Source of the DNA: Acidimicrobiia bacterium
Lineage (GTDB): Bacteria; Actinomycetota; Acidimicrobiia; Spongiisociales; ZC4RG35
Length of the DNA: 46,559 bases
Assembly: GCA_025928935.1 (NCBI GenBank)
Contig: JAICNB010000018.1
Coordinates: 1-46,559 of the forward strand
Direction: 5' to 3'
The position numbers and the translations under genes were made by a program. The notes beneath the pieces are model-generated. The model was not told the origin of the DNA. It did not search any database and worked only from the letters and a program-made list of their open reading frames with translations. Positions 1 to 46,559 of the stretch are shown here, one piece after another (position 1 is the stretch's first letter; every line of letters starts with the position of its first letter).

Positions 1-345
1 CGAAAGGGTCAGGTCGATGCCCTCTTCGCCTGGGCCGACCACGAAGCCGGAGGCGAGCCGTTCGTGCTGGCCGGCGACATGAATGCATCACCTTTGTGGC
101 CGGTCTATCGGCGTCTGTCCGGACGTTGGGATGATCTACTCACCGGGTCCGATGACCCGGAGGTGACGCCGAGGCCGACCTGGGCATGGCGCCCCGGGTG
201 GCCGCGTCTGCTCCGCATAGACCATGTGTTCGGGGTCGGCGCTCGAGCGGTCTCTTCCCAGGTGATCCCGCTCCGCGGCTCGGATCACGCGGCGGTCGTC
301 GTCGACCTGGTCCTGGACCGCTCAGATGGGCCCGGTCTGAGCTGA
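1..345 (+). CDS. Endonuclease/exonuclease/phosphatase family protein, C-terminal part
   Basis: The reading frame is open from the first base of the window, so the N-terminus lies outside it. The visible 114 residues carry the late motifs of the EEP fold (DNase I / sphingomyelinase / exonuclease III superfamily): AGDMNAS, with the Asp and Asn of the active site, then RIDHVF and finally GSDHAAV, which holds the catalytic Asp-His pair. Such enzymes hydrolyse phosphodiesters with a divalent metal. The substrate cannot be told from this fragment; nuclease, phosphatase and lipid phosphodiesterase are all possible. The gene ends with TGA at 343-345 and no gene follows on the same strand. Confidence 0.8.
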   Translation, partial: RKGQVDALFAWADHEAGGEPFVLAGDMNASPLWPVYRRLSGRWDDLLTGSDDPEVTPRPTWAWRPGWPRLLRIDHVFGVGARAVSSQVIPLRGSDHAAVVVDLVLDRSDGPGLS

Positions 346-719
346 TCGAGACTGGGTCTCGTGGCCTATGGCCCGATCGGCCGGCTCGGGCAGTCTTTCA
401 TGGTGGTGGGATCGTCGGGGGTAGGGGAGGCTTTTCAGCGTGGGCGTCGTTCGCCGCTGGCGGCAGAAGCGTTGTCGTCATCGGGTGACCACTACCGCCC
501 GCTCGATGGGGATGGAGCGGGCGGTATGTGACTCATGTGGCCTGGTCGCCTTCAGGTATCCGGACTCAGAGGGACCGTCGGAGCCGATGGAGGTCGATCG
601 TGACGTCTTCGCCCGGCCCGGCGACAGCCCTGACCGCCCGCCCACCGGTCCCCTCGAGGATCCGCCACCGGGCCGGCACCAGTTCTGAGAGCTGGTGGGC
701 CACCAGGACTGGTGGGCCA
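346..719. other. Intergenic stretch between two convergent genes
   Basis: No convincing gene. It holds a perfect 12-bp inverted repeat (493-526) and, next to the lon stop codon, a 17-bp tandem duplication (692-725). Short open frames here lack ribosome sites and family features. Confidence 0.6.
493..526. terminator. Perfect 12-bp stem-loop, probable bidirectional terminator
   Basis: TACCGCCCGCTC (493-504) pairs perfectly with GAGCGGGCGGTA (515-526) around a 10-nt loop. There is no U-tract on either side, which is common for terminators in high-G+C actinobacteria. It lies between the ends of the EEP gene and lon, so it could serve both. Confidence 0.5.
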
Positions 720-725
720 CTAGGA
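692..725. repeat. 17-bp tandem duplication across the lon stop codon
   Basis: Units 692-708 and 709-725 differ at one base. Each unit contains the near-palindrome CTGGTGG-g-CCACCAG (the second copy with one change). The second copy includes the TAG stop of lon (minus strand, 720-722), so the duplication straddles the end of the reading frame. Confidence 0.7.
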
Positions 726-3014
726 CTGGAGGGCTGCCACCAGCACGTCGTCGGCGTCGTCGGCGATGGTGAAGATCATCTCGTCTCTGACCTTCTCCGG
801 AACATCGTCGAGGTCGGCCTCGTTACGGCGAGGGACGATGACCTCCTTCAACCCGGCGCGATGGGCGGCCAGCACCTTCTGCTTCACCCCTCCGATCGGC
901 AGGACCTTGCCCTGCAGCGTGATCTCACCGGTCATCCCCACCGTGTCCCTGACCTTTCGGCCGGTGAGCAACGAGACCAGCGCGGTGAGCATGGTCACCC
1001 CGGCCGACGGGCCATCTTTGGGGATGGCGCCGGCAGGCACGTGGACGTGGTACCTCCTGGTCATGGCGGCCGGGTCGATCCCGAGCTGGTCAGCATGGGC
1101 CTCCACGTAGGACAGAGCGATCCGGGCCGACTCCTTCATGACGTCACCGAGCTGACCGGTGAGGGTGAGCCCGGGCTCACCATCCATGGCAGTCGCCTCT
1201 ATGAAGAGGACATCGCCACCGGCGCCGGTGACGGCCAGACCGGTCGCGACTCCGGGCACATCGGTGCGATCGGCGGCCTCGTCCTTCCAGATCTTGGGCT
1301 TGCCCAGGTATTCCTTGACCTTCGACTCATCGACCACGACCTTGCCGGAGCCATCCTTGGCGATCTCGGTGGCCACCTTGCGGGACAGCTTCCCGAGTTC
1401 CCGCTCGAGGTTCCTGACCCCTGCCTCACGGGTGTACCGGTCGACCACCGAAGCCAGGGCGTCGTCGGTCACCTCCAGCTCTTCCGGTTCGAGACCGGTG
1501 GCCCGGAGTTGACGGGGGAGGAGGTGGTCCCTGGCGATGTCGACCTTCTCGGCGTCCGTGTAGCCATCGATGTTGATCACCTCGGTCCGATCGAGGAGCG
1601 GTCCGGGGATCGTCTCGAGGACGTTGGCGGTGGCGATGAAGAGAACCTGTGACAGATCGAGGTCGACTTCCAGATAGTGGTCACGGAAGGTGTGATTCTG
1701 CGCCGGGTCGAGGACCTCGAGGAGAGCGGAGGAGGGGTCACCACGCCAATCGGCCCCGACCTTGTCCATCTCGTCGAGAAGGAAGACCGGGTTCATCGTC
1801 TCCGCCTCGGTGAGGGCACGTGCGATCCGACCCGGTCGGGCACCGACATAGGTGCGGCGATGACCCCGGATCTCGGCCTCGTCCCTCACTCCGCCCAGGG
1901 CGACCCGGACGAACTTCCGGCCGAGGGCGCGGGCCACCGACTCGCCGAGCGAGGTCTTGCCGACCCCGGGAGGTCCGACCAGGAGGAGGATCGTTCCGGT
2001 GTTTCGCTCGTCGCCATCGGTCAGACCGCGCTCGGAGCGCAGCTTCCGGACGGCGAGGTGCTCGATGATCCGCTCCTTGACGTCGCGTAGACCGGTGTGA
2101 TCGGCGTCCAACACCGTCCAGGCCTCGTCGAGGTCGAGTCGGTCCTCCGAAGTGACGCCCCAGGGCAGGTCGAACATGGTGTCGAGCCAGGTCCGGATCC
2201 AGGAGTGCTCGGGTGACTGCTCGCTCATCCGCTCGAGACGACCGATCTCCCTCTCGATCGCTTCAGCCACCTTCTCGGGGAGCTCACGCTCGTCCAGCTT
2301 GGCCCGGTACTCCGTGGCGACGTCGGCGTCCTCCCCAAGTTCCTTGCGAATGGCGTCCATCTGCTGGCGGAGGATGTAGTCCCTTTGCCCCTTCTCGATC
2401 TGCTCCGCCGCCTCGTCACGCACCTTGCGCCTCAGCTCGAGGTCGGCCAGCACCTCACGCATCCATACCAGGAGCTTGCCGAGACGCTGGCGGATGTCCA
2501 GGGCCTCGAGGAGCTCCACCTTCTGCTCCAAGGAGAGGTCGGGGGAGTAGACGGCCAGGTCGGCCATGCGCGACGGGTTGTCGACGTCGAGGAGGCGTTC
2601 GGCTACGCCGGCCAGGCCCCGGTTCTCGAGCACGGCGCTGACGACGGCCCGGTATTCGGCGACCAGGGTGTCGAGCTCGTCGTCGATGATGTCGACCTCG
2701 GGGGACGACTCTGCATCCACCCAGAGGGCTCCGTTCTCGTCGACGGAACCGGCTCCGACCCGGGCTCGGGAGACACCCGACACGACCACGTTCCCATCGC
2801 CGTCGGACTGTTGGATGTCGGCGATGGTGCCGACCGCGGCATACCTGCCCTCGAGACGAGGGACGAGAAGGAGCCGACCGTTGGACCTGGAGGCTGCGGC
2901 GAGGGCCGTCTTGCCCTCGTCGGTCTCGATGCGGATCGTCACCACCATGTGGGGGAAGACGACACCGTTGTGTAGTGGGAGGACCGGAAGGGTGAGTTGG
3001 GCGGTTTCGGGCAT
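720..3014 (-). CDS. lon: ATP-dependent Lon protease (endopeptidase La)
   Basis: A 764-residue cytoplasmic AAA+ serine protease that degrades misfolded and regulatory proteins. The order is typical: LonN substrate-binding domain (about 5-200), a coiled-coil helical region (about 200-300), AAA+ module with Walker A GPPGVGKTS (347-355) and Walker B FLLDEMDK (411-418), then the protease domain with Ser670 in PKDGPSAG and Lys713 in GGVKQK. The Ser-Lys spacing of 43 equals that of E. coli Lon (S679/K722). Length is normal for LonA. It is transcribed alone; a HAIR-like inverted repeat lies 69 bp upstream of the start. Confidence 0.97.
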   Translation of the reverse strand: MPETAQLTLPVLPLHNGVVFPHMVVTIRIETDEGKTALAAASRSNGRLLLVPRLEGRYAAVGTIADIQQSDGDGNVVVSGVSRARVGAGSVDENGALWVDAESSPEVDIIDDELDTLVAEYRAVVSAVLENRGLAGVAERLLDVDNPSRMADLAVYSPDLSLEQKVELLEALDIRQRLGKLLVWMREVLADLELRRKVRDEAAEQIEKGQRDYILRQQMDAIRKELGEDADVATEYRAKLDERELPEKVAEAIEREIGRLERMSEQSPEHSWIRTWLDTMFDLPWGVTSEDRLDLDEAWTVLDADHTGLRDVKERIIEHLAVRKLRSERGLTDGDERNTGTILLLVGPPGVGKTSLGESVARALGRKFVRVALGGVRDEAEIRGHRRTYVGARPGRIARALTEAETMNPVFLLDEMDKVGADWRGDPSSALLEVLDPAQNHTFRDHYLEVDLDLSQVLFIATANVLETIPGPLLDRTEVINIDGYTDAEKVDIARDHLLPRQLRATGLEPEELEVTDDALASVVDRYTREAGVRNLERELGKLSRKVATEIAKDGSGKVVVDESKVKEYLGKPKIWKDEAADRTDVPGVATGLAVTGAGGDVLFIEATAMDGEPGLTLTGQLGDVMKESARIALSYVEAHADQLGIDPAAMTRRYHVHVPAGAIPKDGPSAGVTMLTALVSLLTGRKVRDTVGMTGEITLQGKVLPIGGVKQKVLAAHRAGLKEVIVPRRNEADLDDVPEKVRDEMIFTIADDADDVLVAALQS

Positions 3015-3081
3015 CAGCTACGTTTTCCTTTGATTCGAGAGGAAACCCGTCCAACCCGTTCCGGTGTGGCCCTATTCCCAA

Positions 3082-3102
3082 TCTGAGTCGATGCTGCTCA
3101 GG
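3082..3102 (-). promoter_or_regulatory. Possible HspR-type HAIR element upstream of lon
   Basis: CTGAG and CTCAG form an inverted repeat (3083-3087 and 3097-3101). Read as the HAIR layout CTTGAGT-N7-ACTCAAG, the match is 10 of 14 fixed positions with the correct 7-nt spacer. HspR represses heat-shock genes, including lon, in streptomycetes (family knowledge). No hspR is in this window, so this is a candidate only. Confidence 0.35.
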
Positions 3103-3164
3103 TTTGCTCAGCTAGAGGATTGGTACCATGGCGGCCATTACGTCCGGGCCAGCGCCGTTGCCGC

Positions 3165-3989
3165 TCAGGATCCGAAGTCGTCCGAGCCCACCCCACGTCC
3201 GCTGTCGATCGACGAGAGCCGTCTCATCTCATCGTCGGTGAGGGTGAAGCCGAAGACGTCGAGGTTCTCGGCGAGTCGAGGGCGCTTGGAGGTCTTGGGG
3301 ATCGGGAGCAGGCCGAGTTGGAGGTGCCATCGAAGGACGATCTGCGCCGGGGTTCGCTCTCGCTCTGCGGCCAGGTCTTCGAGCACCGGGTCACGGAGCA
3401 GACCCCCTCCTTTGCCGATCGGAGCCCAAGACTCCGTCACGATGTCGTTCTCGATGTGAAACTCGCGCTCCTTGGTGCGCGGCACCCAGGGGTTGAGCTC
3501 GATCTGATTGACGTGTGGGGCGACGCCGGTCTCGTCGATGAGCCGCCGCAGATGGGCCGGCTTGAAGTTGGAGACACCGATGGCCCTCACCTTTCCCGCA
3601 TCGAGCAGTTCGATCATGCCCCGCCAGGCGTCGACGTACCGATCCATCTCGGGATTGGGCCAATGGATCAGGAACAGGTCGATAGGACCGAGGCCCAGGC
3701 GGCGAGAGCTGTTCTCGAAAGCCTGCTGCGCTTCGTCGAAGCCGTGCCATCGCTGGCTGAGCTTGGTGGTCACGAAGATCTCCGATCGATCGATCCCACT
3801 CGCCCGCACCCCACGGCCCACTCCCTCCTCGTTGCGATACATCTCGGCGGTGTCGATCAGCCGGTAGCCGGTCTCGATGGCCGCCGTCACCATCCCTTCG
3901 GCCTTGCGATCCGGGATCGGCCATGTTCCGAAACCGATCACGGGCATGGTCACGCCGTTGGAAAGGTCGATGGTCGGGACGTTCGTCAT
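3165..3989 (-). CDS. Aldo/keto reductase
   Basis: A 274-residue NADPH-dependent reductase with the TIM-barrel AKR signature. The catalytic tetrad is visible: Asp46 and Tyr51 in DTAEMYRNE, Lys76 in FVTTKL, His109 in LFLIHWP. The cofactor motifs GVSNF and IPKTSKRPRLAENL follow. The short, compact form resembles AKR5-type 2,5-diketo-D-gluconate / methylglyoxal reductases; the true carbonyl substrate cannot be assigned. It ends 150 bp from the lon start and runs in the same direction. It is divergent from the cyclase fusion gene with 50 bp between starts. Confidence 0.93.
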   Translation of the reverse strand: MTNVPTIDLSNGVTMPVIGFGTWPIPDRKAEGMVTAAIETGYRLIDTAEMYRNEEGVGRGVRASGIDRSEIFVTTKLSQRWHGFDEAQQAFENSSRRLGLGPIDLFLIHWPNPEMDRYVDAWRGMIELLDAGKVRAIGVSNFKPAHLRRLIDETGVAPHVNQIELNPWVPRTKEREFHIENDIVTESWAPIGKGGGLLRDPVLEDLAAERERTPAQIVLRWHLQLGLLPIPKTSKRPRLAENLDVFGFTLTDDEMRRLSSIDSGRGVGSDDFGS

Positions 3990-4039
3990 CGCAGCCCGGC
4001 AGTCTGGCAGCGATTCGTCGCACGTAACATCGCCGGCCA

Positions 4040-5371
4040 GTGGCAGAGGTCCGAACCCAGTACGCGGCTAGCGGCGACATCCATCTCGCCTACCAGGTGA
4101 TAGGGGAGGGAGCCATCGATCTTCTCCTCATCGACTCATGGGTTCACCACGTCGAGATGGTCTGGGAGATACCCGAGTACAGCCGACTGCTTCGGCGACT
4201 CGGTTCCTTCAGCCGGGTGATCCACTTCGACCGGCGGGGCACCGGTCTCTCCGACACGGTGTCCGGCGATCTGCCCGACCTCGACACCCAGGTGCAAGAC
4301 GCCCTGGCCGTACTCGATGCGGCCGGTTCAACCGAGGCGGCGGTCTTCGGCATCCAGGAGGGCACCTTGATAGCGATGCTCCTGGCGGCACAGGCTCCGG
4401 AGCGCTGCCGCTCCCTCGTCCTCTACTCCGGCAGTCTCGGCGGTCATGCCTGGCCCGAAGACCAGATCGACGGGATGGTCGCCATGATCACCGAGGATCT
4501 GCTAAACGACGGCGGGCGTGGACGTTGGGGTGGGGTCCCGTTGCTCGCCCCGAGCCGGGTGGGCGACGCTGCGTTCGTCGAGCAATTCGCCCGGTTACAG
4601 CGGTCTTCGGTGCGACCCGCCGTGGTCGGTCACTTCTTCAAACAGTCGATGACGGCTGACTCATCGAATGTGGCGCCGACGATCGTCTCCCCCACACTCC
4701 TCCTGCATCGATCTGGAGACCAGATCGTGCCTATCGACAAGGCGCGGGATCTGGCAGCCACCATCCCCGGAGCCCGACTGGTCGAGCTGCCCGGCCTCGA
4801 CCATCTCATCTTCGCCGGGACCGTCGAGGACATCGCTGATGCGATCGAGGAGTTCCTGACCGGCGAGCAGACCACTGCGGACCCCGATCGGGCCCTGGTC
4901 ACCGTGATGTTCACCGACATCGTGGGCTCCACCAGCCTCGCCTCCGACATGGGCGACCGTGAATGGGGGGAGCTCCTCGACACGCACAACCGGGTGGTTC
5001 GGGCCCAGCTGGCGCGTTTCGGCGGGCGCGAGGTGGCAACGACCGGCGATGGGTTCATGGCCGTGTTCGAGGGCCCGGGCAAAGCGGTGCGATGCGCCCT
5101 GGCCATCGTCGAGGCGGTAGCGGGTGTCGGAGTGGAGATACGGGCCGGAGCCCACACCGGCGAAGTCGAGCTACGTGGCGCCGACATTGCCGGAATCTCG
5201 GTGCACATCGCGGCTCGGGTTGCCGGATTGGCCGCCGGGGGAGAAGTGCTCGTCTCCGGGACGGTCAGAGATCTGCTGGTTGGCTCCGGCATCGAGTTCG
5301 AGGCTCGTGGGGAGCATTCGTTGAAAGGTGTCCCGGATCGATGGCGGCTCTATGCCGTCATGTCTGGTTGA
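4040..5371 (+). CDS. Alpha/beta-hydrolase fused to class III adenylate/guanylate cyclase
   Basis: A 443-residue two-domain signalling protein that starts with GTG. Residues 1-270 are an alpha/beta-hydrolase; 285-443 are a class III nucleotide cyclase with metal-binding Asp293 (FTDIVGST) and Asp337 (TTGDGF) and transition-state Arg393. The cyclase half should make cAMP or cGMP in the cytoplasm. In the hydrolase half Asp227 and His255 (GLDH) are in place, but the nucleophile elbow reads GIQEG (104-108), with Gln106 where Ser is expected. This half is therefore probably a ligand-sensing domain. The Asn of the cyclase VNxAAR motif is His389. TAACAT at 4025-4030 may be the -10 box of a very short leader. 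Confidence 0.92.
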   Translation: MAEVRTQYAASGDIHLAYQVIGEGAIDLLLIDSWVHHVEMVWEIPEYSRLLRRLGSFSRVIHFDRRGTGLSDTVSGDLPDLDTQVQDALAVLDAAGSTEAAVFGIQEGTLIAMLLAAQAPERCRSLVLYSGSLGGHAWPEDQIDGMVAMITEDLLNDGGRGRWGGVPLLAPSRVGDAAFVEQFARLQRSSVRPAVVGHFFKQSMTADSSNVAPTIVSPTLLLHRSGDQIVPIDKARDLAATIPGARLVELPGLDHLIFAGTVEDIADAIEEFLTGEQTTADPDRALVTVMFTDIVGSTSLASDMGDREWGELLDTHNRVVRAQLARFGGREVATTGDGFMAVFEGPGKAVRCALAIVEAVAGVGVEIRAGAHTGEVELRGADIAGISVHIAARVAGLAAGGEVLVSGTVRDLLVGSGIEFEARGEHSLKGVPDRWRLYAVMSG

Positions 5372-5443
5372 GCGGGAGGATCTGGCGCGAACTCAACCGC
5401 CTGTGGCATCGTATTGCACTGACACGACGAGCAAGGAGCAACG

Positions 5444-5791
5444 GTGAAGCGTGCCCTCATCCTGGCCACGGCCCTCATGTTGACGGTGATCGCATGTGAC
5501 GGCGGTGACGACGAACCGACGACCTCGGCACCCGCCGCAGCCGAGGAGACGGTAGAGATCGCCGATCTGGCCTTCGCCCCCGTGGAGCTCACGATTGCCG
5601 CCGGGTCTTCCGTGACCTGGGTGAACGCCGATGCCAACCTGCCCCACACCGCGACCTCTGATGACGAGGTGTTCGACTCGGGGACTTTGAACGAGGGCGA
5701 CGAGTTCTCGTTCACGTTCGACGAAGCCGGGACATTCTCCTACTTCTGCCAGGTCCATCCCACGATGCAGGGCACCATCGTCGTCGAATGA
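5444..5791 (+). CDS. Plastocyanin/azurin-like cupredoxin lipoprotein
   Basis: A 115-residue exported copper protein. The N-terminus is a lipoprotein signal (LTVIAC, lipidated Cys18) followed by a Thr/Ala/Pro linker. The cupredoxin domain (about 35-115) shows type 1 copper ligands His68 (LPHTA), Cys102, His105 and Met108 in YFCQVHPTM. It probably carries electrons or binds copper at the outer face of the cytoplasmic membrane; the redox partner is unknown. The GTG start at 5444 is favoured by AAGGAG (5433-5438) at ideal spacing. It is a single gene 72 bp after the cyclase fusion. Confidence 0.92.
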   Translation: MKRALILATALMLTVIACDGGDDEPTTSAPAAAEETVEIADLAFAPVELTIAAGSSVTWVNADANLPHTATSDDEVFDSGTLNEGDEFSFTFDEAGTFSYFCQVHPTMQGTIVVE

Positions 5792-5828
5792 CCCGGGCGG
5801 GCAAGCATCTACACAGCCGCTCGGGTCA
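5789..5828. terminator. Convergent hairpin terminator
   Basis: TGACCCGGGCGG (5789-5800) pairs with CCGCTCGGGTCA (5817-5828), 11 of 12 positions, over a 16-nt loop. The two stop codons (TGA of the cupredoxin, TGA of the opposite gene) form the ends of the stem, so one hairpin serves both convergent genes. Confidence 0.65.
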
Positions 5829-6965
5829 GAGTGGCTGGTAGCTCGTTCCCGATCCCGTGTTCCAGACCACCACCTTCTCGCCGGGCTCGATCCACCCCGA
5901 GGCTGACAGCTCGCGGTAAGCCGCCCATGCCGCCCCGCCTTCGGGGCACATGTCGAGGCCCGTGGCGGCGGCCATCTCTTCCATCGTGTCGAGGATCACC
6001 GGGTCGGGCACCGACACGGCTGTTCCCTTGGTCTCGTCGATGGCGGTCAGGCAGAGAAACCCGCCGATCGGGGCCGGCACCCGCAGACCGTATGCCTTGG
6101 TCACCGGGTCGGGCCACGGTCGGGTCACTTTCGCCCCACGCCCGTGGGCCTCGACGATGGGGGCACATCCACTGGACTGGACGCAGACCAGACGAGGGCG
6201 TGCCCCTTCGATCCATCCCATCTGCTCCATCTCGTCCCAGGCCTTCCACATCCCGACCAGCCCAGTTCCACCACCCGTCGGATAGATGACCACGTCGGGC
6301 AAGGTGAATCCGAACTGCTCGAAGAGCTCATAGCCCATGGTCTTCTTGCCCTCGACGCGATAAGGCTCCTTCAGCGTCGAGACGTCGAACTCCCCATCCT
6401 CTCTGTTCTCGGCCAGCCAGCCGCCCGCGTCGGCGATGGTCCCGTCGACCAGGTGCACCTTGGCCCCGTTGGAGAGGCACTCGTCGATGATCGCGGAGGG
6501 GGTGTCACGTGGCATGGCGATGGTCACCGGGAGCCCGGCCTCGGCGCCGTAGGCCGAGAGGGCGGCCCCGGCGAAGCCGGCCGTCGGAACCACCAAGCGC
6601 TCGGCCCCGAGGAGCACGGCAGCGGAGACCGCCATGCTCATTCCCCGGGACTTGAAAGAGCCGCCAGGGTTGCCTGACTCGTCCTTGATCCAGACGTCCT
6701 CCTCGACCTCGATGATGGGTGTCCAGCCCTCGCCCAAGGAAACCGAGGAGCCGCGATCCACCGGCAGCACCGGCGAGTAACGCCACATCGAAGCGACGTC
6801 CTCGTCGATGGCCGACGGACCGGTGCCATCGGGGAGGATCACATCCACCCGCAACGGGAGGCCACAACGTTGGCATACGTTGTTGAGCTTGGTGGGATCG
6901 TGGCTCAGCCCACACGAGAAGCATGTGAGCGCAGCCACCCGCTCCTGGCCGGTCTGGGTGGGCAT
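5826..6965 (-). CDS. Threonine synthase-like PLP enzyme with N-terminal zinc ribbon
   Basis: A 379-residue fold-type II PLP enzyme. An N-terminal CxxC...CxxC (Cys15, 18, 31, 34) suggests a zinc ribbon, as in archaeal and actinobacterial threonine synthases. The PLP lysine is Lys105 in NPGGSFKSRG, and YPTGGGTG and NTGSG bind the phosphate. Threonine synthase converts O-phosphohomoserine to threonine; NPGGSFKSRG rather than the usual NPTGSFKDRG leaves room for another beta- or gamma-elimination reaction. Start ATG at 6965 has no Shine-Dalgarno; TATAGT lies 7 nt upstream (6973-6978), pointing to a leaderless mRNA. Confidence 0.85.
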   Translation of the reverse strand: MPTQTGQERVAALTCFSCGLSHDPTKLNNVCQRCGLPLRVDVILPDGTGPSAIDEDVASMWRYSPVLPVDRGSSVSLGEGWTPIIEVEEDVWIKDESGNPGGSFKSRGMSMAVSAAVLLGAERLVVPTAGFAGAALSAYGAEAGLPVTIAMPRDTPSAIIDECLSNGAKVHLVDGTIADAGGWLAENREDGEFDVSTLKEPYRVEGKKTMGYELFEQFGFTLPDVVIYPTGGGTGLVGMWKAWDEMEQMGWIEGARPRLVCVQSSGCAPIVEAHGRGAKVTRPWPDPVTKAYGLRVPAPIGGFLCLTAIDETKGTAVSVPDPVILDTMEEMAAATGLDMCPEGGAAWAAYRELSASGWIEPGEKVVVWNTGSGTSYQPL

Positions 6966-7019
6966 GGTTCGGACTATAGGGAGGCCGGGATCCGACGCTT
7001 GCCGTGCCTCCCGGCTCGG

Positions 7020-7394
7020 TCAGCTCTCGTCGGTGGTGTCCGCCTCCACCGGGGTGACGGTCACATCGGTCGAGTCGGGGGTCGGTTCCGCCTCGACGGA
7101 GATCGGCTCCACGACCGCGGCCTCGTCTTCGATCGGGACCACGGGTGGTGGGGTCGTCTCCCCGGCGGCCTCGGATGCAGCCCAACGCTCCTTGGCCGCG
7201 GAGATGCCCTGGTCGATGACTTCGCCTAGCTCCTGAGCGGCTTGCTTGGCCGACTCCAGGGCGCTCATACGCGAGTCCTTGGTCGCCTCCCAGGCGGTGC
7301 GGAGAGCATCACCGGTGCGGTCCAGAGCCCCTTGCACGTCCGCGATCCACTTTTGCCGGCTCTCGGATCCCTTGTCAGTGCCATTGTCCGTCAT
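7020..7394 (-). CDS. Small acidic-tailed protein of unknown function
   Basis: A 124-residue protein not recognised as a known family. The first 75 residues are helix-forming with regular Ala, Lys and Glu. The last 50 are disordered and rich in Pro, Thr, Val and Glu. No signal peptide or membrane segment. GGAGG 8 nt before the ATG at 7394 decides the start; a longer in-frame extension would overlap the divergent SRPBCC gene and lacks coding character. It lies 54 bp upstream of the threonine synthase-like gene on the same strand. Confidence 0.6.
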   Translation of the reverse strand: MTDNGTDKGSESRQKWIADVQGALDRTGDALRTAWEATKDSRMSALESAKQAAQELGEVIDQGISAAKERWAASEAAGETTPPPVVPIEDEAAVVEPISVEAEPTPDSTDVTVTPVEADTTDES

Positions 7395-7487
7395 CTTCGA
7401 TTCCTCCATTGGTGCGTCACGTCCATTCTCGTCGCATTCGCGACTTGATGCGTCGGGGTGTGAGATCTTTGGGGATAGGGTCGGGCC

Positions 7488-7961
7488 GTGCCTACCTATC
7501 CCGTGGGGCCGATAAGGGTCTCGGCCCACATCCCTGCACCAGCCGACGTGTTGTTCGCCTTCGTCTCCGACACCCGTAACGACCTCCAATGGTGCCAAAA
7601 CGTGGAGAGGGTGGAGATGGTGAGGGGAGACACCATTGGCCCTGGCACCGTGTTTCGCTTCCACCAGCACCTCGATCGCCCCGGAGGGGAGCGAATGCAG
7701 TTCGACGTGGACGTCGAGGTGATCGAGATGGGGGAGGGATCGATCAGATGGCAAGCCGACGACCGGTTCCAGACAAGGGACATCGCCCTGACCGTGGAGC
7801 CCGACGGCACCGGGTCTCGAATCACCCAGGAGACCCGGGCCGTCTTCAAACGCAAGCCGGGTTTGGCGAGATGGATCTACCCGATGCTGGCTCGCAGGAT
7901 CTTCAGAAAGCAGTTCCGGGACCTCGCTGCTCTGTTCGAGACAGGAGGTCAGTCCCGTTGA
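7488..7961 (+). CDS. SRPBCC family protein (polyketide cyclase/START-like fold)
   Basis: A 157-residue protein with the SRPBCC pattern: an N-terminal strand with IPAPADVLFAFVSD, a DxxQW step after the first helix, central beta strands, and a long C-terminal amphipathic helix (RIFRKQFRDLAALFE). The fold makes a hydrophobic cavity for lipids or aromatic ligands; no ligand can be named. The GTG start at 7488 has no ribosome site; TAGGGT (7476-7481) lies 6 nt upstream, consistent with a leaderless transcript. It overlaps the opposite DUF2807 gene by 13 bp at the 3' end. Confidence 0.8.
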   Translation: MPTYPVGPIRVSAHIPAPADVLFAFVSDTRNDLQWCQNVERVEMVRGDTIGPGTVFRFHQHLDRPGGERMQFDVDVEVIEMGEGSIRWQADDRFQTRDIALTVEPDGTGSRITQETRAVFKRKPGLARWIYPMLARRIFRKQFRDLAALFETGGQSR

Positions 7962-8614
7962 GAGACGTTCCCCGACCCTGAGGTGTCTATGTCGACCGCC
8001 GGCGTGCCCAAATAATCGACGTTTCCGGAGCCAGACACCGACACCTCGAGGTTCTCGGTCACATCGACTACGGCGCTCCCCGAGCCGGAGATCTCCACGT
8101 TCCCGTCCGGGGCGGTGAGGGACTCTCCGTCGAACTCTCCCGAACCGCTGATGGAGATCGATAGAAGCCCGTCCAGGGTGCCGGCGGCCACCACATCACC
8201 CGAGCCGCTGATCTGGACGGAGAAGTCGGTGGCATCGATGCCCGATGCATCGACGGCGCCGCTGCCACTCACCTCGAGCCCTTCCAGTGTGGCTGCGGTG
8301 ATGGTGTAGACGACGTCGACGGTCGGGGAGATGCTCCGAGTGGTGTCGAGAACGAGACGGCCGTTGGTGACTGTCGTCTCGAGCAGCGGCATGATGTTGT
8401 CCTCGGCTTCGACGCTGAGCGACTCGGTCCCGGTGACATCGACCCTGACCACCCCCGACCCACCGACGACGATCTCGCTGAAGCCAGTGACATCGCGCAT
8501 TTCTGTGATGACGTCGCCCGACCCTCGGACTCCCACGATCATGCATGCCGATGCGATCAGTCCCATCGCCGGCACGACCAGCACCCGGAGCGGGCCAGAT
8601 GTGAAGCGTCTCAT
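7949..8614 (-). CDS. DUF2807 (head-GIN domain) lipoprotein
   Basis: A 221-residue exported lipoprotein (LIASAC, Cys24). The mature part is a regular beta-solenoid: SGSG recurs about every 20 residues (SGSGAVD, SGSGDV, SGSGEFD, SGSGSAV, SGSGNVD, SGSGNV), the hallmark of the DUF2807 'putative auto-transporter adhesin, head GIN' family. The exact role is unknown; surface placement is inferred. Leaderless start likely: TAGGCT (8621-8626) ends 6 nt before ATG at 8614. It converges with the SRPBCC gene with a 13-bp overlap. Confidence 0.88.
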   Translation of the reverse strand: MRRFTSGPLRVLVVPAMGLIASACMIVGVRGSGDVITEMRDVTGFSEIVVGGSGVVRVDVTGTESLSVEAEDNIMPLLETTVTNGRLVLDTTRSISPTVDVVYTITAATLEGLEVSGSGAVDASGIDATDFSVQISGSGDVVAAGTLDGLLSISISGSGEFDGESLTAPDGNVEISGSGSAVVDVTENLEVSVSGSGNVDYLGTPAVDIDTSGSGNVSQRD

Positions 8615-8667
8615 GGGCAGAGCCTATGTCGAACGTCCTGGGCCCCGATGCGGATAACGTCGTGTCC

Positions 8668-8871
8668 ATGAAGCCCGAGCCCCTCGAGCCCTACGAGACC
8701 CTCCCCGAGCGTCTGATCCGCGAGGCGATGGAGTCGGGGGAGTTCGACGAACTTTCGGGAGTGGGCAAGCCCCTTCCCTCAGCGGGTGCCACCGATGACG
8801 ACCTGTGGTGGGTGCGTGAGTGGGTGAAGAGGAACAGGGAAGAGGGCCGGGGCGAGTGGAACTCGGCATAA
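8668..8871 (+). CDS. DUF1992 (DnaJ subfamily C member 28-like) protein
   Basis: A 67-residue protein that matches the DUF1992 core: an ERLIREAMESGEFD helix, GVGKPLP loop, then WWVREWVKRNREE. Found alone in many bacteria and as the conserved domain of DNAJC28; function unknown. ATG at 8668 is preferred over ATG at 8626 because TAACGT (8655-8660) sits 7 nt before it, like other leaderless genes here, and because 8626 lies inside the -10 box of the divergent DUF2807 gene. Its end overlaps the next gene by 16 bp, implying an operon. Confidence 0.8.
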   Translation: MKPEPLEPYETLPERLIREAMESGEFDELSGVGKPLPSAGATDDDLWWVREWVKRNREEGRGEWNSA

Positions 8872-9890
8872 CGACATTCGCCGAGACCTATCCGGATCCG
8901 AAGACGGGAGAGACCGTCGGCCACGGCGCTCGCCTCCGCCAGGTGCTGGATGAGGTCGTCGTCGCCGAGGGGGCAGGTCTGGACGTATACGGGGTGGGCG
9001 AGCACCACCGGCCGGATTTCGCCGCCTCCTCACCGGCGGTCGTTCTCGCAGCCGCAGCCGGGAGGACCGACCGGATTCGCCTGACGCCGGCGGTGGTGAT
9101 CCTGTCCTCCGACGATCCTGTCCGGGTCTTCCAGGAGTACGCCACCCTCGACCTCGTCTCCTCCGGCAGGGCGGAGCTACTGGTAGGGCGTGGCTCGTTC
9201 ATCGAGTCGTTCCCGCTCTTCGGCTATTCGCTGTCCGATTACGACGAGCTGTTCAGTGAGAAACTCGACCTCTTGCTCGAGATCCGGGACAACGAGAAAG
9301 TCACCTGGTCGGGGAGGTTCCGACCGCCATTGGACGGCCAGACCATCTATCCGAGGCCTGAGCAGGATCCGCTGCCGATTTGGGTCGGGGTGGGCGGAAG
9401 CCCCGACTCGATCGTGCGGGCCGCATCGCGGGGGCTCCCGGTCGCGTTGGCGATCATCGGTGGCAACCCGGACCGGTTCGCCTTCTTCGCCGATCTTCAT
9501 CGCAAGACTCTGGCCGAATCAGGCCACGACCCTGTCCGGGCCCCACTCGCGGTCCATGCCCACGGTTATGTCGCCGACAGCGATGATCGGGCCGCCGACG
9601 AGTACTACAACGCTTATGCAGTTGCCATGACCCAGCTGGGCCGGGAGCGGGGATGGGGGCCGATGACCCGTGCCCAGTTCGACATGATGAGACAGCCCGA
9701 GGGATCGCTCGTGCTGGGTGATGTCGGGACCGTGGCGGAGAAGATCCTGAGAATGAAGCGGCTGCTCGGGATCGATCGCTTCATGCTCCACATCAGCGTG
9801 GGCACCCTGCCCCACGAACAGGTGCTTCATGCCATCGAGCTGCTGGGGACCGAGGTGGCTCCCTTGGTCAGGCTCTCGAACCCGGCATGA
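8856..9890 (+). CDS. LLM-class flavin (FMN or F420)-dependent oxidoreductase
   Basis: A 344-residue luciferase-like monooxygenase family protein (TIM barrel). Features: N-terminal strand ELGITTFAETYPDP, GVGEHH (conserved His of the family), the SGRAELLVGRG segment, WVGVGGSPDS, and the C-terminal LLGIDRFMLHISVG. The family uses FMNH2 or F420 to oxidise or reduce varied substrates; which is unclear. The GTG at 8856 gives the family-typical N-terminus; a start at 8820 would add 12 unrelated residues and deepen the overlap with DUF1992. The gene overlaps DUF1992 by 16 bp and is probably co-transcribed. Confidence 0.9.
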   Translation: MELGITTFAETYPDPKTGETVGHGARLRQVLDEVVVAEGAGLDVYGVGEHHRPDFAASSPAVVLAAAAGRTDRIRLTPAVVILSSDDPVRVFQEYATLDLVSSGRAELLVGRGSFIESFPLFGYSLSDYDELFSEKLDLLLEIRDNEKVTWSGRFRPPLDGQTIYPRPEQDPLPIWVGVGGSPDSIVRAASRGLPVALAIIGGNPDRFAFFADLHRKTLAESGHDPVRAPLAVHAHGYVADSDDRAADEYYNAYAVAMTQLGRERGWGPMTRAQFDMMRQPEGSLVLGDVGTVAEKILRMKRLLGIDRFMLHISVGTLPHEQVLHAIELLGTEVAPLVRLSNPA

Positions 9891-9894
9891 GGGG

Positions 9895-10182
9895 TCAGCG
9901 GGCTGCGGGAGCCAAAGAGTCGAGGATCAACTCGGCGTAGAAGTAGGGCCACTTGGTGTCGGGCTCCTCTGAGCGGTATCTCGTGTCCGCCTCCTGCAAC
10001 CAACCGGTGATCTGCTCCACGGTGGGCTCGAACCCGACGAAAGATTCGAGCTTGCCCTCGAGCCAGCTCGCATACCAGCTCGCCCAGCGCGGGGCCGGGC
10101 CGGCGCCGTGGGCCTCGTGATGGTTTCTGGCTGCTGCCCCGAGAAGCCGTCCCAGCTGTGTGACTGTGTCCCGATCCGCCAT
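9895..10182 (-). CDS. Small Trp-rich helical protein of unknown function
   Basis: A 95-residue protein with many aromatic residues (WASWYASWLEGKLE, WLQEADTRY, KWPYFYAELIL), mostly helical by composition, soluble, no signal. It has the look of a conserved actinobacterial hypothetical but no family is recognised. It converges on the LLM gene 4 bp away. TAACCT (minus, 10191-10196) lies 8 nt before the ATG, so it may be leaderless. Confidence 0.65.
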   Translation of the reverse strand: MADRDTVTQLGRLLGAAARNHHEAHGAGPAPRWASWYASWLEGKLESFVGFEPTVEQITGWLQEADTRYRSEEPDTKWPYFYAELILDSLAPAAR

Positions 10183-10199
10183 GTTTTGGCAGGTTAGGG

Positions 10200-10462
10200 T
10201 GACCGCCGGGTACTCCCGCCGACAGTCGCGAAGAACAGTCTTAGCTCGCGAAATTCAATCAGCCGTTCGATTTGCCCGGCTCGAAATGGCGAGCCTATGG
10301 TGGCGGAGCCGACTTGGAGGTAACTCCAGATCGGACTTGAAGTGACCGAGAGGTGACTTTGAGACCTCGCTGGGAGACCAGTCCTTCGGGATTGGAGTGC
10401 CAGCAAGGTCGGAAGCCCCGAGAGGGTGACGGCTTCGGCCAGCACTCCCTCGGGGTTTTTCG
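10200..10462 (+). ncRNA. Candidate structured RNA or leader ending in an intrinsic terminator
   Basis: A non-coding stretch packed with hairpins. GGCTCG/CGAGCC (10278-10295). CCGA...TCGG enclosing TGGAG-GTAA-CTCCA with a GNRA loop (10309-10334). GAGGT/ACCTC (10350-10368). CTGG-GAGA-CCAG with a GNRA loop (10370-10381), which competes with CAGTCC-TTCG-GGATTG (10379-10394). Finally the terminator. Stable tetraloops in series are the mark of selected RNA structure. It is not tmRNA, RNase P RNA, SRP RNA or a riboswitch that I recognise. It may be an independent sRNA, or a leader attenuating the methyltransferase that starts 83 bp later. The 5' end is uncertain. Confidence 0.55.
10416..10460 (+). 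terminator. Strong intrinsic terminator with UUCG loop and T5 tail
   Basis: CCCCGAG (10416-10422) pairs with CTCGGGG (10449-10455); GTG/CAC and GGC-TTCG-GCC extend the stem inward across a small internal loop. TTTTT follows directly (10456-10460). This is the only classical U-tract terminator found in the window, and it points to the plus strand. Confidence 0.85.
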
Positions 10463-10544
10463 CGTCCGGAGCCGGCGCCCACAACGGCATGTCGCCTCGG
10501 TAGACATTCGGCAGGTCGCCTGATGCAGGTAAGCGGGAGGCCAG

Positions 10545-11165
10545 ATGAACGAATCGATGAACACCCAACAGGTTCGTCAGCGCTACGACGAGATGGCCGG
10601 AAACTGGAGGCTGCTCGGGATCGTCGACTCGCTGGTGCTCATCAACCGTCTCCGCAAGAAGCACATCGGCAATGCGTCCGGGGCCGTTCTCGACGTCGCA
10701 TGTGGGACGGGAGAGAACTTCCCCCACCTCCGCAACGCGTCGTCGATCACTGCCATCGACCTGTCAGCCGAGATGGTGGATGAGGCACGACGTCGCAAGC
10801 GCCAGTTGGGCGTCGCGGTGGACCTCTTGGTTGGCGACGCCCAGTCTCTGCCCTTCGGCGATGACACGTTCGACACCGTGGTCTCGGCGCTGTCCACCTG
10901 CACCATTCCCGACTATGTGACCGCCTTCCACGAGATGACCCGTGTCGTCAGGCCCGGGGGGCAGATCCTCCTTCTCGAACACGGACGATCTTCGGTCGGG
11001 TGGATCGCCCGTCGGCAGGACCGCCATATCGATCGGGTCTATGCGAGGAGTGCATGTCGCAACAATCGAGATGTTGGCGCCGAGCTCGCCGAGGCCGGCC
11101 TGGACCCGGTCTCACATGTGGCGACGCATCTCGGGGCGATCAACCAGATCACCATCCGGGGCTAG
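10545..11165 (+). CDS. Class I SAM-dependent methyltransferase (UbiE-like)
   Basis: A 206-residue Rossmann methyltransferase. Motif I is VLDVACGTGENF, the acidic residue of motif II lies in AIDLS, motif III-like DAQSLPFGDDTFD precedes VVSALSTCTI, and VVRPGGQILLLEHG is the post-motif common to UbiE/COQ5 and phospholipid N-methyltransferases. The acceptor is unknown. GGGAGG a few bases before ATG 10545 supports the start. Its stop (TAG) shares the palindrome CTAG with the stop of the opposite gene, a 4-bp convergent overlap. A terminator-tipped leader precedes it. Confidence 0.88.
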   Translation: MNESMNTQQVRQRYDEMAGNWRLLGIVDSLVLINRLRKKHIGNASGAVLDVACGTGENFPHLRNASSITAIDLSAEMVDEARRRKRQLGVAVDLLVGDAQSLPFGDDTFDTVVSALSTCTIPDYVTAFHEMTRVVRPGGQILLLEHGRSSVGWIARRQDRHIDRVYARSACRNNRDVGAELAEAGLDPVSHVATHLGAINQITIRG

Positions 11166-11680
11166 CGGCCCGGCGACAGGCGGCGGTACCCGCTCCGGAA
11201 ATGGATCATCGGGTCGGTCAGCTCGGAGATCTCCACCCGATCGATCAGACCGGATATCACCCCTGACCAGCCCGCCTCCCGGGCGGACTGGTAGCTGCAA
11301 TAGGCACGATCCCGGAGATCGGCCAGAACGGGCCCCCATTCGGTCTGATCGATCGACGTGCCGGTGAACAACCCGCCGGGAGAGGGGGCGAGGCCGGCGA
11401 ACACGTCGGCCAGTTTGTTGTCGTCGTAGCGGCAGACGTGGATGACGAACCGACCGGTCTCCTTCACCGTGGCCCACAAGTCGGTGGTCGGGCCCACCAC
11501 CAACTCGGCAATAGGCGGGTCGCCCTCGATCACGAGCAAGGATGAGACGGTCAGCCCCGTTCGCTTCGACTCGGGGCCTGCGGTGACGATGCTCACACCG
11601 GCGGCGAGCCGGCCCCGGAAACGACGAGCCTGGTCGCGATCCTCGGGGGCCGGCCGGAAAGGATGCTCGGAATGGATCAT
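11162..11680 (-). CDS. Flavin reductase-like domain protein (FMN-binding)
   Basis: A 172-residue split-barrel flavoprotein of the flavin reductase family: RRFRGRLAAGVSIVTA at the N-terminus, TGLTVSSLLVIEGDPP (flavin-binding loop), then FVIHVCRYDDNKLADVFAG and the C-terminal HFRSGYRRL. Such proteins supply FMNH2 to two-component monooxygenases or act as small oxidoreductases. No oxygenase partner is adjacent; a link to the LLM gene 1.3 kb away or to the Rieske enzymes is not supported. TAAGGT lies 6 nt before the ATG (11687-11692), suggesting a leaderless mRNA. Confidence 0.87.
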   Translation of the reverse strand: MIHSEHPFRPAPEDRDQARRFRGRLAAGVSIVTAGPESKRTGLTVSSLLVIEGDPPIAELVVGPTTDLWATVKETGRFVIHVCRYDDNKLADVFAGLAPSPGGLFTGTSIDQTEWGPVLADLRDRAYCSYQSAREAGWSGVISGLIDRVEISELTDPMIHFRSGYRRLSPGR

Positions 11681-11760
11681 CCGTTCACCTTACGGAATAG
11701 CGCCTTTGACCATACGGGGGGCCCAGGAATCTGTCATACCGCTCCGTCACACTGTCGAGC

Positions 11761-12819
11761 ATGAGCACTGAAGTCGTGGCCCTCGTGATCTCCATAATCG
11801 TGTCCGTTGCCGTTGTCGGCCTTTTCGCACTGCTCGTCGCAGCCAGGCGACAGAGCGCCCAGGGGGCAGGGGCAACCGACCTCGAGCTGACCCGCCGTCT
11901 CGACGACCTGCAACGAGCCGTCGCCGGCCGGGACGGCGCCCTGGGGGCCCAAGTCGCCCAACTCGACTCCAAGCTCGCCGATCTCCAGGCATCCGTGACG
12001 GGCAGGAACGCTGCCCTCGATGAGCAGGTGCGAGGCATCGGCACGCAGATGAAGGGGATCACGAGCCTCTTCACCAATGACCGGGCGCGGGGTGGCTGGG
12101 CCGAGATCGGGATGAAGAGGATCTTCGAGCACGGTGGGCTGGTCGAGGGTCGTGACTACACGTGTCAGGTGTCATACGGCGACGTCCGGCCCGACGCGGT
12201 CGTCCATCTCCCCGGTGGGAGAAACATCGTGATCGACGCCAAGTTCCCGGCAGCACGCTTCCAGCAGGCTCTGGCCGAAGAGGACACGGCCCGTCGTCTG
12301 TCTCTGCTCGCCGACCAGGGAAAGGAGTTGGAGCGGGTGGGCAAGACCCTGGCCGCCAAGGGTTATCTCGATCTCTCTTCGGGGGGCTACGTGGTGATGT
12401 ACCTCCCCTCCCAGGCGGTCTACGAGGCTGCGGCATCGGCATACCCGGACCTGATCGACAGGCTCCTGGAATGCCGGGTGATCGTGGCCGGTCCCAGCGC
12501 CCTTTACGCGCTCCTGGTCAATGTGGCCTCCCTGCTCACCGAGTACCGCGCCCTGCAGCAGGCGGACCAGATCCTCGACGACGCCCGCGAGCTGCATCGG
12601 CGGCTCAATGGGTTCGCCGGCCATCTCCAGAAGCTGGGCACCGGTCTGGCAGGGACGGTGCGCGTCTTCAACGCGGCAGTGGGTTCGTGGGAGAGCAAGG
12701 TCGGGCCACAGCTTCGCCGCATGAGCGAACAGACAGGAGGCACCGAGATCGGTGGCCCGGAGCTCATCGAGGATTCGCCTCGTGAGGTGCCTGAGCCCGG
12801 TTTGAGGGTGGCGGGCTGA
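11761..12819 (+). CDS. rmuC: DNA recombination protein RmuC
   Basis: A 352-residue RmuC homologue. One N-terminal membrane helix (about 5-27), a coiled coil with a near-repeat AGRDGALGAQV / TGRNAALDEQV (about 40-100), then the RmuC domain (about 105-330) with the nuclease-like core RPDAVVHLPGGRNIVIDAKFP, in which D...DAK resembles a PD-(D/E)xK site. RmuC limits inversions at short inverted repeats in E. coli; its nuclease role is inferred from fold. Shorter than E. coli RmuC because the coiled coil is reduced. Monocistronic in context. Confidence 0.93.
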   Translation: MSTEVVALVISIIVSVAVVGLFALLVAARRQSAQGAGATDLELTRRLDDLQRAVAGRDGALGAQVAQLDSKLADLQASVTGRNAALDEQVRGIGTQMKGITSLFTNDRARGGWAEIGMKRIFEHGGLVEGRDYTCQVSYGDVRPDAVVHLPGGRNIVIDAKFPAARFQQALAEEDTARRLSLLADQGKELERVGKTLAAKGYLDLSSGGYVVMYLPSQAVYEAAASAYPDLIDRLLECRVIVAGPSALYALLVNVASLLTEYRALQQADQILDDARELHRRLNGFAGHLQKLGTGLAGTVRVFNAAVGSWESKVGPQLRRMSEQTGGTEIGGPELIEDSPREVPEPGLRVAG

Positions 12820-12942
12820 CGAACCACCCGAGAGTGCTTGGAGATGGCCGAGGAATCGGGAACCATGTCCGTCGCAGGAGAGTCAGAAGTTTGTGTGCGG
12901 CGGGGCGCGGGGTATGAGGTTCGGTGATTCGGGAGGTGCGAG

Positions 12943-13128
12943 ATGTCCAACGAAGTACATGAGATCAGGACAGAGATAGAACATCAGGTCGATCTCGAGT
13001 TCGCCAGGAGGGCGGTGGATTACTTGCGCACGAAGGGACTGAGCCAGGACGAGGTGGCCGACTACCTCGTCGACGAGTTCGGCCTCGACCGTGACACTGC
13101 CCGCTCCATGGTTTCCCTAGCGGCCTAG
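12943..13128 (+). CDS. Small helical protein of unknown function
   Basis: A 61-residue soluble protein: an acidic amphipathic helix (EIRTEIEHQVDLEFARRAVDY) followed by LRTKGLSQDEVADYLVDEFGLDRDTARSMVSLA, which resembles a short helix-turn-helix or three-helix bundle (GLSQDEVADYL reads like a recognition turn). No family is recognised. GGGAGG 6 nt before the ATG is a strong ribosome site. It stands between rmuC and the convergent reductase gene. Confidence 0.65.
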   Translation: MSNEVHEIRTEIEHQVDLEFARRAVDYLRTKGLSQDEVADYLVDEFGLDRDTARSMVSLAA

Positions 13129-13164
13129 AACGGGAGCGGGTGGCGGGAGAGACATCAGCCCGGC

Positions 13165-14223
13165 CTACCGCTTCTTGCCGAGGTGACCCCAGCGCTCGAG
13201 GTCATCCATGGTCTCCAGGATCGTCTTGTCGATGTCCCGGAACTCGAGCCCGAGCTCGGATCTCACCTTGGAGTTGTCGAACCGCATTACCCCACCGAGA
13301 TGGCTCATCAGGTAATCCCGAGTGCCTGAGCGTTGAACGCGTGCAGCCAGCTTGCTGATCGGGACCCCGATCCGACCGTCCAATCCGATCGATGGGAGCC
13401 GGTACCGATCTCCCCATCCATTAGCCCGCAGGAGGTCGACCACCTGACGCATGGTGCGTGTCCCGGCCGCGACGATGTATCGCCCGCCGGCATCGGGTCG
13501 TTCCATCGCCTGGACATGGGCCGTGGCGACGTCCCTGACGTCGACGAAGGGCCACTCGATGGCCAGGATGACCGGGACCTTTCCGTTGGTGAAGCCGGTG
13601 AGGGAACGATGGCTGGTGTTCACCTCCCCCCCAAGTGAAGGCCCGATCACGTAGAACGGGTTGATGGCCACGAGATCGAACCCGGTGTCGCTCCGTCCCA
13701 CGTAGCTCCAGGCTGCCTGCTCGGCCAAAGTCTTCGAGAAGTAATAGGGATTGCGTGTCAACGACGATCGTGTGTTCCAGTCGGCCTCGGTGTTGACATG
13801 ACCGTCGGCTCGGTCGGTGATGGCCGCGACCGAGGAGGTCAGCACCACCCGGCGCACCGATCCGGCTCCGGCACAGGACTCCAGCACTGACAACGTGCCA
13901 TTGACCGCCGGCTCGACCAGGTCCCGTTGCGGATCGTCGACATCGATCTGATAAGGCGATGCGGTGTGGAGCACGAATTCACAGCCGGCGACGGCGTCGT
14001 CGAAGGCGGCCGCAGTGCGCAGGTCTGCGGCGACCAGCTCGAGTCTTTCGTCGGCCCCGGGCAGAGTGGTGATATGCGAGTGCCTCGCGGTCTTCGTCAG
14101 ATCGCGGACGGTGCCGCGCACCCGGTAACCGGCGGAGAGGAGCTCGGCGACGATGTGCGAAGCGATGAAGCCCGAGGCTCCGGTGACCAGCACCGGCCCC
14201 CGACTTTCGGCACGGTCGATCAT
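13165..14223 (-). CDS. NAD(P)-dependent epimerase/dehydratase (aldehyde or dihydroflavonol reductase type)
   Basis: A 352-residue extended SDR. The cofactor site is VTGASGFIASHI; the catalytic set is Ser in LTSSVAAI and Tyr-x3-Lys in PYYFSK. HTASPY and the 'AAGTRTMRQVVDLLR' segment match the dihydroflavonol-4-reductase / yeast GRE2 / aldehyde reductase branch. It probably reduces an aldehyde or ketone. It is last in an operon with the XRE-cupin regulator (39 bp upstream) and the SDR-like gene. Confidence 0.88.
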   Translation of the reverse strand: MIDRAESRGPVLVTGASGFIASHIVAELLSAGYRVRGTVRDLTKTARHSHITTLPGADERLELVAADLRTAAAFDDAVAGCEFVLHTASPYQIDVDDPQRDLVEPAVNGTLSVLESCAGAGSVRRVVLTSSVAAITDRADGHVNTEADWNTRSSLTRNPYYFSKTLAEQAAWSYVGRSDTGFDLVAINPFYVIGPSLGGEVNTSHRSLTGFTNGKVPVILAIEWPFVDVRDVATAHVQAMERPDAGGRYIVAAGTRTMRQVVDLLRANGWGDRYRLPSIGLDGRIGVPISKLAARVQRSGTRDYLMSHLGGVMRFDNSKVRSELGLEFRDIDKTILETMDDLERWGHLGKKR

Positions 14224-14262
14224 CGTCGGGGGGTTACGGCCAAGCCTCGTGGCCGCTCGGCG

Positions 14263-14904
14263 TCAGTCTCCGTGGGCACGGTCGTCGGCACCCCGGCCCA
14301 CCACGAACCAGATGGCATGAACAGGCTCGTCAGCCATGTTGAAGAGCCGATGGGGCTCGGTGGAATCGAAGGCGATCGAATCACCCGGGTGCAGCTCGAA
14401 CAGCTCGAATCCGAGCTGGATCCCCATCTTGCCCGACACCACATAGCCGTACTCGCGACCGTGGTGCCTCATGAGCGACTCGTCGGGGGTCGAGGCGCCC
14501 CCCACCTCGTAGATCGCGTGCAGGAAGTCCACGCCCTGTTCCGTGTCAGCAGTGAGTTGTTCCCAGCGGACACCGGAGGCGAGGTCGATGGACTTGCGAT
14601 CCTCGGGGTGAACCAGAGGGGTGTGTTGGTCGGCGGCACCTGTGTCGCTCGCATCGGCATCACTTCGTCGGGGGTTGTCGTCTCCCCGTAGCAGCTTGTC
14701 CAGGGACAGGTCGAGCTCGGTGACGATTGCGTACAGCGTCCCCACCGAGGGCTTGGAGAGGCCGCTCTCCAGCTGTGAGATCAGGCTGGCGGACAGCCCG
14801 AGACGACGGGCCAGCTCGCGCTGGCTGATGCCGGCCTTGGTCCTTTCGGTGCGTAGTCGGTCACCGATCCCGTCGAGGTGCTCCGTCGTCTCCACGGCAC
14901 CCAT
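14263..14904 (-). CDS. XRE-family transcriptional regulator with C-terminal cupin
   Basis: A 213-residue regulator: helix-turn-helix at about 12-65 (ISQRELARRLGLSASLISQLESG), a variable linker, and a cupin_2 barrel at about 120-205 (HHGREYGYVVSGKMGIQL...HPGDSIAFDSTEPHRL). HTH-cupin proteins such as PuuR and SutR sense small metabolites. The ATG at 14904 overlaps the TGA of the upstream SDR gene by one base, so translation is coupled; a longer upstream frame is only the shadow of the SDR gene. It likely controls this operon and perhaps the divergent lhgO. Confidence 0.9.
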   Translation of the reverse strand: MGAVETTEHLDGIGDRLRTERTKAGISQRELARRLGLSASLISQLESGLSKPSVGTLYAIVTELDLSLDKLLRGDDNPRRSDADASDTGAADQHTPLVHPEDRKSIDLASGVRWEQLTADTEQGVDFLHAIYEVGGASTPDESLMRHHGREYGYVVSGKMGIQLGFELFELHPGDSIAFDSTEPHRLFNMADEPVHAIWFVVGRGADDRAHGD

Positions 14905-15596
14905 CACATCAGCAGCCAGCCGCTGTCGACGTAGAGGTTGACCCCGTTGACAGACCGGTTCTCCAGCAGGAACACCGTGGCGTCGACGACATCCTCCATC
15001 GTGCAGAGCCGCTTGGTCGGGGTGCGGGCGATGACCGCGTCGAGTGGCTTGTCCACCCAATATGGGCTGTCTCCCACGATCCCGGGGTGGATGGCGTTGA
15101 ATCTGATCGGCGCCAATTCCACCGCGAACGTGGTGATCATGGTGGAGATCGCCCCGTTGACGGCCGTCACGGTCGTGGAGCCGGGGTACGGCCGGTCCTT
15201 GGCTCGCCCCCCGAAGAGCACCACCGAGCTGTCGTCGGAGAGCCGGTCGAGCAGCGTGTGGATGACCTCCGTGTAGCCGACGACCTTCATCGTGGCGAGG
15301 TACCTGGCGCTCTCTACGTCGTACTCGCGAACGGGGTTGTTGTCCCGAGCGATTGCGCTCAACACCAGCTTGTCGACATCGCCGACGCCCTCCAGGGCCG
15401 TGGCGATGGTCTCGGGTTGGCCCAGATCGAACCCCATACCGCGGGCCTTGCCCCCCAGATCGGAGGCAGCGGCCTCTGCATTGGCCGGGTCACGGCCGGT
15501 GATGATGACCTCACGTCCCCGATCGATGTAGTGGGCTGCCAGCTCGCGTCCGATGCCGCCGGTGCCGCCAACGATCAACACTGTCCCATCGGCCAT
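14904..15596 (-). CDS. Atypical short-chain dehydrogenase-like protein lacking the catalytic Tyr/Lys
   Basis: A 230-residue Rossmann protein with the SDR cofactor motif GGTGGIG and the late ELAPIRFNAIHPG segment. Where classical SDRs have YxxxK it reads VTAVN (Val143, Asn147), and the serine strand reads VVLFGGRA. It therefore lacks the Ser-Tyr-Lys triad. It may bind NAD(P) for regulation or use another mechanism; similar triad-free SDRs exist. ATG 15596 is chosen over the adjacent TTG because GGAG lies 7 nt before it. First gene of a three-gene operon. Confidence 0.85.
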   Translation of the reverse strand: MADGTVLIVGGTGGIGRELAAHYIDRGREVIITGRDPANAEAAASDLGGKARGMGFDLGQPETIATALEGVGDVDKLVLSAIARDNNPVREYDVESARYLATMKVVGYTEVIHTLLDRLSDDSSVVLFGGRAKDRPYPGSTTVTAVNGAISTMITTFAVELAPIRFNAIHPGIVGDSPYWVDKPLDAVIARTPTKRLCTMEDVVDATVFLLENRSVNGVNLYVDSGWLLM

Positions 15597-15730
15597 CAAT
15601 CAGCTCCTCTCGCGGCCAGGACTCGGGATCCTAACCCTCGATTGGCCGCGACTGTGCAGTGAGACTGAGCACTAGTGGACCGCTGGTTAGGCTCTGCGGC
15701 CCCCGAGCCAGTTGGGCAGGAGGAGGACGG

Positions 15731-16933
15731 GTGGGCTACGACATCTGCATCATCGGTGCCGGTCTGGTGGGTCTCGGCGTGGCCCGGGCCATGGGCATCA
15801 GCTATCCGGGCGTGTCCCTGATCGTGGTCGACAAGGAATCCGTGGTCGCCGCACATCAGAGCAGTCACAACAGCGGTGTCGCCCATTCTGGGCTCTACTA
15901 CCGGCCGGGATCGCTGAAGGCACGGTTGTGCGTCGAGGGGAGGCGTCAGCTCCAGGACTACTGCGGGGACAACGACATCGCGTTCGATCAGTCGGGGAAA
16001 CTGGTGATCGCCAGCCGGGACTCGGATCTGGAGCCACTCGACGAGCTGGAGCGACGTGGGAGGGAGAACGGGCTCTTGGGCATCACCCGTCTCGGTGCAG
16101 GTGAGATCCAGGACTACGAGCCCTCGGCCGTCGGGCTGGAGGCGCTCCACGTACCCGAGGCAGGTGTTGTCGACTTCCCCGCGGTGGCGGCTCATCTGGC
16201 TGCCGATCTGGCTCGTGACGGAGCCGAGATCGTGACCGGATACTCGGTCGAGGCGATATATCACGTCGATGATGGGGCGGTGATTCGTTCGGTGGATCGG
16301 GAGATTCGGGCCAAAGTGGTCGTCAACTGCGCCGGGCTCCACTCCGACCGCGTTGCCCGGCTCGCTGGTGTGGCGAGCCCGGTGAAGATCGTCCCCTTCC
16401 GTGGGGAGTACTACACCCTCGTCCCGGAGGCGGTGCATCTGGTCAAAGCCCTGATCTACCCGGTCCCCGACCCTCGATTCCCCTTTCTGGGAGTCCATTT
16501 CACCCGACGGATAGACCGGAGCGTCGAGGTCGGGCCCAACGCCGTCCTCGCCGTCGGAAGAGAGCATTACCGGGGTACCGCCCGAGAATGGGGCGATCTC
16601 AGGGAGACGCTGCGGACCCCGGGCTTCCGCAAGCTGGCGTTGCGCCACTGGCGGACCGGCGCCTCCGAGATGGTTCGCTCCCGGTCGAGAAACCTCTATG
16701 CACGATCGGCGCGTCGACTGGTCCCGGAGGTTCGGCCCGAGCATCTGGTCCCGGGCGGAGCCGGGGTGAGGGCCCAGGCGGTCTCGCCAGACGGCAGGCT
16801 GGTCGACGATTTCGTCATCGAGGAGGCTGGCTCGACCGTCCATGTGCTCAACGCTCCCTCGCCGGGAGCCACCGCCTCGCTGGCTATCGGTGCCCATGTG
16901 GCGTCCATCGCCGGGCGTCACCTGGGTGGGTGA
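15731..16933 (+). CDS. lhgO: L-2-hydroxyglutarate oxidase
   Basis: A 400-residue FAD enzyme of the DAO superfamily. The dinucleotide motif is IIGAGLVGLGVA; HQSSHNSGVAHSGLYYRPGSLKA is the LhgO fingerprint (compare HNSGVIHSGIYY). VNCAGLHSDRVAR and the C-terminal NAPSPGATASLAIG complete the FAD fold. It oxidises L-2-hydroxyglutarate to 2-oxoglutarate and passes electrons to the membrane quinone pool (family knowledge). GTG 15731 follows an AGGAGGA site; earlier frame is non-coding. TAGGCT near 15689 is a likely -10. Its usual partner CsiD (glutarate hydroxylase) is not in the window. Confidence 0.92.
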   Translation: MGYDICIIGAGLVGLGVARAMGISYPGVSLIVVDKESVVAAHQSSHNSGVAHSGLYYRPGSLKARLCVEGRRQLQDYCGDNDIAFDQSGKLVIASRDSDLEPLDELERRGRENGLLGITRLGAGEIQDYEPSAVGLEALHVPEAGVVDFPAVAAHLAADLARDGAEIVTGYSVEAIYHVDDGAVIRSVDREIRAKVVVNCAGLHSDRVARLAGVASPVKIVPFRGEYYTLVPEAVHLVKALIYPVPDPRFPFLGVHFTRRIDRSVEVGPNAVLAVGREHYRGTAREWGDLRETLRTPGFRKLALRHWRTGASEMVRSRSRNLYARSARRLVPEVRPEHLVPGGAGVRAQAVSPDGRLVDDFVIEEAGSTVHVLNAPSPGATASLAIGAHVASIAGRHLGG

Positions 16934-16945
16934 GCCGTCGGTCAA

Positions 16946-16966
16946 GTGTGTAGTGTCACTAAGCAC
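16946..16966. promoter_or_regulatory. GntR/FadR-like operator candidate before the M24 gene
   Basis: A perfect 11-bp palindrome TAGTGTCACTA (16951-16961) fits the GntR-family pattern TnGTnnnACnA. Flanking bases extend the symmetry (GTG...CAC). It lies about 60 bp upstream of the M24 peptidase start. No GntR gene is in the window. Confidence 0.4.
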
Positions 16967-17020
16967 GTCGGCATGATCTCGGCAGCAGACGGATGAGCCG
17001 GACAGACAAGGAGACCATCG

Positions 17021-18277
17021 ATGAGCGTTGAGTTCCCCGTGGCCACCAGCCCCGCACCAGGTGTGATCGGGGTCGATTGGGAGAGCCGCGTCGACTTCGA
17101 ACGTCTCCGTCAGCACCGCATCGCCCGGGTCAAGATGCTCATGGAGCAGGAAGATCTGGCTGCCCTACTCCTCTTCGAGACATCGAACATCAGGTACGCC
17201 ACCTCTACCCAGATCGGGTACTGGGCCTTCAACAAGGGGGAGCGGTACGCACTGGTGACCCAGGAGAGCCGGCCTCGCATCTGGGATTTCGGCTCGGCTG
17301 CCAAGGCCCACCGTCTCCAGCTGCCCCACATGTACGACACCGAGAACTCGGTCGGGGGCAATACGGGGCTGCAAGGGGCGATCGGGCCCGAAGCCGGTCT
17401 CCACTCCCGTGCCGCCGCCGAGATCCGCCAGGTGCTCGAGGCCGAAGGGTTGGCCGGCGAGCGTCTCGGGGTCGACATGGCGGAGACCGGTGTCTTCCTC
17501 GCCCTTCAAACCGAGGGCTTGAACGTGGTGGATGGCCAGCAGGCGATGATGAAAGCGCGGGAGATCAAGAGCCCCGACGAGATCATCCTCCTCACCCAGG
17601 CCTGCGCCATGGTCGACGGCGTGTACCAGGACATCTTCGAGGCGTTGAAGCCCGGGATCAGGGAGTCGGATGTGGTCGGCCTCGCCCACGCCCGTCTCTT
17701 CGAGATGGGCTCCGAGTTCGTCGAAGCCATCAACTCGATTGCCGGAGAGCGATGCAGCCCGCATCCCCACGTGTTCTCCGACCGTCTGATCCGCCCGGGC
17801 GACCAGGCCTACTTCGACATCATCCACGTCTTCAACGGATACCGGACCTGTTACTACCGGACCTTCGTAGTGGGCCGGGCCACCCAGGCCCAGCGTGATG
17901 CGTTCAAGCAGTCACGTGAGTGGATGGATGCAGCCATCGACCTGGTCAAGCCCGGAGCCAGCACGGATGAGATCGCCAAGGTATGGCCTCGGGCCGAGGA
18001 GTTCGGTTTCGACGACGAGATGGATGCCTTCGGGCTCCAGTTCGGGCACGGAGTGGGGGTCGGTCTCCACGAGCGTCCCATCATCAGCAGGCTCAACTCC
18101 ATCGACGCCCCGATCGAGATCCAAGAGGGCATGGTCTTCGCCCTCGAGACCTACGCCCCGGCCGCCGACGGAAGATCCGCCGCCCGCATCGAGGAGGAGG
18201 TGGTGGTGACGGCCGAAGGCTGCAAGATCATCACTCTCTTCCCGTGCGAAGAGCTGATGGTCGCCAACGCCTACTAG
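17021..18277 (+). CDS. M24-family peptidase-like protein (creatinase/Xaa-Pro peptidase fold)
   Basis: A 418-residue pita-bread-fold protein. The creatinase N-terminal domain covers about 25-170 and the M24 domain about 185-410. Metal-site positions: Asp266 (AYFDII), His343 (QFGHGVG), Glu376 (FALET) and Glu391 (RIEEE) are kept, but the second Asp, 11 residues after the first, is Cys277. M24 members include aminopeptidase P, creatinase, ectoine hydrolase and DddP; the altered site means a peptidase role is not assured. The substrate is probably a small C-N compound. It lies 87 bp downstream of lhgO on the same strand. Confidence 0.85.
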   Translation: MSVEFPVATSPAPGVIGVDWESRVDFERLRQHRIARVKMLMEQEDLAALLLFETSNIRYATSTQIGYWAFNKGERYALVTQESRPRIWDFGSAAKAHRLQLPHMYDTENSVGGNTGLQGAIGPEAGLHSRAAAEIRQVLEAEGLAGERLGVDMAETGVFLALQTEGLNVVDGQQAMMKAREIKSPDEIILLTQACAMVDGVYQDIFEALKPGIRESDVVGLAHARLFEMGSEFVEAINSIAGERCSPHPHVFSDRLIRPGDQAYFDIIHVFNGYRTCYYRTFVVGRATQAQRDAFKQSREWMDAAIDLVKPGASTDEIAKVWPRAEEFGFDDEMDAFGLQFGHGVGVGLHERPIISRLNSIDAPIEIQEGMVFALETYAPAADGRSAARIEEEVVVTAEGCKIITLFPCEELMVANAY

Positions 18278-18312
18278 GAGGCCGCGGCAAGACACCCCTT
18301 TAGGCTTGGCCG

Positions 18313-19023
18313 ATGCAGCTGGCGCCTTCGCTTCATCGCATCGGGTCCGACCTGGTCAACGTCTATCTCGTCGAAGACGACACCGGAGTCACCGTCATCG
18401 ATGCGGGTCTCCCCGGCCAGTGGGACGAGCTCGAGCCGGAGCTGGCCTCGATGGGCCGCACCCGCGCCGACGTTCGCGGTGTCGTCCTGACCCACGGGGA
18501 CACCGACCACATCGGTTTCGCCGAGCGAATCCGACGCGACCACGGCATCCCGGTCCACGTGCACGAGCTCGACGCCCCCCGGGCCCGGGGTGAGGTGAAG
18601 AAAGACATCAAGTGGGGCAAGGTGAAAGTCGGCCCGTTGATGAAGTTCATGTGGTACAGCGGACGACGTGGTGGTCTGAGGATCTCCCCGGTCGCGGAAG
18701 TGGGGACATTCCTCGACGGGCAGGCGCTGGATCTTCCGGGTTCACCGCTGGTGATTCACATCCCCGGTCACACGCCGGGAAGCGTTGCCTTTCACGTCCC
18801 GTCGGTGGACGCCGTCTTCGTTGGTGATGCGATGACCACGGGACATGTCCTCACCGGGGCGATAGGGCCCCAGCCCGCCCCATTCACGATGGACCCCGAC
18901 CAGGCCCTGGCTTCGCTGGCACGTCTCGAGGGCCTGGAAGGGACCTGGGTCCTGCCGGGCCACGGCCCACCCTGGGATGGTGGCATCGCAGAGGCGATCC
19001 GGTTGATCCGGGAGACGGCATAG
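18313..19023 (+). CDS. MBL-fold metallo-hydrolase
   Basis: A 236-residue metallo-beta-lactamase-fold hydrolase. The zinc motif is THGDTDHIG (HxxxDH), followed by IPGHTPGS, FVGDAM and a C-terminal LPGHGP, giving the full metal-ligand set. Family members cleave thioesters (glyoxalase II), lactones or sulfur compounds; no substrate can be named. Leaderless start is likely: TAGGCT (18301-18306) ends 6 nt before ATG. The next gene follows after 10 bp. Confidence 0.9.
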   Translation: MQLAPSLHRIGSDLVNVYLVEDDTGVTVIDAGLPGQWDELEPELASMGRTRADVRGVVLTHGDTDHIGFAERIRRDHGIPVHVHELDAPRARGEVKKDIKWGKVKVGPLMKFMWYSGRRGGLRISPVAEVGTFLDGQALDLPGSPLVIHIPGHTPGSVAFHVPSVDAVFVGDAMTTGHVLTGAIGPQPAPFTMDPDQALASLARLEGLEGTWVLPGHGPPWDGGIAEAIRLIRETA

Positions 19024-19033
19024 GCGGGCCCCG

Positions 19034-20125
19034 ATGAGGCGCTGTCTCACGGTGCTCACGGTGATGGCGGTCCTCGCCTGCAGCGGGACCTCGGCCAACA
19101 CTTCGACCACGGGGACACCGCCAACCACGGTGGCTGCCCCCACAACCACGATCGCCGGCACCACCACCCAGCCAATCCCGCCGACGTCCAACTCCACGGC
19201 AACCGTGCCGGCGACGATCGCCCCGGCCGATCTGACCCTCGAGTCGTTCCCCGTCCCTGACGGGTCGGGGCCGCACGACGTGGCCCCGGCCGCCGATGGA
19301 GGGGTCTGGTACACCGCACAGGCCACTGGTGAGTTGGGCTGGCTCGACCCCGAGACCGGCGAGACCAGACACACCGATCTCGGGCCCGGCTCGGCGCCCC
19401 ACGGGGTCATCGTCGACGACGCAGGGACGGCTTGGGTCACGGATAGCGGGCTCAATGCCATCCTCTCGGTCGACTCATCAGGTCAGGAAGTGACCATCTA
19501 CCCACTGCCCGAGGAGCGCCCCGATGCCAACTTGAACACGGCCACGTTCGATGGGGTCGGTGTCCTCTGGTTCACCGGGCAGAACGGGATCTACGGCAGT
19601 CTCGACCCGGGAAGCGGGGAGATCACAGTCAACGACGCACCAGAGGGTCGTGGGCCATACGGGGTGACCACCACACCCGAGGGAGTGGTCTACTACGCCT
19701 CGCTGGCGGGGTCGCACATCGCCCGCATCGAGCCCGACGGCAGTGCAACCGTCATCGAGCCGCCCACCCCGGACCAGGGCGCACGCCGGGTGTGGTCCGA
19801 TTCCGAGGGTCGGATCTGGGTGAGCGAGTGGAACACCGGGAACCTCAGCCGGTACACACCCGACATCGACGCTTGGGACACATGGCCGCTTCCAGGCGAG
19901 AACCCGGAGACGTACGCAGTCTTCGTTGACGAAACCGACATCGTGTGGGCCAGCGACTTCGGTTCGAACTCGATGGTCCGATTCGACTCGATCACCGAGC
20001 AGTTCGACACCTACGCCCTGCCCCACGACCCTGGCAACGTGCGTCAGATCCTCGGCCGGTCGGGGGAGGTGTGGTTCCCGGAATCAGCAGCCGACAACCT
20101 GATCGTGATCAGGACGGCCGCGTAG
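19034..20125 (+). CDS. Vgb-like beta-propeller lipoprotein
   Basis: A 363-residue lipoprotein (LTVMAVLAC, Cys16) with a long Thr/Pro linker (17-70) and a beta-propeller of the virginiamycin B lyase / SMP-30-like type. Repeated blades end in GGVWYTAQ, GTAWVTDS, GVLWFTG, GVVYYAS, GRIWVSE, DIVWASDF and GEVWFPES. True Vgb lyases open streptogramin lactones, but extracytoplasmic homologues of this kind mostly have unknown roles, and the key catalytic residues cannot be confirmed here. It is 10 bp after the MBL gene and likely co-transcribed. Confidence 0.85.
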   Translation: MRRCLTVLTVMAVLACSGTSANTSTTGTPPTTVAAPTTTIAGTTTQPIPPTSNSTATVPATIAPADLTLESFPVPDGSGPHDVAPAADGGVWYTAQATGELGWLDPETGETRHTDLGPGSAPHGVIVDDAGTAWVTDSGLNAILSVDSSGQEVTIYPLPEERPDANLNTATFDGVGVLWFTGQNGIYGSLDPGSGEITVNDAPEGRGPYGVTTTPEGVVYYASLAGSHIARIEPDGSATVIEPPTPDQGARRVWSDSEGRIWVSEWNTGNLSRYTPDIDAWDTWPLPGENPETYAVFVDETDIVWASDFGSNSMVRFDSITEQFDTYALPHDPGNVRQILGRSGEVWFPESAADNLIVIRTAA

Positions 20126-20135
20126 AGCCAGGCCG

Positions 20136-20164
20136 TTGCGCTGGGCCCTGTATCGGTCTATACT
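20136..20164 (+). promoter_or_regulatory. Sigma-70-type promoter of the CGNR gene
   Basis: TTGCGC (20136-20141), a 17-bp spacer, and TATACT (20159-20164) form a near-consensus housekeeping promoter 45 bp before ATG 20209. Confidence 0.6.
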
Positions 20165-20208
20165 GTGTTCGAACCTTACCGATCCGAAGACGAAACGTAG
20201 ACCATCAA

Positions 20209-20763
20209 ATGGATTTTTCGCATTACAGCGATGAACCGGTCCGGATGGCGGTCGACCTGGTCAACTCATTGGACGTCGTCAGTGGGCAGGAGACTCTCGA
20301 GGTCCCCGGGGACGTTGCTTCGTTCATCGAGGCCCACAACGGCGACTGGTGCCGACCTGGATGGCAGCCTGGAGAGAGGGACCTTCACGAGGTCCGCGCT
20401 CTCCGTTCCCGCCTCCGGCAGGTGTTCGAAGCTGCCACCGACGAGGAGGCGGCTGCTGTCCTGAACGATGTCCTCGCCGACATGGAGGCGGTCCCACGTG
20501 TGAGCGTTCACGGGACGGCGCCCCATCTCCATTTCGAATCGGAAGCCGGCAGCCCGGCCCGCTATCTCGGCGCCATCACCGCCATGGGATTGAGCGTCGC
20601 CCTCATCGAGGGTGGCTTCGACCGCTTCGGCATCTGCCATTCCTCCACGTGCGAGGACGTCTTCGTGGATGTGTCCCGCAATCATTCACGTCTGCATTGC
20701 TCGGACAGGTGCACGACCCGGGAGAACGTCGCAGCCCACCGGGCGCGCCGCCGCGCCGGCTGA
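20209..20763 (+). CDS. CGNR zinc-finger transcription factor-like protein
   Basis: A 184-residue protein with an ABATE-like N-terminal domain (LVNSLDVVSGQE at about 17, the usual LxNT/LVNS opening) and a C-terminal zinc finger. The finger reads FGICHSSTCEDVFVD...RLHCSDRCTTRENVAAHRARR, equivalent to the CGNR finger (C-x4-C ... C-x3-C), with CSDRC in place of the usual CGNRx. Proteins of this family are thought to be stress-related DNA-binding regulators. It has its own promoter and precedes the sigma-factor block. Confidence 0.85.
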   Translation: MDFSHYSDEPVRMAVDLVNSLDVVSGQETLEVPGDVASFIEAHNGDWCRPGWQPGERDLHEVRALRSRLRQVFEAATDEEAAAVLNDVLADMEAVPRVSVHGTAPHLHFESEAGSPARYLGAITAMGLSVALIEGGFDRFGICHSSTCEDVFVDVSRNHSRLHCSDRCTTRENVAAHRARRRAG

Positions 20764-20774
20764 CCCAACGGCCT

Positions 20775-20799
20775 GTATCAGCGTCGATTCGCCACGCTC
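20775..20799 (+). promoter_or_regulatory. Bipartite element, copy 1 (GTATCAG-N14-GCTC)
   Basis: GTATCAG (20775-20781), 14 nt, then GCTC (20796-20799), 43 nt before ATG 20843. It is the same layout as elements at 22501, 23584 and 23761 and is read as a candidate promoter for an alternative sigma factor. Confidence 0.5.
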
Positions 20800-20842
20800 T
20801 TCCCGGCACACGTAGGTCGTGATCACACGAAAGGGGAGGGAC

Positions 20843-21046
20843 ATGAGCAGCTATCTGACCGAGGCTCTGGTCTACGAGCGGATCAACCGCTATCAGAACG
20901 AGGCCGCCGCCCATCGTCGCAACAGAGCGGCCCGCCCGGAGGGCCCGAGTGCGTTCGATCGAGTCACCGAGGCATTGGGACGTGGCCTCGTCGCCATCGG
21001 CGAATCATTCAAAGTCGATCGTCGGCCGAGGATCCCCGCGATCTGA
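20843..21046 (+). CDS. Small protein of unknown function in the sigma-factor block
   Basis: A 67-residue soluble protein: acidic N-terminus SSYLTEALVYERINRYQNEAA, a basic centre (HRRNRAARPE) and an amphipathic helix (FDRVTEALGRGLVAIGESF). Not recognised. ATG 20843 follows AAGGGGAGGG, a very strong ribosome site, and the bipartite element lies 43 nt before it. Probably a member of the regulon of the neighbouring sigma factor. Confidence 0.6.
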   Translation: MSSYLTEALVYERINRYQNEAAAHRRNRAARPEGPSAFDRVTEALGRGLVAIGESFKVDRRPRIPAI

Positions 21047-21235
21047 CGCCCGGCCATGTCGTCGAACCTTCGAGGCTCGACGGTAGAGGCCGATCAGGAC
21101 CGACCCTCGGTTGCACCGGGGGTCGTTCCACGTGTTGGAGGAGTTTGGGACGCGTCCTCCCGACGAGGCGTGAGACTCCCGAAGATTCTCGTATTTGAGG
21201 GCCGGGCCCGACCCCCGGATCCGTACGATGAAGTC

Positions 21236-21832
21236 ATGGCGTCCTTGGCGCATGCCACCCACGGCGAGCTTCTGACACTGGCCAAATCCGGCGACAAGGC
21301 GGCCTGGGCACAACTGGTCGACCGGTTCAGCCAGATGGTTTGGTCGATCGCCCGCAGTTTCAGACTGGACGATGCCACCGCCAAGGACGTGAGCCAGACC
21401 GTCTGGCTGCGTCTGGTCGAGAACATCGACCGAATCGACGACCCGGAGCGGCTTCCTGGTTGGCTCGCCACCACCTGCCGTCGCGAGGCACTGCGGGTCC
21501 AGGGACTGCGAAACCGGGTGATCCCCACCGAGTTCGAGTACGACGTCCCCGATGATCGACCCTCATTGGAGACGATGCTGGTCGAGGACGAGGAAGCACG
21601 CGAGGTGGTCGCCGCTCTCGAGACGATCAGCGAGGACTGCCGGCAGCTGCTTCGCCTGCTCACCACCGAACCACCACTCAGCTACGAGGAGATCTCCGAC
21701 ATCGTCGGCCGCCCGATCGGAAGCCTGGGGCCCACTCGATCCAGGTGCATCGAGCGGCTCAAGGCCGCTATTTCAGCGCGTATCAATGGGGGCGGAAGAG
21801 GCTCTTCGGGGTCAGGAGATGATGCCAAGTGA
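21236..21832 (+). CDS. ECF-type RNA polymerase sigma factor
   Basis: A 198-residue sigma-70-family protein. Region 2 is LVDRFSQMVWSIARSFRLDDATAKDVSQTVWLRL (about 28-61, core and -10 binding); region 4 is LLTTEPPLSYEEISDIVGRPIGSLGPTRSRCIERLK (about 141-178, -35 recognition). The variable, acidic linker (DDRPSLETMLVEDEEA) is typical. ATG 21236 is chosen because TACGAT (21224-21229) sits 6 nt before it (leaderless); a longer frame to 21056 has poor coding character. A tiny frame starts at its stop with a GTGA overlap. No standard zinc anti-sigma follows. Confidence 0.92.
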   Translation: MASLAHATHGELLTLAKSGDKAAWAQLVDRFSQMVWSIARSFRLDDATAKDVSQTVWLRLVENIDRIDDPERLPGWLATTCRREALRVQGLRNRVIPTEFEYDVPDDRPSLETMLVEDEEAREVVAALETISEDCRQLLRLLTTEPPLSYEEISDIVGRPIGSLGPTRSRCIERLKAAISARINGGGRGSSGSGDDAK

Positions 21833-22011
21833 CGGAGTCGAGACCTCAGCCTGGTGAGGGGTCCGCAGCGGCGGTCTGCCGCGGACCGGGCGGATTGCCT
21901 CGCATCGCCAAAGAAAACCGCCACGAGCCGGCGGTCTCGAGGCGATCTGCGACGGCCAACGGCCCAGCTGTGTCTCCTACGTCCACCAACCGAGGAGCTG
22001 ATGTCCGATGA
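21829..22011 (+). CDS. Possible 60-residue coupled small protein
   Basis: An open frame that begins with GTG overlapping the sigma-factor stop (GTGA) and ends in TGA overlapping the next ATG (ATGA). The product is disordered, basic and rich in Pro, Arg, Ser and Ala, with one Cys. Exact four-base overlaps at both ends suggest translational coupling, but composition alone is close to random high-G+C sequence. It could be a co-regulator of the sigma factor or merely a frame that lets ribosomes pass. Confidence 0.35.
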   Translation: MTESRPQPGEGSAAAVCRGPGGLPRIAKENRHEPAVSRRSATANGPAVSPTSTNRGADVR

Positions 22012-22466
22012 CCAATCCGCCCGATCGAGAAGAAAAGAGAATCATGTCGCTTCTCCAGCGGGGGCTCGATCAATCGGACCCGGTTCCGCCCGATGTGACG
22101 GACTTTGCCAAGACGGCCCTCATTTGGCGGACCATCGACGCCGAGCTTGCGCTGTTGACCTACGACTCCACCGATGAGACGACGTCCATTTCGGTGAGAT
22201 CGACTGCTTCGGCGCGGATCGTTGGCTTCGAGGCCGGTGAATGGATGATCGATCTCGAGCACGACGCCTCGACCGGCGAGCTGCGGGGCCAGATCCAGCC
22301 TCCAGCTCGTCTCGATGTCGAGCTCCATGTCACCGGCGGCGTGCTCGCGACCGAGACGGACGAGCTGGGACGGTTTTCCTTCGACGGTGTCGAAGCGGGC
22401 CCGGTGGCCATCGTCATCCGAGCGGACGGTGGCGAGATGGTCAAGACGGAGTGGATCCTGCTCTGA
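22008..22466 (+). CDS. Sigma-linked protein with carboxypeptidase-regulatory-like beta domain
   Basis: A 152-residue protein. The N-terminal 45 residues are helical (DVTDFAKTALIWRTIDAELALL). The C-terminal 80 form a beta sandwich with TDELGRFSFDGVEAGPVAIVIRADG, the carboxypeptidase regulatory-like pattern. Such proteins often sit right after ECF sigma genes in actinobacteria, which suggests a sigma-regulating role, though no anti-sigma motif is visible. GAGGAG lies 10 nt before ATG 22008. Confidence 0.7.
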   Translation: MTNPPDREEKRIMSLLQRGLDQSDPVPPDVTDFAKTALIWRTIDAELALLTYDSTDETTSISVRSTASARIVGFEAGEWMIDLEHDASTGELRGQIQPPARLDVELHVTGGVLATETDELGRFSFDGVEAGPVAIVIRADGGEMVKTEWILL

Positions 22467-22500
22467 CCGGCTGACGAACCGGTCGATTCCTGGCCAGGCT

Positions 22501-22525
22501 GTATCAGGCGGCCATCGTGCCTCTC
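22501..22525 (+). promoter_or_regulatory. Bipartite element, copy 2 (GTATCAG-N14-TCTC)
   Basis: GTATCAG (22501-22507), 14 nt, TCTC (22522-22525), 55 nt before the small gene at 22581. Same layout as copy 1. Confidence 0.5.
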
Positions 22526-22580
22526 TCCAGATTTGAAACGTCGTCATCGGGCGACGTCCGTCAGCGAGGAAAGGCGCGAC

Positions 22581-22766
22581 ATGATGAACATGTCCGAAGC
22601 CCAGGAGCCGAGGGACACCCGGCGCTTTGTCTGGGCGGTTCGACCCTTCGAGATGCTCGAGAACCCCGTTCAGCGGTGGTTGGGCAATCGCATGAAAGAG
22701 AATCGCCTCCAGGTGAAGCACCGGCCCCAGGTCCTGCGACGCCTCATTGTTCGCCCCGCCATGTGA
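22581..22766 (+). CDS. Small basic protein of unknown function
   Basis: A 61-residue, Arg/Lys-rich soluble protein (RRFVWAVRPFEMLENPVQRWL, then MKENRLQVKHRPQVLRRLIVRPAM). No family is recognised. GAGGAAAGG precedes the ATG. A bipartite element lies upstream and a perfect hairpin downstream, so it is a complete single transcription unit, probably in the sigma regulon. Confidence 0.6.
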   Translation: MMNMSEAQEPRDTRRFVWAVRPFEMLENPVQRWLGNRMKENRLQVKHRPQVLRRLIVRPAM

Positions 22767-22801
22767 CGAGGCAGAGGCTCACACGCCTCGCTACGGAGTA
22801 G

Positions 22802-22829
22802 GAGAGCCCCCGCCACTGCGGGGGCTCTC
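22802..22829 (+). terminator. Perfect 12-bp hairpin terminator
   Basis: GAGAGCCCCCGC (22802-22813), loop CACT, GCGGGGGCTCTC (22818-22829), then TCATGG. No U-tract, but the stem is perfect and directly downstream of the small gene. Confidence 0.7.
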
Positions 22830-22856
22830 TCATGGTCGGTCGACCAGCACAACATG

Positions 22857-22886
22857 AAGAGGGACCGCCCGGAGGCGGCCCCTCTT
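22857..22886. terminator. Hairpin terminator for the minus-strand repeat protein
   Basis: AAGAGGG-a-CCGCC pairs with GGCGG-c-CCCTCTT, one internal mismatch, 20 bp beyond the stop of the minus-strand gene at 22907. It may also act on the plus strand (TTGGTTCTGT follows). Confidence 0.6.
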
Positions 22887-22906
22887 GGTTCTGTCTCGCG
22901 TCCCGT

Positions 22907-23509
22907 TCAGGGAATCCGGTTGTCCCACTCGGGCTGCACGAGCTCGGCCGGCTGCCGGCTAGCCGCCTGCGCCCGCACCATGTCGAGGTTGCCTTCGCTC
23001 GACGACCCGACCGCGGCGGGCCCGGGCACATAGATCACCTCACCGAGCTTCTCGGTCAGATACTCCAACCGGGTCTGCTCCGGGCTGATCCCGCGATGCT
23101 CTATCTGCTGGGCAGCCAGGTCCATCTTGGTCTTCTCCGGGCTGATCCCGGGGTGCTCGACGACCTGTCCAGCCAGGTCCATCTTGGTCTTCTCGATGTT
23201 GAAGCCAGGATGCTGGGCTCTGACCTGGAGCGCCAGGTCGTTCAGCCGCTCGAGCTCGGCGGCCGCGTTGGACCGCGTAGAGGCCTGGTAGGCCGCCTCG
23301 AGCTGCCGGACCATCTCGTCGTAACGATCGGAGGCGATCTCCGCTGCACGTGTCGAGGCGTTGGACACTGTGACCTCGTCGCCCTGATTGAAGGCAAACA
23401 CGAAGCCAACAGCGATCACGACGGCCAGAGCAGCAGCCGCGAAGCCGAGTCCCTTGCCGGATCGGCCGACGCCGGTTGTGGTACCCGACTGGGTAGCACT
23501 AGTAGACAT
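22907..23509 (-). CDS. Membrane-anchored protein with three 19-residue repeats
   Basis: A 200-residue protein of unknown family. A flexible N-terminus (1-20), one membrane helix (about 21-40), an extracytoplasmic helical region (45-98), then three tandem 19-residue repeats at 100-118, 119-137 and 138-156 with the pattern H-[PR]-G-x3-E-x-T-[KR]-[ML]-[DE], then a disordered tail. The first two repeats are almost identical, also at DNA level. GGGAGAG precedes the ATG. Bipartite element copy 3 lies upstream, which places it in the putative sigma regulon. It could be a cell-surface stress protein. Confidence 0.75.
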   Translation of the reverse strand: MSTSATQSGTTTGVGRSGKGLGFAAAALAVVIAVGFVFAFNQGDEVTVSNASTRAAEIASDRYDEMVRQLEAAYQASTRSNAAAELERLNDLALQVRAQHPGFNIEKTKMDLAGQVVEHPGISPEKTKMDLAAQQIEHRGISPEQTRLEYLTEKLGEVIYVPGPAAVGSSSEGNLDMVRAQAASRQPAELVQPEWDNRIP

Positions 23510-23559
23510 GTCTCTCCCTTTCTGTGGTCAGGGACCCTTTGTCCCCCACTGGCGGAAAG

Positions 23560-23584
23560 GAGCAGCGGTCGGGGGGCCTGATAC
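23560..23584 (-). promoter_or_regulatory. Bipartite element, copy 3 (GTATCAG-N14-GCTC)
   Basis: On the minus strand: GTATCAG (23584-23578), 14 nt, GCTC (23563-23560), 50 nt before the ATG at 23509. Confidence 0.5.
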
Positions 23585-23624
23585 ATCTCATTCGGCGATT
23601 GGCTACATGTGGGTTGCTCCATGA

Positions 23625-23654
23625 GAGAAGGGCCGTCTGACGACGGCCCTTCTC
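23625..23654 (-). terminator. Perfect 13-bp hairpin ending a short minus-strand transcript
   Basis: GAGAAGGGCCGTC (23625-23637) and GACGGCCCTTCTC (23642-23654) pair perfectly around 4 nt. On the minus strand it is followed by TCATGG, as is the plus-strand hairpin at 22802-22829. No gene abuts it, so it probably ends a short RNA driven by bipartite element copy 4. Confidence 0.6.
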
Positions 23655-23736
23655 CTCTCTCCCTCGGTCGTGAGCTTCTCGCCCGCAACCTCCCCGCCGG
23701 TCTTCTTCGCATGAACGGGTTGTTCCCGTCAGCTAG

Positions 23737-23761
23737 GAGAATGTTCGAGGTCTCCTGATAC
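23737..23761 (-). promoter_or_regulatory. Bipartite element, copy 4 (GTATCAG-N14-TCTC)
   Basis: On the minus strand: GTATCAG (23761-23755), 14 nt, TCTC (23740-23737). About 80-110 nt downstream is the perfect hairpin at 23654-23625. Confidence 0.4.
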
Positions 23762-23833
23762 GCATGACCACAAATCCAGCCGTGGTCCGAGCGATCACGC
23801 AAGCGAGGGGGCCGGCGGGATAGCCTGAAGTGC

Positions 23834-24196
23834 ATGAGATTCCTGATCAAGCTGGCCGTAACCGCCCTGGCAGTTTGGATCGCCTTCACCTACGTCCCCG
23901 GCCTCGACTTCACCGGTTCGTTCTGGAACCTCGTGGTCGTTGCGATCCTGGTGGCGCTGGTCAACGCCATCGTCAAGCCGCTGATGAACTTGTTCAGCCT
24001 GCCGATCGTGATCCTGACCCTCGGCCTCTTTCTCTTGATCACCAACGCTCTGGCCCTGCAGCTCGTGATCTGGCTGTCGGGTCTGATGGACCTGGGGCTG
24101 AGCTCGACCGGCTTCTTCTGGGCCACTTTCTGGGGAGCTGTCGTGATCTCCGTCGTCCGCTGGGCGGCGGACTGGTTCATCCCCGACGAACGGTGA
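23834..24196 (+). CDS. Phage holin family / YvlD-like 4-TM membrane protein
   Basis: A 120-residue integral membrane protein with four hydrophobic segments (about 3-22, 30-50, 55-80, 93-113). The pattern FxGSFWNLVVVAILVALVNAIVKPLMNLFSLPIVILTLGLF is that of the mycobacterial-type 4-TM 'phage holin' family, which is chromosomal, not phage-borne, and of unknown function. TAGCCT (23821-23826) ends 7 nt before ATG, so the mRNA is probably leaderless. Confidence 0.88.
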   Translation: MRFLIKLAVTALAVWIAFTYVPGLDFTGSFWNLVVVAILVALVNAIVKPLMNLFSLPIVILTLGLFLLITNALALQLVIWLSGLMDLGLSSTGFFWATFWGAVVISVVRWAADWFIPDER

Positions 24197-24214
24197 TCCG
24201 CCTGAAGAATGCGT

Positions 24215-24619
24215 CTACCAGGCCCGGATGCGATCGAGCCTGAGACGTATCAACGTCGAATAGTCGGCGGCAAACTCTTCAGGGGTCCAGCCCAGGCGCT
24301 CGATTTGAGAGCGGTACTTGGCCAGGTAGGCCGCATCTTCGTGGGCGGGGGTCGGCTGATCGAGGATGGTCGCAGTGGCCTCGAATGTCGCCACCATGTC
24401 TGCCTCGAGGTCGCCACGTAGGTTGAAGGCGACCTTTGGGTTCGAGGCGATGTTCTCCAATTTGGTCGTTCCTGGCTTGCTGTAGACGAGCAGATCGTCG
24501 CCATCCCGCAGAAACCAGACAACGGAGCTCTGCGGTTGGCCCGAGGGAGCGACGGTGGTGAGCCATCCGACCAGGTCCTCGTCGAGACGGCCGGCCAGCT
24601 CGGGGCGGTTCTCCAACAT
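24215..24619 (-). CDS. PPOX-class F420-dependent oxidoreductase (TIGR03667-like)
   Basis: A 134-residue split-barrel protein. GWLTTVAPSGQPQSSVVWFLRDGDDLLVYSKPGTTKLENI and NPKVAFNLRGD fit the F420-binding PPOX subgroup; the C-terminal WTPEEFAADYSTLIRLRLDRIRAW is typical. F420 use is inferred from the subfamily and marks an actinobacterial host. ATG 24619 is chosen; TTG 24628 is possible. It follows the lipoprotein gene by 10 bp on the same strand and is likely co-transcribed. Confidence 0.88.
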   Translation of the reverse strand: MLENRPELAGRLDEDLVGWLTTVAPSGQPQSSVVWFLRDGDDLLVYSKPGTTKLENIASNPKVAFNLRGDLEADMVATFEATATILDQPTPAHEDAAYLAKYRSQIERLGWTPEEFAADYSTLIRLRLDRIRAW

Positions 24620-24629
24620 CGCCTGCAAA

Positions 24630-26015
24630 TTAGCGATTGGTGGCGAGCACCCCCACCGGCCCGATCATCTCCAGAGTCTCGGTGGCTTCGGCGGTGGAGA
24701 GAAACTCTCCCGTGGCCAGCTCGATCACGTGCAGTCGGGGTGAGTCGACCCAGGTGGAGGCGTAGGCGATCGACCCGGATTCGGTGAAGCTCACCGGCCC
24801 CCAGAATTGACTGGGTGTCTCCGGCGGATAGTGAACTCGGACGCTGAGGTCCGACGCATCGAGCAGGTATAGGCCGGTCGACTCCTCCAGGTACACCGTC
24901 TCCGATTCCTCTGTCGAATACCCGGATCCGAGCATGCCACCGTTGGGTGAGACCCAGATGGTCGAAATCGGTTCATCGCTGCGTACCACCATCTCCCAGG
25001 TGGTGGTGTCGATGGTCTTGACGCCGGCAGGGGAGGTTCGCACCGTCCAGTCGTCGTCGTCCTCGATCAGTTCGACCGCGGTGGTGGCCATGTATAGAAA
25101 CCGCCCGTCGGGGCTGACCGCGCTGAATCGGCGACTGCCCCACTCCAGGTCCACCGTCCCGGCCATTGGGTGCTCGACGACCTCGCCGCTCACCGGATCG
25201 ACCTCCGACACTACGTCTTCGTCGGCGTGGGCGACGAGAAGTCGTGATCCGACCGGGTCCCAGGTGAAGGACGGCGAGTTGTACAGATATGGTGTCCACG
25301 GCCCCTGGCTGACCGGGTCGACAGTCCCGATATTCACCCCGGGCACCGGGATCTCGGTCAGGCCTCCGGCGTTGTCCAGGTCGATGGTGGTCACGAAAAC
25401 CTGTTCCGGGTTTCCCGACCCGGGCTCGGCAGGCTTGGTGCCGAAGAGGACGAAGTCGCGGTCGGTGGCACGCTCCGCGCCCCATACCGAGTAGTGCAGG
25501 GGAAGGGAGGCGACCAGGCTCGATTTGGTTCCGCCCGCCCAGGCAATTCGAAACTCGGGCCCCGACTGGTAGCTGATGTAGTAGACGTTTCCAGATTCGT
25601 CCACGTGGACGATGAGATCACCGGATTCGGGCCAAGAGGCCCGCGGCGCCCACGACTGGAGGTCGACGAGTCGCAATTCGGAGCTCCCGGTCTCGTCCTG
25701 GTTGACCGTGGCCGCCAAGTAGCGACCGTCGGATGAGACCTTCGAGCCCCACATGAAGTCGCCCATCGGGATCGGCTCGAAGGAGGCCCGAGTTTGCAGC
25801 GACACCGGGTCGACACGCTGGAGCACGACGCGCTCGCTGTCGACGGTCGTGGCCGGTGTCAATGTGGTGGTTGGGACCCCACCGATGGTTGGTGTCGGGG
25901 CGAAGGCCTCAGGCGGTGCGGTTGCCTCGGGGGCCGGGGAACCGGCGTCGTTGGTGCAAGCGACGGCGATCAGCACGATGGCGACAAATGTGACCCTCGA
26001 GTGGCTCGACGCCAT
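24630..26015 (-). CDS. Beta-propeller (TolB/WD40-like) lipoprotein
   Basis: A 461-residue exported lipoprotein (LIAVAC, Cys20) with a Pro/Thr/Ala linker and a beta-propeller. Blade turns include SSDGRYLAATV, DESGNVYYIS, DPVGSRLLVAH, SPDGRFLYMATT, SPNGGMLGSGY and ESGSIAYASTW. No catalytic motif is seen; binding of a surface ligand or partner is the likely role. A TACGCT -10 box near 26035 and a GGGAG site precede the ATG. It runs in the same direction as the PYROXD2-like gene, which ends 91 bp upstream. Confidence 0.8.
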   Translation of the reverse strand: MASSHSRVTFVAIVLIAVACTNDAGSPAPEATAPPEAFAPTPTIGGVPTTTLTPATTVDSERVVLQRVDPVSLQTRASFEPIPMGDFMWGSKVSSDGRYLAATVNQDETGSSELRLVDLQSWAPRASWPESGDLIVHVDESGNVYYISYQSGPEFRIAWAGGTKSSLVASLPLHYSVWGAERATDRDFVLFGTKPAEPGSGNPEQVFVTTIDLDNAGGLTEIPVPGVNIGTVDPVSQGPWTPYLYNSPSFTWDPVGSRLLVAHADEDVVSEVDPVSGEVVEHPMAGTVDLEWGSRRFSAVSPDGRFLYMATTAVELIEDDDDWTVRTSPAGVKTIDTTTWEMVVRSDEPISTIWVSPNGGMLGSGYSTEESETVYLEESTGLYLLDASDLSVRVHYPPETPSQFWGPVSFTESGSIAYASTWVDSPRLHVIELATGEFLSTAEATETLEMIGPVGVLATNR

Positions 26016-26106
26016 GTGTGTGCTCCCTGGCGAGAGCGTATCAACGGACTCAGTCGTAATTGGGTTCCAGACGTGTCATATGCGGCACTCTGGCTCCCAA
26101 TTTGGA

Positions 26107-27705
26107 TTATCTCTTCTTCTTGGCCAGGTCTCCCAGGATCTGCTGGGAGGCGAAGCGGCCGGGGGCGCCCATGACACAGCCGCCGGGGTGGGTCCCCGAG
26201 CCGCACTGGTAATAACCCTCGATCGGGGTGCGGTACTGGTTCCAGCCGGGGGCCGGGCGGAAGAAGAACATCTGGGGGGCGAGGAACTCACCGGCGAAGA
26301 TGTTTCCTTCCGTGAGGCCGACCACCCGCTCGATGTCCAGGGGCGTGACCACCTCGCGGTGGAGGACCAGGTCGGAGAAACCGGGGAAGAAGCTCTCCAG
26401 CGTCTTCTGCACGGTGTCGCCGAACCGATCTCGCTCCTCGTCCCAGTCCCCGTCCTTGAGGTGATATGGGGCGTACTGGATGAAGCACGACATGACCGCC
26501 TTGCCCGGAGGCGCCATGTCGGGATCGACGTTGGACTGGATGCACCCGTCGATGTAGGGCTTCTGTGAATACCAGCCGTACTTCGCGTCGTCGAAGGCGC
26601 GCTCGAGGTAGTCCAGGGACGGGCCCAGGTTGATGAAGCCGCGGTAATGGTCGGATCGGCCCTCCAGCCCCGGATAGGTCGGGTTGCCGTCGAGGGCGAA
26701 GTTGACCTTGGCCGAGGTCCCCTGAAATTTGAACCTCCTGATGTTCTCGACGAGATCGCTGGGCAACTCGCGTGGGTCGATCAGGTCCATGAAGGTGCGC
26801 CGCGGGTCGACGGCGCTCACAACGATCTTGGCGTCGAGCTCGGTGCCGTCGGAGAGCACCACACCGGTCGCCCGCCCGTTCTTGGTGATGACGTGGTCGA
26901 CCGGCGACTCGAGGCGGATCTCCGCCCCGAACGACTCGGCCGCCCGTGCCAGGACCTGGGTGAAGCCGCCATTGCCTCCCTTGTGGAAGGCCCAGGCCCC
27001 ATAGGCGCCGTCGTGCTCTCCGAACGAGTGGTAGAGGAGGACGAGCCCGGAGCCCTGCGAGCGGGGGCCGACCTTGGTGCCGATGATCCCCGACGATGCG
27101 TGGAGGCCCTGCATGAGCTCGGACTCGAAGTAGTCCTCGAGGATGTCGGCGGCGCTGCCGGTCATGAGCCGGATCATGTCGTGGAGGACGCCGGGGGGGA
27201 GGTCGGCCAGATAGGAGCCGATCGCCGCCATGCGGGCTCGCTCCTCGGGGTCCTTAGAGGTGATGTCAGGCGGTATCGAGTCCATCAGCGGTCTGATGGC
27301 GTGGACCACCTGCTCCATCATGTGCCCGTAGGCGTCGTAGGCGTCGGCGTCGTGCGGGGAGTGCCGGGCGATCTCATGGTGGTTCTCGTTCTTGTCCTGC
27401 CCGAGGAGGAGGTAGTCCCCGTCCTCGGTGGGGGCGAACGTCGAGGGCATGAGCAGCGGCATGAACCCGTGTTTGGTCAGCTCGAGCTCGTGGATGATCT
27501 CGGGGCGCAGCAGACTCAACGCATAGGAGAAAGTGGTGAAGCTGAATCCCGGGTAGAGCTCTTCGGTGATCGCCGCGCCACCAACCAGATGACGGCGCTC
27601 GAGGATCACGGTGTCCAGACCCGCTTTGGCCAGATACGACCCGTTGACCAGGCCGTTGTGGCCCCCTCCGATGACGATCGCGTCGTACTTCTTCTTGGCG
27701 GGCAT
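26107..27705 (-). CDS. PYROXD2-like FAD oxidoreductase (phytoene desaturase fold)
   Basis: A 532-residue flavoprotein. The N-terminal FAD motif is VIGGGHNGLVNGSYLAKAG with GGAAITEE; the late ones are PYHLKDGDWDEERD and CGSGTHPGGCVMGAPG, as in the phytoene dehydrogenase / PYROXD2 branch. These enzymes oxidise C-C or C-N bonds; none of this subgroup is well characterised in bacteria. ATG 27705 has GAGG 5 nt before it, inside the end of the upstream gene (7 bp gap), so it is tightly coupled to the GcvT-like transferase. The pairing suggests an amine dehydrogenase that hands C1 units to folate. Confidence 0.88.
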   Translation of the reverse strand: MPAKKKYDAIVIGGGHNGLVNGSYLAKAGLDTVILERRHLVGGAAITEELYPGFSFTTFSYALSLLRPEIIHELELTKHGFMPLLMPSTFAPTEDGDYLLLGQDKNENHHEIARHSPHDADAYDAYGHMMEQVVHAIRPLMDSIPPDITSKDPEERARMAAIGSYLADLPPGVLHDMIRLMTGSAADILEDYFESELMQGLHASSGIIGTKVGPRSQGSGLVLLYHSFGEHDGAYGAWAFHKGGNGGFTQVLARAAESFGAEIRLESPVDHVITKNGRATGVVLSDGTELDAKIVVSAVDPRRTFMDLIDPRELPSDLVENIRRFKFQGTSAKVNFALDGNPTYPGLEGRSDHYRGFINLGPSLDYLERAFDDAKYGWYSQKPYIDGCIQSNVDPDMAPPGKAVMSCFIQYAPYHLKDGDWDEERDRFGDTVQKTLESFFPGFSDLVLHREVVTPLDIERVVGLTEGNIFAGEFLAPQMFFFRPAPGWNQYRTPIEGYYQCGSGTHPGGCVMGAPGRFASQQILGDLAKKKR

Positions 27706-27712
27706 CGCTACC

Positions 27713-28912
27713 TCAGGCTGTCTTTCTTTGGGGGTTGAAGAAGGGGAGACGGGCGACATGGGCCTTCACCACGTCGTAGCGATGGTCGATGGTGACCTCG
27801 AGGCTGACCCCTGTCCCAAGGGCGGCGTGCTCGGGACGGACCCGGGCGATTCCCACGTGACGCTGAGTCATCGGTGAGTAGACGAAGCTCGGCGTGTAAC
27901 CGATCCGCTCCAGCTTCTCGTCGTAGATCATCATCCCGCCGTGCTCGGGGGTGTGATCCTTGGGTGGGATCAGGCTGCGCTCGCCGTAGACCCGATTCCA
28001 GTCCTCGTAGTCGACCATGATCCCGACCGTTTTCCACCGGGACGTGCCATCGGCCAATTCCCGCTCGATGGCCTGTCGGCCGATGAAAGCTCTGTCATCG
28101 GAGGGTAGATCGCGCAACATCCATCCCAGCCCCAACTCGTGGGGAGTGGTCCGCTGGTCGTCGTTCCAGGCATAACGCGAGGAGTGGAAGTCGACGTCGA
28201 TCAGGACCAGCCCGGCCTCGATGCGGGCGATGAGCAGAGCGGTCTGGCCGGCCGGGATGACGCCATAAGGCGCCGCTACCTCGAACAATGTGTCCCACAC
28301 GCCGACAGCGTCGTCTCTCTCCACCCAGATCTCATAACCCAGGTCGCCGGTGTAGCCGGTGCGGGAGATGGTCACAGCGGCGTTCCCGACCTTGGCCGGG
28401 ATGAGGTGGAAGTAGCCGATCTCCTCCATCTCCGGGGCAAGTTGCCTGAGGATCTCCCGGGCGTACGGGCCTTGCAACGCAAGAGCTCCGAAATCATCCG
28501 AGACATCTTCGATCCGGACCGCCATTCGACCGGCGAGATCCTGCAGATAGGCCATGTTCGGCTCGGCAGCAGTGAGCATGAACTCGTCATCGCTGTGGCG
28601 GAGGATGACCCCGTCCTCGACTACCCAACCGTCGTCGTCACACCACACCGTGTAGTGCGCCTGTCCGGGCCGACATTTGCGGATGTCGCGGGCGAGTATC
28701 CCGGCCAGGAAGGTCTCGGCGTCGGACCCGGTGATCCGGTACTTGTAAAGAGGAGAGGTGTCGATGACCGCCGCCGAGTTCCTGATCGCGAAATACTCGA
28801 ACTTGTCCGACATCTGATACCGGTCGGTGGCCAAGTATCCCGACCAGTGGCTCCACAGCCCGGTCTGGTTGGCGGCGCTGGTCCTGGGATGAAACGGTGT
28901 CTCGCGGATCAT
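27713..28912 (-). CDS. GcvT-like aminomethyltransferase (folate-dependent)
   Basis: A 399-residue stand-alone glycine-cleavage T-protein fold: ITGSDAETFLAGILARDIRK (with the catalytic-type Asp), YTVWCDDDGWVVEDGVI, ALQGPYAREIL, SRTGYTGDLGYEIWV and RIEAGLVLIDVDF (folate pocket). Homologues transfer C1 units to tetrahydrofolate during demethylation of dimethylglycine, sarcosine, DMSP or aryl ethers. No GcvP/H partner is nearby, so it is not the glycine cleavage enzyme. First gene of a unit with the PYROXD2-like gene; a 16-bp shared operator lies 46 bp upstream. Confidence 0.9.
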   Translation of the reverse strand: MIRETPFHPRTSAANQTGLWSHWSGYLATDRYQMSDKFEYFAIRNSAAVIDTSPLYKYRITGSDAETFLAGILARDIRKCRPGQAHYTVWCDDDGWVVEDGVILRHSDDEFMLTAAEPNMAYLQDLAGRMAVRIEDVSDDFGALALQGPYAREILRQLAPEMEEIGYFHLIPAKVGNAAVTISRTGYTGDLGYEIWVERDDAVGVWDTLFEVAAPYGVIPAGQTALLIARIEAGLVLIDVDFHSSRYAWNDDQRTTPHELGLGWMLRDLPSDDRAFIGRQAIERELADGTSRWKTVGIMVDYEDWNRVYGERSLIPPKDHTPEHGGMMIYDEKLERIGYTPSFVYSPMTQRHVGIARVRPEHAALGTGVSLEVTIDHRYDVVKAHVARLPFFNPQRKTA

Positions 28913-28957
28913 CGACGACTACCTCGGCTCGGGTGCGGCCACTGTAATCAGGGTTGA

Positions 28958-28973
28958 CTGAATCGTCGTTCAG
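28958..28973. promoter_or_regulatory. Shared 16-bp operator, site A
   Basis: CTGAATCGTCGTTCAG: arms CTGAA/TTCAG are perfectly inverted with 6 nt between. It lies in the divergent region between the GcvT-like gene (46 bp) and the ABC importer. Same geometry as sites at 29062, 42100 and 46453. Confidence 0.6.
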
Positions 28974-29036
28974 GTTTCGTCCCGGGTTGGCCGCTCGAAC
29001 AATGTATGCGTGTATCCACACCAAGTCCCGGCAGAT

Positions 29037-29050
29037 GTGAATACATTCAC
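29037..29050. promoter_or_regulatory. Second palindrome in the divergent control region
   Basis: GTGAAT-AC-ATTCAC (29037-29050), perfect 6-bp arms, 31 bp before the substrate-binding protein start. It may overlap the -10 box (TACATT within it). A separate regulator or RNAP contact is possible. Confidence 0.45.
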
Positions 29051-29061
29051 CAGCGGCAAAC

Positions 29062-29077
29062 CTGAATGGAGAATCAG
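29062..29077. promoter_or_regulatory. Shared operator, site A' (one arm mismatch)
   Basis: CTGAATGGAGAATCAG keeps the CTGAA...TCAG frame at 16-bp length. It covers the ribosome site (GGAG) of the substrate-binding protein and lies 104 bp, about ten helical turns, from site A. Confidence 0.4.
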
Positions 29078-29080
29078 TTG

Positions 29081-30835
29081 ATGAGACGTTTCATCGTGTT
29101 GATGATCGCCGCCGTGGTCGCGGTGTCACTCGTTCCGATCGCATCGGCCCAGGAGGAGGACGATCAGATAACCCTTCGGGTCGGCCTGACCCAGGACTGG
29201 GAGGTGATCAACCCGACCTCCGGTTACACCGTCGCGGCCTATGAGGTGTGGAACCTGCATTACGCCACCCTGACCGACAAGGCCGCGGACGATTTCGCCA
29301 CCACCCCTGGGCTGGCCGAATCGTGGGAGGAGGTCGAGCCCGGCGTCGAGTACGTCTACACCCTGAGAGAAGGCCTGACATGGTCCGATGGTGAGCCACT
29401 CACCGCCGATGATGTGGCCTGGAACATCAACACAGGACGAGACCAGGGCTGGGACAACATGGTTTCGACCGTGGGGAACATCGAGGCAACAGTCATCGAC
29501 GAGCGCACTGTCCAGCTCGTGTCGTCCGTCCCGGATCCCAAACTTCCCACTATGGACGTCTATTTGGTGCCACAGCACATTTGGGAGCCGATCGCTACCG
29601 ACTACGACGCAGCCACCCAGTACGCCGCCGAAGATGGCGTAGGCAGTGGGCCCTTCGTCATGACCGAGTTCACACCTGGGCAATCGGTGGTGATGACGGC
29701 CAATCCCAACTACTGGGGATGGGAAGGCGACGAGCCTCCATACGACCAGGTGATCTTCCGTCTCTTCGAGAACCCCGACGCCATGGTGGCCGCCCTCCAG
29801 CAGGGCGAGCTCGACGCTGCGCAGGGATTCCCGGCCTCGTCATGGGACGCCCTCGAAGCAGATGCCGACATCGAGGTGGTGGCCGGACAACAAGGTGGTT
29901 TCGACGAGATCGCCATCAACGGCGGCGCCGCCGAGGGCCAGCCCCATCCGGCCCTGCTCGACCTGGAAGTGCGAAGGGCCATCTCCCACGCCATCGACCG
30001 CCCCGCCGTGATCGAGGACCTCTGGTTCGGCCTGGCGAGCCCTTTGGAGACCATGAGTCCCTCCGCCGACCCGAAATGGATACCGGAGATTCCCGAGGAG
30101 AATCAATTCACCTACGACCCCGAGCGGGCCAACCAGATACTCGACGAGGCGGGATACATGGACACCGACGATGACGGGATCAGGGAGATGCCTGACGGCA
30201 CCAACCCAATCGTCATCCGCCACGCCGTCAACACCGATGGCGACCTGGCCGGTTCGATCGGGGATCTGATGGTGGGATGGATGGAGGAGATCGGCATCGG
30301 TGTCGAGCTCGAGGCCTACGACCAGGACGCCCTCTTCGGGGTCATCGTCGACGGGACCTATGACACCTTCTACTGGGGTTGGGTGCCCTTCGTCGACCCG
30401 GACCCCATGCTTTCCTATTTCACCGAGGCCGAGATCGGCAACTACAACGATGCCAACTGGTTCGATCCCGCATATGACGCGCTCTATGCGGAACAGAATC
30501 AGGAGGTCGATCCGGACCGCAGGCTCGAGATCGTGCACGAGATGTTGACGATGTTCCACGATGCGGCCGTCTACATCCCGATGTATGTGGCGCCTGATCT
30601 CCAGGCTTATCGAACCGACACCTTCGAGGGCTGGGTCAACCAGCCCGCCGACATCGGACCGGTCATCTTCAGCAACACCTCACCCAGCTACGTCCAACTC
30701 ACCCCGATCGGTGCCGACGCAGGAGGGTCCGACATCAACTGGCTGCTCTGGGGTGGTATCGCAGCCGTCGTGGTGATCCTGGGCGGCATATTCCTGGCAA
30801 GGAGGAGCCAGACGACCTCCGACGAACGGGAGTGA
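29081..30835 (+). CDS. ABC transporter substrate-binding protein, Opp/Dpp (SBP_bac_5) family
   Basis: A 584-residue extracytoplasmic solute receptor. A type I signal peptide (IASA-QE, about 1-24) replaces the usual lipobox, and a C-terminal membrane helix (WLLWGGIAAVVVILGGIFLA) anchors it. The SBP_bac_5 core has TLREGLTWSDGEPLTADDV, GSGPFVMTEF and the hinge region around EVRRAISHAIDR. Family ligands are peptides, nickel, opines, glycosides and amines. ATG 29081 is chosen for its GGAG site and clean signal peptide (29066 adds five residues). First gene of the five-gene importer operon. Confidence 0.93.
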   Translation: MRRFIVLMIAAVVAVSLVPIASAQEEDDQITLRVGLTQDWEVINPTSGYTVAAYEVWNLHYATLTDKAADDFATTPGLAESWEEVEPGVEYVYTLREGLTWSDGEPLTADDVAWNINTGRDQGWDNMVSTVGNIEATVIDERTVQLVSSVPDPKLPTMDVYLVPQHIWEPIATDYDAATQYAAEDGVGSGPFVMTEFTPGQSVVMTANPNYWGWEGDEPPYDQVIFRLFENPDAMVAALQQGELDAAQGFPASSWDALEADADIEVVAGQQGGFDEIAINGGAAEGQPHPALLDLEVRRAISHAIDRPAVIEDLWFGLASPLETMSPSADPKWIPEIPEENQFTYDPERANQILDEAGYMDTDDDGIREMPDGTNPIVIRHAVNTDGDLAGSIGDLMVGWMEEIGIGVELEAYDQDALFGVIVDGTYDTFYWGWVPFVDPDPMLSYFTEAEIGNYNDANWFDPAYDALYAEQNQEVDPDRRLEIVHEMLTMFHDAAVYIPMYVAPDLQAYRTDTFEGWVNQPADIGPVIFSNTSPSYVQLTPIGADAGGSDINWLLWGGIAAVVVILGGIFLARRSQTTSDERE

Positions 30836-30839
30836 GCGC

Positions 30840-31832
30840 CTGACGACGAAAGCAATTGGGCGGGGGCGGGGCCGGCTCATCGGGCGCAAGCTCCTCGGGT
30901 CGGCCCTCACCCTCGTCTTCGTGCTCGTCTTCAACTTCTTCCTGTTCCGCGTTGTTCAGACCGATCCGATCGGCTCGTTGTTCAGAGGAAGGAACGTCCC
31001 ACAGTCGACGATCGATAATCTGCGTGTCGCTTTCGGCTTGGACCAACCGATCGGCACCCAGTTCCTCTACTACCTGAGGGAGACGGCCCAGCTGAATTTC
31101 GGTCTGTCCTATCAGAGCCGGCAGCCGGTGTGGGACGAGATCGTCAGGGCGATCCCGGCCACGCTGGCCCTGGTCGGGATCTCGTCCATCCTCTCCGCTG
31201 TGATAGGCACCTTTGGCGGGATCGTCGCCGCCTGGAGACGGAACACTTGGAAGGACCACTCCATCACCAGCAGCACGATGGTCTTCTATTCGATGCCCGA
31301 TTTCTGGCTGGGCATGATCCTGCTGGTCCTGTTCGCCGTGGTGCTGGGGTGGTTCCCGGTGGGCGGGATCACCACCGCCGGGTCCAACGAGACCGGGCTG
31401 GCCCGGCTGATCGACCAGGCCTATCACATGTTCCTCCCCGCTCTGACCCTGACCCTGGCCTATCTGGGCGAATACACCCTGGTCACCAGGAGCTCGCTGC
31501 TCGACGTGATGGGGGAGGACTATCTCACCGTTGCTCGCGCCAAGGGCTTGCGCGATGTGAGGGTGCGCAACCGCCACGCGGTGCCCAACGCCCTTCTCCC
31601 GGTGGTGACCCTGACGGCGATCAACTTCGGGTTCGTGCTCTCCGGCGCGATTGCGGTGGAGGCGGTGTACTCGTGGCCTGGCCTGGGCAAGGCCACCGCG
31701 GACGCCATCCGGGGACCCGACCTTCCCATGCTCCAGGCGCTCTTTCTCCTGTTCAGCGCGGCAGTGATCGTGTTCAACCTGATCGCCGACATCACCTACT
31801 CCTGGCTCGACCCGAGAGTGGAGGAGATTTGA
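30840..31832 (+). CDS. ABC transporter permease 1 (DppB/OppB type), probable CTG start
   Basis: A 330-residue inner-membrane permease with about six helices. The binding-protein-dependent signature is VTRSSLLDVMGEDYLTVARAKGL (EAA loop). The first helix (LIGRKLLGSALTLVFVLVFNFF) is needed by the family, yet between the upstream stop codon (30774) and GTG 30921, which lies inside this helix, there is no ATG, GTG or TTG in frame. CTG 30840 lies about 9 nt after GGGAG and gives a complete N-terminus. It follows the binding-protein stop by 4 bp. Confidence 0.9.
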   Translation: MTTKAIGRGRGRLIGRKLLGSALTLVFVLVFNFFLFRVVQTDPIGSLFRGRNVPQSTIDNLRVAFGLDQPIGTQFLYYLRETAQLNFGLSYQSRQPVWDEIVRAIPATLALVGISSILSAVIGTFGGIVAAWRRNTWKDHSITSSTMVFYSMPDFWLGMILLVLFAVVLGWFPVGGITTAGSNETGLARLIDQAYHMFLPALTLTLAYLGEYTLVTRSSLLDVMGEDYLTVARAKGLRDVRVRNRHAVPNALLPVVTLTAINFGFVLSGAIAVEAVYSWPGLGKATADAIRGPDLPMLQALFLLFSAAVIVFNLIADITYSWLDPRVEEI

Positions 31833-32722
31833 CCAGTATCGCGATGCAGCGTCGTCGGGCCACCGCCTCCAGAGTGTGGGCGCAGTTCCGTGGCTCCCGC
31901 CAGGGCATGATCGGCCTCGCCGTGCTCCTCGTCTTCGTCGCTATGGCGTTGGCCGCGCCACTCCTGGCCGACGTCAGGGAGTTGAACCCGGTGTTTGCCA
32001 GAGCGCAGGGCAACCCCCAGTGGGCGCCACCGTCGGTGTTCCCCCCACTGGGCACCGACTACATCCGGCGCTCGGTGTGGGCCCAGTTCGTCTGGGGCTC
32101 TCGGGTGAGCCTCTTCGTCGGTCTCGCCGCGACGGTCCTCACCATCCTCATCGGATCTGTCGTTGGCATCGTCTCCGGGTTCGTTGGTGGAAAGGTCGAC
32201 GCCATCTTCATGAGGGTCACCGAGTGGTTCCTCGTGATCCCCTTCCTCCCATTGGCCATCGTTCTCGCCTCGGTGCTGGGCCGGAACGTGTGGAACATCA
32301 TCTTCGTGATCGGGATCACATCCTGGCCGTCCACGGCGAGACTGGTGAGGGCACAGGTCCTCACCGTGAAACAACGCCTGTTCGTGGACCGCGCCCGCTC
32401 TCTCGGTGCCGGCGGGGGGCACATCGTCGCCCATCACATCCTGCCCAACGTCTCGGGCTTGATCCTGGCCAATGCCACCCTGGCAGTCCCGATCTCCATC
32501 CTGACCGAGACGACGCTCTCCTTCCTCGGACTGGGCGATCCTTCGGCCGCATCATGGGGAAAGACGCTGGAGGAGGCCTTCGTGAACGGGGCGATGGCCC
32601 GCAATGCCTGGTGGTACTTCCTGCCGGCCGGCCTGGGCATCCTGGCGGTCGTCCTCGCCTTCACTCTGATCGGCCGGACTCTCGAAGAGATCGCCAATCC
32701 GAGGCTGAGCCGCTCACGATGA
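31829..32722 (+). CDS. ABC transporter permease 2 (DppC/OppC type)
   Basis: A 297-residue permease. An N-terminal cytoplasmic stretch, first helix GMIGLAVLLVFVAMALAAPLL, the periplasmic loop with LGTDYIRRSVWAQFVWGSRVSL and the EAA loop ARLVRAQVLTVKQRLFVDRARSLGA are typical of DppC. TTG 31829 overlaps the stop of permease 1 (TTGA) and has GGAGGAG at 5 nt; ATG 31844 has no ribosome site. It ends in an ATGA overlap with the first ATPase. Confidence 0.92.
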   Translation: MTSIAMQRRRATASRVWAQFRGSRQGMIGLAVLLVFVAMALAAPLLADVRELNPVFARAQGNPQWAPPSVFPPLGTDYIRRSVWAQFVWGSRVSLFVGLAATVLTILIGSVVGIVSGFVGGKVDAIFMRVTEWFLVIPFLPLAIVLASVLGRNVWNIIFVIGITSWPSTARLVRAQVLTVKQRLFVDRARSLGAGGGHIVAHHILPNVSGLILANATLAVPISILTETTLSFLGLGDPSAASWGKTLEEAFVNGAMARNAWWYFLPAGLGILAVVLAFTLIGRTLEEIANPRLSRSR

Positions 32723-33681
32723 GCGACGCATTGCTCTCGATCCGTGATCTCTCCATCACCTATCACTCCCAGGGTCGTGCCGTGCCCGCCGTGCGGGGGG
32801 TGAGCCTCGACATCGAGAAAGGCGGCTCACTGGGTCTGGCCGGCGAGTCGGGCTGCGGCAAATCGACCCTGGCCAACTCGATCCTCCGGTTGCTGCCGGC
32901 AGGCACCGAGGTCACCGGCCAAATCACACTCGACGGGAAGGAGGTCCTCGGCTTGAGCCCGGGCGGTCTCAGGGCGGTGCGGTGGACGGCCGGCGCCATC
33001 GTGTTCCAGGGGGCCCTGCACGCTCTCAACCCGGTGCAGACGGTCGGGGACCAGATAGCCGAGCCGATGTCGTTGCATCGCACTGTTGCCAACGATGACG
33101 CGGCCAAGGATCGGGTGGTCGAGCTTCTGAGACGGGTCGGCCTGCCCGCGGCGCGTGCCGAGTCGTACCCGCACGAGCTCTCCGGGGGCCAGCGGCAGCG
33201 GGTGCTGATCGCCATGGCTCTTGCCTGCGATCCGCATCTGCTCATAGCGGACGAGCCGACCACCGCCCTGGACCTGATGGTGCAGGCGCAGGTGCTGGCG
33301 TTACTCGACGACCTGAAAGAGGAGAGGAACCTCACCCTTCTCTTCATCACTCACGATCTGTCGGTCCTCACCTATGCGTGTGAGCGCCTGGCGGTGATGT
33401 ACGCGGGCCGTATCGTCGAGGAGGGGCCGGCGTGGGAGGTGTTCGAGAACGGCTCACATCCCTACACGCGGGCGCTCGCAGCCGCCTTCCCGACCATCGG
33501 CGACGTGGGGTCGCGCATGGCCCCGTCCGGGCTGGGGGGAGACCCGCCCACCCCTGGTGACCTCCCCGGCGGGTGTCCCTTCCATCCCCGGTGCCCGCTC
33601 GCCCACGACGCATGCCTGCCCGCCGAGCCCGAGCTGCGGATCTCAGGTGAAGCCAGGAGTGCCGCGTGCGTGCTGGTGTGA
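32719..33681 (+). CDS. ABC transporter ATP-binding protein 1 (DppD/OppD type)
   Basis: A 320-residue ATPase. Walker A GESGCGKST, Q-loop region VFQGALHALNP (FQG where FQD/FQE is usual), signature LSGGQRQR, Walker B LLIADEPTTALD and H-loop FITHDLSVL are present. The C-terminal oligopeptide/dipeptide extension has GGCPFHPRCPLAHDAC, the iron-sulfur-type Cys cluster of OppD/DppD. ATG overlaps the permease stop by 4 bp (ATGA). Confidence 0.95.
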   Translation: MSDALLSIRDLSITYHSQGRAVPAVRGVSLDIEKGGSLGLAGESGCGKSTLANSILRLLPAGTEVTGQITLDGKEVLGLSPGGLRAVRWTAGAIVFQGALHALNPVQTVGDQIAEPMSLHRTVANDDAAKDRVVELLRRVGLPAARAESYPHELSGGQRQRVLIAMALACDPHLLIADEPTTALDLMVQAQVLALLDDLKEERNLTLLFITHDLSVLTYACERLAVMYAGRIVEEGPAWEVFENGSHPYTRALAAAFPTIGDVGSRMAPSGLGGDPPTPGDLPGGCPFHPRCPLAHDACLPAEPELRISGEARSAACVLV

Positions 33682-34664
33682 CGCCACTGGTCGAGGTCGA
33701 AGACCTCCACGTCCACTTCGGAGCAGCCCGTGCAGTCGACGGGGCGTCAGTGCGTGTCCTGCCGGGCGAGGTCCTGGCCCTGGTCGGGGAGTCCGGGTCC
33801 GGCAAGACCACCCTGATCCGCGCCATCCAGGGGCTACAGAAGCCCACCTCGGGTGTCATCCGGGTCGATGGCACCGGCGGGTCCTCTCCCGGCCATGTTC
33901 AGACCATCTTCAACCCGACTGTCCAGATGGTGTTCCAGGATCCGACCGGGGCGCTCAACCCACGCCAGACGATCTATGAGATCGTGGCGGAGGGGTTGAG
34001 GATCAAGCGTCACGCCGGGAGCGAGACCGAGCAGGTGGCGGCAGCACTGTCAAGGGCCGGCCTGCGCCCCCCGGAGCGATTCTTCCCGCTCTACCCCCAC
34101 GAGGTATCCGGTGGCCAGCGGCAACGGGTCGTGATAGCCGGGGCGATGGTGATGGAGCCCCGTCTCCTCCTCGCCGACGAGCCGGTGGCCAGTCTCGACG
34201 CCTCGATCCGTGGCGAGATCCTCGCCCTGATGCGTCGTCTCGTCGATGAGACGGGGTTGGCCATCCTCGTGGTGACCCACGACCTCGGTCTTGCCTGGAA
34301 CATCGCCGATCGGGTTGCCGTCATGTATCTGGGCCGAATAGTCGAGACCGGGCCCACCGAGCAGATCCTGGAGAATCCGCGCCACCCCTACACACGAGCT
34401 CTCCTCTCGGTGGTCCCCGAGACGCGGGAGATGGAACAGCAGATCCTCACCGGCGAGATTCCCGACCCCGCCCGCATCCCTGCGGGCTGCCGCTTCCATC
34501 CTCGGTGCCCTCTCCTTCAGTCGGGCGACCTTCCCGAGGCCATCTCCTCCCGCTGTCCGATCGACGACCCCGGCCCCACCCCCCTCGAGGCCGTTTCCGC
34601 GGCCGCCTGTTGGGCGGTCACCAGCGGGGTGGACTCGACTGCGATCGGGCTCAACCCGGGGTAG
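33666..34664 (+). CDS. ABC transporter ATP-binding protein 2 (DppF/OppF type)
   Basis: A 332-residue ATPase: Walker A GESGSGKTT, Q-loop MVFQDPTGALNPR, signature VSGGQRQR, Walker B LLLADEPVASLD, H-loop VVTHDLGLAW and the C-terminal Cys cluster CRFHPRCPL. GTG 33666 has AGGAG at 6 nt; GTG 33678 overlapping the previous stop (GTGA) is an alternative. The last gene of the importer; it converges on the histidine kinase gene with a 14-bp overlap. Confidence 0.95.
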   Translation: MRAGVTPLVEVEDLHVHFGAARAVDGASVRVLPGEVLALVGESGSGKTTLIRAIQGLQKPTSGVIRVDGTGGSSPGHVQTIFNPTVQMVFQDPTGALNPRQTIYEIVAEGLRIKRHAGSETEQVAAALSRAGLRPPERFFPLYPHEVSGGQRQRVVIAGAMVMEPRLLLADEPVASLDASIRGEILALMRRLVDETGLAILVVTHDLGLAWNIADRVAVMYLGRIVETGPTEQILENPRHPYTRALLSVVPETREMEQQILTGEIPDPARIPAGCRFHPRCPLLQSGDLPEAISSRCPIDDPGPTPLEAVSAAACWAVTSGVDSTAIGLNPG

Positions 34665-36456
34665 GCAGTTCCAGCCGGAAGATGGAGCCGTTGTCGTAGC
34701 GGTATTCGAGATCGCCACCCATGACCCGGGCCAGGCTCCTGGCCACTGCCAGCCCGAGACCCACAGAGTTCGGGTTCCGGCCACTCCCGTCAGCCCGGTC
34801 GAACGGTTGGAACATCGTGGCCACCCGCGCCGGGGGGATCGGCCCGCCCGAGTCCCACACATCGATCGAGGCCATCCCCGAGCGTGTCGAGACCTTGACT
34901 GCGACCTCGTCTCCGCCGTATCTGATGGCATTGGTGATGAGGTTGCGGATGATCTGACGGAGCCGGGCGGGATCGGCCCAGACAGTGGCCTCGCCCTTCC
35001 ATTCGATCGTCTTCCCGCTGTCACGGCCGGTGGTCTCGGCCAGGTCGGCGATGTGCTCCGAGACATCGACGATGGTCGGATACACCGTCATCGTCCCCGC
35101 CTCCAGCCTGGTGACCGTGAGCAGGTCGTCGACGATCGCAGATATGTCTGCCGACTGGCTTGCGATGAGACGCACCAACGATCGGGCCTCTTCCGGGTCG
35201 AACATGTCCCATGATTCCGACAGCTCGGTGGCGAAGCCGAGAACCGCGGCCAGGGGAGTGCGCAGTTCGTGGCTGATGCTCGCGAGGAACTCGCGCTTCT
35301 CCTTGTCCAGTGCCTCCAATTCCGAGACCCGCACGTTGGCGAGATCCGCTTCCCTCCGGGCCCGCTCCACCTGATACCGGGTGGCCACCAAGCGGGCCCG
35401 GCGCTCGGCCTGGTCGGTGTGCACGGCCCCGTCGAGTCGGTGGTAGTCGCGATGGCACGCCAGCGCCGCGGCGTGGTCTCCCTGGGCCTCGAGCATGTCG
35501 GCGCGGAGACCGGTGGCCCGGACCAAGAGACGTCTCATGTCGAGTCGTTTGCTCCGATCAGCTGCATCTTCTACGAGGACGGATGCCTCATCGATCTTCC
35601 CGGCCCTGAGCAGCCACTCGGCACGATCGAGGGTGATCTCTATGGCGAGCTGGTCCAACCCGCCGGAAGTCGCCTCGGCTTCGGCCCCGGCCGCCAGCTC
35701 TGTCGCCGCTTCTTCGTGTCCCTTGGCGGCCATCACCTGTGCCTTGAGCGCCTTTCCGTAGGCACGGGTGTGTCGTCCGTCTTCACCGAGCCGATCCCCC
35801 CGGTCGATGATCTCGTCGGCGATCATCCCCACCCGTTCGATGAGGGCTGTCCGGTGCGGCTCATCGGTGGTTGCCGAGAGCGTCAGGAGCTCGTAACCCT
35901 GATTGATCCGGGTGGAGCCGACCCTGAGCGTGTCACCGATGCGAAAGTAGATCTTCTCAGCCTGCTCGAAGAGGTCCAGCGCCTCCTCGTGCCGGCCTTC
36001 GTGGCTGAGGGCGATCCCGGTGAGATTCATCAGCAGACCGGCCCCCAGTTCGTCATTGGCGAGTTTCAGCGGAGCTCGTGCCCGGTCGAGATACTCCAGC
36101 GCGGTGGTCGTGTCCCCCACGTCGCCGTACAGATCGCCGATCGCCATCAGGGCATTGGCGACGCCTCCGAGGTCACCTTCGAGCTCGAATTGAGCGCGGG
36201 CAGAGAGTTGCGAGTCGAGAGCCTCGTCGAGCCTTCCCATCGAGCTCAGCGCCCATCCACGGTGATGAAGGGCCCAGCCCCGGGCCTTCCCGTCCCCGAG
36301 CGCGGTCGCCAGAGCGATGGCTTCGTCGGCGACGTGAACCGCCTCGGTGCAGTCGTATTCGTACAGGGCCGAGCTCAACTCATTCAGGGCGGCGACCCGC
36401 TCGGCATCGTCGGCGGCCTCGTCCACCCTCGTCCGCTTGATCGAAAGGGCGTCCAT
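34651..36456 (-). CDS. Soluble TPR-containing sensor histidine kinase
   Basis: A 601-residue cytoplasmic kinase. Residues about 20-345 are TPR-like helical repeats (ALHHRGWALSSMGRLDEAL, GDVGDTTTALEYLDRA, LTGIALSHEGRHEEALDLF), then a coiled coil, HisKA with His396 (SISHELRTPL), and HATPase_c with N-box NLITNA (505-510) and GLGLAVAR. No membrane helix is present. TPR input suggests sensing through protein or peptide binding. No response regulator is in the window. ATG 36456 starts the coding character. It follows the sarcosine oxidase-like gene by 37 bp and is last in that unit. Confidence 0.9.
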   Translation of the reverse strand: MDALSIKRTRVDEAADDAERVAALNELSSALYEYDCTEAVHVADEAIALATALGDGKARGWALHHRGWALSSMGRLDEALDSQLSARAQFELEGDLGGVANALMAIGDLYGDVGDTTTALEYLDRARAPLKLANDELGAGLLMNLTGIALSHEGRHEEALDLFEQAEKIYFRIGDTLRVGSTRINQGYELLTLSATTDEPHRTALIERVGMIADEIIDRGDRLGEDGRHTRAYGKALKAQVMAAKGHEEAATELAAGAEAEATSGGLDQLAIEITLDRAEWLLRAGKIDEASVLVEDAADRSKRLDMRRLLVRATGLRADMLEAQGDHAAALACHRDYHRLDGAVHTDQAERRARLVATRYQVERARREADLANVRVSELEALDKEKREFLASISHELRTPLAAVLGFATELSESWDMFDPEEARSLVRLIASQSADISAIVDDLLTVTRLEAGTMTVYPTIVDVSEHIADLAETTGRDSGKTIEWKGEATVWADPARLRQIIRNLITNAIRYGGDEVAVKVSTRSGMASIDVWDSGGPIPPARVATMFQPFDRADGSGRNPNSVGLGLAVARSLARVMGGDLEYRYDNGSIFRLELPTPG

Positions 36457-36493
36457 CCCAAGAGGAATCGGCCTCGAAAGGGCCCTGGTTGAG

Positions 36494-37657
36494 TCACACC
36501 ATGTAAGACCGGACCGGGCTCTCCTCGGCCAGAATGGGGCGCTCGGCGCTGAACGGGCTGATGTCGTGGGTGGTCGCACCGTCGAGAGCCAGGTCGACGA
36601 GGACCTTCCCCAACAGCGAGGCGAACTTGAAGGCGTGACCCGCCCCGACCGCGGCGTAGATCCTCTCAGTGCCGGGCACCCGGTCGACGATGAAATCACG
36701 ATCCGGGGTCAGGGTGTACAGACAGGTCTTCGCCACGCGCACGGGCCCGGCGGCGCCGGGAAGGTATCGGGTGGCGAAGGCGGTGACCGCCTCGGTCACA
36801 TCGGCCCGCGGTTGGAACGACCGCGTCTCGGGATCGGTGACGATCTCACAGCGGTCCCAGGCGATCTTGACGGCTCGCTCGCCGAAGACGGGGAACCCGT
36901 AGAACGATGGCTCGTCCATCCAGATCCAGATCGGGAATCGGGTGGGGTGGAACTGGGCCAGGTCTGGAGAGTCGAGATACACCACCTGCTCCAGCGTCAC
37001 CTCGAGGGGGACGCTGAAACCCAGACCTGCCAACAAAGGTGCGGTCCAGGCCCCGGCGGCGATGATGAGTGAGCCGACCCGCACCGTCCGCCCGCCAACG
37101 ATCATCTCGACCTCACCACCCACCTCGCGGATGCTGCCCACCGTCGAGCCGTCGGTGAGGGTGGCACCGTGCTCGATGGCCAGCCGACGGTGCGTGGAAT
37201 TGGCCCGTGACGCCATGGCGATTCCGGAGTGCTCCTGGAACAAGGCCATGACATCGCCGCTCAGGCGCCATTGCGGCCACCTTCTCATCACCTCACCGGC
37301 GTCGAGCTCCTCGAAGTGGACGCCGGCCGCCGACATCGAGGCTCGGTAGTCGTCGAGGCCGATCGCGGCGTCTTCGGGAGCCAGGTCCAAACCTCCCGTT
37401 CTCAACACCAACGGCTCACCTGAGTCGACCTCCACCTGCTCCCAGGCCTCGTATGCGGCTTTGGCCAGCTCCACATAACCCGGGGTGTGATAGGAGAGGC
37501 GGATGATCCGGCTGTGGTCTTCCGACCCACCCCTGAGATGGCCCAGATCGAACTGCTCGGCGCCGAAGACGTCGCTCCTGAGACGACGGGAGGCCCAGTA
37601 GGCGGCGGCGCTGCCGATTCCCCCTAGCCCGAGTATGCCGACCCGGAAATCGGTCAC
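36494..37657 (-). CDS. Monomeric sarcosine oxidase/N-methyl amino acid oxidase-like flavoenzyme
   Basis: A 387-residue DAO-superfamily flavoenzyme. FAD motif GILGLGGIGSAAAYW, HSRIIRLSY (Arg of the FAD site), Lys264 (the O2-activating lysine of MSOX, K265) in RAVKIAW, Cys312 (the covalent FAD anchor, MSOX C315) in KTCLYTLTPDRDF, and GAGHAFKFASLLG all match monomeric sarcosine oxidase. It should oxidise an N-methyl secondary amine to a primary amine plus formaldehyde and H2O2. The GTG start shares GTGA with the Rieske stop, so the two are translated together. Confidence 0.93.
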   Translation of the reverse strand: MTDFRVGILGLGGIGSAAAYWASRRLRSDVFGAEQFDLGHLRGGSEDHSRIIRLSYHTPGYVELAKAAYEAWEQVEVDSGEPLVLRTGGLDLAPEDAAIGLDDYRASMSAAGVHFEELDAGEVMRRWPQWRLSGDVMALFQEHSGIAMASRANSTHRRLAIEHGATLTDGSTVGSIREVGGEVEMIVGGRTVRVGSLIIAAGAWTAPLLAGLGFSVPLEVTLEQVVYLDSPDLAQFHPTRFPIWIWMDEPSFYGFPVFGERAVKIAWDRCEIVTDPETRSFQPRADVTEAVTAFATRYLPGAAGPVRVAKTCLYTLTPDRDFIVDRVPGTERIYAAVGAGHAFKFASLLGKVLVDLALDGATTHDISPFSAERPILAEESPVRSYMV

Positions 37658-38754
37658 ATCAGCCCGTCGAGGTATCGACGGATGTCCATGGAGTAGTCCT
37701 CCATTGGGGCATAGAAGCCGGTGGTGAATCTGCGTGACGTCATGCCGCTCTGCACGGATTCGCAGATCTTCCAGTCCTGGAGATTGACCATGTCCCAGAA
37801 CTCGACGGCATCCGAGGGGTCGAAGTCGGCCTTCCCGATCTCGTCGGGGTGGAAGAGGAAGTCACAGACCACGGTGGTCAGGTCCGCAGCGTGGGGCCAC
37901 AGCGTGAAGGCCGCGACGTGATCAGCCGAGAGGCTGAGCATGAGGTTGGGGTATACGAGCTGCCCCTTGTGTCGTTCCTGTTCTTCCGGGCTCAGCCCTG
38001 GAAATGGCGACCGGTTGGTGGTTCCGGTGGAGGTGAAGGTCCAAGCGCCCTCCCGATGGGGGATGCCCTGGCCCCAGTCGAGGTCGGAGCCGCCTCGCTG
38101 GCGGAAGGCCGGGACCAGTTCCACGAGCTCTGGGTGAACCGGCCCGCAGTGGTAACACTCGTTGTAGTTCTCGACGATCGCCTTCCAGTTGGCCCCGACC
38201 GTGTAGACGATGCGAGCCCCGATCCTGAGCTCGGCCAGCGGATAGTTGGCCAAATAGCCTTCGGGCTCCTGGAACTGGCCCGTGACCGGCGATGCGCTGG
38301 TCGGGTCGAGATGTACCCAGAGGAATCCGGCCCAGGTCTCCACACCGACGTGATGGAGGGGCAGGTCCTCCTTGCGTAGCCCGTCTTCCTCGTCGAGGAA
38401 CGGGGCCGCGCGCAGCGTGCCGTCGAAGGAGTAGGTCCAGGCGTGATAGGGGCACTGGATGGAGCCCTTGAAGGTGCCGGTCGGCCCGGTCTCGGCCTGT
38501 GACGGCTTGCCGACCGCATCGGTGAGCCGCGATCCACGGTGGCGGCACAGGTTCACGTACGCGGACAGATCGCCCGATCGCGTCCTGGTGACGATCACCG
38601 ATTCGCCGACCACGTCACACACGACATGATCGCCAGGACCAGGTATCTCGTCGGCTCGACCGACGCAGAACCATTGCCGTTCGAAGACGCCGGCGACCTC
38701 CTTGGCATACCAGTCCGGCTCCACATAGCGGTCCCGGTGAAGCGTCGGCTCCAT
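37654..38754 (-). CDS. Rieske non-heme iron monooxygenase 1 (quaternary amine type)
   Basis: A 366-residue oxygenase alpha subunit. Rieske [2Fe-2S] ligands Cys70, His72, Cys101, His104 (CxH...CPYH); mononuclear iron ligands His202, His207, Asp327. Glu199, three residues before the first His, stands where most Rieske oxygenases have the bridging Asp; carnitine monooxygenase CntA also has Glu (E205). This group (CntA, GbcA, stachydrine demethylase) oxidises N-methyl quaternary amines. A reductase partner is required and is not in the window. ATG 38754 is the family N-terminus. It lies 103 bp after the S15 hydrolase. Confidence 0.93.
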   Translation of the reverse strand: MEPTLHRDRYVEPDWYAKEVAGVFERQWFCVGRADEIPGPGDHVVCDVVGESVIVTRTRSGDLSAYVNLCRHRGSRLTDAVGKPSQAETGPTGTFKGSIQCPYHAWTYSFDGTLRAAPFLDEEDGLRKEDLPLHHVGVETWAGFLWVHLDPTSASPVTGQFQEPEGYLANYPLAELRIGARIVYTVGANWKAIVENYNECYHCGPVHPELVELVPAFRQRGGSDLDWGQGIPHREGAWTFTSTGTTNRSPFPGLSPEEQERHKGQLVYPNLMLSLSADHVAAFTLWPHAADLTTVVCDFLFHPDEIGKADFDPSDAVEFWDMVNLQDWKICESVQSGMTSRRFTTGFYAPMEDYSMDIRRYLDGLM

Positions 38755-38857
38755 GCTGCAATTATTGCCGACCCATGACCTCGCCACGAGGCGGCAGCCC
38801 CGGACGACCGGCGTCTGTTCTGCCCGAGGTGTGTCTGACCCCAACGGTGGCGGTGAT

Positions 38858-40849
38858 TCAGGCCCAGACCCTCGGGATTCGGTCCTCCCAGGTCTTGGTG
38901 AAGACCACTTCATCGTCGTGGAGGGCGGTCAATCCGATCACGAGGTCGAAGGCACCGGCGACAGACGACAACTCGAGGCTGCCTCGCGTGGTGACCTTCC
39001 ACCCGGGTCGCTCCATCGTCACCTCGCCGTCGGCCCGCACCCGTGTGGTCGCCGGGTCGTCGTCGTCGACACTGATGATCCATGTCTCGTCGGAGCTGTA
39101 GGTGAGGCCGGCCCGCTCCGGCTGGTTCTCGGTCGAGAAGCGGTGCCTCTCGTAGACGTGGGCCGAGCCGTCGCGGATGAGCCTGCTGTGACCCCGATGC
39201 TTCGCCTCGAGGCCGGGAGGGTCGGGCTGAGGGGGTGGCGGCGGGATGTCGACAATGGTCTCTTCCCCCCGGGCCGGGACCGTGGGGAGCAGGAGCCTGG
39301 AGCCCTCCGGTTCGATCGCGAGGCTGAAACGCTCACCTGGGGGCCACACGACCGGGAAATCGGCGCCGGCCAACGCCAGTCGCAAGCTCCACCCAGCCGG
39401 GACGACGGCGGAAGTGGCCATCAGCGGGAAGCGGACTTTCATCTGCCTGCCCGGCTCGATCTCCTTCGGCTCGGAGAGGTTCTCGGGGAAGGCCAGGTTT
39501 CGATTGCCCCTCGTGATGAGGTGGCCGACCCCGTCGGGCCCTACCGCAAGAAGCCGGGCAGCCACCATCCCGACCTCCCGGTTGCTTGCGATGGTCAGCT
39601 CGACCCGGGGCGTCCCCAGGATCTCGATCCCCACATCGAGCGGAGAGGTCTCGAACCTGATGGAATGGGCATCGTCCTCCCGGGAGTCGGTGCTGCCTTT
39701 CCCGGCCCGATCCCAGGCCGGGGCGTGCACCCCGACCCACTGTGGCCCCGACCAGGTGAGGGCACCGTGGTCGAGCCGGTCCAGTCCCAGCTCCACATCG
39801 ACCTGGTCCAAAGGGGGCCATGCCGGCTCCGCCCGCCAATAGCCAGGAGTAGGCGGATCGTCGAATGGGGGCCCGGTGGGGCCGTCGAATGGTGTCCCGG
39901 TCCTGACATACATGGTCAGCGGGGGAAGATCCATCACCCCGTTGTCCTCACCCCGGAGGTGGTGGCCGAACCAGCGGCCGAGCAGGTCGAGGTGGTCGAG
40001 CCCGGGCCCCGGGCACCCATTAGCCGGTCGGTAGTGGCCCCAGGGCCCGATGACGGTTCGGGTCGGGCAGGTGAGGTGCTCGGTCATGGCCAGCATCCCG
40101 TCGACGTAGCCATCGACCCAACCGCCGATGAGCAGGGTGGGGCATTGGATCGACTCGTAATCGGCACAGGGTGACCCGTGCAGCCAGTAATCGTCCCGCT
40201 GTTGATGCCGGAGCCAGATCCCGGGCCACTGGGGAGTCATCTCCAAGCGGTCCATCCAGCGATCCCACCACTCCTCCCCGACGATGTCCGGGTCGGGCGG
40301 CAAGGCATTGCAGGTGACCATCGACGGCGGCCAGTCGACCTGCTCCTGGGCGTGGAGCGAGCCGCCGGTGTAATGGACGTCGCAGGCGAAGCGGTCGTGG
40401 GTGGCGTGGACCGGGGCGATGGCTTTGAGCTCGGGCGGGCGGAGCATGGCGGTCTGGAGCGAGCTGAAGCCACCCCAGGAGACCCCCCACATCCCGAGGC
40501 TTCCGCTGCACCAGGGCTGGTCGGCCAGCCATCGGAACACCGCAAGTGTGTCCTCCTGCTCACGGGGCACGTATTCGTCTTCGATGACGCCGGTCGACGC
40601 CCCGGTCCCACGGATGTCGATCCGCACGCCTGCGAAGCCCCGCTGAGCGAGATAGGTGTAGGTGCCCCAGTCCGTCGAGTAGAAGGCGTCGTCCTTGCGA
40701 TAGGGAAGTGACTCGACGATGGTCGGGAAGGGCCCGTCGTCCCGGCTATCAGGGCGGTAGACGGTTAGGCCGATGAGGACCCCGTCGTCCATCTCGACGA
40801 ATACCCGCCGGTCGATATCGACGGGATAGGCCGGCGTTGCCTCGGGCAC
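38858..40849 (-). CDS. CocE/NonD family hydrolase (peptidase S15 fold)
   Basis: A 663-residue alpha/beta-hydrolase with C-terminal jelly roll (about 400-660), as in cocaine esterase, glutaryl-7-ACA acylase and X-Pro dipeptidyl peptidase. Triad: Ser124 (WGVSWGG), Asp246 (GGWVDGY), His272 (PWGHY); Tyr50 fits the oxyanion hole. It cleaves esters or amides. Being first in a unit with a Rieske N-demethylase and a sarcosine oxidase-like enzyme, it may release the methylated amine from an ester or amide (inference). GTG start; only 21-42 bp from the divergent amine oxidase. Confidence 0.92.
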   Translation of the reverse strand: MPEATPAYPVDIDRRVFVEMDDGVLIGLTVYRPDSRDDGPFPTIVESLPYRKDDAFYSTDWGTYTYLAQRGFAGVRIDIRGTGASTGVIEDEYVPREQEDTLAVFRWLADQPWCSGSLGMWGVSWGGFSSLQTAMLRPPELKAIAPVHATHDRFACDVHYTGGSLHAQEQVDWPPSMVTCNALPPDPDIVGEEWWDRWMDRLEMTPQWPGIWLRHQQRDDYWLHGSPCADYESIQCPTLLIGGWVDGYVDGMLAMTEHLTCPTRTVIGPWGHYRPANGCPGPGLDHLDLLGRWFGHHLRGEDNGVMDLPPLTMYVRTGTPFDGPTGPPFDDPPTPGYWRAEPAWPPLDQVDVELGLDRLDHGALTWSGPQWVGVHAPAWDRAGKGSTDSREDDAHSIRFETSPLDVGIEILGTPRVELTIASNREVGMVAARLLAVGPDGVGHLITRGNRNLAFPENLSEPKEIEPGRQMKVRFPLMATSAVVPAGWSLRLALAGADFPVVWPPGERFSLAIEPEGSRLLLPTVPARGEETIVDIPPPPPQPDPPGLEAKHRGHSRLIRDGSAHVYERHRFSTENQPERAGLTYSSDETWIISVDDDDPATTRVRADGEVTMERPGWKVTTRGSLELSSVAGAFDLVIGLTALHDDEVVFTKTWEDRIPRVWA

Positions 40850-40891
40850 GGCGGCAATCTACCCACGGGCATGCATAGCCTCGCCGATCTC

Positions 40892-42103
40892 ATGACCATC
40901 ACCGAGAGACACCAGGTCGTGGTCGTCGGAGCCGGTATCGCGGGAATGGTGGCGGCCCGTCGCCTCTTCGATCGCGGGCTGGATGTGGTGGTCCTCGAAG
41001 GTCGAGACCGGGTCGGAGGCCGGCTGTGGTCGCATCGTCTTCCCAACGGAGAAATCGTAGAGCTGGGTGGTGAGTGGATCTCGACGGGTCAGGATGCGGT
41101 TATGGGCCTGGTCGACGAGCTCGGGCTCGTCCTGGTCGATACCGGCATGGATTTCATCTCCAGGGATCCTGTCGGCGGCCCGCAACTGCCGACCACCGAT
41201 CATGCGCGTGTCGCCGAAGCCCTGGTCCGGCGCATGGGCGAGATCGGTCAGGCGGCGCTGTCATCGATGACTGCGGCTGAATTGCTCGACGGGCTCTCCG
41301 AGAGGGGGCCCGCCATGGAGGTGTTGCGTTCCCGGCTGCAGGGCACGGCGGGAGCGTCGCTCGACACCATGGCGGCCGCCGAGATCGGCGAGGAGTTCGG
41401 CATCGGCGACGAAGGGCGATACGTCAGGATCGAAGGTGGCAACGACAACCTCGCCAGGAGCCTCGCCGCCGGCCTCGACCTCCGCCACGGCCGGGTCGTC
41501 GACACCATTCATCAGCACGAGCGGGCCGTCCATGTGCTCGCCGACGACGAGGAGCACGTCGGGTTGGCCGTGGTGCTTGCCGTGCCGCTCGCTGTCCTGG
41601 CCACCCTTCGGTTCGATCCGGTGCTTCCGCCGCTCGTGGCCGCGACGATCGCGGCCCTGAGAATGGGCTCGGGGGCCAAGGTGGCGATGGCCACTCAGGA
41701 CCCACCCGATCTGTTCCGGAGACAGGACATGGACATCCCTGCCTGGTATTGGACCGGGCTCGGCCCAACCGGTGCGGTGAGACGGGCGATCACCGGCTTT
41801 GCCGGCTCGGAGACGGGGGTGTCGGCGCTCCTCGCCGATCGGTTGGGGAGAATCCGACGGGCCGCGCCGGAATGCGACCTGGTTGGAGAGCCGGTCGCGG
41901 TCGACTGGACCGCCGATCCGCTCGCAGGGGGCTGCTACTCGGTGATCGGTCCCGGGCAACGAGAGGGTCTCTCAGCCCTTGCCTCCCCCATTGGGCGCGT
42001 CCACCTGGCCGGGGAGCACGTCAACGGGAGTGGCACCATCGACGGTGCGATTCGGACCGGCGAGGATGCAGCGCGCTCGGTGGCCTCGGCATTGGTTTTC
42101 TGA
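40892..42103 (+). CDS. Flavin-containing amine oxidase (MAO family)
   Basis: A 403-residue FAD enzyme. VVVGAGIAGMVAARRL, then EGRDRVGGRLWSHRL and VELGGEWIS form the N-terminal FAD site; the C-terminal RVHLAGEHVNGSGTIDGAIRTGEDAA is the second FAD motif of monoamine/polyamine oxidases. It oxidises a primary, secondary or tertiary amine to an aldehyde, which the next gene could oxidise. ATG 40892 is the family-like start; ATG 40871 is possible; neither has a ribosome site. The stop lies inside shared operator site B. Confidence 0.9.
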   Translation: MTITERHQVVVVGAGIAGMVAARRLFDRGLDVVVLEGRDRVGGRLWSHRLPNGEIVELGGEWISTGQDAVMGLVDELGLVLVDTGMDFISRDPVGGPQLPTTDHARVAEALVRRMGEIGQAALSSMTAAELLDGLSERGPAMEVLRSRLQGTAGASLDTMAAAEIGEEFGIGDEGRYVRIEGGNDNLARSLAAGLDLRHGRVVDTIHQHERAVHVLADDEEHVGLAVVLAVPLAVLATLRFDPVLPPLVAATIAALRMGSGAKVAMATQDPPDLFRRQDMDIPAWYWTGLGPTGAVRRAITGFAGSETGVSALLADRLGRIRRAAPECDLVGEPVAVDWTADPLAGGCYSVIGPGQREGLSALASPIGRVHLAGEHVNGSGTIDGAIRTGEDAARSVASALVF

Positions 42104-42115
42104 ACGGCCATTCAG
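42100..42115. promoter_or_regulatory. Shared 16-bp operator, site B
   Basis: CTGAACGGCCATTCAG: perfect CTGAA/TTCAG arms with 6 nt between. It covers the stop codon of the amine oxidase and lies 50 bp before the aldehyde dehydrogenase start. Confidence 0.6.
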
Positions 42116-42165
42116 GAACGGTGGTACCGTCAATCGGCATAGCTCAGGGCCCGAGGAGGCCGGTG

Positions 42166-43605
42166 GTGAAGCAGCTCTACATAGACGGTCGATGGGTTGA
42201 TCCCCGTTCCGGAGACCATTTCGACACCTTGAACCCGGCAACCGGCGAAGTCCTCGAGGAGGTTGCGTCGGCGGGCCGGCAGGACGCCGACATTGCCGTC
42301 ATGGCGGCGCGGCGAGCCTTCGACGACGGCACCTGGGGCCTGCAGTCGGCGCCCCGGGACAGGTCGGCCCTTCTCTTGCGGGTCGCCGAGCTGATCCGCC
42401 GGGACCGTGATCGTCTCGCCGAGCTGGAGACGCTCGACAACGGGAAGCCACTCGGGGACGCACACTGGGACGTCGACGAGGCCGCCTACATGTTCGAGTA
42501 CTACGCCGGCTGGGCGACCAAGGTGATGGGATCGATCCCTCCGGTAGGGCCGGAGGCAATGAGCCTGGTGATAAAGGAGCCGGTGGGTGTGGCTGCCTTG
42601 ATCACGCCATGGAACTACCCGCTCCTCATGGCGAGCCAGAAGGTCGCACCGGCCCTGGCCGCAGGCTGCACCACCATCCTGAAGCCTGCCGAGCAGACTC
42701 CCCTGACGGCCATCGAGCTGGCAAGGATCCTCGACGAGGCAGGTGCCCCCGCAGGTGTCTTCAACCTGCTCACCGGCTTCGGGCCCGAGGCTGGAGCGCC
42801 ATTGGTCGAGCACCCTGCGGTGGACAAGGTGTCCTTCACCGGCTCCGTCGAGGTCGGCAAGATCATCTCCCGGGCCGCGTCCGAGACCCTGAAGCGAGTC
42901 ACCCTCGAGCTCGGGGGCAAGTCGCCCAACCTGATCTTCGCCGATGCCGATTTCGAGGCAGCCATCGATGGCACCTGTGCCGGGATCTTCGCCAACAGCG
43001 GGGAGATCTGCTCGGCCGGGAGCCGGGTACTCGTGGACAAGGCGATCTACGACGATGCCGTCACCTCCATGATCGAGGAAGCCGGCAACGTCAAGTTGGG
43101 GAGTGGCCTCGATCCCGAGACGACGATGGGCCCGCTCATCTCGTCGGAGCACTTGGAGACCGTGATGTCCTATGTTGGCGCCGGCCGCGACTCAGCCGCG
43201 GTCGCCTACGAAGGCACCGTCCCCTCCGACCCTGGGCTGGCGGGCGGGTACTTCGTGCCACCAACCATCTTCACCGACGTCGACAACTCGGCCCGGATCG
43301 CTCGCGAGGAGATCTTCGGGCCGGTGATGGCGGTCATCCCGTTCAGTGACGAGGAGGAGGCGATCCGCATCGCCAACGACACCACCTACGGTCTGGCCGC
43401 CGCGGTGTGGACCTCGGATGTGAAGCGGGCGATGAACGTGGCGCGTGGGATCAAGGCGGGCGTCGTCTGGGTGAACGACAGCCAGCCGGCCCCTACCGAA
43501 TCGATCTGGGGCGGGTACAAGACCTCCGGGGTGGGCCGGGAGCTGGGCCCATGGGGGATCGAGTCCTATCTGGAAGAGAAACAGATCTACCTGAACCTCG
43601 GATGA
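42166..43605 (+). CDS. Aldehyde dehydrogenase, betaine-aldehyde dehydrogenase type
   Basis: A 479-residue NAD(P)-dependent dehydrogenase with Asn150 (TPWNYP), Lys173 (LKPAEQTP), Glu248 (LELGGKSPN) and nucleophile Cys282 (SGEICSAGSR). The CSAGSR surround and C-terminal GYKTSGVGRELGPWGIESYLEEKQ are those of BetB/GbsA and related omega-amino aldehyde dehydrogenases. Likely substrates are betaine aldehyde or the aldehyde made by the upstream amine oxidase. GTG 42166 is 6 nt after AGGAGG; GTG 42163 is the alternative. Site B lies upstream, and the ACAD gene overlaps by 4 bp. Confidence 0.94.
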   Translation: MKQLYIDGRWVDPRSGDHFDTLNPATGEVLEEVASAGRQDADIAVMAARRAFDDGTWGLQSAPRDRSALLLRVAELIRRDRDRLAELETLDNGKPLGDAHWDVDEAAYMFEYYAGWATKVMGSIPPVGPEAMSLVIKEPVGVAALITPWNYPLLMASQKVAPALAAGCTTILKPAEQTPLTAIELARILDEAGAPAGVFNLLTGFGPEAGAPLVEHPAVDKVSFTGSVEVGKIISRAASETLKRVTLELGGKSPNLIFADADFEAAIDGTCAGIFANSGEICSAGSRVLVDKAIYDDAVTSMIEEAGNVKLGSGLDPETTMGPLISSEHLETVMSYVGAGRDSAAVAYEGTVPSDPGLAGGYFVPPTIFTDVDNSARIAREEIFGPVMAVIPFSDEEEAIRIANDTTYGLAAAVWTSDVKRAMNVARGIKAGVVWVNDSQPAPTESIWGGYKTSGVGRELGPWGIESYLEEKQIYLNLG

Positions 43606-44774
43606 CGACGTTCCTCACCACCGCCGAGCTCGCATTACAGGAGCGGGCCCGCGCCTTTGCCGAGGAGTTGATCCCCTGGGAGGTCGAGGCGGAGATGAAC
43701 CGGGGTGAGATCCCGGAGCACGTCCGGAAGGAACACGAGGAGAAGGCCCGGGAGCTGGGTCTCACCTCGATCAACATTTCCGAGCGCCTCGGTGGGCCTG
43801 GATACAGCATGTTGGCGCAGGCCCTCATTCAGGAGCAGACCGGGCGCGTCACCAATGCACTGGGCTGGGTGGTCTCGACAGGGCCATCATGGATCGAGGA
43901 GGTGGCCACCGACCATCAGATCCAGACGTGGATCCGGCCCACGGTCGACGGGGACATCCGGGAGTGCTACGCCATCACCGAGGAGACGGCGGGATCCGAC
44001 GTCGACGGTATCGAGGCGACCGCCCGCCGTGATGGCGACCAGTACGTGCTCGATGGGGTCAAGTGGCATGTCACGTCCGCCAACCTGGCCTCGTACGTCT
44101 TCTTCCAGGCAAAGCTGACCGAGGGGCCCAACGCGGGGCGGCACGTCCTGTTCTTCGTCGACATGGACAACCCCGGGGTCGAGTGCGTCCGGGTGCCGGA
44201 GTACTCCCACACCTACAGCCACCACCACTGGGAGATGAAGTTCACCGACGTCCGGGTGCCGAGCGAGAACCTGGTGGGTAGCGAGGGCGACGGGATGAGC
44301 TTCTCACACGCCTGGTTCAGATACGAGCGTCTCATGATCGCCGCCCGCTGCTGCGGGGCGGCGGAGCGTCTCATCGAAGAGGCCACGGCCTTCGCCGAAG
44401 AGCGGCAGGCATATGGCTCGAGCATCGCGGACTACCAGGCGATCCAGTTCATGCTCGCCGACTCGGTGACCGAGTTGTGGGCGGCGAGGTTGATGACCTA
44501 CGAGACGGCCCGGGCCATCGACGAGGGAGTCGACATCAAGGTCCAGCACGCCCAGTGCTCGATGGCCAAGCTGTATGCCTCCGAGATGGCCAATCGGGTG
44601 GCCGACCGGGCGGTGCAGATCTTCGGCGGCCGGGGGTTCATGCGGGAGAACGTGGCCGAGCGCTTCTACCGCGAGCTCCGGGTCGACCGGATCTGGGAGG
44701 GCACCTCCGAGATCCAACGTCTCATAATCGCGGCCCAATTGAGGAAGCGAGGGGTCGGTCCACTGGTGGGTTGA
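43602..44774 (+). CDS. Acyl-CoA dehydrogenase
   Basis: A 390-residue FAD enzyme: CYAITEETAGSDVDGIEAT (FAD/substrate loop, about 122-140), middle beta domain KWHVTSANLASYVFF, helical C-terminus with RQAYGSSIADYQAIQ and the catalytic-base motif IWEGTSEIQ (Glu366). It makes an alpha,beta double bond in an acyl-CoA. Coupled by ATGA to the aldehyde dehydrogenase, it may act on the CoA ester of the acid that enzyme makes, or on a betainyl-CoA; no CoA ligase or transferase is in the window. A poly-His patch (HTYSHHHWE) is unusual. Confidence 0.93.
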   Translation: MTTFLTTAELALQERARAFAEELIPWEVEAEMNRGEIPEHVRKEHEEKARELGLTSINISERLGGPGYSMLAQALIQEQTGRVTNALGWVVSTGPSWIEEVATDHQIQTWIRPTVDGDIRECYAITEETAGSDVDGIEATARRDGDQYVLDGVKWHVTSANLASYVFFQAKLTEGPNAGRHVLFFVDMDNPGVECVRVPEYSHTYSHHHWEMKFTDVRVPSENLVGSEGDGMSFSHAWFRYERLMIAARCCGAAERLIEEATAFAEERQAYGSSIADYQAIQFMLADSVTELWAARLMTYETARAIDEGVDIKVQHAQCSMAKLYASEMANRVADRAVQIFGGRGFMRENVAERFYRELRVDRIWEGTSEIQRLIIAAQLRKRGVGPLVG

Positions 44775-44777
44775 GGA

Positions 44778-45182
44778 TCAGCCGCCGGCGTCGTAGGAGC
44801 GCTTCACCAGATCCTCCAGGACGGAGGTGTCGATGTCCTCGAGCCGCTTGATGTAAATGCACGCCTTCCCCGTCGTGAACTCGCCCAGCCTCGCCAGCAG
44901 AGGATCCTCCTCCTGGATGTAATCGGTCACGTACAAGGTGAGGTTCTGTTTGCGGGGCGAGAACCCGACCCTGAACCAATCCCCCTCCCGCCCCGACTCG
45001 TACTTGTAGTGAAGGTCACCGAAACCGATGATGCTCGGGCCCCACATGGCGGGCTTCTCGCCGGTGGCCTTCTCCATCAGCGTGACCAGAGCCCTGGAGT
45101 CCGCTCGTTTTCGCTCGTCTTCGATGGTGGCGAGGAAGGCGTCGACGTTGCCCTCACCCTTTTGCGTCTTCAGCTCGGCCAT
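44778..45182 (-). CDS. DUF1801 domain protein
   Basis: A 134-residue small alpha/beta protein of the DUF1801 (YdhG-like) family: VDAFLATIEDERKRADSRALVTLMEKATGEKPAMWGPSIIGFGDLHYKY, RKQNLTLYV, and KACIYIKRLEDIDTSVLEDLVKRSY. Function unknown; unrelated in theme to the amine genes. TAAGTT (45189-45194) ends 6 nt before the ATG, suggesting a leaderless mRNA. It converges with the ACAD gene, 3 bp apart. Confidence 0.9.
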   Translation of the reverse strand: MAELKTQKGEGNVDAFLATIEDERKRADSRALVTLMEKATGEKPAMWGPSIIGFGDLHYKYESGREGDWFRVGFSPRKQNLTLYVTDYIQEEDPLLARLGEFTTGKACIYIKRLEDIDTSVLEDLVKRSYDAGG

Positions 45183-45223
45183 GTCCGCAACTTATCAAGA
45201 GAGCGGCGGTCGCGAGGCTTCCG

Positions 45224-46414
45224 TCAGGTAACCGTCTCCCGCAGCTCCCTGGTGGGCACGGTTGGCACAACCAGCCCCTGGCCGAGGTAGGCGTGGGCCA
45301 TGATGTTGAGGAACTGATAGACCGTTCCCTCCCAGCCGGACAATGGGCCGGGGCGGTAGCCGCGGTTCTTGACTCCCCGCATCACCAACTCGCACGCCGC
45401 CCAATCCTCCCTATTGGTGATGTCCCAGAAGTCGACCGCATATGCCGGGTCGAAATCCTCGATCTCGAAGGCCTCGGGGGGAAACAGCCAGGAGCACTCG
45501 ATATGGGTCTGATCGATCCCGATCGGGGTCAGACGATGGGTCATGACGTAGTCGGGGTGCAGCGAGAGCAGCAGGTTGGGGACAACGGTCAGGTACCAGA
45601 CCTGACGCCTCGGCTTGCCCTCCACTCTCCTGAACCTGACCCCCTTGGACGAACCATCCAGGGACATCGTGACCGCATGATCCTTGAGGTCCATCGTGCC
45701 GCCGCACCACATCCCGGTGGGCAAGTGGTCATAGCCGCTGTCGGGTGGGGTGACCTCACAAAGCTCGGGATGGATCGACGAGCAGTGATAGCACTCGTTG
45801 TAGTTCTCGATGATGATCTTCCAGTTTGCATCGACTACATAGGAGTGGGTCGCCGCGGTGATCAGGCGCTCGGTCTCATAGGGCGCGGTGATCTCGGCGA
45901 GATTCCCGAAATGGCTTTCTATCGCCGGTGCCGTGCCCGACAGGTCGATCCACACCCAGCCCCCGTAGACGGCCACCCCGAGATCGACGAGGGGATAGTC
46001 GGCGGTGTCGAAGTCGTCGCTCATGGTGAATCGGGGAGCGTTGCGCAGCGACCCGTCGAACCGGTAGGACCAGCTGTGATAGGGGCAGCGGATCTGGCGG
46101 GCGTCGAAGGCATCTCCGATCGGGGCCAGCTCGTGTCCGCGATGACGGCACACATTGGAGAACGCCCGCAACGACCCATCCCGGTCCCGGCTCAGTAGCA
46201 CCCCTTCGCCGCCCACGGCCAACGCACGCAGTTGTCCAGGTGTGACCAGTTCGTCGAGACGGCCCACACAGGTCCAGGTCGACTGCCAGAGATTCAGCTT
46301 CTCCCACGCCAGGACGTCGGGGGAGAGGTAGGCCTCTGCCGGGAATGTGAGGCTCGACCCGAACGGGTCGAGGACCCTCATCACCTGGTTCTGGTCCAAC
46401 GGTGCCGGGTTCAT
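45224..46414 (-). CDS. Rieske non-heme iron monooxygenase 2 (quaternary amine type)
   Basis: A 396-residue oxygenase alpha subunit. Rieske ligands Cys89, His91, Cys110, His113; iron ligands His210, His215, Asp337; Glu207 in the bridging place, as in Rieske 1 and CntA. ENYNECYHC and the FDPAYAVDFWD...EDWAACE segments are shared with the first enzyme, but the overall sequence differs clearly, so it is a diverged paralogue with another substrate or demethylation step. ATG 46414 follows AGGAGAG. It is divergent from the gene at 46491, with operator site C between them. Confidence 0.93.
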   Translation of the reverse strand: MNPAPLDQNQVMRVLDPFGSSLTFPAEAYLSPDVLAWEKLNLWQSTWTCVGRLDELVTPGQLRALAVGGEGVLLSRDRDGSLRAFSNVCRHRGHELAPIGDAFDARQIRCPYHSWSYRFDGSLRNAPRFTMSDDFDTADYPLVDLGVAVYGGWVWIDLSGTAPAIESHFGNLAEITAPYETERLITAATHSYVVDANWKIIIENYNECYHCSSIHPELCEVTPPDSGYDHLPTGMWCGGTMDLKDHAVTMSLDGSSKGVRFRRVEGKPRRQVWYLTVVPNLLLSLHPDYVMTHRLTPIGIDQTHIECSWLFPPEAFEIEDFDPAYAVDFWDITNREDWAACELVMRGVKNRGYRPGPLSGWEGTVYQFLNIMAHAYLGQGLVVPTVPTRELRETVT

Positions 46415-46447
46415 CCGATTCTCTCCTGCCGCCGCGGCATGGTCAGT

Positions 46448-46473
46448 GTATCCTGAACGACGAGTCAGGATAC
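46448..46473. promoter_or_regulatory. Shared operator, site C, in a 26-bp palindrome
   Basis: CTGAACGACGAGTCAG (46453-46468) fits the shared 16-bp frame. It is embedded in a larger perfect palindrome: GTATCCTGA (46448-46456), 8 nt, TCAGGATAC (46465-46473). It lies 33 bp from the Rieske 2 start and 17 bp from the divergent ATG. Confidence 0.6.
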
Positions 46474-46490
46474 CGAAGGGAAGGTGGCTC

Positions 46491-46559
46491 ATGTCCTCCG
46501 TGGGTGCGCAAGTCTCGGCTCTCGACGACTTGATCGCAAGAGAGCGGCAGACTTTCCTC
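46491..46559 (+). CDS. N-terminal fragment, possibly a class III aminotransferase
   Basis: The first 23 codons of a gene that leaves the window. ATG 46491 follows GGGAAGG. The start (SSVGAQVSALDDLIARERQTF) resembles the helical N-terminus of class III aminotransferases (LDxLIAREExxFL), but 23 residues cannot settle it. It shares the control region with Rieske 2, so it likely belongs to the same regulon. Confidence 0.45.
   Translation, partial: MSSVGAQVSALDDLIARERQTFL

Follow-up and report, generated by a model that had tools for sequence, protein, structure and literature searches.

Introduction

The ECF54 group of sigma factors (Casas-Pastor et al. 2021) is described in section 3.3 of a review (PMC8999054) as having gene neighbors with carboxypeptidase or carboxypeptidase-regulatory, subtilase, and CHAT domains. 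These neighbors have led to the proposal that proteolysis, with no anti-sigma factor, controls such sigmas, and that passage of the review gives no promoter motif (PMC8999054). In type III-E CRISPR systems, the TPR-CHAT protease Csx29 cleaves Csx30, an inhibitor of the ECF factor CASP-sigma; the motifs of this sigma are grouped within its own locus, upstream of several genes whose functions are unknown (PMC10028731).

The locus described here lies within a 46,559-nt stretch of DNA, which as a whole is called the window, and is, as a kind, an ECF sigma factor with its probable promoters. The sigma resembles ECF54-like systems, an assignment made by gene neighborhood (CarboxypepD_reg, subtilase, and TPR-CHAT). 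It has no adjoining classical membrane anti-sigma gene, and the sigma loci of its relatives carry a TPR-CHAT protease gene (PF12770, E = 1e-31), a subtilase gene (PF00082), and a PF13620-like gene. It differs from ECF54 in that the window's own locus lacks the subtilase and CHAT genes. With the CASP-sigma system these loci share an ECF sigma, a TPR-CHAT protease, and a small partner protein, as well as motifs clustered in the locus. In contrast to that system, the genes identified near these sigmas include no CRISPR effector, and a subtilase is present in addition.

Results

The product of the gene at 21236-21832 (+ strand) is an ECF sigma factor of about 200 aa, consisting of sigma2 and sigma4 only. 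It matches Sigma70_r2 and, over residues 23-178, the ECF superfamily model TIGR02937, and a PDB profile search returns the sigma-E, AlgU, and SigW structures. The predicted structure matches ECF sigmas, with sigma4 forming a helix-turn-helix, in a model (pTM 0.46) in which the relative placement of the domains is uncertain. The earlier note, which had read this gene as an ECF sigma lying between copies of a repeated element, is thereby confirmed on this point. Two congeneric genomes carry close homologs (81-86% identity), and others are scattered among genera of the family and order. The window's own genome codes for six or more further ECF-like sigma factors. Within the recognition helix, the sequence GSxGPTRxRC is nearly invariant, while the aligned Escherichia coli sigma-E has GTVRSRIF.

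A pattern search of the window for the repeated element, GTATCAG-N14-KCTC, finds exactly four matches against 0.02 expected, and four were reached in no shuffle. Positions and exact spacing are those given by the earlier note, and each copy is noncoding, as claimed, lying between plausible genes. Element 1 (20775-20799, +, ending in GCTC) follows an ABATE/CGNR transcription factor gene (20209-20763) and stands 43 nt before an open reading frame (ORF) for a 67-aa small basic protein (MSSYLTEALVYERINRYQ...; 20843-21046, +), its predicted target. Element 2 (22501-22525, +, ending in TCTC), between 22466 and 22581, stands 55 nt before the ORF for its predicted target, a 61-aa small basic protein (..RRFVWAVRPFEM..NPVQRWLGNR..LIVRPAM; 22581-22766, +). 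Element 3 (23560-23584, -, ending in GCTC) stands 50 nt before an ORF (22907-23509, -, start at 23509) for a protein of 200 aa that has a single hydrophobic stretch, at the N terminus, and repeats (GISPEKTKMDLA), again the predicted target. These distances span the 43-55 nt that had been reported for three of the copies, and the three start codons are preceded by ribosome-binding-like sequence. Element 4 (23737-23761, -, ending in TCTC) lies between 23509 and 23834, 177 nt upstream of element 3 and in the same direction, with no obvious gene of its own; a 13-bp perfect hairpin (23625-23654, -, z -4.0), situated between elements 4 and 3, is a probable terminator or attenuator of its transcript.

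We also observed an additional copy that was absent from the original four. Element 5 (GTATCA-N15-GCTCT, 21780-21805, +) lies within the 3' end of the sigma coding sequence, upstream of a gene for a CarboxypepD_reg-like (CpD-like) protein, and was overlooked by the GTATCAG pattern because its seventh letter is A. Its distance to the CpD-like start is 203 nt in the window versus 24-28 nt in genomes G002, G018, G008, and G022. No element is found upstream of the sigma gene in the window.

The CpD-like gene (22008-22466, +), which adjoins the sigma gene in most relatives, encodes a small protein of 152 aa with a weak CarboxypepD_reg match, conserved N-terminal helices (DPVPxxV...WRTIDAELAxLxxDS), and a C-terminal beta-sandwich. 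It is a candidate regulator of the sigma. In its structure model the beta-sandwich alone is confident, the N-terminal helical region being of low confidence, and the predicted structure gave no informative fold match; for these reasons an anti-sigma identity is no more than suggested. A Csx30-like role for this partner, which is not known to inhibit the sigma, is hinted at by gene association and by the same low-confidence helical region. GC hairpins, probable terminators, follow the 67-aa gene (21097-21130, +, -25 kcal/mol) and the 61-aa gene (22801-22830, +, -28.9 kcal/mol), and so each tiny gene looks like a single-gene transcription unit. A Pfam search gave no match for the 67-aa, 61-aa, or 200-aa protein, and PADLOC gave none for the sigma, CpD-like, CHAT, or 200-aa protein. 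No Rfam family is found in 20000-24600, and plasmid records contain no relatives of the 200-aa protein.

In congeners, both boxes and their spacing are kept before the same genes, and the spacer has diverged. Congener G001 retains element 1 (L100, oriented position 5970) before an ortholog of the 67-aa gene, which there too is followed by a similar hairpin. Element 2 is conserved before homologs of the 61-aa gene in G001, G002, and G018, and element 3 before the ortholog of the 200-aa gene in G002, where element 4 has no counterpart with the 177-nt spacing. Element 5 keeps its position of +544 relative to the sigma start in both G001 and G002, and many other genera have it between +520 and +545.

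The spacing of the boxes fits that of ECF promoters. Around sigma homologs, GTATC-Nk-CTC occurs 40 times at k = 17 versus about 3-12 times at other k, in a pool with a few loci counted twice. Searched across the class, the sigma alignment matched 33 of 296 genomes, and 30 loci were examined, giving 33 occurrences of GTATC[AT]-Nk-CTC at k = 17 versus 0-8 at other k. The element is present in 25 of these loci; five have none within 1.5 kb, with G010 and G034 having one further out. Twenty of the class-wide loci, from genomes not used in defining the motif, served as a held-out set and contain 22 occurrences at k = 17. Here the top enriched 5-mer at 22 nt before CTC is GTATC (23 versus 1.4, p = 1e-20), and the top enriched 3-mer after GTATC is CTC, at exactly the motif offset (p = 1e-21). 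Elsewhere in the phylum, outside the class, k = 17 and 18 hold 10 and 6 of the 28 counts over k = 8-30. A weight matrix gives GTATC(A/T), an information-free spacer, and CTC(T), the final T of which was not imposed.

That all four copies lie within 3 kb might suggest chance similarity or one repeat spread in the locus. However, the spacers of the four are without similarity to one another, the copies are conserved separately in relatives, and the expected number is 0.02. With the held-out enrichment and the empty loci of an ECF paralog (below), these observations rule out such an origin, the probability of which we consider negligible.

The further ECF-like sigma factors of the genome raise another alternative, that the elements are promoters for one of these or for the housekeeping sigma. 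Against this, GTATCA-N15-DCTCT exceeds its reversed control only in genomes with the present sigma (36 versus 14, compared with 22 versus 32 in genomes lacking it), and 35 loci of the nearest ECF paralog, mostly from the same class, have no match at k = 17. The boxes are, moreover, unlike TTGACA/TATAAT or GGAAC, and recognition by a different sigma factor is highly improbable.

Across genera, the elements point at sigma, CpD, subtilase, and small-protein genes, with element-to-start distances of 23-60 nt. The sigma gene has an element some 60-330 nt upstream in G017, G020, G041, G225, G286, G149, G188, and others, and one at its 3' end, before the CpD-like gene, in G001, G002, G018, G008, G022, G171, G244, G243, G153, and others. 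Subtilase genes are preceded by one in G010, G020, G022, and Amycolatopsis L050; three further Amycolatopsis loci keep GTATCA before the subtilase gene with a changed -10 box. Tiny basic proteins are encoded downstream of the element in G018, G046, G039, and G044. In two genomes the downstream ORFs have an exopolysaccharide-type look, judged by sequence (Wzz-like in G085 and UDP-glucose-dehydrogenase-like in G150), and the promoter code may therefore have been recruited for other outputs. Autoregulation of the sigma is suggested in other genera only, as the window's sigma gene has no element upstream.

These arrangements also bear on whether the elements might instead be operators of a separate DNA-binding regulator, such as the ABATE/CGNR protein. 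The transcription factor gene adjoins element 1, and a dimer could be accommodated by a bipartite site whose boxes lie about two helical turns apart. Yet GTATCA and CTCT are neither inverted nor direct repeats, and the sites share one orientation relative to the downstream start. Among the neighborhoods compared, only those of the window, G001, and two Allokutzneria loci yielded a match to the ABATE gene, whereas the elements accompany the sigma gene in many genomes and stand directly before it in several genera. We consider an operator function very unlikely.

On the comparative evidence, GTATC(A/T)-N16-CTC(T) is thus almost certain to be the -35/-10 promoter that this ECF subfamily uses, and the elements of the window are very probably promoters of the sigma encoded at 21236-21832. 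This reading follows from conserved boxes around a free spacer, orientation toward the start, co-occurrence with the sigma across many genera, location ahead of the sigma gene in other genera, enrichment in held-out loci, and absence at paralog loci. Recognition by the sigma encoded between the copies, as had been proposed at the outset, passes all of the comparative tests applied. Fixed ECF spacing, orientation to the start, and association with a sigma are features of ECF-type promoters that the elements share, and like the classical GGAAC promoters of the sigma-E/SigR type, those described here have two short boxes, a fixed spacer of ECF length, and autoregulation, apparently, in several genera. 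They differ in the -35 box, GTATC(A/T), which lacks AAC, in the -10 box, CTC(T), and in the helix, GSxGPTRxRC versus GTVRSRIF of sigma-E. The nearly invariant helix appears to fit the invariant, non-GGAAC -35 box. We also compared loci with A-type and T-type -35 boxes by their sigma4 residues; no residue tracked the change, in a comparison that is weak, with a few rows misaligned.

The suggestion of a new promoter class is answered in part. The -35 box plainly departs from GGAAC; the sigma, however, belongs by its gene context to the known ECF54 group or close to it. None of the papers searched, which do not include the ECF classification or the actinobacterial survey, gives a GTATC motif for an ECF group.

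At the scale of the genome (3.08 Mb), the search that the earlier note had called for finds eight matches to GTATCAG-N14-KCTC versus seven for the reversed control, and the looser GTATCW-N16-CTCY is likewise not above background (16 versus 21). With genome-scale matches at background level, the signal is the local cluster, which stands, and not a genome-wide count. As the 11 looser-pattern matches outside the locus all lie within long ORFs, the regulon looks purely local. A genome-wide regulon was accordingly rejected, and no distant targets emerge.

The protease genes of relatives are absent from the window's locus, leaving the CpD-like gene alone of that neighborhood. Congener G001 has the TPR-CHAT protease gene at its locus, and the G001 segment with CHAT and subtilase, situated between the 67-aa gene and the sigma, is missing from the window while both flanks align. 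CHAT and subtilase thus appear to have been lost from the locus in the window's genome, with sigma, targets, and promoters remaining. Another contig of the same genome encodes a distant CHAT paralog (30% identity), next to which lies a subtilase-like ORF. With the local proteases gone, either this distant pair would serve or control would have changed.

Discussion

We infer that the sigma binds the element, region 4 reading the -35 box GTATC(A/T) and region 2 the -10 box CTC(T), which starts 17 nt past the end of GTATC. From ECF biology, transcription would start a few nucleotides downstream of CTC(T), and each element would drive the gene directly downstream. The targets in the window would be the CpD-like gene, the two tiny basic proteins, and the membrane-type protein of 200 aa. 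The sigma gene itself, in autoregulation, and the partner subtilase may also be driven by the same code in related genera.

How the sigma is controlled can be sketched by analogy. Possibly, though with less than even probability, the CpD-like protein holds the sigma and proteases release it. The TPR-CHAT protease and/or the subtilase would remove the CpD-like inhibitor, and the freed sigma would switch on itself, the proteases, and the tiny basic effector proteins, with an output that is perhaps a conflict or stress response. A broader proposal is more speculative and on balance unlikely, that a protease relay independent of CRISPR is widespread, its regulon defined by an undescribed promoter class, and that the window's lineage lost the proteases and rewired the sigma and promoters.

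For a poorly understood, protease-linked stress-response family, a probable recognition code and predicted tiny-protein targets can now be named. ECF54-like sigma factors neighbor caspase-like (CHAT) and subtilisin-like proteases, and their control by proteolysis has so far been proposed from gene context only, according to the review (PMC8999054). A firm promoter code and named targets make an ECF54-like system testable in a laboratory host with reporters. The sigma4/-35 pair GSxGPTRxRC and GTATC, lying outside the GGAAC type, could help to decode ECF specificity and to design orthogonal promoters. The targets themselves point to the output of the system, which would consist of tiny basic proteins and small membrane proteins.

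Organization of the sigma factor locus

In congener G001, TPR-CHAT and subtilase genes lie between the gene for the 67-aa protein and the ECF sigma factor gene, whereas the corresponding interval of the window (21047-21235) is without both. Because its flanks align on both sides with G001, the interval looks like a natural deletion that kept the sigma gene, the CarboxypepD_reg-like (CpD-like) gene and the promoters in place.

The junction between the sigma and CpD-like genes is spanned by a 60-codon ORF (21829-22011, + strand), which overlaps the sigma stop and the CpD-like start (ATGA). An ORF of equal length occupies this position in G001, with poor sequence conservation. Unlike this arrangement, the CpD-like start in congener G002 and in another relative, G018, is directly 3' of the promoter.

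The 200-aa protein (22907-23509, - strand) has no known domain and contains degenerate repeats of (P)GI/N(S/N)(P/I)EKTKMDLA. Farther upstream, a perfect 13-bp hairpin lies within about 110 nt after element 4, with no clear gene there; the segment from element 4 to the hairpin (23625-23761, - strand) may encode a small RNA or, ahead of element 3, form a leader subject to attenuation.

A second pair of subtilase-like and TPR-CHAT genes is found in the same genome at the edge of another contig (G000:C4:311-4022), and no GTATCA element was found in the 14 kb examined there (locus L096).

Genes behind the element in other genomes

An arginine-rich protein family of 51 to 54 aa, with the N terminus M(N/T/Y)..(R)(P/A)QDL, is encoded behind the element in three genomes, G039 (L067), G046 (L097) and G044 (L041). 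No close sigma homologue was found in G039 at the cutoff used. In genomes of other families, the element precedes ORFs that resemble exopolysaccharide genes, Wzz-like in G085 (L118) and UDP-glucose dehydrogenase-like by appearance in G150 (L126), which suggests that in these families the sigma factor is coupled to a different output.
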